Of a DNA stretch of 35,594 bases, positions 1 to 35,594 are shown piece by piece. How positions within the stretch are numbered: position 1 is the first letter of the stretch; each line of letters begins with the position of its first letter. The notes beneath the pieces were generated by a model. That model ran no database searches. It was not told where the DNA came from and worked only from the letters and a program-made list of their open reading frames with translations. The stretch spans positions 1 through 35,594 of the forward strand of contig JAKALS010000002.1 in NCBI GenBank assembly GCA_021813145.1. The letters run 5' to 3'. Position numbers and translations under genes: made by a program. Origin of the DNA: a bacterium. Lineage in GTDB: Bacteria; Patescibacteriota; Microgenomatia; Levybacterales; UBA12049.

Positions 1-263
1 GAAACGTAATAAAATACTTTTTTAATTAAGAGTTCTTTCTTTTCCTTTTCGGATTTCTTATGAAAACGAAAAAACCTCATAAGTTATCGAAAGAAGCTAT
101 CAGCAGAACCTGCGGTTTTGAGTGGGCCTCATCACTCTAAAATTGATTTTATCACATATTAAGTAGTTGTAAAGTACACGGGGTTCACTTAACCGCAGAA
201 AAAGTTGCAAGACTTGATCCATACAAGATAAGAGCAACTCCTGTAAATCAAGAAGCTGCAGAA
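1..263. other. Upstream region of the DGR-like gene, no complete gene seen
   Basis: No convincing gene is seen. A 26-codon ORF runs from an ATG at 60 to a TAA at 138 and is probably chance. From 147 to 263 the frame of the next gene is open and reads like protein (for example LTAEKVARLDPYKIRATP), but it has no ATG, GTG or TTG, so the gene below may have lost its natural 5' end. A hairpin GAGTG/CACTC lies at 120-137. A longer imperfect inverted repeat pairs 111-124 with 186-197 (TGCGGTT with AACCGCA, AGTG with CACT). Confidence 0.4.
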
Positions 264-1100
264 ATGCTTAAGGAAGAAGTCGATGAAACAAAAGTCGATA
301 ATACTAGAGCAGCTAAAAGCCATGAATTTTATGAACTTTCTGGCTACTTGGAAGCTCAAGAGATTATGGGTGATGATTTCTTTGGTCTAGATGAAGTAGA
401 AAATGCTTTGGGGTATACACTTGACAGAAGTTCAACGCCCGGAATTCCCTTTACAAGAGAAGAATTAGAACAGGCAAGAGCCAACAATGAATTTCTTATT
501 CTATACGCTTCTCACTCCACTCACAATGAACCGATAACCATGCAAAGACTTAATCTTAATTCAAAGCCTGCTACTACTCCAGGAGCAGGAAAGATTTTAT
601 ACGATACCAGTTGGTATAAAGATGAAGAGTTTTTTACCTCAGAACATCCAAGACTTGGCTGGAAACTCGTTACTAAAGACGTTATTCCTGATTCAATAAG
701 CAAAGACTATTTTAATCAAACTCAAACTATCGTTGACAATCTTCAAGGCCTAGCTACGATACCTCCTGAATACGAAGAAGCATTTAGCGAATGGGACGAT
801 CAGAAAGCAGAAATTAACGGACTTATGTTAACAAACTGGCAAGAAGCCGCCAGAAGACTAGAAGCGCTTAAGGTTAATGATATGTTTCGCCAAACGCCGG
901 TTGAAGCGTTATACGCAAATCTGGTTTATTCTCAAATAAAAGGACAACGCTTAATGGAAGGGACGTATACCTGGACAAACACCCCCTCTTCCAATGGCAG
1001 CCTGGTCTTCGTTGGCGGCTTTGATTCTGGGGGTGCGGGCGTGTACAACTGGGAGCCTGACGATGCCGATGACGATGTTGGCGTCGCGCTTTCCCGATAG
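264..1100 (+). CDS. Hypothetical protein with a DGR-type variable C-terminus (candidate target protein)
   Basis: 278 residues from the first available ATG. The first 210 or so residues are acidic and helical, and I do not recognise a family. The last 45 or so residues (TYTW...LVFVGGFDSGGAGVYNWEPD...DVGVALSR, ending at the stop) resemble the C-type-lectin-like ends of target proteins of diversity-generating retroelements, which are common in Candidate Phyla Radiation genomes. Base composition supports this: by hand count 981-1080 has 60 G+C and only 14 A per 100 bases, against 37 G+C and about 31 A at 301-400. Depletion of A is expected after adenine-specific mutagenic retrohoming. No reverse transcriptase or template repeat was recognised in the window, so they would have to lie to the left or elsewhere in the genome. 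The frame is open upstream without a start codon, so the gene may be truncated at its 5' end. The target-protein call is an inference from composition and motif style. Confidence 0.55.
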   Translation: MLKEEVDETKVDNTRAAKSHEFYELSGYLEAQEIMGDDFFGLDEVENALGYTLDRSSTPGIPFTREELEQARANNEFLILYASHSTHNEPITMQRLNLNSKPATTPGAGKILYDTSWYKDEEFFTSEHPRLGWKLVTKDVIPDSISKDYFNQTQTIVDNLQGLATIPPEYEEAFSEWDDQKAEINGLMLTNWQEAARRLEALKVNDMFRQTPVEALYANLVYSQIKGQRLMEGTYTWTNTPSSNGSLVFVGGFDSGGAGVYNWEPDDADDDVGVALSR

Positions 1101-1111
1101 TTTCAAAACAC

Positions 1112-1141
1112 AAAAGGCTCTCAAGAAATCGGGAGCCTTTT
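1112..1141 (+). terminator. Hairpin just after the variable region
   Basis: An 11-base-pair stem (AAAAGGCTCTC with GGGAGCCTTTT, one G-T pair) and an 8-base loop begin 11 bases after the stop codon and end in a short T run. It would serve as a rho-independent terminator. DGR target genes also often carry a hairpin just downstream of the variable region that helps mutagenic homing, so both readings are open. Confidence 0.6.
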
Positions 1142-1151
1142 GAAATTATGC

Positions 1152-1157
1152 TATAAT
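1152..1157 (+). promoter_or_regulatory. -10 box of the XRE gene
   Basis: A perfect TATAAT ends 9 bases before the ATG at 1167. The upstream hairpin occupies the -35 zone, so no good -35 box is visible. The spacing predicts an almost leaderless mRNA. Confidence 0.6.
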
Positions 1158-1166
1158 ACGCTCTAT

Positions 1167-1388
1167 ATGGTTAACTACACAAGAAATAAAACCAGTTTTG
1201 GCAAAATGATAAAGAAAGCCCGAGAAGATCATGGATTCACTCAGGAACAACTTGCTGTAAAAATAGGCATACATGTTAGTTATCTTTCAAGAATAGAAAG
1301 AGGAAAGGAAGACAACCCCACAAAAGATGTATTGGAAAATTTAGGGAAATACTTAAAGTTGAAATCATCAGACCTTCTATCCATTTAA
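1167..1388 (+). CDS. Small XRE-family helix-turn-helix regulator
   Basis: 73 residues if started at the ATG at 1167. The ATG at 1140 in the same frame lies inside the terminator hairpin and upstream of the TATAAT box, so 1167 is preferred. Residues 9-65 or so form a Cro/C1-type helix-turn-helix: FGKMIKKAREDHGFTQEQLA, then the recognition helix HVSYLSRIERGK. There is no extra domain, so it is probably a DNA-binding repressor of the kind found beside mobile or toxin-type loci. It follows the DGR-like gene in the same direction, and its last 12 bases overlap the end of the convergent gene 1377-1622. Its targets cannot be read from the sequence. Confidence 0.85.
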   Translation: MVNYTRNKTSFGKMIKKAREDHGFTQEQLAVKIGIHVSYLSRIERGKEDNPTKDVLENLGKYLKLKSSDLLSI

Positions 1389-1622
1389 TATTTTTTGGGC
1401 AAAAGTCTGCATAAGTTTCGCGAGCACAGCAGCTTGATTATAGGAAGTATTTGGGTCTTTTTTCTTCAGACTTCTAAACGCGGATTCTGTTAAATCCTTC
1501 AGGTTTTCATCTTTTGCGGCAAAAGCAAACCTTGATTTTGGGATTTTTTTAAACACTTCTTCGAATATCCCCTTTTCACTAATTTTCTGTATCTTATCCC
1601 ATGGCAAGTCATCAAAATTCAC
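1377..1622 (-). CDS. Small hypothetical protein, helical
   Basis: 81 residues, rich in Lys, Phe and Ala, with no membrane segment or signal peptide. The pattern suggests three or four helices (DKIQKISEKGIFEEVFKKIP, then ESAFRSLKKKD and YNQAAVLAKLMQTFAQKIL). I do not recognise a family. A TATAAT box 6 bases before its start supports it as a real gene. It is convergent with the XRE gene and overlaps it by 12 bases. A partner of that regulator is possible but is pure inference. Confidence 0.6.
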   Translation of the reverse strand: MNFDDLPWDKIQKISEKGIFEEVFKKIPKSRFAFAAKDENLKDLTESAFRSLKKKDPNTSYNQAAVLAKLMQTFAQKILNG

Positions 1623-1628
1623 GACTTA

Positions 1629-1634
1629 ATTATA
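1629..1634 (-). promoter_or_regulatory. -10 box for the gene at 1622
   Basis: TATAAT on the minus strand, 6 bases before the ATG ending at 1622. No clear -35 box was found. The spacing fits a leaderless mRNA. Confidence 0.55.
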
Positions 1635-1667
1635 GCAGACTTTCGCAAAAAGACAGTCTTACTGGAG

Positions 1668-1766
1668 TTATTTTTTCTCTTCCGCAGCTTGATAATCGTT
1701 CATAAGCTTGTTAAAATGAATTAGGAGGTCATCAAGTAGGAGTTCAAAATAATTTGCGTCTCCCGC
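1668..1766 (-). other. Short coding-like open frame without a start codon
   Basis: 32 codons follow the stop of the membrane-protein gene and read AGDANYFELLLDDLLIHFNK and onward to a TAA. They look protein-like and amphipathic, but the only ATG is near the end. It may be a remnant of a small gene, a frameshifted small gene or chance. Confidence 0.2.
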
Positions 1767-1771
1767 TCATT

Positions 1772-2605
1772 TCACAGGACTGAAGTAAAAAGTATTCTTA
1801 TAACTTCTATTAATCCCCATCCCCCTAAGGCTATAAATGCAAAACCGCCTCCGATCAAGACAATAGGATGTGTAACTATCTGAACCGTTTTTTTTGGAAT
1901 GGCGAATAAACCGATATTTAATATCATGTGTCCTACGAGAACACCCAGGGCAAAACCAAAGACGTTTATTATAGAAAAAAGCGAAATATACCCCGCGAAA
2001 TCATCTAAGCCAAGAATAAAAGGTATTGTAAATGAAAAAACCACAAGATTTAGAAAGGAAAGCTTTTTGGCCTTAAGACTTAAGTTAGGCACGAAAAATC
2101 TAAGCACGGGTCTAAAAATTTTGTTTACAAAGTTAAGCTGTGACTGGAGAAGATAAGCGGGTCTTCTCATTTTTATAAAGCTGTCTTTTTGTTTAAGAAA
2201 TTCTTCGAAGCTTTCCTGTGCCATCCTAAACAATACAATCGAAGCAACAAATACCATTATTGCCATAAGAATTGGAAGCTGTTTAAAGACAACCCATATG
2301 GCAAGAATAAAAAAAGTTCCGAAAGCATTTCCTACGGCGGTTCCAAGCTCTATGGCTATTCTCTTTTGCCAGCCTGGATTTGTCTTCATGAGATTTCCTA
2401 TAAAAATCGCGAAATCGACGGCTGTTTTTAAGTAGACGGCAATTCCTATAAGAACATCCCTTTTTCTAAAATCCAGGATTACTTGATGCTGTACAAATAT
2501 CGAATTTAAAAGAAGAAGAAAACCATAAAGAAATGTGGAAAGCACAAGAAAGGTAACAAAAGTCAAAAATATCGGGACCAACTGTTGAATAAGAAGTCTC
2601 TTCAT
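1772..2605 (-). CDS. Polytopic membrane protein, possible transporter
   Basis: 277 residues with about seven hydrophobic segments (roughly 8-35, 48-72, 88-110, 112-130, 183-205, 208-235 and 248-275). Two halves look related: each has a membrane segment with an acidic residue followed by a small-residue-rich helix (TAVDFAIFIGNLM then GTAVGNAFGTFFILAIW; GLDDFAGYISLF then VFGFALGVLVGHMI). Such inverted six-to-seven-helix repeats with charged residues in the membrane are seen in the LysE, TerC, CadD and UPF0016 transporters, so an ion or small-solute exporter is a reasonable guess, but no diagnostic motif is present. A linker of about 45 residues (FEEFLKQKDSFIKMRRP...) separates the halves. It has its own promoter with a 16-base leader. 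Confidence 0.65.
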   Translation of the reverse strand: MKRLLIQQLVPIFLTFVTFLVLSTFLYGFLLLLNSIFVQHQVILDFRKRDVLIGIAVYLKTAVDFAIFIGNLMKTNPGWQKRIAIELGTAVGNAFGTFFILAIWVVFKQLPILMAIMVFVASIVLFRMAQESFEEFLKQKDSFIKMRRPAYLLQSQLNFVNKIFRPVLRFFVPNLSLKAKKLSFLNLVVFSFTIPFILGLDDFAGYISLFSIINVFGFALGVLVGHMILNIGLFAIPKKTVQIVTHPIVLIGGGFAFIALGGWGLIEVIRILFTSVL

Positions 2606-2621
2606 TGATAAATTCTTTTAG

Positions 2622-2627
2622 ATTATA
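2622..2627 (-). promoter_or_regulatory. -10 box of the membrane protein gene
   Basis: TATAAT on the minus strand, 16 bases before the ATG ending at 2605. The -35 region is weak. Confidence 0.5.
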
Positions 2628-2664
2628 CAATAAACGAAAACTTTTGTTTATGCCTGATTTTTGG

Positions 2665-2670
2665 TAAAAT
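2665..2670 (+). promoter_or_regulatory. -10 box for tRNA-Arg(UCU)
   Basis: TAAAAT, 8 bases before the first tRNA base. The -35 zone is weak. Confidence 0.4.
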
Positions 2671-2678
2671 ATATACAT

Positions 2679-2751
2679 GGCCCTGTAGCTCAATGGATAG
2701 AGCGAGTGCGTTCTAAGCACCAGGTTGGGGGTTCGACTCCCTCCAGGGTCA
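2679..2751 (+). tRNA. tRNA-Arg(UCU)
   Basis: A complete 73-base cloverleaf. The acceptor GGCCCTG pairs with CAGGGTC, the D-arm is GCTC/GAGC, and the anticodon loop GTTCTAA has anticodon TCT. The T-arm is GGGGG-TTCGACT-CCCTC and the discriminator is A. CCA is not encoded. The outermost anticodon-stem pair is an A-C mismatch. It reads AGA codons. Confidence 0.93.
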
Positions 2752-2771
2752 CACGATGCGGGATGGTGTTT

Positions 2772-2789
2772 TTCGACAGGTTCAGGACA
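2772..2789 (+). repeat. Repeat copy 1 flanking tRNA-His
   Basis: TTCGACAGGTTCAGGACA matches the copy at 2877-2894 in 15 of 18 bases, in direct orientation and 105 bases apart. It continues into ACACCTCGCTTCGCTCGGTG, which can fold and runs into the 5' end of the tRNA-His. It looks like a dispersed extragenic repeat rather than part of the tRNA. Confidence 0.6.
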
Positions 2790-2802
2790 CCTCGCTTCGC
2801 TC

Positions 2803-2875
2803 GGTGGATGTAGCTCAGCAGCAGAGCGCCTGGTTGTGGTCCAGGAGGTGGCGGGGGCGGCACCCGTCTTCCACC
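2803..2875 (+). tRNA. tRNA-His(GUG) with abnormal D- and T-loops
   Basis: G-1 at 2803 is opposite C73 at 2875, the hallmark of tRNA-His. The acceptor is GTGGATG with CTTCCAC (one T-T mismatch), the D-stem GCTC/GAGC, the anticodon arm CCTGG-TTGTGGT-CCAGG with anticodon GTG, and the T-stem GCGGG/CCCGT. The stems are intact but the loops are not canonical. The D-loop is AGCAGCA, without the G18-G19 pair, and the T-loop is GGCGGCA where TTCRANY is expected, so T54, pseudouridine-55 and A58 are lost. G19 and C56 remain and could still pair. CCA is not encoded. It may be a functional odd tRNA or a decaying copy. No other tRNA-His lies in the window. Confidence 0.8.
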
Positions 2876-2876
2876 C

Positions 2877-2894
2877 TTCGACAAGCTCAAGACA
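2877..2894 (+). repeat. Repeat copy 2 flanking tRNA-His
   Basis: TTCGACAAGCTCAAGACA, a direct copy of 2772-2789 with three differences. It begins two bases after the tRNA-His discriminator base. Confidence 0.6.
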
Positions 2895-2901
2895 GTTGCC
2901 G

Positions 2902-4104
2902 TTATTTTTCGTAGAATTTACGACCGGCCAGTTTTTTTGGCAAAAAAGGAAGATTTTGTGAGGGTCCTACATATTTTTCGCTCCATTTATAATCTTTAGC
3001 ATATCCTATTTCCTTCATAAGTTTTGTAGGCGCATTTCTTAAATGCAGAGGCACAGGCTCATTCGGATATTCATAAACTGCCGCTTTTGCTTTTCCAAGG
3101 GCGTTTGCAACTGCCCGTGATTTTGGAGCCTTTGCAAGGTAAATTACAACATAAGCCAATATCAATTGTGCCTCCGGCATTCCTACTTTATTTACTGCTT
3201 CGAACGCTTCATCTGCCTGAATTAAGGCTCCCCTGTCGGCCATTCCTATATCTTCGGCGGCAAATATAATCATTCTTCTTGCAATAAATTTGGGGTCTTC
3301 CCCGTTTTCCAGCATTCTTGCCATGTAATAAAGGGCGGCGTCTGCGTCTGAGCCTCTCATGGACTTAATGAATGCAGAAATAATATTGTAGTGTTCTTCC
3401 GCTTTTTTGTCGTAAAGCCCTGCCGATTTTGTCTGAAATACTTCCTTTATTATTTCTGCAGTTATTTTGTTGGTTTTATAAGAATTTGCAGAAATTTCCA
3501 AAGCATTAAGCATAATTCTTGCGTCACCGCCGGAGAGTCTTATAAGTAGTTCTTTTGCGTCTTTATCTATTTTTTTCTTTAAATTTCCTAACCCCCTCTT
3601 TTTGTCTTTTAAGGCCCTATTTAATATTGTTTCTAATTGTTCAAAATCTAGAGCTTTTAAAACCAATACCTTGCTCCTTGATAAAAGTGCCGAAATTACT
3701 TCAAAAGAAGGGTTCTCTGTTGTTGCTCCTATTAAGTTAATTGTCCCGTCTTCTACATAAGGCAGTAAAGCATCCTGTTGGGCTTTATTCCATCTGTGTA
3801 TTTCGTCTATAAACAGTATTGTTTTTATGTTTTTTTGAAGATTTTCTTTTGCGACTCCGATTACTTTTGAAAGGTCTGCCTTTCCCGCCTCTACCGCAGA
3901 TATTGCATGAAAATCAGCGTTGAGCTGGTTGGCAATTATATTTGCAAGCGTTGTTTTTCCGCTTCCCGGAGGACCCCAAAAAATAAGGGAAAAAGGCGTC
4001 TGGGCTTTTATAATTCTTCGAAGGATTGCGTTTGCCCCTGCCAAATCTTCCTGTCCTACGAATTCTTCGAAAGTTTGCGGTCTTAATCTGAAAGCCAGGT
4101 TCAT
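2902..4104 (-). CDS. rarA: Replication-associated recombination protein A (AAA+ ATPase)
   Basis: 400 residues, close to the normal length for RarA/MgsA. It begins with the family's typical N-terminus MNLAFRLRPQTFEEFVGQED. Walker A is GPPGSGKTT (about 44-52) and Walker B is ILFIDEIHRWNKAQQD (about 94-109; most homologues have F where this has W). The sensor 1 region GATTENPSFEVISALLSR is followed by the helical clamp-loader-like C-terminal half that forms the tetramer. The family acts at stalled forks and single-strand gaps, with SSB as partner. It is a single gene reading away from a region shared with the divergent gene at 4189. Confidence 0.95.
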   Translation of the reverse strand: MNLAFRLRPQTFEEFVGQEDLAGANAILRRIIKAQTPFSLIFWGPPGSGKTTLANIIANQLNADFHAISAVEAGKADLSKVIGVAKENLQKNIKTILFIDEIHRWNKAQQDALLPYVEDGTINLIGATTENPSFEVISALLSRSKVLVLKALDFEQLETILNRALKDKKRGLGNLKKKIDKDAKELLIRLSGGDARIMLNALEISANSYKTNKITAEIIKEVFQTKSAGLYDKKAEEHYNIISAFIKSMRGSDADAALYYMARMLENGEDPKFIARRMIIFAAEDIGMADRGALIQADEAFEAVNKVGMPEAQLILAYVVIYLAKAPKSRAVANALGKAKAAVYEYPNEPVPLHLRNAPTKLMKEIGYAKDYKWSEKYVGPSQNLPFLPKKLAGRKFYEK

Positions 4105-4118
4105 AATAATATTAAAAA

Positions 4119-4147
4119 GTTAAAAGGTTAAGAGTTAACGAGTTAAC
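4119..4147. repeat. Four spaced GTTAA units between divergent genes
   Basis: GTTAA starts at 4119, 4127, 4134 and 4142, a spacing of 7-8 bases. This lies between the divergent rarA and GT-B-like genes. It could be low-complexity spacer or a binding array. Nothing identifies a protein that reads it. Confidence 0.4.
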
Positions 4148-4176
4148 ATTTTATGGGTGTATTGTAGCACTTTTGT

Positions 4177-4182
4177 TATAAT
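4177..4182 (+). promoter_or_regulatory. -10 box of the GT-B-like gene
   Basis: A perfect TATAAT ends 6 bases before the ATG at 4189. The -35 zone is weak. It predicts a leaderless mRNA. Confidence 0.6.
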
Positions 4183-4188
4183 CGGCCT

Positions 4189-5475
4189 ATGGAGACCAAA
4201 TCAGTGGAAATAATTCATGACGATCCTGCCGAGCGAGCGGAAATTGAAATCCTTAGAGATTATACTCAGGTTCAAGGAGAAGATTCCCCCGTAATCTTGG
4301 TTAATCCTGCACACGGAAATGAACCGTATATTTTAGGAACTGCAATAGCAAAAGGCGTGAGCGACAGATTAGCTCATCAAGGCTTGGGAAGAGCAAAAAT
4401 TGTTGTTCCGCTTCTCTATGGAGACAGACAAAAAAGAATTCTTATGGAAGAAAATCCTGATGCAACAGGATTAATCCATTACGATGAGGAATTTGGGGAA
4501 ATATTACGAGATGTTACTTTTCAAAACGGAAATTTTTCCCAACACTTAACTCAAATTAACAAGCATTATGATGAGGTGCAGAGAATGTTAAAGCAAAGGT
4601 TTTCTATTGACGCAGAAAACTTTTCAACAAGAAATCTTGGAAGCAACGAAATACAAATATTTAGTCCGAGAAATGTTATTGCAACTGTTGACACTGCCTC
4701 AAGGGTAATGGTTGACGCTCCTCAAAGATACTTTGCGTTTCCTCTTTTGATTTCTGAGTTATTAAAGGAAACCCGGAAAGCCGAGTTAGGTTTTAGCGAT
4801 GCGGATTTGGCTGCTTTGATAGAAAAAATGTTAAGAGTTGAAAGCGGTTATTCCCAGGTATTTATTCCGAAGATTAATCCGCTTTCTTATCGATATTCAG
4901 AGGATCTCTTACAGCAACCGACAGAGGTTGATGGAAGAGATAGGGTATATACGCCTGCAATGAAAAAAGATTTTCAACGGAGTCAGGGAAAGATAAACGA
5001 GCCGGGAATTTATGTAATGTTTAGCGGAACCGGGAGTATTGCAGAGACCACCAATAAATTAATAGACGCTGCGGCGCAGGGCGGATTGAAAGTTTACACG
5101 AATAAAGAGGTGGAAGGATCAACGCCTGTTTCGCTCGATGTTTTAACAGATGAAAACATTTTGGCGGTTTTAGGAAGAGCGGGCTGGGGTACGGGCTGGC
5201 AGGTCCAAAACCTCGCGCTTCCCTGGTTTGTGGCTCCCTATGAAACAGGGGATGACCCTGAGATCTACTTTAACAATAAAACTATTGAGGCTCTGAAAAT
5301 AGGAAAAATCCTAACAGATTCGGATATGTCTCCCAAAAGGCTAAGAGAGGTAATCAGTGATTTTTCCGTAGGAATGCAGGGAATAAATCAAAGAATTGAA
5401 GATGAATTCGGAACTTTAAATGGAATAGATTTTATAGCTGACGCGATAGCCTCCGATTTTTTGGCAAAAAAATAA
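4189..5475 (+). CDS. GT-B-fold glycosyltransferase-like protein, substrate unknown
   Basis: 428 residues, soluble, with no signal peptide. The N-terminal half has a Rossmann-like opening VILVNPAHGNEPYILGTAIAK (about residues 35-55). The C-terminal half has the pattern of the GT28/MurG and GT1 nucleotide-sugar domain: YVMFSGTGSIAETTNKLID, then a hydrophobic strand and GRAGWGTGWQVQNLALPWF, then PYETGDDPEIYFNNKTIEAL. In the known families the G-rich loop and the following D/E-containing stretch hold the nucleotide sugar. I infer a glycosyltransferase or a relative, but the usual HxGG-type N-terminal motif is only partly present. It stands alone with a promoter touching its start and is convergent with typA, 8 bases apart. 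Confidence 0.55.
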   Translation: METKSVEIIHDDPAERAEIEILRDYTQVQGEDSPVILVNPAHGNEPYILGTAIAKGVSDRLAHQGLGRAKIVVPLLYGDRQKRILMEENPDATGLIHYDEEFGEILRDVTFQNGNFSQHLTQINKHYDEVQRMLKQRFSIDAENFSTRNLGSNEIQIFSPRNVIATVDTASRVMVDAPQRYFAFPLLISELLKETRKAELGFSDADLAALIEKMLRVESGYSQVFIPKINPLSYRYSEDLLQQPTEVDGRDRVYTPAMKKDFQRSQGKINEPGIYVMFSGTGSIAETTNKLIDAAAQGGLKVYTNKEVEGSTPVSLDVLTDENILAVLGRAGWGTGWQVQNLALPWFVAPYETGDDPEIYFNNKTIEALKIGKILTDSDMSPKRLREVISDFSVGMQGINQRIEDEFGTLNGIDFIADAIASDFLAKK

Positions 5476-5483
5476 ACGGATTT

Positions 5484-7319
5484 CTATCTTGAATCTCTTT
5501 CATGCCGCACTCTATCAAGATGGCTTAGGTATTTTTTTCTAAGTCTTAGATTTTTAGGAGTTACTTCCAATAACTCGTCGTCTTCTATAAAATCAATGCT
5601 TTCCTCAAGACTCATAATAGTTGCAGGTGTCAACGCTCCCAAATGTACGTCTGCCGTAGAGGCTCTCATATTCGTCTGCTTTTTTTCCTTTGTGACGTTA
5701 ATTTCTATGTCGTCCTGCCTTGAGTTTTCTCCTACTATCATCCCTTCGTAAACAGGTGTTCCCGGTTCGATAAAAGTAATTCCTCTCCCCTGTGCGTTGT
5801 TCAGTCCGTATTTAAGAGCATTTCCCCCTTCGGATGCTATCAGTACCCCGTTTCTAAGTTTCGCTATTGCGGGAGTCATGGGTTCATAATCAAAAAACTC
5901 TACATTTACTATTGCGGTTCCCTTGGTATTTGTCATTAAATCGTTTCTTATTCCGAAAAGATTTTTGGAAGGTATTTTATAAACAAATCTCGTGTTTCCG
6001 TTTCCTTCGGAATGCATATCCATCATTTCCCCTTTTCTTTTTCCCATTTCCGAAGTTATGATCCCTACAAATTCGTCGGGAACGTCTATCATCGCTGTCT
6101 CTACTGGTTCCATAGTTACTCCTTCTACGGTTTTTGTAATAACCTGAGGCTTTTCCACCTGGAATTCGTACCCCTCCCTCCTTAATGTTTCTATAAGAAT
6201 TGAGAGATGAAGTTCTCCCCTTCCTGAGACAACCATTCTTTCTCCGTTTTTTTCCAGCCTTAAGCTTATATTTGTTTCGAGTTCTTTAGTAAGCCTTTCT
6301 TCTATTTGTCTAGAATTTGTGAACTTTCCTTCTTTTCCTGCAAAAGGAGAAGTATTTGCGGATATCGCTATCTTAATAGTAGGCTCTTCGACAGTGATTC
6401 TTGGAAGCGCTTCGGGGTTTGAAGAATCGGCAATTGTATCCCCTATTGCAACTTGCGGAAATCCCGTGATATCTATTATGTCTCCGTCGAATGCTTCCTC
6501 TACGTCTATTTTTTTAAGACCGTAACTCACTCTTATGCTTTCCGCTTTTCCGATTATTTTTCCTCCCTTTTCATTAATTAACATAAGACTTTGCCCTTTT
6601 TTAACGGAACCTCTCTTTATCTTTCCTATTGCATGCTTTCCTTTATGGGTGTCGTAATCGAGGGCGCTTACAAGCATTTGAAAAGTTCCTTCTTCGGTTA
6701 ACGGCGCTGGAATAAAAGAAATTATTTCTTCCAGTATCGGCTCAAGATTTGTGCTTTTTTCCACGTCTTCAGGGTTTTTTGCCGCTTTTCCTTCCCGTCC
6801 TATTGCATAAAAAACCGGAAAATCAAGCTGGTCGTGATGAGTGGCGAGCTCAAGAAACAGATCGTTAGTTGCTTCAAGTGTTTTATTTATGTCCGCAAGC
6901 CTTTTATCGATTTTATTTATTACTACAATAATTTTTAAATTCTGATCCAGCGCTTTTTTAAGAACGAATTTTGTCTGGGGCATTGGGCCTTCCTGCGCAT
7001 CTATTATAAGAAGGGCGCCGTCTGCCATATTTAATGTTCTTTCAACTTCCCCGGAAAAATCGGCGTGTCCGGGCGTATCAATAATATTTATTTTGCGGTT
7101 TTTATAATAAATAGCGGTATTCTTGGCAAGAATCGTTATTCCCCTTTCTCTTTCCAAAGGGTTGGAGTCGAGTATAGTAGTCTGCTGCATTTCCGCCTCG
7201 TTTTCGCGAAATGTATGTGACTGCTTTAACATAAAATCTACAAGAGTCGTTTTTCCGTGGTCTACGTGGGCTATAACGGCAACATTTCTTATATTTTCGG
7301 AACGGAATTCGTTATTCAT
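5484..7319 (-). CDS. typA: Ribosome-associated GTPase TypA/BipA
   Basis: 611 residues from the ATG at 7319, giving MNNEFRSENIRNVAVIAHVD, which matches the family's usual start. A TTG at 7349 would add 10 atypical residues. G1 is AHVDHGKTT, G2 is in RERGITI, G3 is DTPGHAD and G4 is NKID. These are followed by a beta-barrel domain, two alpha/beta domains like those of EF-G, and the BipA-specific C-terminus (ALTPATIMSLEESIDFIEDDELLEVTP). TypA binds the 70S ribosome at the EF-G site and helps 50S assembly and growth under stress or cold. Length and motifs are complete. It is a single gene. Confidence 0.95.
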   Translation of the reverse strand: MNNEFRSENIRNVAVIAHVDHGKTTLVDFMLKQSHTFRENEAEMQQTTILDSNPLERERGITILAKNTAIYYKNRKINIIDTPGHADFSGEVERTLNMADGALLIIDAQEGPMPQTKFVLKKALDQNLKIIVVINKIDKRLADINKTLEATNDLFLELATHHDQLDFPVFYAIGREGKAAKNPEDVEKSTNLEPILEEIISFIPAPLTEEGTFQMLVSALDYDTHKGKHAIGKIKRGSVKKGQSLMLINEKGGKIIGKAESIRVSYGLKKIDVEEAFDGDIIDITGFPQVAIGDTIADSSNPEALPRITVEEPTIKIAISANTSPFAGKEGKFTNSRQIEERLTKELETNISLRLEKNGERMVVSGRGELHLSILIETLRREGYEFQVEKPQVITKTVEGVTMEPVETAMIDVPDEFVGIITSEMGKRKGEMMDMHSEGNGNTRFVYKIPSKNLFGIRNDLMTNTKGTAIVNVEFFDYEPMTPAIAKLRNGVLIASEGGNALKYGLNNAQGRGITFIEPGTPVYEGMIVGENSRQDDIEINVTKEKKQTNMRASTADVHLGALTPATIMSLEESIDFIEDDELLEVTPKNLRLRKKYLSHLDRVRHERDSR

Positions 7320-7480
7320 AATATATTCCCGCCACATTTTACCGTTCAACTTTCCAGAACTATTCGTTCACGTCTTACGGAGCAATGATAGGCGGATTGT
7401 AGACTAGTAAATTCGTCTACAAAAAACAGCCGTCTTTCAGCTGTTACACAATTATAACATAATTCAGATATTTACTATGT

Positions 7481-7486
7481 TATAAT
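7481..7486 (+). promoter_or_regulatory. -10 box of the deacetylase gene
   Basis: A perfect TATAAT ends 6 bases before the ATG at 7493. No good -35 box is seen. Confidence 0.6.
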
Positions 7487-7492
7487 CCCACT

Positions 7493-8455
7493 ATGGCGCG
7501 GAAAAAAACAGTAAAATCTAAAAAGAGGTCTAAAAATACTTCTTCCTTATTTTTAAAAAATTTGCCCCTTTTAGGTATTCTTGTACTTTTTCTCCTTTTG
7601 TTTTCTTCAGTTTCTTTTCTTTCTTCAAAACTTCAAGTAAAAAATAGCTATATATCTGCCCCAAAAATCGCTAAAGAAACTCCAAAGGCTTCACGGTCTG
7701 CAAAACTAGTCAATGCCAGCACAAAACCTTCTCCCACGACACTTGAATATTCTGCAGGCATACCTACAACCCAGCCTTCAAGCGGTTACTGCCTCTATGT
7801 TCCGGTGCTTGTCTATCATCATATACAGCCGGAGGCTACCGCAAGGCAACTCGGACAAACTTCATTAACCGTAGATAATGGAATTTTTGCACAGCAAATG
7901 GAATATCTTGCTACACATGGATATAACGCAATCTGGGCTTCCGATTTGGTTAATGCTCTTAGGAATCACACCGGGCTTCCCCCAAAAAGTATATTAATAA
8001 CAATGGACGATGGATATGCTGATAACGACATATACGCATTGCCCGTATTAAAACAATACGGACTTAAGGCAAATCTTATGCTTGCCTCGGGATTGGTAGG
8101 AAGCAATCCCGATATGCTTACATGGAGTCAGGTGGCGGATATGAAAAATAGCGGCCTTTATTATTTTACCGATCATACCTGGTCCCATTATGCAATATCT
8201 AACGGCCCGCAGAGCAAGATTCAATTCGAAATTACAACTGCACAGAATGAAATACAACAACATACCGGGCAAACAGTGAATATTTTTACATATCCGTACG
8301 GTTCATTTAATAGTAACGCGATTAATACGTTAACTTCCGATGGATTTATCGGAGGATTTTCGACAATTCCCGGAATGTACCAATGTGATTCCTTTATTAT
8401 GACCCTTCATAGAACTCATATAGGTAATGCGCCTCTTTCTGCTTACGGACTGTAA
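7493..8455 (+). CDS. Membrane-anchored polysaccharide deacetylase (CE4, NodB-like)
   Basis: 320 residues. A basic N-terminus is followed by one membrane helix (about 22-45), a Pro/Ser/Thr-rich linker (about 50-98) and a NodB domain outside the cell. Motif 1 is TMDDG with D172 and D173 (more often TFDDG), motif 2 is HTWSH with H228 and H232 as metal ligands, and motif 3 is YPYG at 267-270. The family removes N- or O-acetyl groups from peptidoglycan, chitin-type or other surface polysaccharides using Zn or a similar metal. The opening VPVLVYHHI is typical of the peptidoglycan and PgaB-like branch. The next gene is also an anchored surface protein, which suggests a cell-envelope pair, though that gene has its own promoter. 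Confidence 0.9.
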   Translation: MARKKTVKSKKRSKNTSSLFLKNLPLLGILVLFLLLFSSVSFLSSKLQVKNSYISAPKIAKETPKASRSAKLVNASTKPSPTTLEYSAGIPTTQPSSGYCLYVPVLVYHHIQPEATARQLGQTSLTVDNGIFAQQMEYLATHGYNAIWASDLVNALRNHTGLPPKSILITMDDGYADNDIYALPVLKQYGLKANLMLASGLVGSNPDMLTWSQVADMKNSGLYYFTDHTWSHYAISNGPQSKIQFEITTAQNEIQQHTGQTVNIFTYPYGSFNSNAINTLTSDGFIGGFSTIPGMYQCDSFIMTLHRTHIGNAPLSAYGL

Positions 8456-8485
8456 TTTAGCACCAGTCGTTAGAAACTAGCGTAA

Positions 8486-8514
8486 TTGACACTTCATTAT
8501 CGTTAATCTACGAT
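8486..8514 (+). promoter_or_regulatory. Promoter of the gene at 8521
   Basis: TTGACA at 8486-8491, a 17-base spacer, then TACGAT at 8509-8514, which ends 6 bases before the ATG. This is the clearest case in the window of a sigma-70 promoter whose start site would fall on or next to the start codon. Confidence 0.75.
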
Positions 8515-8520
8515 ATTCTT

Positions 8521-9237
8521 ATGGAAGTCGAACCACTTATAGAAGAGAAAGACAGCAGGTGGAAGTTTAAAAATCCCGGAATAAAAGGCCTTTTGATCTT
8601 TTTTCTGGTATTTATCTTTATCAATCTTATTTATATAGATCTACTTCTTATTCAGGGTCTTAACAAGCAAACTATTGTGCAAAAATTCGAAAGTATTGCT
8701 TCAAGCCAAACAACTCCCCAACCTTTGGCTACTCAAAATCCGGACGTTTGCCCTCAAGGATGTCTTACTCAAATCACCAATGCAATAAATTCCAGCAAAA
8801 CGGCCGTTGTGACGCCTTCGCCGATAGTTACTCCTGCTCCTTCGCAAAACACAAATACGGCATTTTCTCAGATAAAGGAATACTACGTCCCTTTCGGTTC
8901 CGGCTCGGGAAGCTACTCCGACTGGACAAATGTTCCCGGACTTCAGGCTTCCGTTGACAGCTCTGCTTACGGGACAATAAAGTCGGTAGTTTTTGAAGCA
9001 TCGTTACATATCCCAACCGGCAACGAAACGGCGAGCGTAAGGCTCTATGATGTCACACAGGGCCATCCGGTATGGAATTCCGAGATTGACTTTAACGGGA
9101 ATACCAACTCCGTATTTTTAGCCTCACCCAATATTAACCTTGACGCCGGAAATAACATATATGCGGTACAAATGAAAACCCAGCTTCAATACAACGCTGT
9201 ACTGGACCAATCCAGGATTCACATTACCACTCAATAG
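8521..9237 (+). CDS. Membrane-anchored surface protein, beta-rich, unknown function
   Basis: 238 residues. A charged cytoplasmic head (EVEPLIEEKDSRWKFK) is followed by one membrane helix (about 25-48), then a Ser/Thr/Pro/Gln-rich linker with a CPQGC pair (residues about 77-81) that could form a disulfide. The C-terminal domain (about 115-238) is rich in beta strands and aromatic or Asn/Gly residues (YYVPFGSGSGSYSDWTNVPG, ASVRLYDVTQGHPVWNSEID). It looks like a sandwich-fold binding or adhesion domain. I recognise no named family. It follows the deacetylase and has its own promoter, so a role at the cell surface is inferred. Confidence 0.65.
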   Translation: MEVEPLIEEKDSRWKFKNPGIKGLLIFFLVFIFINLIYIDLLLIQGLNKQTIVQKFESIASSQTTPQPLATQNPDVCPQGCLTQITNAINSSKTAVVTPSPIVTPAPSQNTNTAFSQIKEYYVPFGSGSGSYSDWTNVPGLQASVDSSAYGTIKSVVFEASLHIPTGNETASVRLYDVTQGHPVWNSEIDFNGNTNSVFLASPNINLDAGNNIYAVQMKTQLQYNAVLDQSRIHITTQ

Positions 9238-9250
9238 CCCCTTGGGTCGA

Positions 9251-9273
9251 CAATGATCATTGAGAGAGATTGT
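9251..9273. other. Palindrome CAATGATCATTG and outer inverted repeat
   Basis: A perfect 12-base palindrome occupies 9251-9262, and GACAAT (9249-9254) pairs with ATTGTC (9268-9273). It follows the stop at 9237 and precedes dinB by about 190 bases. It may be an operator or part of a weak terminator. The rest of 9238-9453 holds nothing I can support. Confidence 0.35.
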
Positions 9274-9453
9274 CTTATTTTGTTCTATTGATTTTCGTAT
9301 TATCTTCTAATATTATTGGATTAATATGCTGCCCTTTTATTTTTTTCCACAAAGAATTTATCTTCTTATTAAAAAGGTCTTGAAAGTATACGTTTATTGG
9401 ATGCTTGTTTAAATTTTATATCTTGAAAATTGGAAACTGAAAAAATTTTGTTT

Positions 9454-10686
9454 ATGAATAAAGTTATTTTGCATATTGATTTTGATTCGTATTTTGCATC
9501 CTGCGAACAGCAGTTTAACCCAAAGCTTAGGGGAAAACCTATCGGCGTTACTGCTACAAACGGGAGAACCTGCATAATTGCGGCATCGCGGGAGGCAAAA
9601 AAATGTGGAGTGAAATCCCCTTCAAGGACATGGGAGGCGGTAAAAATTGTCCCGGATATGGTTTATGTACCGGCCCAATTCGAACGCTATTGGGAAATAA
9701 CACAAAAGTTCTTAAACATCTGCAAAGATTACTCCCCTTATGTTGAACTATTTTCGCTTGACGAAGTCTTTATGGATATTACGGGAACGGAAAAGCTTTT
9801 CGGAGGAAAATACAAGATCGTCCAAAAGATCAGGGAAAGAATTAAAAAGGAAATAGGCGAATATATAACCGTGTCTGTTGGAATTTCCTATAACAAGCTC
9901 TTGGCAAAACTAGGTTCGGGAATGAATAAGCCAAACGGACTATGCGAAATAACAAGGGATAATGTCTGGGATATTTACTCAAAAACAGAACTTACAGACC
10001 TTTGCGGGATAGGGGAAAGAGTAAAGAAAAGACTTAATAAAATAGGTGTTTATACGCCTCTGGAATTAAGGAACACACCGCTAAAAGTTCTGATAAAAGA
10101 ATTCAAAGACGTAGAAGGACACTTTTTGAAAAATCTCGGGACCGCAACCGATGAGTCCGAAGTAATCCCCTATTACTTTGAAACAGAAACAAAATCGGTG
10201 GGAAGAAGTTATTGCATCCCAAAAAACACATACGACCAAAGGCTGATCCTTCAGCATATATACGAACTCTGCGAAGAAGTCGCATTGAAGTTAAGAAGAC
10301 TGGATAAGAAAGGAAGAACTGTAGGGCTTTACCTTGGAGGAAGCAATAATTATCATGGACGAAAAACCCTAAAAAACCATATAGATAAAGCAGAAGAAAT
10401 ATTTGCTTTATGTAAAATCCTTTATGGCGGATGGAATCCAAAAATGGTAAGACAGATTTCTATCTGGGTAGGGAATCTTGAAGATTCAAAAAACCTTACC
10501 CTTCCCCTTTTCGATGAAAAGGAAAAAAGAGAAAAAATCTCAAAAGCAGTAGATAAAATAAACGAAAAATTCGGAGATCATACGATACGCAACGGTTTCC
10601 TGCTTTATGCGCCTAATCTAAAAACCGTTCCCAACGGTTATATGGCGGACAGATTTGAAAGGCAAAAATTAAGCGCAAGCTTATGA
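9454..10686 (+). CDS. dinB: Y-family DNA polymerase (DinB/Pol IV type)
   Basis: 410 residues from the ATG at 9454. A TTG at 9430 would add eight atypical residues. The start MNKVILHIDFDSYFASCEQQ carries metal ligand D9 and the aromatic steric-gate region Y13-F14. SLDEVFMDIT gives D103 and E104, the same spacing as the Pol IV catalytic residues. A helix-hairpin-helix (LCGIGERVKKRLNKIG, about 183-198) lies in the thumb, followed by the little-finger domain. LPLF at 350-353 fits a beta-clamp-binding peptide but is internal rather than C-terminal. The enzyme bypasses template lesions with low fidelity. No LexA-type box was recognised upstream. Its last 6 bases overlap the convergent nuclease gene. 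Confidence 0.93.
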   Translation: MNKVILHIDFDSYFASCEQQFNPKLRGKPIGVTATNGRTCIIAASREAKKCGVKSPSRTWEAVKIVPDMVYVPAQFERYWEITQKFLNICKDYSPYVELFSLDEVFMDITGTEKLFGGKYKIVQKIRERIKKEIGEYITVSVGISYNKLLAKLGSGMNKPNGLCEITRDNVWDIYSKTELTDLCGIGERVKKRLNKIGVYTPLELRNTPLKVLIKEFKDVEGHFLKNLGTATDESEVIPYYFETETKSVGRSYCIPKNTYDQRLILQHIYELCEEVALKLRRLDKKGRTVGLYLGGSNNYHGRKTLKNHIDKAEEIFALCKILYGGWNPKMVRQISIWVGNLEDSKNLTLPLFDEKEKREKISKAVDKINEKFGDHTIRNGFLLYAPNLKTVPNGYMADRFERQKLSASL

Positions 10687-11484
10687 GGACAACGACTTAG
10701 CCTGTTCGAGAACCTGCTTCTTCCTTTCAAGAGAAAGATCAATCAGTAAATCCAAAACGTCTCCTGTAAGGTCTTTACATAAGACGATATGATTTTCCAA
10801 TAATTGCTGTTTTTGATTCTTTGAAAGAGTTGTAAGAATGGTAATCGGATGAAGGTTATATTTTTCGACAAGTTCCCTCAGGCTTCCCTCCTTGGGATAA
10901 CTCCAGCTTACAATCCCCATGCCCGAACATAAGGCATAAGAAAGGGCGTCTGCAGTAACCTTTGTGTTTGTAACAAGCCACGCTTCGTTCAAATTATATT
11001 TATCCTTAATATCTTCGAATCTTGAGTGGGTATAAAGAGATACCTGTACATCTGTCCTTGTTCCGGATTGATTGTGGAATTTTGCTTCAATCATTATTCT
11101 TTTGTTGTCTTTTTGGGCAATTACGTCGACTTCATGAGAAACACATTTGCCGGTCAATATACTCCTAACCTGAGTCGCATAACCCTCTTTCTTAAGGATT
11201 TCCGAAACAAAGTCTTCAAAGGGATAACCGGTGGGCCCCAAATCCATAATAGATTGCTTAAGACTGTACCTTGCGCCTTTATAAGAATCATTGGCGCCAA
11301 GATATTCCGTTATATGCTTATATATTTCGGAAGTCGGAATATTCGGATACAGCTTTTCTTTTACATGCTTTAATGTTTCTTCCTGAAGAGAGCGCTTTAT
11401 TCCTGCGCGTTGAATAGAAACTCTTAGCTTATCCTCACTGAAGGGTTCAGTTTCACCTGTAGCTTTTACCACACTTATCCCCAT
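10681..11484 (-). CDS. ATP-cone domain fused to a Mrr-like restriction endonuclease
   Basis: 267 residues. Residues 1-85 match an ATP-cone (VVKATGETEPFSEDKLRVSI, later SYKGARYSLKQSI), the nucleotide-sensing domain known from ribonucleotide reductases and NrdR. Residues about 86-205 are a PD-(D/E)XK nuclease of the Mrr type: GYPFEDFVSEILKKEGY, then HEVDVIA with D120, then IMIEAKFH with E133 and K135 as the catalytic motif. The C-terminal 60 residues are helical. Mrr-type enzymes cut modified or foreign DNA, and the cone could make cutting depend on nucleotide levels, which is inference. There is no methylase next to it, so it would be a solitary type IV-like or repair nuclease. It is convergent with dinB and has a leaderless promoter. 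Confidence 0.85.
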   Translation of the reverse strand: MGISVVKATGETEPFSEDKLRVSIQRAGIKRSLQEETLKHVKEKLYPNIPTSEIYKHITEYLGANDSYKGARYSLKQSIMDLGPTGYPFEDFVSEILKKEGYATQVRSILTGKCVSHEVDVIAQKDNKRIMIEAKFHNQSGTRTDVQVSLYTHSRFEDIKDKYNLNEAWLVTNTKVTADALSYALCSGMGIVSWSYPKEGSLRELVEKYNLHPITILTTLSKNQKQQLLENHIVLCKDLTGDVLDLLIDLSLERKKQVLEQAKSLSS

Positions 11485-11490
11485 AAATAT

Positions 11491-11519
11491 ATGTTAGTAC
11501 GCCTTTTTTCTATTTACAA
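11491..11519 (-). promoter_or_regulatory. Promoter of the ATP-cone/Mrr gene
   Basis: On the minus strand TTGTAA (11519-11514), a 17-base spacer, then TAACAT (11496-11491), which ends 6 bases before the ATG at 11484. It predicts a leaderless mRNA. Confidence 0.65.
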
Positions 11520-11522
11520 GGA

Positions 11523-14500
11523 TTAGTGGGAATTGAAGAATAATAAATTCTTGTTTAATGCCTGGTTAAAATTACCCAATAAATTGTGGTTATCGTTAGG
11601 ATACATAATAAGATTTGCATTTTTATTGAGGCTAACCAAATCGTCGTAAAGTTCTATTGAATTCTCAAAAGGCACGGTTCCATCATTTGTTCCCTGGCTT
11701 ATTTGTATCGGAGTTTTTATATCGGTTAGATAATTTAGTTGTGATACGCCTTGCCATAAAACCGGATTGCTTTCGGGGGTGCCCATAATCTTAAATGTTC
11801 CGCCGTAAGGATCCTCCAGAGTTTTTGATTCCTCTAACTGCGGAAGATGTGAAGCGGAAAACCACCTCAAAGGGTCGATAACGGGGGCCCAGAGAGCCGC
11901 TGCTTTAATCTGGGGAGTAAAGTCAGACTGCTTTCCCAATATCTCCAGGACCTTAAGAGTAACTTCCCCGCCCATAGAATGACCCCACATATAAACTTTA
12001 TTCTGATTTGCATAAGGTAAGGAATCCAAAGATGCAAGAAGATTCATTACGTCAATCGGATAGGCAAACCTCATAAGGGGAGCATCTACAACTTCAGATT
12101 TCCCGTTTCCTCTGTAATCCGGTTTGAGAACGAGATAACCGTATCGGGCAAAATAGTCTGCCTCCGCTCTATAAGAAGTAAGGGTATTATAGGTTTTCGG
12201 ATCAATATATCCGTGATTTACTATTAAAACAGGATATCCGTCTTTAGGTGCCGGTGTATTAGGAACATCCATAAGAGAATTTATTTTAAGACCATCCGAG
12301 TAATAATAAACCAAATAGGAAGTGAAAGCTTTTTCCGAAGAAACTCTTTTTTCTATTGTTATATCACTTCCCTTATATTCCCTGTGCTGAAGCGAAGGCA
12401 GTGAATACGGAAAAAGATTTACTTCGTTTTTTCTCGGAATGTGTTTTAGATATAAATTTTTCTTTTCAAACACAACAAATTGTCCGAGTTTAAATATTTC
12501 AATATAGTTCTTGTCAGCTTCCATTTCATTTGCCATTTTTATCTGGGATTCCAGGGACGGTTGGGCAAACTGGTCGTTCAGAAGAAAAGCAATTATATCG
12601 GCTTTGTTAATCCCAACGGGAATCGTGTAAATAAGCTGCCTTCTGGATAAGTGGGATCCCAAATTATTTGTTGCGGCAATGCTATATCTGGGCGGTATGT
12701 CCGCGAGAAAATTGTTAATGATATCTTTATTACTTAAAGTCTGTGTGTACATGGCTATGTTAGGGTTTAGGGTTCCGGGAAGTGGCCCCCAAAGATAAGC
12801 CGATATTAAGGTTGTCGAGATTATAAGTAACGAATAAAACGTTAAAGAAACTTTCGGGAAATGTTTTCTTAGCCTTCTTATGCCGTATACGGCTGCAACA
12901 AACACGAATGGAGTGACAACGGATGTATACTGATAATATATCTGATGCATAGTAGCATCTGTGCTTAGCAAATTTATGCCGAGATCCGGTCCCGCAAAAA
13001 TAAGGGCAAACGGAGAAAAAAATGATAAGAATCCGAGAGGTAAAAAAGTTTGGAGAAGGTACATAAGCTGATCTTTGGAAAATATAAAACCCAATGTTTT
13101 GACAGGAGACAAAATTATGTTTTTAATTATTGAAGACGGAGAAGATCCAAAATCCGAGTAATAAGAAAGAGCAAAATGATTTCCGCCGCGTGCCTGAGGA
13201 ATAGCAATCCATATAAGATAGTAAAATATAAAAAGAGAAGATAAAAATATAAATGCTCCAAATAAGAATCTTGATACTAATGTTATTTTCTTACCATATT
13301 CTTTTCTTAAATACCCAACTGCAGAACCAAGGCTTAAGTATAGTCCGAAAATAGAAGTTACAGCCCAAACCTCCTCTTTTGTGAGACCTGCAAGCACAGA
13401 AAAAACAATAAAGACAATGTATTTTCTTTTTATAAAGAAATATGTTGCGGCAAGAAGAAATGTGGTAGCCAAAGTTACCGGATGGAAATCATACAGATTT
13501 GAATATCCTAGAGAAGGATTTAACAAATACGCATAAGATAAAATTAAGGAAATATTTTTATTCTTGAGTATTTCCTTTGAAATAAGATAAACAAATACCG
13601 CCCCAAGCCCTAAAACTACAGACTGTAAAACGAGTAATACCTTAGGATCGGACCATATAAAATAAAGAGGAGCTATTAATATAAGGATTAAATCGGCATG
13701 GAACGCCAGCCTTGAGATGACGTTTGTACCATTCGGATTGGTCATCTGAAATATTCTTCCATGTATGGTATTCCAGACGGTCTGATCCATATTCCCAAGG
13801 TCAAATCTTCCCGTAAAAAAATTATCGTATCTTAAAAAGCTTGAATTCGTAAAATAAAAGATGTAGACAACAACTCCTAAAAGAAGAATCAATTCATATA
13901 TGTGGGAAGATAAAATATTTTCAATCCTTTCCAGTTTAGTACTTTTGGCTTTTGTCCATGCATAAACTAAACCCAGAAAAACTAATTCTGAAATAATAAA
14001 AATTATCCTTGAAAATATTGCCGAAAGTCCGGCAAGCGGAAAAGAAATAAATTTACTTAGACTTACAGTAATTACTCCTTCTCTGACTCCTAGACCCATA
14101 GGGGTAATAATTGAAAGATAACCCACAAGAAGAGCAAAAGCAAAAATACTTATTTCCTGTATAAAGAAGAATAGATTTAAATTTATTATGGATATTGTGG
14201 CAAAATAGCTACCCAGAGCAAAAAACAAAAAAGAAAAAATGGACAAAATAAGAATATCAAAGTTTGTACGGACAGAAAATCTTGGAAGTAAGGCAGTAAT
14301 CTTACCGTGAATAATATGGTTATTAAAGATAAAAAATATTGTCAGTGAAGCTATAGCCAGTATGGATAATAAGGTTAACAAGCTATTATCTAAAAAAAGA
14401 GAAAAAGCGGGAATTGAAAGTATAAGGCTTGATATAACTATATATTGTGATTCGGTCAAAAGACTGAATGCAGATTCTTTTTTACTAAGACCCTTTTTTT

Positions 14501-14867
14501 CGAATAAAAAAGCTCTTGAAAGAAAACTCCAGATATTTCCCGGGGTATATCTTTTAAGCTCAGAGATGGAGAAATAATATGCATTCTCTTTATGGGAAAT
14601 TTCTATATTTTTTTCCCTGATTATTCTCTTCCATGTAACAGACCTTAAAGCAAAGTAAAGTTGAAAACACAATATCGATACTACAAGAAGAAACGGATCT
14701 ATGTGTTTTATCTGAAAAAATGTGCTTGCTGAATTTTGTAAGACAACCTTAAAAACAAAAATAAGTGAAATTACGGCAACCGGCCAGCCAATTAAAAATT
14801 TTATGAGCGGAAATAATCTGTCTTTGATTCTATTCATATAGAGCGCTTCAATCCATTCGACAAGCAC
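11523..14867 (-). CDS. Three-part fusion: flippase-like domain, DUF2079 and alpha/beta hydrolase
   Basis: 1114 residues from GTG at 14867 (an ATG at 14837 would remove ten). Residues about 15-310 are a polytopic domain like UPF0104 and the membrane part of lysylphosphatidylglycerol synthases, with the signature ITPMGLGVREGV. Residues about 320-800 match DUF2079 (GRFDLGNMDQTVWNTIHGRI, SNLYDFHPVTLA, AGLTKEEVWA), a polytopic domain thought to be related to GT-C-type glycosyltransferases. Residues about 877-1114 are an alpha/beta hydrolase of the dienelactone-hydrolase/S9 type: HG oxyanion region, GHSMGG nucleophile S964, D1062 in QGTNDGTVP and H1094 in NDNHN. The hydrolase probably lies outside the cell. 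All three parts are one uninterrupted frame, and this combination is not one I know. It is the last gene of the MacAB-like operon, 12 bases after the permease. A role in moving, transferring and cleaving a lipid-linked surface molecule is inference. Confidence 0.85.
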   Translation of the reverse strand: MLVEWIEALYMNRIKDRLFPLIKFLIGWPVAVISLIFVFKVVLQNSASTFFQIKHIDPFLLVVSILCFQLYFALRSVTWKRIIREKNIEISHKENAYYFSISELKRYTPGNIWSFLSRAFLFEKKGLSKKESAFSLLTESQYIVISSLILSIPAFSLFLDNSLLTLLSILAIASLTIFFIFNNHIIHGKITALLPRFSVRTNFDILILSIFSFLFFALGSYFATISIINLNLFFFIQEISIFAFALLVGYLSIITPMGLGVREGVITVSLSKFISFPLAGLSAIFSRIIFIISELVFLGLVYAWTKAKSTKLERIENILSSHIYELILLLGVVVYIFYFTNSSFLRYDNFFTGRFDLGNMDQTVWNTIHGRIFQMTNPNGTNVISRLAFHADLILILIAPLYFIWSDPKVLLVLQSVVLGLGAVFVYLISKEILKNKNISLILSYAYLLNPSLGYSNLYDFHPVTLATTFLLAATYFFIKRKYIVFIVFSVLAGLTKEEVWAVTSIFGLYLSLGSAVGYLRKEYGKKITLVSRFLFGAFIFLSSLFIFYYLIWIAIPQARGGNHFALSYYSDFGSSPSSIIKNIILSPVKTLGFIFSKDQLMYLLQTFLPLGFLSFFSPFALIFAGPDLGINLLSTDATMHQIYYQYTSVVTPFVFVAAVYGIRRLRKHFPKVSLTFYSLLIISTTLISAYLWGPLPGTLNPNIAMYTQTLSNKDIINNFLADIPPRYSIAATNNLGSHLSRRQLIYTIPVGINKADIIAFLLNDQFAQPSLESQIKMANEMEADKNYIEIFKLGQFVVFEKKNLYLKHIPRKNEVNLFPYSLPSLQHREYKGSDITIEKRVSSEKAFTSYLVYYYSDGLKINSLMDVPNTPAPKDGYPVLIVNHGYIDPKTYNTLTSYRAEADYFARYGYLVLKPDYRGNGKSEVVDAPLMRFAYPIDVMNLLASLDSLPYANQNKVYMWGHSMGGEVTLKVLEILGKQSDFTPQIKAAALWAPVIDPLRWFSASHLPQLEESKTLEDPYGGTFKIMGTPESNPVLWQGVSQLNYLTDIKTPIQISQGTNDGTVPFENSIELYDDLVSLNKNANLIMYPNDNHNLLGNFNQALNKNLLFFNSH

Positions 14868-14879
14868 GGGATTTCTGAT

Positions 14880-16070
14880 TTACTCATACCTTAGAGCCTC
14901 AATAGGAGACAGCTTTGAGGCTCTGACGGCAGGAGCCATTCCGAATATTATACCAATAGCCACGGAAAAGCCAAATGCTATTGCAACAGACCACCAAGTG
15001 ACGGTGGAAACAAGAAGCATAGCGACAATAACCGACGCACCCATTCCGAGAATTATACCTATTACTCCTCCAAAAACGGAAATCATAACTGCCTCTATTA
15101 AAAATTGTTTTAGTATATCGCTTCTTTTGGCTCCGAGGGCCTTCCTTAATCCTATTTCACGTGTCCTTTCTGTTACCGAAACCAGCATGATATTAGCTAC
15201 ACCTATCCCCCCGACCAAAAGCGATATGGCGGCGATACCCCCAAGAGCAAGAGAAAGCATATTAGTGATATTTGATATCGTAGAGGTGAGAGTGTCTGCC
15301 GTTTCGACCGAAAAATCATCGGAGGTGAGACGTTTGAGCAAAGTTTGTTTCGTCTGGTTTATGACGACAGGAACAAGCTCGGGACTATCGGCGGTAATAG
15401 CAATTTCCGTTAAGACATCAGAACCGAACAATTGCTGAGCAGACTCTACCGGGATATAGACTATGTTATCTTGGTCAACTCCAAGGAAAGATCCCCTCTT
15501 CTGCGCTACTCCCACAACCGAGTAAAGCTTGTTGCCTACATAAACTCTTTTCCCTATCGCATTTTGTCCTGGAAAAAACTTTTCGTAAACGGTGTTGCCA
15601 ATTACGGCAACATTCGAACCCGCTTGCTCCTGGCCCTTTGTAAAAAATACCCCCTGAGACATTGTTGTACTAGTAACAACAAGAGGATATTCAAAGGAAA
15701 CACCTGCTATGTATGCTCCCTTATCCTGGATATTTTTATATTTTAATGTTGCAACCTGCCTTATAACGGGTGTAAGTTTTGCGATAGGACTTAATTTTCT
15801 GTCAAGGCTTTTCCAGTCCTGGACTCTTAATTTATTAGATATAAAACTACTGAATCCTCCTCCGCTCGTACTGCCGGGTAAGACATCTATCAGATTTGAG
15901 CCCAAAGAGGAAATCTCATTGGTAATATAACTTTGCAGACCTGAACCGATTGATACCAACAGTATTATGGAAAACACGCCAATAATAATACCCAGAGTTG
16001 TTAAGAAACTCCTTAACTTATTTGTGATAATCGCTTTCCAGGCAAGTGAGAACAATTCTTCGTAATTCAT
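14880..16070 (-). CDS. ABC transporter permease, MacB/FtsX type
   Basis: 396 residues. The N-terminal helix (about 20-42) carries LRSFLTTLGIIIGVFSIILL, the typical MacB start. An extracytoplasmic MacB_PCD-like domain spans about 45-240, and three membrane helices of the FtsX domain (about 275-390) include the coupling-helix region ERTREIGLRKALGAKRSDIL. This type works as a mechanotransmitter dimer and moves substrates or signals in the outer part of the envelope rather than through the membrane. The gene starts one base after the ATPase gene ends, and the adaptor gene precedes it, so all three form one exporter. It is shorter than fused MacB because the ATPase is separate. Confidence 0.92.
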   Translation of the reverse strand: MNYEELFSLAWKAIITNKLRSFLTTLGIIIGVFSIILLVSIGSGLQSYITNEISSLGSNLIDVLPGSTSGGGFSSFISNKLRVQDWKSLDRKLSPIAKLTPVIRQVATLKYKNIQDKGAYIAGVSFEYPLVVTSTTMSQGVFFTKGQEQAGSNVAVIGNTVYEKFFPGQNAIGKRVYVGNKLYSVVGVAQKRGSFLGVDQDNIVYIPVESAQQLFGSDVLTEIAITADSPELVPVVINQTKQTLLKRLTSDDFSVETADTLTSTISNITNMLSLALGGIAAISLLVGGIGVANIMLVSVTERTREIGLRKALGAKRSDILKQFLIEAVMISVFGGVIGIILGMGASVIVAMLLVSTVTWWSVAIAFGFSVAIGIIFGMAPAVRASKLSPIEALRYE

Positions 16071-16754
16071 CTATTTTGAAATAAGCTTACCGTCTTCCAA
16101 ATGCAAAATTTTCTTGGCCTGAAGGGCGATATCGTGTTCGTGGGTGATAAGTACAATAGTTTTTCCATCTTTATTAAGTGCCTTAAGGGTATTCATTACA
16201 TCGTCGCCGGATTTTGTATCCAAATTTCCCGTAGGCTCATCGGCCAAAATCAACTCGGGGGTATTCATTAAAGCCCTTGCTATAGCAACTCTTTGCTGCT
16301 GTCCTCCCGACATCTGATTAGGCCTTTTATTAAGATGGTCTTCAAGGCCCAATTCGGTAAGAAGTTCTACGGCTTTTTCAACTCTTTCTTTTTTTCCTAT
16401 TCCCGCATAAATTGCAGGTAGAATTACATTTTCAACTGCATTAAGTTTCGGAAGAAGATTGAAAGATTGAAAGACAAAGCCTATTTCCCTATTTCTCTGA
16501 AAAGCCTGTTCGTCTTCATTAAACTTTGAAACATCCGTACCGTTAAGTATATATTTTCCGGATGTGGGATTATCCAAAAGCCCTATTATATGCATCAAGG
16601 TAGATTTACCCGAACCGGAACGGCCGGTTATTGCCAAAAAATCACCCTTTTCGACAACAAGGTCTATGTCTCTTAAAGCTACTGTTTCTACGTCGGAAGA
16701 ATCGTAAACCTTTGTAATATCGGTCATTTTTATAATTTCTTCTCTTTTTTTCAT
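16071..16754 (-). CDS. ABC transporter ATP-binding protein, MacB/LolD type
   Basis: 227 residues, full length for the type. Walker A is GRSGSGKST (44-52), the Q-loop is in GFVFQSFNLLPKLNAVENV, the signature is MSGGQQQRVAIARAL, Walker B is LILADEPTGNLD and the H-loop is LITHEHD. The phrase QSFNLLPKLNAVENVILPAI is characteristic of the MacB/LolD/FtsE group. It powers the permease encoded directly downstream and is 5 bases downstream of the adaptor gene. Confidence 0.95.
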   Translation of the reverse strand: MKKREEIIKMTDITKVYDSSDVETVALRDIDLVVEKGDFLAITGRSGSGKSTLMHIIGLLDNPTSGKYILNGTDVSKFNEDEQAFQRNREIGFVFQSFNLLPKLNAVENVILPAIYAGIGKKERVEKAVELLTELGLEDHLNKRPNQMSGGQQQRVAIARALMNTPELILADEPTGNLDTKSGDDVMNTLKALNKDGKTIVLITHEHDIALQAKKILHLEDGKLISK

Positions 16755-16759
16755 GAAGA

Positions 16760-17821
16760 TTATTTAGCGAGCATATTAGGGGTTATCGAGGTAGGATCTA
16801 CTGCAACAACATCCCCCTGGGAAAGTCCCGACAACACCTGTGCCTGTGTATCGCTCTGGATCCCTAAATTTACGTATTTTTTCTGAAAAGCCTTACCTTT
16901 TTTAACGTAAACATAATCATTATCAAAGATTGCCGAAGAAGGAATCGAAAGAACATTATTTCTTGAAGCTATTATTATATCCGCATTGCCGCTCATTCCT
17001 ACCCTATAACCCGTGTCGGCAGGCAAACTTGCATAAACATAGAATGCATTCCCACCGGAAGAACTTACATGACTGACAAAATCTATCCTGTTTACCGAAA
17101 GATAAATTGTCTGATTAGGAAAAGCGTCAAGGGAAACATCAACTTTTTGTCCATTTTTAACTTGTCCTATATCGGCCTCGTCCACTTCCATCTGAAACTC
17201 CAAAGACTTGGGATCAGTTACAGTAAAAGTAGTGGTAGGAATAACATTTACTCCCGCTGTCTGAACATCTGCTCTTGTGACAATTCCGGAAATGGGTGTA
17301 ATTAATACAGATAATTGCTTGGTTAAATCGGAAAGCTCTACGGAATTTATTGCATTATCAAGGTTATACTGGTTATCCTGCAAAATTCTTTTCATATTGT
17401 CATTTAATGCCTGCTGCGGTGTTCTGTTCTGATAAGTGTCCTGAGTTTGATCAAAAGTATTTCTTTGCAATGAATAAGCTATCAAAGCCTGCTCGAGATT
17501 CTTTTGTGCCGTTCTTTGATCAAGCGTCGCTATAACCTGTCCCTGCTTAACTTCATCTCCTTGTTTCACGCCTAAATATGCAAGTTCTCCGGCAATTTGA
17601 AAAGTTAAATTCACCGATGTCTCGGCATAAACGTTTCCGGTTACGGAAACAGATTTAACTACATCCTGTTTACCCACAGTAGCAGTTAAGACATTTTTTG
17701 AGCCCTTAGGAAACAATAAATAACCTATAATTAATAAAATTATGAGAAGAAGCAGCGACAGCTTTTTGTGACCGAAGAAAAACTTCTTAATCCGAGCAAA
17801 TAATGATTTGATTGAATTCAC
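16760..17821 (-). CDS. Membrane-fusion (adaptor) protein, MacA/HlyD-like
   Basis: 353 residues from GTG at 17821. There is one N-terminal membrane helix (about 18-37), then a split lipoyl/barrel-sandwich domain (QGDEVKQGQVIATLDQRTAQ, then LSVLITPISGIVTRADVQTA) around a short helical hairpin (about 105-170), a beta-barrel domain (VDEADIGQVKNGQKVDVSLD) and a membrane-proximal end (ALSGLSQGDVV-like). In diderms this family bridges to TolC. No outer-membrane partner is present here, and related organisms appear to lack one. It is the first gene of a four-gene minus-strand operon with the ATPase, the permease and the large fusion protein. Confidence 0.9.
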   Translation of the reverse strand: MNSIKSLFARIKKFFFGHKKLSLLLLIILLIIGYLLFPKGSKNVLTATVGKQDVVKSVSVTGNVYAETSVNLTFQIAGELAYLGVKQGDEVKQGQVIATLDQRTAQKNLEQALIAYSLQRNTFDQTQDTYQNRTPQQALNDNMKRILQDNQYNLDNAINSVELSDLTKQLSVLITPISGIVTRADVQTAGVNVIPTTTFTVTDPKSLEFQMEVDEADIGQVKNGQKVDVSLDAFPNQTIYLSVNRIDFVSHVSSSGGNAFYVYASLPADTGYRVGMSGNADIIIASRNNVLSIPSSAIFDNDYVYVKKGKAFQKKYVNLGIQSDTQAQVLSGLSQGDVVAVDPTSITPNMLAK

Positions 17822-17828
17822 TGTTAAT

Positions 17829-17857
17829 ATAGTACAACTTAAGTTTTTTTAATACAA
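17829..17857 (-). promoter_or_regulatory. Promoter of the MacAB-like operon
   Basis: TTGTAT (17857-17852), a 17-base spacer, then TACTAT (17834-17829), ending 7 bases before the GTG at 17821 on the minus strand. Confidence 0.55.
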
Positions 17858-17913
17858 CAACATTCTTACAATATTCTTTTATTCTTTTTATTCTCTTTTT
17901 TTATCATTGCATT

Positions 17914-17924
17914 AAAGGAGGTGA
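17914..17924 (+). promoter_or_regulatory. Strong Shine-Dalgarno site
   Basis: AAAGGAGGTGA is an almost perfect anti-16S match, with GGAGG 8 bases before the ATG at 17930. It decides the start: the GTG at 17921 in the same frame is part of the ribosome-binding site and should not be called as the start. A possible -10 box TACAAT lies at 17867-17872, so this gene has a real leader. Confidence 0.85.
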
Positions 17925-17929
17925 ATATT

Positions 17930-18172
17930 ATGGACCACGTACCGATGGATAATGTTAACGGGCTTTGGAATCAGACCAAAGCCAAAAACTGGGACGGACT
18001 CGAAAATGTCTTAACCGAACATAAAGAAAAGGCAGAAGGAATAGATGATGCATTAATTCCTCAGATGAAGCAAAAAATTGAGAGTCTCAAAGATGAAGGT
18101 CAGGATTTTCCCAATTCCGCAGGTGAATTATACGAGCTTTTAAACGAAGATTCGGAAACGGATGAGGAATAG
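17930..18172 (+). CDS. Small acidic hypothetical protein
   Basis: 80 residues, rich in Glu, Asp and Lys, soluble, with no Cys. Two helices are likely (NGLWNQTKAKNWDGLENVLT and IPQMKQKIESLKDEG), followed by an acidic tail ending SETDEE. I do not recognise a family. The very strong ribosome-binding site suggests high expression, as for an abundant small binding or chaperone-type protein, but that is inference. It stands alone between the divergent MacAB-like operon and a minus-strand tRNA whose 3' end abuts its stop codon. Confidence 0.75.
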   Translation: MDHVPMDNVNGLWNQTKAKNWDGLENVLTEHKEKAEGIDDALIPQMKQKIESLKDEGQDFPNSAGELYELLNEDSETDEE

Positions 18173-18245
18173 TGAGCCGCCAGGGAGTCGAACCCTGAAC
18201 CTATTCCTTAAGAGGGAATTGCTCTGCCAGTTGAGCTAGCGGCCC
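18173..18245 (-). tRNA. tRNA-Lys(CUU)
   Basis: A 73-base cloverleaf on the minus strand. The acceptor is GGGCCGC with GCGGCTC, the D-arm GCTC/GAGC, the anticodon arm ATTCC-CTCTTAA-GGAAT with anticodon CTT and the T-arm CAGGG-TTCGACT-CCCTG. The discriminator is A and CCA is not encoded. Its last base directly abuts the stop codon of the plus-strand gene 17930-18172. Confidence 0.95.
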
Positions 18246-18272
18246 GTACTTTATATACGGGAATAAGTATAC

Positions 18273-18278
18273 TATAAT
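18273..18278 (+). promoter_or_regulatory. -10 box for tRNA-Arg(UCG)
   Basis: TATAAT, 19 bases before the tRNA, with a weak TTTATA 17 bases further upstream. Confidence 0.5.
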
Positions 18279-18297
18279 ACATAGGCACAGACAATAT

Positions 18298-18371
18298 GTG
18301 CCTGTAGCTCAATTGGATAGAGCACTTCGCTTCGGACGAAGGGGTTGGGGGTTCGAGTCCTCTCAGGCGCG
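18298..18371 (+). tRNA. tRNA-Arg(UCG)
   Basis: A 74-base cloverleaf. The acceptor is GTGCCTG with CAGGCGC, the D-arm GCTC/GAGC, the anticodon arm CTTCG-CTTCGGA-CGAAG with anticodon TCG and the T-arm GGGGG-TTCGAGT-CCTCT. The discriminator is G and CCA is not encoded. Its end directly abuts the stop of rnhB on the other strand. Confidence 0.95.
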
Positions 18372-18986
18372 CTAGAGGAACTTCTCAAGTTTAAAAGATT
18401 TTCTGTGCAATTCACACAACCCCAACTTTTTAATAGCATTTTGATGATATCTGGTTCCATAACCTTTGTTTTTGCCGAAATTGTATCCTTTGTAGATTTT
18501 TCCCATTCTCTTCATCAATTCGTCCCTATAAACTTTAGCTATTATTGAAGCGGCTGCAATCGAGATATGCTTTCGGTCACCTTTGATAATATATTCTAAA
18601 TTTTTATACCCTATCCCCTTCTTGTTTCCGTCAATCAGAAAATAAATTTTTTTATTCTTATACCCTTTATTAATTTCTTTTATCAAATTCTCAAAAATCT
18701 TTTTGTTGCACTCCCCTATCCCTATTTCATTTATTGTCTCTACTTCTATAATTTCAATAAAGCAAATCCCATACTTTAGTACTAAGCTTGATAATCGTTT
18801 TCTTTTTTTATGGGTAAGAAGTTTTGAATCGTTAATATTTTTAAACCAGAGGTAACTTCTGTCAAAATGGACAGCTGCCGCAACAATAGGACCTGCAAAG
18901 CATCCCCTTCCGACTTCGTCCATCCCAAAAACTAAGTCAAATTCTTTTAGAAGTTGTTTTTCGCGGTTAAATAAGGGTTTCTTGCT
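18372..18986 (-). CDS. rnhB: Ribonuclease HII
   Basis: 204 residues from the ATG at 18986 (MSKKPLFNREKQLLKEFD). An ATG at 19028 would add 14 residues that mainly overlap the upstream gene. FGMDEVGRGCFAGP carries the first Asp-Glu pair, FLIDGN the next Asp, and AAASIIAKVYRDE the last Asp of the DEDD metal site. The G-R-G motif that recognises the 2'-OH junction is present. The enzyme removes single ribonucleotides and RNA primers from DNA. The gene overlaps the end of the DUF2130 gene by 20 bases, so the two are probably co-transcribed. Confidence 0.95.
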   Translation of the reverse strand, partial: SKKPLFNREKQLLKEFDLVFGMDEVGRGCFAGPIVAAAVHFDRSYLWFKNINDSKLLTHKKRKRLSSLVLKYGICFIEIIEVETINEIGIGECNKKIFENLIKEINKGYKNKKIYFLIDGNKKGIGYKNLEYIIKGDRKHISIAAASIIAKVYRDELMKRMGKIYKGYNFGKNKGYGTRYHQNAIKKLGLCELHRKSFKLEKFL

Positions 18987-20046
18987 CATCTGCTCCGTCA
19001 GCCAGAAGAGGGGTTTCCAGCTCATCAAGCTCGGGTAAATTTGAAACTATATCTTTTAATTCAGCATAAAATGTAACCGTATTGGAATCCAGCTTTTCTA
19101 TCTGTTTTTGCTGTTTTACCCATCTTGCCATTGCCGTGCGCTTTTCGCTTTCTAAAATATCCCTCAAAGTTTTTACCGAATCAAAATGCGCCTGCATTCT
19201 GTGCTTAAATGTCTCGCTTAACATATAATCTCTTATCTTTCCCCAGTCCTCTCCGGTCTGGGAAGCGGAAGATTTTACCGAAGCAACAGCAGTTATAAGA
19301 AACCTTACAAACCTTGCTATTCCTATCGCATGCTCATATGTGGTGATCCAAATCCCGTCTTTTCGGTCAAAATTTTTAGAATCTTCGGGAAGAACTTGAG
19401 AAACTATAATGGACTCTGTTGCGCTAACTCTTGCCGCATCATCCTTTAATTTTGCAAGCCAGCCCTTACTCCATGCCTTTGTTCTTTTTGTTTCCCAAAG
19501 GATTGAGCCCACTACTTTTCCGTTAAATTTTACTTTTTGCCATATATCTCCTCCTTCAACTCCTTTCGGAATTGGAAGAAATTCGTCGCTTGGGAAAGCA
19601 TTTTTTAACTTTTCCTCAAGATCCAGTTCCAGAACTTCACCCTGAAGCTGTTGAGAACCTTGCTTTGCCTTTCTCTGGGCGTCGTCAAGAGCTTTTTGCA
19701 TATCCCTTAATTTTTTTTCGTATTCGAGCTTTTCAAGTCTGTTTTTATTCACTGCTTCTTTGGCAGCTTTCTCCATTGCTCTTTTTTGGAAATCTTCCCT
19801 CTCTTGTATCTCTTTTTCAAGTTTTTCTTCAAGGAGTTCTTTGTCTTTTTCAGCTTTTTTCAAATCTTTTTGAGTTTGAGCCTTTAATCTTCGTTCTGTT
19901 TCCTCTATTGCTTGTATCTTTAAAAGTTCCAGCTCTTTCCTATGCCTTTCTTCGGTAGATTTTTTAATCGCATCTTCCAATTCATGCCTGTAAGCTTCGG
20001 AGGGTTCAAATATGTGTCCGCATTTAGGACATTTTATTCCGGCCAT
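18967..20046 (-). CDS. DUF2130 protein with N-terminal zinc-knuckle and coiled coil
   Basis: 359 residues from the ATG at 20046 (MAGIKCPKCGHIFEPSEAYR). A TTG at 20085 in the same frame would place the promoter inside the gene, so the later ATG is chosen. One CPKCG pair is visible near the start. Residues about 20-145 are a long charged coiled coil (KELELLKIQAIEETERRLKA). Residues about 150-330 match DUF2130: GDIWQKVKFNGKVVGSILWE, TKAWSKGWLAKLKDDAAR and DGIWITTYEHAIGIARFVR, with WETKRTKAW suggestive of a PD-(D/E)XK-like nuclease core. A role in DNA metabolism is therefore plausible. It precedes rnhB in the same operon. Confidence 0.85.
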   Translation of the reverse strand: MAGIKCPKCGHIFEPSEAYRHELEDAIKKSTEERHRKELELLKIQAIEETERRLKAQTQKDLKKAEKDKELLEEKLEKEIQEREDFQKRAMEKAAKEAVNKNRLEKLEYEKKLRDMQKALDDAQRKAKQGSQQLQGEVLELDLEEKLKNAFPSDEFLPIPKGVEGGDIWQKVKFNGKVVGSILWETKRTKAWSKGWLAKLKDDAARVSATESIIVSQVLPEDSKNFDRKDGIWITTYEHAIGIARFVRFLITAVASVKSSASQTGEDWGKIRDYMLSETFKHRMQAHFDSVKTLRDILESEKRTAMARWVKQQKQIEKLDSNTVTFYAELKDIVSNLPELDELETPLLADGADEQETLI

Positions 20047-20056
20047 AGTAGGCATT

Positions 20057-20085
20057 ATCATACGCCTGGCAAACAATGATTTCAA
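20057..20085 (-). promoter_or_regulatory. Promoter of the DUF2130-rnhB operon
   Basis: TTGAAA (20085-20080), a 17-base spacer, then TATGAT (20062-20057), ending 10 bases before the ATG at 20046. An overlapping GATAAT box ends 7 bases before the same ATG. Confidence 0.6.
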
Positions 20086-20097
20086 CTGCCTATATAA

Positions 20098-20126
20098 TTG
20101 ACAGCCCTATTCCAACTTGATAGCAT
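20098..20126 (+). promoter_or_regulatory. Promoter of the holin-like/glmR/secG operon
   Basis: TTGACA at 20098-20103, a 17-base spacer, then TAGCAT at 20121-20126, which ends 11 bases before the ATG at 20138. The predicted leader is only about 5 bases. Confidence 0.5.
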
Positions 20127-20137
20127 TAATTTACCCT

Positions 20138-20542
20138 ATGAAATCCTTCATTAGGAATGTTTTTATTAATTCGTTTTCCATATTTGTCCTGGCCCAATTC
20201 GTCCCGGGACTTCGGATATCGGGCGGGGCAATTACCATACTTGCAGGAGGCCTTGCCTTATCTTTGCTTTTTATAATCGTTAAGCCCGTTCTTAATCTTA
20301 TATCTCTGCCGCTAAACCTTATTACCATGGGGCTTTTTTCGTTTTTGACAAATGCCATAATTTTTTACCTGTTGACAGTATTCGTTCCGGGAATTACAAT
20401 TTCCGCGTTTTTATTTGAAGGATACTCTTTTGCCGGATTTATAATTCCAAAAATATATTTTAACGTACTCTTTGCATTCATTCTGATTGCCCTGCTCCAG
20501 TCTTTAATAGTTACGTTTGTATCATGGCTGATAAAAAAATAA
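20138..20542 (+). CDS. Four-helix membrane protein of the phage holin 4 superfamily
   Basis: 134 residues from the ATG at 20138. A TTG at 20117 lies upstream of the likely transcription start. Four membrane helices are visible (about 7-24, 30-50, 56-82 and 100-130). The motif VKPVLNLISLPLNLITMGLF is diagnostic of the PF04020 family, which is widespread in chromosomes and not usually a lytic holin. The function is unknown. It is the first gene of a tight operon and overlaps the glmR-like gene by 19 bases. Confidence 0.88.
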   Translation: MKSFIRNVFINSFSIFVLAQFVPGLRISGGAITILAGGLALSLLFIIVKPVLNLISLPLNLITMGLFSFLTNAIIFYLLTVFVPGITISAFLFEGYSFAGFIIPKIYFNVLFAFILIALLQSLIVTFVSWLIKK

Positions 20543-21492
20543 ATGCACCGAAGATAGTTTGCTTGGGAGGAGGAGTAGGGACAAGTGTCCTTATACGCGG
20601 ACTAAAAAAATATACTCCGAATATAACAGTTGTTACTTCCATGGCTGATGACGGAGGTTCTTCCGGAAGACTTCGAAAAGCATATAATGTCATGCCCCCA
20701 GGAGACCTTGTGTCCTGTATTGCGGCATTGACGGAGGATGAGAATAAAGAGCTTTCATCGCTTCTTACTTACCGCTTTCCGGGACTTAGCAGAGAAAATA
20801 AGATAATAGACGGTCATAAGCTGGGAAATATAATAATGCTTGCAGAGATGCTACGCACAAAGAACATCTACAAGGCTTTAGAGGCAACAAAAAAGATGTT
20901 CGGAGTAAAGGCAGATATACTTCCTGCTTCGGACCAGAGAACACACCTTAGCGCTATTACAAAAGACGGTAGAAGAGTGCACGGTGAAACCGCTTTAGAC
21001 GTCGCAAGATACGCCGAGCCATACGGCTTAAAAAAAATTTACTTGACGCCAAAAGCTCCCAAAGTAAACAAAACCGTATTGGACAGGCTTAAAGAGTGCG
21101 ACATAATAGTAAGCGGTCCGGGAGACCTTTACACCAACCAACTCCCCGTACTGATTATTCCGCAGATAAAAGAGATTCTTTTAAACAAAAAATGCAGAAA
21201 AATATTTGTGTTAAATATTGCAAATAAACCATTCGAAACAAAAGGATTTAAAGCTGAAGATTTTATAAAATCAATCGATGAACATCTTGGAAGTTTTCCT
21301 TTCGATACCATTATCGAAAATAATAACCTTTCACCCAAAATACCTTCACGTTATAAAAAATATAAATATATAAAGCCGGACTCAATAGCGAAAGGGAGTT
21401 ATAAAGAAGTGATAAAAGACGTGGTTAACATGGATTTTCCTATTTATCACGATTCCGATAAGCTTGCAAAAGCCATACTGGAAAATATATAA
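20524..21492 (+). CDS. glmR: GlmR/YvcK-like gluconeogenesis factor (CofD superfamily)
   Basis: 322 residues. The opening IVCLGGGVGTSVLIRGLKKY is the nucleotide-sugar loop of YvcK. VVTSMADDGGSSGRLRKAYN, PPGDLVSCIAAL, DGHKLGNIIM and VSGPGDLYTN are the family's conserved stretches. In Firmicutes and Actinobacteria the protein binds UDP-GlcNAc and steers carbon into peptidoglycan precursors through GlmS. Here it sits between a membrane protein and secG, with only 8 bases to secG. The family call is secure. The exact role in this organism is inferred. Confidence 0.93.
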   Translation: MADKKINAPKIVCLGGGVGTSVLIRGLKKYTPNITVVTSMADDGGSSGRLRKAYNVMPPGDLVSCIAALTEDENKELSSLLTYRFPGLSRENKIIDGHKLGNIIMLAEMLRTKNIYKALEATKKMFGVKADILPASDQRTHLSAITKDGRRVHGETALDVARYAEPYGLKKIYLTPKAPKVNKTVLDRLKECDIIVSGPGDLYTNQLPVLIIPQIKEILLNKKCRKIFVLNIANKPFETKGFKAEDFIKSIDEHLGSFPFDTIIENNNLSPKIPSRYKKYKYIKPDSIAKGSYKEVIKDVVNMDFPIYHDSDKLAKAILENI

Positions 21493-21500
21493 TCTACCTG

Positions 21501-21716
21501 ATGGTCTTTATTAAAATTCTCGATATTATTGTAGCGGCTTTATTGATTGTAGTCATACTATTACAAATGCAAGGTAGCGGTTTATCAGGGGCATTCGGCG
21601 GAAGCGGTGAATTTTATAGAAGCAAAAGAAGTGTTGAAAAGTTACTTGTATGGGCTACTATCGCTTTAGCTGCCTTATTTGCCATCCTGTCGACCTTGCT
21701 TCTTGTTGTCCACTAA
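21501..21716 (+). CDS. secG: Preprotein translocase subunit SecG
   Basis: 71 residues. Two membrane helices (about 5-22 and 49-68) flank a cytoplasmic loop with LLQMQGSGLSGAFGGSGEFY, the characteristic SecG Q-x-G-x-G-L-x-G-A-F-G-G motif, followed by RSKRSVEKLL. It supports the SecYEG channel during protein export. It lies in an operon with the glmR-like gene upstream and the solute-binding protein 6 bases downstream. Confidence 0.95.
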   Translation: MVFIKILDIIVAALLIVVILLQMQGSGLSGAFGGSGEFYRSKRSVEKLLVWATIALAALFAILSTLLLVVH

Positions 21717-21722
21717 CAGATT

Positions 21723-23087
21723 ATGATTTTACTTAAGAGAAGGAGACTTATATTCTGGCTTATCAGGGCTTATTTTAAAAAATGGAGAAAAACAATATTT
21801 GCGTCTTTTGTATTCGGGCTTATTATTTTTTTTGCAATATATTTCGGATGGGGAATAATCGTACCACAGCTTCCTCTTAATCAACATGAAGTAATAGGTA
21901 TGGTAGGAAACTATACGACCGATAATCTTCCAACGCAAGTCGTAAATAATATTTCATACGGATTGACTCAAACTTCGGAAAACGGGACACCCGAACCGGC
22001 GGCTGCAAAGAGCTGGCAAATAAAAGATAACGGTAAAACTTATATTTTTAATCTGAAACATAATCTTTATTTTACAGACGGTAAAAATCTCACATCCGAT
22101 CTTATCAATTATAACTTTATAGACGTAAGCGTCCAAAGACCTGACAAATATACAATTGTCTTTAGACTTAAAGAAGCATATTCGCCTTTTCTTGTTACTG
22201 TATCTAATCCTATTTTTGAAAACGGCCTTACGGGACTCGGAAATTATAAAGTCGAATCGCTCGACCTTAACGGTGACTTTTTAAATTCGATAACCCTGGC
22301 TTCTACGAAAGTAAAAAACAGTATTCTTGCCTACCAGTTTTATCCTACACAGGAAGCGCTTAAAAATGCATTCGTAATAGGAGATATAGACAAGGCGATC
22401 GGATTAAACGACATAAATTACAGAAATACTTCATTCAAAAATTTTGTGAATGCTTCTACTCAAAAATCTGTTGATTATGACCATCTTGTAACTATTTTCT
22501 ACAATACCCAGGACAAAGTGCTGTCGGACAAAAGATTAAGGGAGGCATTAACCTATGCCACTCCCGACAATTTCTCCGAAGGTGAACGTAATTTCGGTCC
22601 GTATTCGCCCCAAATGTGGGCCTATCAGGTATCCGGCTATCAGAGAGATTATGCCCATGCCAAGCTTCTTCTTTCCCAATCGCCTACCGCTTCACATAGC
22701 GCCATAACCATTACTCTCCAGACTCTTCCTCAGTTTCAAAATGTAGCACAGGAAGTAGCAAACTCCTGGAAAAATATCGGAATAAATACAAATATCGTTG
22801 TAGTAGAAACCCTACCTTCGAATTTTCAAGCTTTCTTAGGAGATTTTACGATGCCGAAGGACCCGGATCAGTACACCCTTTGGCATTCCAGCCAAATGAA
22901 TAACATAAGCAACTATAAAAACCTAAGAATCGATAAGCTTCTTGAAGACGGAAGGCAAACAGAAGATATAAAAACCAGAATACAGATTTACAGTGATTTC
23001 CAAAAATATCTTCTGGACGATGCGCCGGCAACTTTTCTTTATTTCCCTTATTCGTACACGGTTAAGAGAAACTCCGCTCAAATATAA
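21723..23087 (+). CDS. Membrane-anchored family 5 extracellular solute-binding protein
   Basis: 454 residues, shorter than the usual 520-600. Instead of a lipobox it has a basic head and one membrane helix (about 25-46). The rest fits SBP_bac_5: GLTQTSENGTPEPAAAKSWQ, DNGKTYIFNLKHNLYFTDGK, the KRLREAL-like stretch DKRLREALTYATP, and YAHAKLLLSQSP. The C-terminal stretch DPDQYTLWHSSQMNNISNYK is the typical ligand-side segment. Relatives bind oligopeptides or nickel. No oligopeptide permease or ATPase gene is nearby, so it may work with a distant permease or as a surface binding protein. It is convergent with uvrC and overlaps it by 10 bases. Confidence 0.85.
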   Translation: MILLKRRRLIFWLIRAYFKKWRKTIFASFVFGLIIFFAIYFGWGIIVPQLPLNQHEVIGMVGNYTTDNLPTQVVNNISYGLTQTSENGTPEPAAAKSWQIKDNGKTYIFNLKHNLYFTDGKNLTSDLINYNFIDVSVQRPDKYTIVFRLKEAYSPFLVTVSNPIFENGLTGLGNYKVESLDLNGDFLNSITLASTKVKNSILAYQFYPTQEALKNAFVIGDIDKAIGLNDINYRNTSFKNFVNASTQKSVDYDHLVTIFYNTQDKVLSDKRLREALTYATPDNFSEGERNFGPYSPQMWAYQVSGYQRDYAHAKLLLSQSPTASHSAITITLQTLPQFQNVAQEVANSWKNIGINTNIVVVETLPSNFQAFLGDFTMPKDPDQYTLWHSSQMNNISNYKNLRIDKLLEDGRQTEDIKTRIQIYSDFQKYLLDDAPATFLYFPYSYTVKRNSAQI

Positions 23088-24349
23088 GATGCTTTTGCGC
23101 GAAGCTTTTTATGATATGTAATTGCAAATCTATGAGCCTCATCCCTTATTCTCATTACTAAATGGAGTTGTTTTGAGTCTTTGCGTAACTTTATTTCCTT
23201 AAAATCGGAAGTTATTATTATCTCTTCTCTTTTCGCCAATCCCACGAGAGGAATTTTCTTTTTTTCAAGAGACAATGCCATGAGGGCCGAAGAGATCTGA
23301 CCTTTTCCCCCGTCTACTATAATCAGCCCTGGGGTTTCCCATTCTTCGTGCCTCAGTCTCCTTCTTAGTGTTTCATTCATCATTGCAAAATCATTCGGTT
23401 TGTTATTATAAAAGCCCTTTATCTTAAACCTTCTGTATGAAGATGAATCTTTCTCGCCGTGTTTAAATACAACCATAGAAGCCGTAGCGTTTTTTCCCGA
23501 GGTGTTAGAAATATCGTAGCACTCTATTCTTTCCAGGGAGTTTACTCCTACGCCGTTCTTGTTAAGTTCTTCCCTGAGGCTTAGAAGCTCTTCCCTTCTT
23601 ATATCTTCTCTAAGATTCGGATTTATTTCATATTCTCCAGGATTATAAAATTTGCCGGTAATAAGCTCTATTGCTTGTATCTGTTTTTGGACCTTTTGTG
23701 CCTTTTCAAACTCCTGTGCTTTGCTGTATGCATCACGTTCTTTTTCAAGATCTTTTATTACTTTCTTTGTCTTTCCTTCCAAAAACTTTATTATATGGTT
23801 TATGGTTTTACCATAATCTATATCAGCGAATACCTCCGGACACGGGCAAAGGCCCAGATGATAATAGAGACAGGGTTTCTTAGGATGGTTGACTACGGAC
23901 TGAAATGGAAAAATCCTTCTTACTGTTTTTAGTACGAGCTTCATTGCACCCGCATTCGGAAATGGCCCGAAATAAACAGATCTTGGATCTTCGGTTCTTC
24001 TTGCAATCAGGACTTTAGGGTATTTGTCTTTTACCGTAATGCGTATAAGCGGATAAGCTTTTCCGTCGGTCAGCCTTATATTGTATTTCGGATTATATTT
24101 CTTGATAAGATTTGCTTCCAAAAGCAATGATTCAATTTCAGATTCGACTTTTATAGTTTTTACCGAATTAATCTGCGTGACAAGGGCTCTTGTCTTTTCT
24201 GCGAGGTCTCTTTTGTTAAGAAAATAAGAGGCCACCCTCTTTTTTAGGTTTATAGCTTTGCCGATATAAATTACCTCATTGCGGCTGTTGAGGAACAGAT
24301 ATACGCCTGGCCCTGTAGATAATGATTGATATAATGATTGCGACGACAA
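23078..24349 (-). CDS. uvrC: UvrC excinuclease subunit, short form without C-terminal HhH domain
   Basis: 423 residues from TTG at 24349; typical UvrC has about 600. The GIY-YIG nuclease domain is GVYLF...VIYIGKAINLKKR (15-38), continuing to IESLLLEANLIKKYNPKYN. Next come the Cys-rich stretch (PCLYYHLGLCPCPE), the UVR domain (KERDAYSKAQEFEKAQKVQK) and the RNase H-like 5' nuclease domain (ECYDISNTSGKNATASMV, LIIVDGGKGQ, RDEAHRFAITYH). The protein stops right after that His motif, so the usual (HhH)2 DNA-binding domain is missing. No start codon lies between the TTG and the GVY motif, so the N-terminus must overlap the end of the transglutaminase-like gene by 74 bases. It acts with UvrA (in this window) and UvrB (not seen) in nucleotide excision repair. 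Confidence 0.92.
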   Translation of the reverse strand: MSSQSLYQSLSTGPGVYLFLNSRNEVIYIGKAINLKKRVASYFLNKRDLAEKTRALVTQINSVKTIKVESEIESLLLEANLIKKYNPKYNIRLTDGKAYPLIRITVKDKYPKVLIARRTEDPRSVYFGPFPNAGAMKLVLKTVRRIFPFQSVVNHPKKPCLYYHLGLCPCPEVFADIDYGKTINHIIKFLEGKTKKVIKDLEKERDAYSKAQEFEKAQKVQKQIQAIELITGKFYNPGEYEINPNLREDIRREELLSLREELNKNGVGVNSLERIECYDISNTSGKNATASMVVFKHGEKDSSSYRRFKIKGFYNNKPNDFAMMNETLRRRLRHEEWETPGLIIVDGGKGQISSALMALSLEKKKIPLVGLAKREEIIITSDFKEIKLRKDSKQLHLVMRIRDEAHRFAITYHKKLRAKASYI

Positions 24350-26117
24350 TTAAGAAAGCACCTCCAAATACGATTACCCCCTTATAAAGAAAAACCGGCA
24401 GAATCTTTATTTCTTGGGAATACATTAAATTTCCAAGTGTAATTCTAATTGTGTCTGTACGATTTGTCAAAAACGATGTAGGCTCGAACCTTATCGGGAT
24501 AGAAGAATCCCCATACGGAGGTATTCCGTTGTAGTATATTGTCTGCGAACCCGGTTTTAGCTCATCCGAAAGAACCGAAAAACTACCTGCGGGTGCAAAA
24601 GTATTCCCGGTATTTTTTATATTAATGACAACATCTGCAGGAAATCCCGCAAAAACAGGGTTTTGTATTGTTATATCCGGCGCGACAGACATAACCGGAG
24701 TAAAATCTCCACCTACACTGACATTCACATCTTTAGATGTTTTATCCCCTGAAAGTTTATATCCTCCTGCCGGAACCGGATAAATGCTGCTCTCTCCTTT
24801 TACGACAAACGCAAAATGATCAAAGTCAAAGACGTTAAAATAATCTACTCCTCCCGTTGTATTTCCCCATGTAGGATCGACTTCTATCCACTCTTTTTTT
24901 GTGGAATCATAATACTCGGGCCAGGCATGAAGAATATCTTGAACAAGAGACAGAGGTCTTTGCTGTGTATTCTCGGTGTATGCATATCCGTCTATTTCTC
25001 TTGCCGGTATACCCGCAGCTCTTGAAAGAGCAATAAATAAATCCGTGAATTCGAGGCAAACTGCGGAATCGGGAGAATCTAAAACTCCGACAGCTCCGAG
25101 CCTTGGCTCATTTGAAGATACTCTTGAAAAATCATATGTAAGATGAGTCACGACATAGTTGTAAATTGCCTGGGGTGTTTTTAATTTATCTGCCAAGTTC
25201 TTGATCTGTTTGTTATTTACTTCCCAATACTGCTGCGGTTTTAAATAATCCTGAAACTGTGTCTGAGATATGGGACTTTGTTTAGGATTAAGAAATATTT
25301 TAGCTTTCCCTTTTACTTCAACATTCATCCTGCTCGAGGATGGAAGAGAATATTGTGCAAGCCAATTGCCGTCGGTATCGGTAGTTACGTTTGACGGCTT
25401 CGGGTTTATGGCGTCGATTTCAACATCCTGATAATTGGTGGAAGGTGGGAGAGCGATTTCGGTTTTTACAGGAAAAAGATTACTGTTTCCCAAATGATAG
25501 ATAAGATCAAAAGAGTATATCTGATACGAACCGAATGTTATTGAGATTCCGGATGTGCCAAGTTGGTTCTTTGTGAAAGTAAGAGTATTCCCTCTTACCG
25601 AATCGGGAGAATAAACGGCGGGTTTAATATAAGCAGGTTTTCCGAGAGAGTACGGATAGGTAACTGTAGCATTGAATGTCGTAAAATCGCTTTTCTGTGA
25701 TAATCCCGGAACGTTTATCTCCCAAACGTTATCTAAATCCTGAGCTACTTCATTTGTATCGAAAGAAATGTTAAGAGTATGCTTATTGCCTATTCCGACT
25801 ACTCGTTGATTAAAGGTAACTGTAATACTTGTTCCGTCCTGAGTTTCTTTTACTTCCGGGCTTAGGGATCCATACTCGTCGTAAGCTTTTAAATTTTTTA
25901 TATCTTTAAAACCCGACTGGATTTCGTATGATGGGGTGTAATATATACTCGAAAGATTTGTGACAACAACATTTAAGTTGACGTGCGTAGAAGCATCCTT
26001 TGCTATTGTATAGGTTACATTATAATCGGTTGAAAAATTGGAAGCTGCCAGGGCATTTGTTTTAATTTGAAAGAAAAAGAGGATAGAGAATAATAAAAAG
26101 ATTAAGAGTCTTTTCAC
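24276..26117 (-). CDS. Secreted, membrane-anchored transglutaminase-like protein
   Basis: 613 residues from GTG at 26117. A signal peptide (1-25 or so, ending NALAAS) is followed by a large beta-rich N-terminal region (about 30-280). The transglutaminase/cysteine-protease-like core (about 300-440) has the triad C354 (SAVCLEFTDLF), H397 (LHAWPEYY) and D414 (VDPTWGN). An Ig-like or CARDB-like domain (about 480-570) follows, then one membrane helix (about 578-602) and a short basic tail. It would face outward and cross-link or cut surface proteins or peptides. Its 3' end overlaps the start of uvrC by 74 bases, and it is 37 bases downstream of uvrA, so co-transcription is likely though the functions look unrelated. 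Confidence 0.88.
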   Translation of the reverse strand: MKRLLIFLLFSILFFFQIKTNALAASNFSTDYNVTYTIAKDASTHVNLNVVVTNLSSIYYTPSYEIQSGFKDIKNLKAYDEYGSLSPEVKETQDGTSITVTFNQRVVGIGNKHTLNISFDTNEVAQDLDNVWEINVPGLSQKSDFTTFNATVTYPYSLGKPAYIKPAVYSPDSVRGNTLTFTKNQLGTSGISITFGSYQIYSFDLIYHLGNSNLFPVKTEIALPPSTNYQDVEIDAINPKPSNVTTDTDGNWLAQYSLPSSSRMNVEVKGKAKIFLNPKQSPISQTQFQDYLKPQQYWEVNNKQIKNLADKLKTPQAIYNYVVTHLTYDFSRVSSNEPRLGAVGVLDSPDSAVCLEFTDLFIALSRAAGIPAREIDGYAYTENTQQRPLSLVQDILHAWPEYYDSTKKEWIEVDPTWGNTTGGVDYFNVFDFDHFAFVVKGESSIYPVPAGGYKLSGDKTSKDVNVSVGGDFTPVMSVAPDITIQNPVFAGFPADVVINIKNTGNTFAPAGSFSVLSDELKPGSQTIYYNGIPPYGDSSIPIRFEPTSFLTNRTDTIRITLGNLMYSQEIKILPVFLYKGVIVFGGAFLIVVAIIISIIIYRARRISVPQQPQ

Positions 26118-26124
26118 TTAAACC

Positions 26125-26130
26125 AGTATA
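26125..26130 (-). promoter_or_regulatory. -10 box of the transglutaminase-like gene
   Basis: TATACT on the minus strand ends 7 bases before the GTG at 26117. The -35 region is weak. It lies between uvrA and this gene, so the gene may have its own promoter. Confidence 0.45.
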
Positions 26131-26154
26131 CAATATCCGCTTTATTTAAAAAAG

Positions 26155-29037
26155 CTATTTCTCCAAAACTTTTTTCAGGAATTGTCCGGTATAAGAATTT
26201 TGTACTTTTATTATATCCGAAGGTCTTCCTGTTGCTATTATTTCCCCGCCTTTCGCTCCCCCTTCGGGGCCCAGATCTATTATATAGTCTGCATTTTTTA
26301 TTACATCGAGATTATGTTCTATTACAACGACCGTATTGCCCAGGTCAACCAGCTTCCTTAGTACCGCTAAAAGCTTTTCAAGATCGGCAAAATGAAGACC
26401 TGTTGTCGGCTCATCCAAAAGATAGAGAGAATTCGAACCCCTTTTAGACAATTCTGCTGCCAGTTTTACCCTTTGAGCTTCTCCCCCTGAAAGCGTCGGA
26501 GCCGGTTGTCCTAACTTTATGTAAGAAAGACCTACGTCATTAAGCGTCTGGAGTTTGTGGGAAAGGCCGGGAACAAAAGAAAAAAAAGTAAGTGCTTCCG
26601 AAACACTCATTCCCAGCACTTCGGCTATATTTTTATTATTAAACAATATCTCCAGAGCTTCGCTGTTATATTGAAGCCCGTTGCATACCTCGCATGTAAC
26701 GTATACATCGGGTAAAAACTGCATTTCTATCTTTATTTTTCCTTCCCCCTGACAAGCTTCGCATCTTCCGCCTTTTACGTTAAAAGAGAATCTTCCCGGA
26801 CCGTATCCTTTTATTTTTGCATCTTTAGTCTTAGCAAAAATTTCCCTTATATAATTAAACGCACCCGTGTATGTTGCGGGGTTACTCCTCGGCGTTCTTC
26901 CGATAGGAGATTGGTCTATGAGAAAAATATTTTTTATGTTCTCAAAGCCCTGTATATCTTTATATTTACCCGGTTTTTGCCGGTGGAAAGGATTATTTTT
27001 TTGCATCAATGCATGATAAAGAATATCATTTACGAGTGTGGATTTGCCGCTGCCCGAAACTCCCGTTACTACAACTAATTTATTAAGCGGAAAAGATGCC
27101 GTTACATTTTTGAGATTATGTTCCGAAGCTCCCGAAATAGTTAGAATCTTCCCGGTTGATTTATCGCTTTGGGGATTTAATATTTTTATCCTTCTTTTTC
27201 CCGAAAGATACTCGCCTGTTAAAGATTTAGGGTCTTTCTTTATTTCCTCTATAGTACCTTTGGAGATTACCTCTCCTCCTCTTTCTCCTGCTCCGGGTCC
27301 AAAATCCACAATATAATCCGACTCTTCCATTGTCTCTTCATCGTGTTCTACAACAAGAACAGTATTACCTAAATCCCTCAATTTTTTTAGCGTATCTATC
27401 AATTTTTTGTTATCCCTTTGGTGCAATCCTATTGAAGGTTCGTCCAGAACATACAAGACTCCGGTAAGTCCGCTTCCTATCTGTGATGCAAGTCTTATTC
27501 TCTGTGCTTCTCCTCCTGCCAAAGTCTGAGCGCCTCTTGAAAGAGTAAGATAGTCCAACCCTACATCTATCAAAAACATCAGTCTTTGTTTAATTTCTTT
27601 TAAAATCAACTTTCCTATTTCTTTTTCTCTTAGAGATGACTGTGTTTCGAGGCTTTTTATAAAATCGTATATTTCCGATATCGGCATATCCGATACTTCA
27701 ACTATTGATTTATCGTTTATTGTTATTGAAAGTGCTTCTTTCTTAAGCCTTGCCCCTTTACAATCATTACAGACTTCATATCTCATAAACTTTTCTATTT
27801 GTGCCTTCATAAAAACGGATTCAGTAGACTGATACTTTTCTTTTAAGTCATGAAGAATTCCTCTAAAGGGTTCCTGTATTGCGGTTTCTCTTCCCCACCG
27901 GTTCTCCCCTTCTACATAATATTCTTTATCACCGGTGCCATTTAAGATCAATTCTTTTTGAGAATCGGAAATCTGAGAAAGTCTTGTTGTAAGAGATATC
28001 CCATTTTCTTCGGCAAAAGTCCTGAATGTTCTTGTAAACCACGTATCATGGGAAAATGTAGTCGAATAAGGCAATATACCGCCTTCGTTGATTGTAAGAT
28101 TGTCGTTAAAAACAAGGTCTTTATCTACTGTTAGAATTGTTCCCAAACCGTTGCAGGTGGGACAAGCACCGTGGGGAGTATTGAATGAGAAGATTCTCGG
28201 TTCAATTTCGGGAAGAGATATTCCGTCAACAGGACAGGCAAATTTTTCCGAAAAAAGTTCATCATCCATTTTTTTCGGTTTTTCCGGAATTTCAAAACCC
28301 TGGTCTTTTATGATTGAAACGATAAGTTCACCATTTCCAAGCTTTAAACCCTGTTCGACATCGGTTGAAACCCTATTTCTGTCCGTGTTCTTATCAAGGA
28401 TTATTTGGTCTACTACGGCTTCTATCGTATGCCTGTTTGTTTTTATAAGTATAAATTCGTCGTCTGCCGAGAAGATCTGTCCGTCTACCCTTATTTTTTT
28501 ATAGCCTCTTTTCCGTAAGTCCGCGAATAATTCCGTATATTCCCCCCTTCTGTCTTTGACAATAGGGGAAAGTATCAAAGCCTTTACTTTTTGACTTCCT
28601 TCTTTTACCGGCAGTTCCAATATTGCATTCGTTATCTGTTCTTTGGACATATGCGATATTTCCCTTCCGCAAATAGGACAATGAGGATGACCTATACGTG
28701 CATATAAAAGCCTCATATAGTCGTAGATTTCCGTTACGGTGCCGACAGTCGAACGCGGATTATGCGAAGTTGACTTCTGGTCAATAGAAATAGCCGGAGA
28801 TAAACCCTCGATAAGGTCCACATCGGGTTTTTTCATTACCCCCAAAAACTGCCTTGCATAAGAAGAAAGGCTTTCTACATAACGCCTTTGACCTTCCGCA
28901 TATATTGTATCGAATGCCAGTGAAGACTTTCCGCTTCCCGATAAGCCAGTAAATACCACGAGTTTATTTTTAGGCAATTCAATGTCTATATTTTTAAGAT
29001 TATGTTCTCTTGCTCCTTTTATTGTGATTTTGTCCAT
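26155..29037 (-). CDS. uvrA: UvrA excinuclease ATPase subunit
   Basis: 960 residues, full length. The N-terminus [20 protein letters not shown] precedes Walker [10 protein letters not shown] (about 31-39). It has the UvrA insertion domains, the first signature [13 protein letters not shown] with [12 protein letters not shown], the second Walker [10 protein letters not shown], and the second signature [13 protein letters not shown] with [12 protein letters not shown]. The C-terminal zinc module CEACQGEG...CEVCNG is intact. The first zinc module reads CPVD...CPTC where CPxC...CPxC is usual, so one Cys ligand is an Asp. UvrA scans DNA for lesions and loads UvrB. It has a classical promoter and a leader of about 75 bases, unlike most genes here. 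Confidence 0.97.
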
Positions 29038-29119
29038 AATTTAGTAACTACCAGTTCATTAATAGTGGCAACTAATTTGTTCTTAGTTCTTAATTACCAG
29101 TTGCTAATTTTGACCATAC

Positions 29120-29148
29120 ATTATAGTTCAAATTTTCAAGTATGGCAA
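29120..29148 (-). promoter_or_regulatory. Promoter of uvrA
   Basis: TTGCCA (29148-29143), a 17-base spacer, then TATAAT (29125-29120) on the minus strand. The leader to the ATG at 29037 is about 75 bases and contains imperfect copies of AACTGGTARTTA and several AACTA and AGTT words. No LexA-type operator was recognised. Confidence 0.65.
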
Positions 29149-29165
29149 TCCTTAAAGACTGCTAT

Positions 29166-29195
29166 TTGACAAACTGATAATTGTTAAGTTAATAT
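29166..29195 (+). promoter_or_regulatory. Promoter of the GMP-reductase-like gene
   Basis: TTGACA at 29166-29171, an 18-base spacer, then TAATAT at 29190-29195. The leader is about 24 bases with no Shine-Dalgarno match. It is back-to-back with the uvrA promoter. Confidence 0.55.
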
Positions 29196-29225
29196 CTTTA
29201 GGGACATAACTTTTCCCCTTTTTAG

Positions 29226-30278
29226 ATGTCCAAAGTATTTTATAAAGCATTAGGAAAAAGAGAGACCTGGCCGGATTTATCGTGGGCCAACCCCGCAGCT
29301 CTTACCTACGACGATGTTCTACTTATTCCACAGAATTCGGCGGTAATATCAAGAGCATCCGTTGATACAAGCGTACAATTCGGCCCTTATAAGCTCGAGA
29401 AACCGATAATTGTCGCTCCTATGGATACTATTTCCGGAGAAAAAATGATAAGAAAGCTTGCGCAGTTAGGGGCAATAGGAATTCTTCCCCGCGGAGATTT
29501 GAAAGAAAGGGCCACAATGTGCGAAATATTTACGGAAGAAAATATACCTTGCGTATATGCTGTAGGACTTAAAAATGGAATGGAAGAAGCAACTCTTCTT
29601 AGAGAGAAAGGAGCGGAAATGATACTTGTGGATGTGGCTCACGGTGGTATGGAAAAGATGAAAATGTTGGCCCATGATATAAAAAAGAGGCTTGGGGTTC
29701 ATGTAATAGCGGGAAATATTGTTTCCTACGAGCAGGCAAAAGACTACAAGAAATACGAAATAGACTGGGCAAGAGTCGGGGTAGGACCCGGAGGGCTCTG
29801 CATAACGAGACTTGTTGCAGGAACCGGTTTTTCACAGCTTTCTGCGGTGTTTGAAACCACTTCGGCAGATATACCGGTTATTGCCGACGGTGGAATAAAA
29901 AGCCCGGGGCACTTTGCCAAGGCGATCGCTGCTGGAGCAAAAATGGTAATGATAGGTTCTTTATTTGCCGGAACAGACGAAACTCCGGGAAAAGTTGTAA
30001 AGGGATTTAAGGTTGCAAGAGGACAAGCTTCGGCAGAGTATATGAAAGATAACGGAGTCGAAACAGGAGAATTCAGAACAGCCGAAGGAGTTTCCATAGA
30101 AGTTCCTGCAAAAGGACCTGTGGAAAACGTAATAAACGACCTTATGGGCGGTCTACGAAGCGCAATGACTTATGCCGGAGCGCAAAGTTTAGAAGATTTT
30201 CAGAAGAGAGCCGAGTTTGCCCTCGTATCGGAATCGGGACGGGAAGAAAGCAAACCCTGGCTCAAAACCTCAAAGTAA
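29226..30278 (+). CDS. IMP dehydrogenase/GMP reductase family enzyme, GMP-reductase-like, no CBS domains
   Basis: 350 residues, one TIM-barrel domain. LTYDDVLLIP and APMDTISGEKM open it. The catalytic loop is VGVGPGGLCITRLVAGTG with C192 and T194 (usually C-T-T-R). There is no CBS insertion, the length of GMP reductases. Downstream, EFRTAEGVSIEVPAKGPVEN with E287 resembles GMP reductase (RASEGKTVEVP in the human enzyme) rather than IMP dehydrogenase, which has RVPYKG with a catalytic Arg. The stretch RLVAGTG next to the Cys is more IMP-dehydrogenase-like, so features are mixed. GMP reductase turns GMP into IMP with NADPH; IMP dehydrogenase makes XMP. I favour a GMP reductase or a related nucleotide oxidoreductase. 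No other purine gene is nearby. Confidence 0.8.
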   Translation: MSKVFYKALGKRETWPDLSWANPAALTYDDVLLIPQNSAVISRASVDTSVQFGPYKLEKPIIVAPMDTISGEKMIRKLAQLGAIGILPRGDLKERATMCEIFTEENIPCVYAVGLKNGMEEATLLREKGAEMILVDVAHGGMEKMKMLAHDIKKRLGVHVIAGNIVSYEQAKDYKKYEIDWARVGVGPGGLCITRLVAGTGFSQLSAVFETTSADIPVIADGGIKSPGHFAKAIAAGAKMVMIGSLFAGTDETPGKVVKGFKVARGQASAEYMKDNGVETGEFRTAEGVSIEVPAKGPVENVINDLMGGLRSAMTYAGAQSLEDFQKRAEFALVSESGREESKPWLKTSK

Positions 30279-30310
30279 AAATAGTCACATTAACCTCAAT
30301 TTTTAAGTGA

Positions 30311-30316
30311 TATAAT
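30311..30316 (+). promoter_or_regulatory. -10 box of the gene at 30325
   Basis: TATAAT ends 8 bases before the ATG. The -35 region is weak. Confidence 0.55.
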
Positions 30317-30324
30317 TCCCCATC

Positions 30325-30804
30325 ATGACTGAAAAGTTTGCGCCAACAGAAGTAAAAATTTCTACCTGGTCTTATAAACAATCTTTTAGCGATTATTTTA
30401 AGTTAAGAGAAAAAACTAGAGAACTACACACTGACCCGTTAAGAATAGTCGCTTTTGATGCGGAATCGGGGCTTGATTTACCGCGGGAATTAAAAAGATT
30501 CGTCCAAACAAAATTCGGCAATAACGAATTCGCAGCACATACGGCAGTATTCGAAGAAAACGATGTTTATATTATGGGTAATATTATTGCTATATCCAGA
30601 TTATACAGAAGAACAATTCATATCCGCTTTGATGAAGGAAAAGTGTTTTGTGGAATAAGAGGCGGAACAAATTCCCAGGACATGAAAGAAGTTCATAACC
30701 CCCAAATCTTCGAAAAAAGCTTTTCGTTGATGATAGTTACATTGCCAAGGAAGAGAAGCAATCATGTTGTCTATTCAGGTGAACCGGTGCCACTCATAAA
30801 GTGA
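30325..30804 (+). CDS. Hypothetical protein, soluble
   Basis: 159 residues, no signal or membrane segment, alternating strands and helices. Visible stretches include LRIVAFDAESGLDLPRELKR and NDVYIMGNIIAISRLYRRTI. I do not recognise the family. Its TGA overlaps the region where the next gene could start (GTG at 30801), so the two are likely co-transcribed and perhaps translationally coupled. Its TATAAT box lies 8 bases before the start. Confidence 0.65.
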   Translation: MTEKFAPTEVKISTWSYKQSFSDYFKLREKTRELHTDPLRIVAFDAESGLDLPRELKRFVQTKFGNNEFAAHTAVFEENDVYIMGNIIAISRLYRRTIHIRFDEGKVFCGIRGGTNSQDMKEVHNPQIFEKSFSLMIVTLPRKRSNHVVYSGEPVPLIK

Positions 30805-30815
30805 GTTATACTGCT

Positions 30816-31235
30816 ATGAAAAGTAATTTATGGAGTTGCCCAAAATGCAAAAGAGAATTTAGAAGTAAAAACCAGGTTCATTCCTGTGTTTTTTATCCTA
30901 TTGAAAATCATTTTAAAAACAAGCCTTATTCAAAAGAAATTTTTGAAAACTTAAAAAAAGAAATCGAAGTTAATATCGGACCTCTAAAGATAGACTCTCT
31001 CCCCTGCTGTATTCATCTTATAAGTAACTATACCTTCTCCGGAGTATGGGCACTTAAAGATAGGATTAGAATGGATTTTAGGACTACAAGAAAAATAAAA
31101 AGCAAAAGAATACTTAAAAACTATAATCTGTTCTCGAAATACTATATGAATTATACGGAAATAAAAACCAAAAAAGATATAGACAAAGAATTTCTCTCCT
31201 GGATTAAAGAGGCATACTTAGGAACAAATGAGTGA
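30816..31235 (+). CDS. DUF5655 protein with N-terminal zinc finger
   Basis: 139 residues from the ATG at 30816 (MKSNLWSCPKCKREF). A GTG at 30801 is an alternative that would overlap the previous stop by 4 bases. The start has a zinc-binding pattern WSCPKCKREFRSKNQVHSC (C-x2-C then H-x-C), followed by the DUF5655 domain (FKNKPYSKEIFENLKKEIE, YTFSGVWALKDRIRMDFRTT). The family is common in bacteria and its function is not established. It is the second gene of a two-gene unit, and its stop codon overlaps the 3' end of a minus-strand tRNA. Confidence 0.8.
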   Translation: MKSNLWSCPKCKREFRSKNQVHSCVFYPIENHFKNKPYSKEIFENLKKEIEVNIGPLKIDSLPCCIHLISNYTFSGVWALKDRIRMDFRTTRKIKSKRILKNYNLFSKYYMNYTEIKTKKDIDKEFLSWIKEAYLGTNE

Positions 31236-31304
31236 GCCGGGAGGGATTCGAACCCACGACCAAGAGCTTAAAAGGCTCCTGCTCTACCACTGAGCTACCG
31301 GCCC
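31233..31304 (-). tRNA. tRNA-Lys(UUU)
   Basis: A 72-base cloverleaf on the minus strand. The acceptor is GGGCCGG with CCGGCTC, the D-arm GCTC/GAGC with loop AGTGGTA, the anticodon arm GGAGC-CTTTTAA-GCTCT with anticodon TTT and the T-arm GTGGG-TTCGAAT-CCCTC (one T-T mismatch). The discriminator is A and CCA is not encoded. Its last three bases overlap the TGA of the DUF5655 gene on the other strand. Confidence 0.94.
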
Positions 31305-31306
31305 AA

Positions 31307-31334
31307 CTAGAAAGTAGAAACTAGAATCTAGAAG
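31307..31334. repeat. Four tandem 7-base repeats
   Basis: CTAGAAA, GTAGAAA, CTAGAAT and CTAGAAG follow one another without gaps between the tRNA-Lys 5' end and the next promoter. Similar AACTA/TAGAA words occur in other gaps of this window (8463-8482, 29040-29105). Confidence 0.7.
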
Positions 31335-31393
31335 CCAAAAAGATTATATCAAGCACGGCCTACCATTACAAGACATTCTTACTTTCCTCTTAC

Positions 31394-31421
31394 TTGACAA
31401 TTTTTTATAATTATTTATACA
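31394..31421 (+). promoter_or_regulatory. Promoter of the TM-helix gene
   Basis: TTGACA at 31394-31399 and TATACA at 31416-31421, with a 16-base spacer (an alternative TACACT at 31418 gives 18). The start would be near 31428, giving a leader of about 65 bases. Confidence 0.6.
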
Positions 31422-31429
31422 CTATGTAA

Positions 31430-31487
31430 ATAAAAGTCCCGTCAGCCAGCGTTAATGCGCCAGGTTGCGAGGACAGGAAGGGGGTGA
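31430..31487 (+). ncRNA. Structured 5' leader, candidate riboswitch
   Basis: The leader is G+C-rich in an AT-rich setting and contains CCAGCGTTAATGCGCCAGG followed by TTGCGAGGACAGGAAGGGGG, with short self-complementary parts (GCG...CGC around TTAATG). It ends in a strong Shine-Dalgarno stretch GGAAGGGGGTG about 8 bases before the ATG at 31495. Almost all other promoters in the window have no leader, so a leader of this length and density suggests regulation by folding. The downstream gene is a membrane channel-like protein, which fits ion-sensing classes. The style recalls the alkali-ion riboswitches (nhaA-I, DUF1646), but I cannot confirm a match to any family. Confidence 0.5.
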
Positions 31488-31494
31488 AAAACTG

Positions 31495-32154
31495 ATGCCA
31501 AACATAGGCCAAATAGTAGCAACCTCCCTAAACAATGCCCTGTTAGGTATTGCTAACTTTATTCCTAAATTCGTTGCCGGACTTGTAATTCTTCTAATCG
31601 GCATAATCATCGCGACAGTATTAAAACAGGTAATTGTCGGAGTCTTTAAGGCTTTAAAGATAGAAAATTATCTTAAAAGATACGGAGTACCGGAATTAAA
31701 GGACGAATTCACATGGACAAACATTCTGGCTGAAATAATCAGATGGTTTGTAATAATCGTCTTTTTAATTCCAACCGCCGATGTATGGGGACTTCCCCAG
31801 ATAATTACAGTCCTTAACGAATTCCTTTTGTACTTACCAAACGTTTTCGTCGCGGCGATAATCGCATTAATAGGTTTTGTTTTTGCAAGACTTGCATATG
31901 ATGTGATACTTGCTTCAACAAAAGGAATCGATGCGCAGACATCCAATGCTATTGCAACAATAACAAGATGGGCTATTAACGTATTTGTAATTCTTGCGGT
32001 ATTAAGCCAGCTTGGGGTTGCAACCGACCTTATAAGAATTCTCTTTACGGGTCTCGTGGCAATGCTTTCAATTGCAGGCGGAATTGCTTTCGGACTCGGA
32101 GGTCAGGGTACTGCAAAGGATCTGGTCGAAGGAGTTAGAAAAAGGTTCAAATAA
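31495..32154 (+). CDS. TM-helix/MscS-like membrane protein without the MscS beta domain
   Basis: 219 residues from the ATG at 31495, chosen because a strong Shine-Dalgarno stretch precedes it; a TTG at 31465 lies inside the leader. It has two copies of the conserved TM-helix unit (IGQIVATSLNNALLGIANFI...AGLVILLIGIIIATVLKQ and LNEFLLYLPNVFVAAIIALI...FARLAYDV). It then has a hydrophobic helix ending in GIAFGLGGQGTAKDLVEGV, the pore-helix motif of small mechanosensitive channels. The cytoplasmic beta domain of MscS is missing. It is probably a membrane channel or a partner subunit. The structured leader suggests its expression responds to a ligand or ion. Confidence 0.85.
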   Translation: MPNIGQIVATSLNNALLGIANFIPKFVAGLVILLIGIIIATVLKQVIVGVFKALKIENYLKRYGVPELKDEFTWTNILAEIIRWFVIIVFLIPTADVWGLPQIITVLNEFLLYLPNVFVAAIIALIGFVFARLAYDVILASTKGIDAQTSNAIATITRWAINVFVILAVLSQLGVATDLIRILFTGLVAMLSIAGGIAFGLGGQGTAKDLVEGVRKRFK

Positions 32155-32186
32155 TAAGTATTGTTGCCATAAATTTGAACTTAAGA

Positions 32187-32192
32187 TATAAT
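32187..32192 (+). promoter_or_regulatory. -10 box for tRNA-Glu
   Basis: TATAAT, 9 bases before the first tRNA base. Confidence 0.6.
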
Positions 32193-32201
32193 TGAACTCC
32201 T

Positions 32202-32275
32202 GCCGCGTTCGTCTAGTGGCCCAGGACGGGTGGTTTTCAGCCACCAAATCGCGGGTTCGACTCCCGCACGCGGTA
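32202..32275 (+). tRNA. tRNA-Glu(UUC)
   Basis: A 74-base cloverleaf. The acceptor is GCCGCGT with ACGCGGT, the D-region GTCTAGTGGCCCAGGAC is typical of tRNA-Glu, the anticodon arm is GGTGG-TTTTCAG-CCACC with anticodon TTC, and the T-arm is GCGGG-TTCGACT-CCCGC. The discriminator is A and CCA is not encoded. Confidence 0.95.
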
Positions 32276-32290
32276 CATTGTCTTATAGTA

Positions 32291-32319
32291 TTGACGTCTG
32301 CCTCCTTTTATGGTAAAAC
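32291..32319 (+). promoter_or_regulatory. Promoter of the gene at 32327
   Basis: TTGACG at 32291-32296, a 17-base spacer, then TAAAAC at 32314-32319, ending 7 bases before the ATG. It fixes the start of the small gene downstream of the tRNA. Confidence 0.6.
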
Positions 32320-32326
32320 CAAAGAT

Positions 32327-32662
32327 ATGAACGAAAGTAAGGTAAGAAGTTCAAGAATGTGGGAAAAGTGGAGAAGCTCTGGTGCTGTTGGAAATATGGA
32401 AACAGCCAAACGAAGACAGCTATTTCCCTTACCCCCGGAAGGATTACCAATAGATGCCATTAGAAGGTATTATACTGGACCCGCAGAGGGGAACTCAGCT
32501 CTTTCTTTGGGCAGAAAATTGGTTAATTCAGGTCCAGATTGGAATGTGTTTAAACCGGTAACTACTGTGGTTGCTCCAGGATTTGGTTACAAACTAGGTC
32601 AAGTAATTGTGGAGTATCCTCAAGGAACAAGAACAATTGAGCAAGTATTTGGTAAAAGATAA
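32327..32662 (+). CDS. Small basic hypothetical protein
   Basis: 111 residues from the ATG at 32327. The same frame is open further upstream, but only through the tRNA-Glu gene. It is basic at the start (ESKVRSSRMWEKWRSSG), then has a Pro-rich stretch (QLFPLPPEGLPIDAIRRYY) and a C-terminal part with Gly/Pro turns (TTVVAPGFGYKLGQVIVEYP). There is no signal or membrane segment. I do not recognise a family. A promoter with ideal spacing supports expression. Its 3' end lies antisense to the coding-like extension of the M41-like gene. Confidence 0.55.
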   Translation: MNESKVRSSRMWEKWRSSGAVGNMETAKRRQLFPLPPEGLPIDAIRRYYTGPAEGNSALSLGRKLVNSGPDWNVFKPVTTVVAPGFGYKLGQVIVEYPQGTRTIEQVFGKR

Positions 32663-32791
32663 TTTCTTAAGATATTTCCATTCCTCATTAGTAGTTAAGT
32701 TGTAAGATTTCAGGTCAGGATTAAAAATGCTTTCCATTGTTCTAAAATATTTTAGATTTGGTTCCAATTCTGAAACATTTGGGGTGCTATT
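32594..32791 (-). other. In-frame coding-like extension beyond the M41-like stop codon
   Basis: After the TAA of the M41-like gene (32792-32794) the same frame stays open for 65 more codons to a TAG. The first 50 or so (NSTPNVSELEPNLKYFRTME, then FNPDLKSYNLTTNEEWKYLK) read like protein. It could be a part of the gene cut off by a nonsense mutation, a separate small ORF (ATG at codon 19), or chance in AT-rich DNA. Its 3' part is antisense to 32327-32662, so both cannot easily be real there. Confidence 0.25.
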
Positions 32792-33370
32792 TTATGCTGT
32801 TCTTGGAAGCTGTATCCATTCCCCCGGAACCATTACCGTTTCTTCCAGAAGATCAACTTTCTTTGTCCTTTCCGTTCCATCCGGGTTAATTATCGTTAGG
32901 GTTGCTTCTCCTTTTTTTTTCTTTCTGCTGTTTTCGATTGCATCATCTATTTCGTCGCCGTTCATTGTTCCTTTTTCCGCAAGCGCCGAGGCAACCTCGT
33001 ATATTTCTTCCCTGCTGTTGTTTATGATTGATTTTGCTGTTGCTTTTGCGCTCTCTACATTTCCTAGTATGGCTGCTATTCTTAAATCGTGTCCGGTACC
33101 GCTTAATCCGTCTGCCTCGGGCCCTACTGCTGCAACAATATCACTTCTGTCAGTCTCCGTAGAACCAAGAGTATTTACTCCGTCTCCTCTATTTTCCATA
33201 TTTCTTACTCCGACACCCCTGACTCTTGCCAAATAGCCATGTGTAGCTTCATGAATATCCGTATTGTCCGGTTTTTTGCGTCTTTCAACCCAATCCTTCA
33301 TTACGATTATTCTGTTTCCTTTGTAATTAATTTCTTTGCCTAAACTTACTGATAATTCAGGACCTCTCAT
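32792..33370 (-). CDS. Stand-alone peptidase M41-like (FtsH protease domain) protein
   Basis: 192 residues, no signal peptide or membrane helix and no Walker motifs. DIHEATHGYLAR gives an HExxH zinc site (H40, E41, H44), and GHDLRIAA supplies a candidate third ligand D95, in the place of the NDL Asp of FtsH. The order of elements between and after (GDGVNTLGST, GPEADGLSGTG, ALAEKGTMNGDEIDDAI) follows the FtsH peptidase domain, so I infer an M41 relative cut free from its AAA+ motor. The final 35 residues (EATLTIINPDGTERTKKVDL...) are extra beta-type sequence. It may cleave unfolded or specific substrates without ATP, or be a regulatory pseudo-protease. Its -10 box touches the start codon. The frame continues after the stop. 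Confidence 0.75.
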   Translation of the reverse strand: MRGPELSVSLGKEINYKGNRIIVMKDWVERRKKPDNTDIHEATHGYLARVRGVGVRNMENRGDGVNTLGSTETDRSDIVAAVGPEADGLSGTGHDLRIAAILGNVESAKATAKSIINNSREEIYEVASALAEKGTMNGDEIDDAIENSRKKKKGEATLTIINPDGTERTKKVDLLEETVMVPGEWIQLPRTA

Positions 33371-33376
33371 GGCATT

Positions 33377-33382
33377 ATTTTA
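33377..33382 (-). promoter_or_regulatory. -10 box of the M41-like gene
   Basis: TAAAAT on the minus strand ends 6 bases before the ATG at 33370. A poor ATGGAT sits at the -35 position with a 17-base spacer. Confidence 0.5.
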
Positions 33383-33445
33383 ACACTTAAAAATAGGAAA
33401 TCCATTAATTTTTATTTTGCTATTATTTGATATAAATAATCTCAG

Positions 33446-33474
33446 TTGACATTTTTTAATTGCAGGTATATATT
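33446..33474 (+). promoter_or_regulatory. Strong promoter of the small RNA
   Basis: TTGACA at 33446-33451, a spacer of exactly 17 bases, then TATATT at 33469-33474. It is one of the best promoters in the window, and no start codon is placed to use it as a leaderless gene. Confidence 0.75.
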
Positions 33475-33480
33475 ACGCAT

Positions 33481-33562
33481 ACCTCAGAAACGTAAGTTTC
33501 AAAAGGCAGGAGATCAGCTTTTTAGTTGATCACCCCGAAAAAGCCCCGTAAGGGGTTTTTTT
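33481..33562 (+). ncRNA. Probable small RNA with three hairpins
   Basis: The transcript predicted from the promoter is about 82 bases and ends in a terminator. Hairpin 1 is GAAAC-GTAA-GTTTC (33487-33500, a GNRA-type loop). Hairpin 2 is an 8-base-pair stem at 33512-33531 (GATCAGCT with AGTTGATC, one G-T pair, loop TTTT). Hairpin 3 is the terminator with a GTAA loop. A purine-rich single strand (AAAAGGCAGGA) lies between hairpins 1 and 2. There is no ORF. It does not match tmRNA, the SRP core or any riboswitch I recognise. An ACCCC at 33532-33536 could compete for the terminator arm GGGGT, so a switch is possible. It fills the 355-base gap between the M41-like gene and the gene at 33726. Confidence 0.6.
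33538..33562. terminator. Rho-independent terminator, usable in both directions
   Basis: GCCCC-GTAA-GGGG stem with A-T extension and a run of seven T on the plus strand. On the minus strand the stem is followed by CTTTTT, so it can also end transcription coming from 33653. Confidence 0.85.
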
Positions 33563-33575
33563 GCGGGCAATTTTA

Positions 33576-33653
33576 TTACGTCTGCTTTGCCGACTCATTG
33601 AACATGCTGTCAATGGAAGCCCTGATATTGTTTAAGGCTTCGTCCGGCGGCAT
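33576..33653 (-). other. Possible 25-residue ORF or gene remnant
   Basis: An ATG at 33653 opens MPPDEALNNIRASIDSMFNE and ends at a TAA at 33576, just before the bidirectional terminator. The frame is open for six more codons upstream (AAKAND) to a TAA. The sequence is protein-like and amphipathic, but no promoter or ribosome-binding site was found. It may be the tail of a lost gene or a very small protein. Confidence 0.25.
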
Positions 33654-33713
33654 ATCATTTGCTTTGGCTGCTTAAATTTATATAAGTTGCAAGGGAAAAA
33701 AGCAAGAAAATGA

Positions 33714-33719
33714 TATAAT
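33714..33719 (+). promoter_or_regulatory. -10 box of the gene at 33726
   Basis: TATAAT ends 6 bases before the ATG. The nearest -35-like TTGCAA (33687-33692) is 21 bases away, which is too far to be convincing. Confidence 0.6.
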
Positions 33720-33725
33720 CTCCTT

Positions 33726-34439
33726 ATGGCACAGGAATTCCCCACTCAAGACCCGTTTACCGAATTCGTATTTAGCCAGAGACCTTTCGGAAATGCAAAA
33801 GAAAGACTTACTATAATTCCCGAAAACTTTTTTGTAGCAAGACAGCAGGACAACAAAGGACCTTATATTAAAACAATAAGACAATACTATAGAGATTATC
33901 CTTCTCTGGATTATCCGGAAAAAAATCTTAAAGCGGAAGTCGTTTTATATTCGGAAGAACAAATGCCCGCCAATGTAGAAAGCATACGTCTTTTAAACGG
34001 AAAAGGAGACTTTTTTTCCGTAAACATAAGCCCGGACAGAAAAATTTTTACTGCAAACTCCAAAGTTGATGAACATCAATTTACGGTAAAATACGATTTA
34101 GACACGGGAGATATAATCTTTATGAGCCTCGGAGAAATAGGACAAAAGCCAACAACGAAAACATGGGCCGAGCTGGATTTAATAAGCATGTACCGAAATA
34201 AGGAAAAAACCGCGAGCATATTCGATACTACTCCAAAAACCGCACAGACGCTAAAACTGCCTATTAGATTTGATAATACTCTCCTTTTTAAAATGGTTCC
34301 GAGAGAGCTTTTGAAAGATACTATGACGGGAAACCTTTCTTATGACCTTTCCTGGATGAACGGAGATTGGCAGGGGCATATGGGGTTCGACTGGTCGGTA
34401 AACGGAAAACATATCAACATAAGAACCTCTGTCAGGTAG
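33726..34439 (+). CDS. Hypothetical protein, soluble, beta-rich
   Basis: 237 residues without a signal or membrane segment. It is rich in beta strands (KAEVVLYSEEQMPANVESIR, HQFTVKYDLDTGDIIFMSLG, LSYDLSWMNGDWQGHMGFDW). The final 50 residues, aromatic and Asn-rich, might form a binding sandwich. I do not recognise a family. A perfect TATAAT box touches the start, so it is very likely expressed. It is followed after 38 bases by a secreted glycoside-hydrolase-like protein in the same direction. Confidence 0.7.
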   Translation: MAQEFPTQDPFTEFVFSQRPFGNAKERLTIIPENFFVARQQDNKGPYIKTIRQYYRDYPSLDYPEKNLKAEVVLYSEEQMPANVESIRLLNGKGDFFSVNISPDRKIFTANSKVDEHQFTVKYDLDTGDIIFMSLGEIGQKPTTKTWAELDLISMYRNKEKTASIFDTTPKTAQTLKLPIRFDNTLLFKMVPRELLKDTMTGNLSYDLSWMNGDWQGHMGFDWSVNGKHINIRTSVR

Positions 34440-34459
34440 AAATCAGCTTTAGGTTGGTG

Positions 34460-34465
34460 TAAAAT
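34460..34465 (+). promoter_or_regulatory. Possible -10 box of the glycoside-hydrolase-like gene
   Basis: TAAAAT, 12 bases before the ATG at 34478. It is weaker and less well placed than the others, and read-through from the previous gene is also possible. Confidence 0.35.
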
Positions 34466-34477
34466 TAAAGCTCTTAT

Positions 34478-35594
34478 ATGAAATCCTTATTCAGATTTTT
34501 CCTCATATTATCTTTTATTCTTTTTTTCATCTTTAATTATTCCGTTAAATCCTATGCTATTTACGATCCGACTTCAAAACCTAACAATATTGTTGGGATA
34601 CACATATTATTTCCGAGCGAACTTGCGGATGCCGCAAAACTCGTAAATTCTTCGGGAGGAGACTGGGGTTATGTAACAATCCCTATACAGGCGTCGGATA
34701 TGGACCTTCAAAAGTGGCAATCGTTTATGGACAACGCAAGGAAGTACCACCTAATACCCATAATACGGCTCGCCACGGACGGGGATTATTTTAATAAAAT
34801 TTCCTGGGAAAAACCTTCGGATTATGACGTTTTGGATTTTGCCAATTTCCTGGATTCGCTCAACTGGCCTACGAAAAACAGATACGTTGTTATTTTTAAC
34901 GAACCGAATAGAGGCGACGAATGGGGAGGAACTCCGGACCCTTCGGAATACGCCCAAATCCTCGATTATGCTACCAAAATTTTCAAAGCAAGAAACAGTG
35001 ATTTTTTTATAATTTCTGCAGGACTGGATAATGCCGCTGCGAACGTTCCGGGACAATCCATAGACGAATATACTTTTATGCGGGAGATGGATCAGGCAGT
35101 ACCCGGAATTTTCGGTGAAATAGACGGCCTCGGAAGCCACTCCTATCCAAATCCGGGGTTTTCCCAACCTCCTCTTTCCTACGGCTATGAGGGAGTTTCA
35201 AGCTTTAAATACGAAGAAAATCTTGCTTCTTATCTTGGAAATAAAACCCTTCCCGTATTCATAACCGAAACCGGATGGACGGATAATCAAATTCCCGAAT
35301 CGGTTCAAGCAAACTATTACACGACATCTTTTAGTTCTATATGGAACCAAAAAGAAGTAGTTGCAGTAACACCTTTCCTACTGGACGCCCAAAGCGGCCC
35401 TTTTCAACAATTTTCTTTTCTGAGCGGTGATGGCCAGTCGCAAAAATATACCGCATTACAAAAACTTCCGAAAATAAAAGGCGAACCGGAACTTAATAAC
35501 TATCCCCTGTCTTCACCTTCGGATGTAATAAGTCCCGCGCTTCCGACGGAAAGTTTTAACTCAAATGCTTCCCGAAACTATACCGCCACTGTAT
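34478..35594 (+). CDS. Secreted glycoside-hydrolase-like protein (TIM-barrel, clan GH-A style), partial
   Basis: 372 codons are present and the frame runs off the right edge. A signal peptide or anchor spans about 1-26 (LFRFFLILSFILFFIFNYSV, then SYA). Residues about 38-330 fit a clan GH-A barrel. VIFNEPNRG has E142 in the position of the acid/base and FITETGWTD has E264 as nucleophile, placed at the ends of strands 4 and 7. GLGSHSYPNP lies on strand 6. After about 335 the sequence turns Pro/Ser-rich, a linker to a further domain outside the window. Cellulase, xylanase or beta-glucanase-like families share this layout, and I cannot name the substrate. With the deacetylase and transglutaminase-like protein it adds to the set of surface enzymes. 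Confidence 0.82.
   Translation, partial: MKSLFRFFLILSFILFFIFNYSVKSYAIYDPTSKPNNIVGIHILFPSELADAAKLVNSSGGDWGYVTIPIQASDMDLQKWQSFMDNARKYHLIPIIRLATDGDYFNKISWEKPSDYDVLDFANFLDSLNWPTKNRYVVIFNEPNRGDEWGGTPDPSEYAQILDYATKIFKARNSDFFIISAGLDNAAANVPGQSIDEYTFMREMDQAVPGIFGEIDGLGSHSYPNPGFSQPPLSYGYEGVSSFKYEENLASYLGNKTLPVFITETGWTDNQIPESVQANYYTTSFSSIWNQKEVVAVTPFLLDAQSGPFQQFSFLSGDGQSQKYTALQKLPKIKGEPELNNYPLSSPSDVISPALPTESFNSNASRNYTATV

Follow-up and report, generated by a model that had tools for sequence, protein, structure and literature searches.

A 5'-truncated relic of an AAA-CLec DGR target with a template-type tail in a Patescibacteria genome

The truncated target gene and its 5' boundary

The window analysed here is the first 35.6 kb (35,594 nucleotides) of contig C5 of a 954-kb genome, which is assembled in six contigs, is rated 100% complete and has its nearest database relatives among the Patescibacteria (CPR). 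The open reading frame 264-1100 on the plus strand ends in ...GVYNWEPDDADDDVGVALSR*; both the frame and the C-terminal motif are exactly as an earlier note on this DNA had described them. Comparison with homologous targets of related genomes extends the remnant gene to 183-1100 (+), free of stops and frameshifts and made up of the end of an AAA-target linker and a complete target domain, with 34-49% identity to the targets in L004, L005, G071 and G095. The homology thus begins at about position 183, upstream of ATG 264. The frame is open from nucleotide 147 (stop at 144-146) but reaches a start codon only at ATG 264, with no in-frame ATG, GTG or TTG before it; the product from this ATG, if translated, has 278 amino acids.

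When the 878-residue MoxR-fused target of G062 is used as a query, the match covers residues 598-878 only and starts at window nucleotide 183, placing at 174-183 the junction where the homology begins and the AAA part is missing. The same query detected no AAA part elsewhere in the genome at E<=1, a search that a divergent MoxR could escape, and none of the window reading frames beside the target gene encodes a vWA partner. On the minus strand, at 84-145, a divergent gene has an aptamer resembling the fluoride riboswitch (Rfam RF01734, E 7e-7 in a 300-base search); the score of 30.6 bits is below the curated cut-off of 34, though the alignment is good. It is preceded by a promoter-like TTTACA-N16-TAAAAT at 173-146 of the same strand, and the gene that would be under its control, MRFFRFHKKSEKEKKELLIKKVFYYV..., runs off the contig start. 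This leader forms the 5' boundary of the truncated target. Because the riboswitch and promoter sit directly upstream on the other strand, the N-terminal part is missing from the chromosome here and is not merely cut by the contig end. The AAA+ (MoxR) half usual in such targets is gone, and a divergent fluoride-riboswitch promoter region stands in its place.

Searches of viral contigs, phages and plasmids gave no homolog of the target, and neither Pfam, PADLOC nor NCBIfam recognised it. Positions 1-200 were also considered as an insertion-sequence end and rejected: they are not repeated in this genome or its relatives, and Rfam assigns them the fluoride riboswitch leader.

Homologous targets in related genomes

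About a dozen genomes from the class, together with two GTDB contigs, carry homologous targets. In G071 the target, an antisense reverse transcriptase (RT), bAvd and a template repeat (TR) lie inside 2.4 kb. G083 carries a large partner gene, two targets, MoxR, RT, bAvd and a TR, the partner being called vWA-like on the basis of where it lies and of motifs in its sequence, with no Pfam match; RT and bAvd of the relatives' DGRs were identified by Pfam. The changes from TR to variable region (VR) in these systems fall almost entirely on template adenines: 21/30 A vs 1/84 non-A positions in G071, and 24/31 vs 1/83 and 18/31 vs 0/83 for the two VRs of G083. This 1.1-Mb genome (locus L018) has six DGR-type RT matches.

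G062, G051 and L004 have the target fused with an AAA+ domain of MoxR type, and in all three a vWA- or CobT-like gene adjoins it. In G095 (L020, contig C35, 4247-6706) it is joined instead to a ClpB-like AAA+ (PF07724 plus D2-small). In L004 a second copy of the N-terminal part of the target (the two lie at 2092-2811 and 5285-5644), identical over a stretch, sits after the CobT-like vWA gene, and the contig ends within the copy. An IS630-type transposase splits the vWA gene upstream of the MoxR-fused orphan target of G062 (L019, contig C2, 10309-13322). Stand-alone targets of about 260-282 amino acids occur in G083 and G315, beside separate MoxR and vWA-like genes.

Decay is common in this target family. 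Targets persist in G062 and G095, two genomes in which no DGR RT was detected; the RT of G051 is interrupted by stops; and L112 (G220, contig C4, 344-466) is a lone template repeat followed by its terminator, the 8 kb examined there containing no RT. In L106 (G387, contig C23, 5115-5318 and 5391-6524) the target, its VR-type hairpin kept, stands beside an RT of which only the last 68 residues are left; this locus represents an intermediate step in the decay.

The variable region

The 38 codons at 984-1097 (+) are collinear with the relatives' template repeats, which align to the window without gaps. The window's own template being gone, changes were counted against the templates of relatives, at sites with the same base in all templates compared. 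Against three templates, 15 of the 24 invariant adenines are changed but only 3 of the 46 invariant non-adenines (Fisher p=8.9e-7); adding a fourth, A-rich repeat gives 12/20 against 1/36 (p=2.4e-6). In the control comparison of template with template, adenine is the better-conserved class, with 10-28% of adenines and 22-44% of other bases changed. Measured against the relatives' templates, the C-terminal changes are therefore concentrated at template adenines, as in a DGR target. The VR thus bears the mark of adenine-specific mutagenesis despite its lost template. This sequence comparison identifies 984-1097 as a DGR variable region, situated at the 3' end of a gene for a C-type-lectin-like target, and both the VR and the adenine-specific mutagenesis proposed in the earlier note are borne out. 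A VR without its retroelement can thus be recognised through comparison with relatives' templates.

The base composition agrees with the counts given previously, which are exact: 60 G+C and 14 A at 981-1080, 37 G+C and 31 A at 301-400. Of the 113-nucleotide stretches in the window, 0.4% are as A-poor as the VR and 0.2% as G+C-rich, the latter being the VR itself and a tRNA cluster at 2.7 kb.

Fold and function of the target domain

The region 348-1097 (+) was modelled by AlphaFold2 as a C-type-lectin-like (CLec) variable-protein domain, with pLDDT 85.7 and pTM 0.83 from an alignment of 14 sequences; an earlier model with eight sequences was poor (pLDDT 63). The best VIA-align match of the model is TvpA of Treponema denticola (2y3c, Z 8.6, 166 residues, 4.0 A), and Mtd of phage BPP-1 belongs to the same fold class at Z of about 7 (variants 6.7-7.0), the rest of the list being made up of FGE-family proteins. 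Identity to TvpA and Mtd is 10-14%, and, in contrast to them, the window model has a long helical insert. Foldseek alone gave weak matches, and a profile search of PDB sequences with the target gave nothing credible. The nanoarchaeal variable protein AvpA is not among the structural matches listed, which has no bearing either way. The predicted model supports a CLec fold around the VR.

By analogy with systems described in PMC7159879 and PMC10907252, the variable CLec domain of the relatives presumably binds a ligand and signals to MoxR/vWA. With the AAA+ part missing, the window product, if made, would be a single frozen binding domain.

The downstream tail

The 3' end of the VR, at 1092-1104 (+), is the IMH*-like CCCGATAGTTTC, which includes the stop codon and has CGA as in the relatives' TRs, where their VRs have CGG. 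It is followed at 1111-1142 (+) by a terminator-type hairpin, CAAAAGGCTCTC-AAGAAATC-GGGAGCCTTTTG, with a 12-bp stem and an 8-nucleotide loop (fold -18.8 kcal/mol, z -5.5). The TRs of G071, G083 and G220 continue with TTTC, about ten nucleotides and then a terminator, and the window tail likewise reads CGATAGTTTC plus the terminator. The 61-nucleotide tail scored 35-37 against these TR flanks (0/300 shuffles), the only three close ones that entered the comparison, and 14-19 against eight VR flanks. Its total to the three TR flanks is 108, compared with at most 84 for 35 other terminator-like hairpins of the same genome, each given the first ten bases of the window tail before scoring.

The four VRs of G071, G083 (two) and G387 all have a hairpin of the type CCCGC-GNN-GCGGG, with a 3-nucleotide loop, at +36 to +42, which is lacking in the window and in all three TRs; within 140 nucleotides downstream of the window VR there is no G+C hairpin with a loop of 3-5 nucleotides. 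The relatives' VR hairpins resemble the GRA-loop hairpins of nanoarchaeal DGRs (PMC4372165) and are likewise comparable to the hairpin/cruciform that BPP-1 needs (PMC3240598). Judged by these alignments, the tail is TR-like and not VR-like, and the hairpin is a TR-type terminator rather than a DGR target-site hairpin. The hairpin noticed earlier is thus real, but is not the DGR feature it was taken for.

Neither element identifies a TR flank alone. In RT-bearing DGRs with GA in the TR before the stop position, the VR has GG or GC. The orphan targets of G062 and G095, whose tails are VR-like or of other kinds, likewise end in CGATAG, so the CGA base alone is not diagnostic; the orphan targets L110 and L113 have terminator-like hairpins downstream, so neither is a terminator by itself. 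Across L033-L036, L042, L052 and L058 the TR often ends in GATAG (or GAAG) and the VR in GGTAG, a recurrent single-base IMH*/IMH mark.

Missing retroelement

Neither RVT_1 nor, with a close DGR RT as query, any DGR RT was found in the genome; the same kind of query detects RT in 29 of 188 relatives. No bAvd (PF22296) was detected, and G071 and G083 exceed the cut-off. A second VR/TR copy is absent by both DNA and protein comparison, the VR matching only itself, and an adenine-tolerant VR pattern with up to three further mismatches gave no template match in the genome. The template search succeeded on the control loci L017 and L018, and its protein route recovered the TRs of G071 and G083. The RT and repeat that the note had not recognised in the window are therefore absent, with bAvd, from the whole assembled genome, and the window also lacks the VR-type 3' signals of a complete, active DGR, namely an IMH distinct from IMH* and a downstream G+C hairpin with a short loop; with six contigs, unassembled sequence is possible. 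The target is accordingly not serviceable from elsewhere in the assembled genome, as the note had suggested it could be. The second genome of the genus, G001, lacks both the target and a DGR RT; synteny with it ends at window position 1779, and the G001 contig begins near there.

Comparison with known systems

It has already been published that most DGR targets in CPR bacteria consist of a CLec domain joined to an AAA ATPase (Paul et al. 2017, as presented in PMC10907252), and CPR clade 2 DGRs are treated in PMC8144416. The window target shares the C-terminal variable CLec domain of these proteins, which in the relatives carry MoxR-type (in G095 ClpB-like) AAA+ fusions and in G071 and G083 belong to DGRs with RT and bAvd. 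It differs in having no AAA part, RT, bAvd or TR, and in a VR joined to a TR-type tail. MoxR-vWA pairs with DGRs were described as ternary conflict systems (PMC7159879; PMC10907252). Similar pairs are formed by the MoxR-fused target and a vWA- or CobT-like protein in L004, G062 and G051, and in G083 and G315 by MoxR and a large partner gene that lie next to the target, whereas the window has neither MoxR nor any such neighbour. In the classic system the CLec domain is mostly fused to the vWA protein, while in the CPR relatives it is fused or adjacent to MoxR. The incomplete and remote DGR loci of Thiohalocapsa PB-PSB1 (PMC10907252) likewise have targets separated from RT and/or TR, but that organism has a matching TR, either at another site or in structural variants that are intact, and none was found in the window genome.

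Origin of the locus

The locus belongs to a known kind, the AAA-CLec DGR targets of CPR, of which it is a frozen relic truncated at the 5' end, with an unusual scar. A TR-like tail after a VR is most simply accounted for by recombination between VR and TR at their shared 3' end. In the ancestor, a DGR reverse transcriptase with bAvd would have copied the TR transcript while randomising adenines, and the mutated cDNA would have taken the place of the VR in the 3' end of the gene for an AAA+ (MoxR)-CLec target, the elements lying in the order target, antisense RT, bAvd and TR that relatives still have. VR and TR would then have recombined within their shared unmutated 3' end (about 1075-1096), a crossover that would delete RT, bAvd and the TR body and join the last VR to the terminator downstream of the TR. 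A separate event would have taken the AAA+ half, leaving the CLec target domain alone beside the divergent fluoride-riboswitch gene. We consider it probable that the target was stranded by such a recombination and lost its AAA+ half separately; the recombination as the source of the tail, and the order of events, we infer. The earlier idea of a split locus came close, in that the machinery was lost, but a VR-TR crossover plus a separate 5' truncation is favoured over a split with the retroelement kept elsewhere. Against this account, the window stop is TAG, where the three closest TRs have CAG or AAG; TAG is what VRs have, and many other TRs of the family show it too, in GATAG. A simple single crossover would thus require either that the TR had TAG or that one mutation followed.

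If the retroelement was lost by whatever route, the frozen VR might have been exapted as a fixed binding protein, a stand-alone CLec protein of 278 residues starting at ATG 264. The intact frame, the stand-alone targets of G083 and G315 and the targets retained in G062 and G095 speak for this. We nevertheless regard it as unlikely: ATG 264 lies inside the AAA-target linker homology with no designed start upstream, the genome yielded no MoxR partner (a divergent one could escape), and G001 has no homolog. The product is now probably a frozen, decaying protein. Decay is likelier than use, although a frame intact over about 300 codons may mean that the protein is functional and leaves exaptation possible.

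Continued diversification in trans, with the RT and TR either left out of the assembly or residing on a mobile element or in another cell, would fit the intact VR, the division of the genome into six contigs and the precedent of Thiohalocapsa (PMC10907252); it is nonetheless improbable, as an assembly rated 100% complete contains neither RT nor bAvd nor TR, and as the TR-like tail, without the VR-type hairpin, leaves the site no recipient marks. An assembler jumping from a genuine VR to a TR flank, with RT and bAvd left in an unbinned contig, would have had some 20 shared nucleotides at the joint to work with, on a contig that begins at window nucleotide 1. Elsewhere in the assembly, contig ends share overlaps of 126-127 bases, suggestive of a graph of 127 bases; because this far exceeds the stretch shared by VR and TR, such an artefact is equally improbable, and the bin holds no loose RT, while the 5' truncation is likewise internal to the contig. 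That the C-terminus is simply the G+C-rich end of an ordinary protein agrees with a genome devoid of RT and TR, but is hardly credible given that it is homologous to proven DGR targets and to templates whose differences are adenine-specific, and given the predicted CLec fold.

A VR-TR crossover as the origin of the tail has a wider bearing. DGRs can perhaps destroy themselves in this way, excising RT and Avd and leaving a frozen target with a TR terminator, and we tentatively put this forward as a general route to orphan CPR targets; our literature search found no report of VR-TR recombination or of loss of the retroelement. The route is testable, and if it was taken here, the ancestral TR flank would read AAAAGGCTCTC..GGGAGCCTTTT. 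If such recombination is common, many orphan DGR targets would be frozen snapshots rather than remotely served genes, which would alter the way DGR activity is tallied in the small genomes of symbionts.

Follow-up and report, generated by a model that had tools for sequence, protein, structure and literature searches.

A predicted standalone, compact M41-like zinc peptidase encoded in a Microgenomatia genome

To our knowledge, nearly everything known about M41 peptidases concerns the rear half of a hexamer that is bound to the membrane and driven by a motor. A short gene in a bacterium of the Patescibacteriota (Microgenomatia; Levybacterales; UBA12049) raises the question of whether such a peptidase domain can exist, and work, on its own. 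The stretch of DNA analyzed here, referred to as the window, comprises positions 1 to 35,594 (35,594 nucleotides) of contig JAKALS010000002.1 in GenBank assembly GCA_021813145.1, a host genome of 954,117 bases in 6 contigs. The original prediction for this locus described an M41-like peptidase domain devoid of an AAA+ motor and a membrane anchor, and it offered an ATP-independent protease, the partner of a separate ATPase, or a developmental or defence factor as possible roles.

The gene and its putative active site

The open reading frame at 32792-33370 on the minus strand begins with ATG and encodes 192 amino acids, with HEATH at residues 40-44 and D95 closing the motif GTGHD, exactly as first described. 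A frame of this length would rarely arise by chance at 39% GC (approximately 0.015 expected in the window under a simple stop-codon model), homologues with open frames exist, and the HExxH and Asp residues are conserved; the frame is thus confirmed as a genuine gene. Its principal features are as follows.

32792-33370, minus strand: predicted standalone compact M41-like zinc peptidase, 192 aa (open reading frame, homologues, hhalign and model)
33239-33253, minus strand: HExxH motif HEATH, residues 40-44, with two candidate zinc ligands and the putative catalytic Glu (alignment)
33086-33088, minus strand: D95 in GTGHD, candidate third zinc ligand (alignment and G-x-x-x-D context)
33374-33382, minus strand: -10-like hexamers TAAAAT / AATAAT, with their 3' ends 3-6 bases upstream of the ATG (sequence)

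Fourteen standalone members, about 23-40% identical to the window protein, could be aligned. E41, H44 and D95 are invariant in 14/14 of these and H40 in 13/14, despite a mean identity to the window protein of 34% (well-filled columns, 14 members), a pattern showing that the active site of the standalone family is under selection. The G-x-x-x-D context around D95 also resembles that of the FtsH M41 domain. Homologues lacking the HExxH residues, which the original prediction held to count against it, are limited to a single case, L006 of genome G034, where YEAEH replaces the motif; the first His alone is lost, and the second His and the Asp are retained. L006 sits at the syntenic place in G034, adjoined by a homologue of the window’s 34478 gene and followed on its other flank by an MscS-like gene (identified by eye). 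E5 was invariant in only one of two alignments, being variable in the other, and is therefore not relied upon. A candidate N-terminal signature common to the members (M-x-G/S-PE, MxER) likewise proved not to be exclusive to the family.

The hexamers upstream of the ATG weakly suggest that the gene may have a leaderless transcript of its own. Comparable hexamers precede 16/21 M41-like starts versus 57/134 other ORFs at loci L075-L098 and in the window (control ORFs were counted when a hexamer lay 3-12 bases before the ATG), the latter frequency itself suggesting that leaderless transcription is widespread in the class. A special leaderless promoter for the M41-like gene was rejected, given that other genes of the same loci also carry the box, and because it is so common in these genomes, the box is weak evidence for a separate transcript. 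The interval separating the M41-like gene from the 33726 gene contains, at 33538-33563, a G+C-rich hairpin followed by a T run, for which no matching Rfam family was found.

Assignment to the M41 fold

Single-sequence scans of the window protein against Pfam, NCBIfam and PHROGs returned only noise and named no family, as did a single-sequence search of the PDB, so the assignment to M41 rests on profiles and structure. The window protein does not match PF01434, failing to reach its gathering score, and two of the 14 members match it at E up to 0.1 (best 3e-5). A comparison by hhalign of the 14 standalone members with 11 FtsH M41 domains gave a probability of 97.6 and an E of 3.7e-12, with the HExxH motif and the C-terminal VASALAEKGTMNGDEIDDAI region both in register and the alignment extending from HExxH through the C-terminal helices. 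When the core-family profile was run against all PDB chains, 13 sequences were found at E < 0.01, every one an FtsH or YME1 sequence aligned in the correct register; no other HExxH family gave a better match when one was looked for.

Predicted structures point the same way. AlphaFold2 models were obtained for the window protein (pLDDT 87.2, pTM 0.70) and for its relative L022 (pLDDT 91.8, pTM 0.80), and both aligned with M41 domains at Z 7.7-12.7. The best M41 rows were 8xks_F for the window model (Z 12.7, rmsd 2.4, 116 residues) and 9a2p for the L022 model (Z 12.2, rmsd 2.6, 115 residues); beyond the M41 domains and the Vibrio cholerae protein 5iqj, the next rows drop to Z 3.2 and 4.0. Foldseek alone was weaker, with a best E of 1.2e-3 for the window model and 1.5e-4 for the L022 model. 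Taken as a whole, the profile comparisons and models give good support to the standalone family being an M41 (FtsH/YME1) peptidase domain rather than a member of another HExxH family. The proposed M41-type domain is upheld by these analyses, as is the placement of D95 at the third-ligand position of FtsH, on which hhalign, the PDB profile search and the models agree, and the FtsH order of motifs is kept (HExxH, LGxT strand, GxxxD, C-terminal helix pair).

The domain is also as bare as originally claimed. A Pfam scan detected no AAA+ ATPase module in the 192-aa window protein, and hydropathy detected no transmembrane stretch (best 19-residue mean 0.92), nor any hydrophobic anchor in the 14 members (best mean 1.50). 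The M41 core is itself compact, the last residue of HExxH and the third-ligand Asp being 45-54 residues apart in the 14 members versus 71-72 in FtsH domains (10 of 11, the remaining one being missed by the pattern), and it lacks much of the stretch that precedes the C-terminal helices. Extensions predicted to form strands are found at both ends of the window protein, and the L022 model has the same layout, with three strands before the core and three after it.

33281-33370, minus strand: N-terminal extension, residues 1-30, with predicted strands at 4-9, 13-16 and 19-25 (AlphaFold2 model)
32795-32914, minus strand: C-terminal extension, residues 153-192, with predicted strands at 153-161, 167-175 and 178-182 (AlphaFold2 model)

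Spread, phylogeny and chromosomal location

The window protein belongs to a small, old and divergent family of short proteins in Microgenomatia-type genomes, one that appears to be undescribed. With the window protein alone as query against 100 relatives, matches were obtained in 13 genomes, its own included; 10 of the matches were short proteins of about 190-260 aa and three were FtsH C-termini. A profile of nine members matched 71/373 genomes of the class. The core family accounts for 13/373 (E 2e-25 or better; two cut at contig ends), second-tier standalone M41-like proteins for eight of the 71, and short frames for G355 and G275; the remaining 48/71 gave weak matches in longer frames (346 aa or more), as for FtsH. 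Across 379 genomes of the phylum, strong matches were confined to three genomes, all of the same class. Outside the class, weak matches in this sample fell nearly all in FtsH-kind frames of 340 aa or more, together with one weakly matched 155-aa frame in G646. Named relatives include Candidatus Levybacteria / Levyibacteriota, Daviesbacteria and a Microgenomates group bacterium, and the gene is carried by G053 and G017, which belong to the same taxonomic family as the window. Searches of mobile elements were limited tests: viral contigs yielded one pattern stretch and no relative, phage records matched neither the window protein nor L029, and plasmids searched with L029 gave no match.

In a tree of 33 sequences, including the 14 core members, 11 FtsH domains and two second-tier sets, the core members form one side of a branch with support of 100/98, and the FtsH domains occupy a separate branch (100/99). 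Relative to the core branch, both second-tier sets fall on the same side as FtsH; several branches are long, making fine placement unsure. The first of these sets (L028, L029, L032, L036) and the second (L027, L030, L031, L033) resemble the core family in being standalone and in having HExxH and a G-x-G-x-D-like third-ligand stretch, with hhalign probabilities of 97.7 and 98.2 against it. They differ from it in their ends, some are nearer to FtsH, and they lie outside its tree branch. For example, L029 passes the PF01434 cut-off (51.9 bits versus 29.9), and in profile comparisons its group connects FtsH to the core family. The second set possesses a C-terminal CxxC...HxxxC stretch, possibly a second zinc site.

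That the gene might be a broken or degenerating remnant of FtsH is scarcely credible: the M41 part is indeed present alone, but the 14 members keep similar lengths, ends and catalytic residues at low identity, they form a branch apart from FtsH, and the FtsH of the same genome is intact.

Which genes occupy the site differs between relatives. In G001, which is of the same genus, conservation of the flanks extends to 32276, where a tRNA-Glu gene ends, and resumes at 33408; the intervening part of G001 consists of approximately 3.2 kb of other genes, with no M41-like gene. This absence, together with the patchy distribution in the class, argues against a core housekeeping role.

32202-32276: tRNA-Glu gene, convergent with the M41-like gene at 32792-33370

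At 5/14 core-family loci (the window, L081, L082, L083 and L090), a tRNA-Glu gene is followed 0.2-2.1 kb downstream by the M41-like gene in convergent orientation; this arrangement was seen at 0/8 second-tier loci. Because the window and L082, and likewise L081 and L083, probably share their places, the independent cases probably number about three. Integration at tRNA-Glu was considered and rejected, since the tRNA end does not recur at any other position of the window and no repeat involves it; no att-like repeat was found within the window. Elsewhere in the window, at 30801-31235, a DUF5655 protein (PF18899) adjoins an unnamed 159-aa gene.

Proposed function and relation to known systems

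In our view, the gene product is rather probably a soluble zinc metallopeptidase that consists of a single domain with the M41 fold and operates with no AAA+ motor attached. In such an enzyme, H40, H44 and D95 would bind zinc, E41 would activate water, and the LGxT strand, around G69, would hold the substrate as in FtsH. Since there is no motor to unfold substrates, cutting would take place in the cytoplasm on peptides, unfolded segments or one specific, loosely structured protein. The terminal strands, which stand in place of the motor linker, may together make up a small module that governs substrate choice or oligomeric state. Motor-independent (ATP-independent) proteolysis, the first of the roles originally put forward, would be compatible with this reading. 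The suggested defence factor fared worse, with PADLOC returning 0 families at E up to 0.01, and no supporting evidence was found for a developmental one.

The small M41 domain might instead act as a regulatory or decoy subunit, inserting into or capping the FtsH protease ring of its own cell and altering its activity, with or without catalysis of its own. FtsH is at hand in every core-family carrier checked: the window genome encodes a separate, intact FtsH in a 630-codon frame, and PF01434 was found in 10/10 core-family carriers among 188 relatives (173/188 overall). The loss of the first His in L006 would also suit such a subunit, and pseudo-protease FtsHi proteins are known in plants, according to passages of one report (PMC9020784). 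Against it, the catalytic residues are otherwise invariant, FtsH is near-universal whereas the M41-like gene is rare, and the residues missing from the core (approximately 20 separating HExxH from the third ligand, plus much of the segment ahead of the C-terminal helices) make full FtsH ring contacts unlikely. We regard this role as unlikely.

A site-specific regulator following ImmA/IrrE-like logic, which would cleave a single repressor or precursor protein upon a signal, is improbable. The patchy distribution, the apparently monocistronic gene and terminal strands that, in the models, seem suited to partner binding would all be in keeping with such a role, as would the neighbors found at three loci, where Ni-SOD (PF09055) and an S26/S24-like peptidase adjoin the gene in L076 and L084 and lie near it in L088.

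L076 7624-8418, L084 8733-9439 and L088 8376-9220: Ni-SOD / S26/S24-like peptidase loci, beside the M41-like gene or at most about 2.1 kb away from it

However, no neighboring gene is conserved across the family among the genes listed at core-family loci, which leaves such a regulator with no common partner gene. Ni-SOD is common in these genomes (51/100 relatives), and its co-occurrence with the M41-like gene, in 8/10 carriers versus 43/90 non-carriers, has a p of 0.09 before correction for kinship. Ni-SOD maturation as a general role is likewise weakened, the adjacency being seen in three loci and two carriers having no Ni-SOD.

Quite improbable is a two-component arrangement, like that of ClpP with ClpX, in which the peptidase would be the partner of a separate AAA+ unfoldase, as the original prediction also proposed. 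FtsH M41 domains normally need the motor, and other AAA proteins are available in the window genome (11 PF00004 matches, FtsH included). On the other hand, AAA_lid_3 gave one match per genome in 10/10 carriers, in frames of at least 617 aa on the contig stretch of FtsH; the AAA module of FtsH is thus the sole one of its type in these carriers, which, judged by AAA_lid_3, have no orphan FtsH-type motor. The M41-like gene has no recurrent AAA neighbor, and a Lon-like frame (identified by eye) lies approximately 3-3.6 kb from it only in L081 and L083. A partnership with Clp, Lon or FtsH itself may be envisaged.

To return to the soluble, motor-free peptidase, it is a serious, if tentative, possibility that the family represents an undescribed M41 branch that lost its motor and anchor, shrank its core and gained a substrate-selecting strand module, serving minimal-genome bacteria beside further motor-less M41-like proteins. 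A motor-less M41 family whose active sites are intact would reveal whether the fold works as a protease alone, how substrates are selected when no motor is present, and in what way the architecture of FtsH can be dismantled. The window protein also offers a small, soluble M41 domain for structural work.

Among known systems, the peptidase domain of FtsH, YME1 and AFG3L2 (MEROPS M41, Pfam PF01434) shares with the window protein its predicted fold, HExxH, the Asp of GxxxD, the LGxT strand and the C-terminal helix pair. Unlike these proteins, the window protein has no AAA+ module, lid or membrane part, and compared with FtsH, the core of its family is about 20 residues shorter from HExxH to the Asp and carries additional strands at either end. 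The open-access PMC literature, which leaves out most subscription journals, yielded no paper describing M41 proteins that stand alone in bacteria. A closer parallel is the V. cholerae protein of PDB entry 5iqj (134 aa, function unknown), which is likewise short, standalone and M41-like in fold, and which aligns with the window model at Z 9.5 (rmsd 3.2, 99 residues) and with the L022 model at Z 7.4 (3.5, 94). Its relation in sequence is weak (E 0.71 to a second-tier profile, and absent from the core-profile list), and no paper on it was found in the same open-access literature. Finally, A0A6J5RJ76 of an uncultured Caudovirales phage (214 aa) is, by annotation alone, M41-only like the window protein, with a structural match at E 4.6e-3 and 11% identity. 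Given 5iqj and A0A6J5RJ76, the window family is not the first of its kind, and it adds a further variant to the M41-only proteins already known elsewhere.
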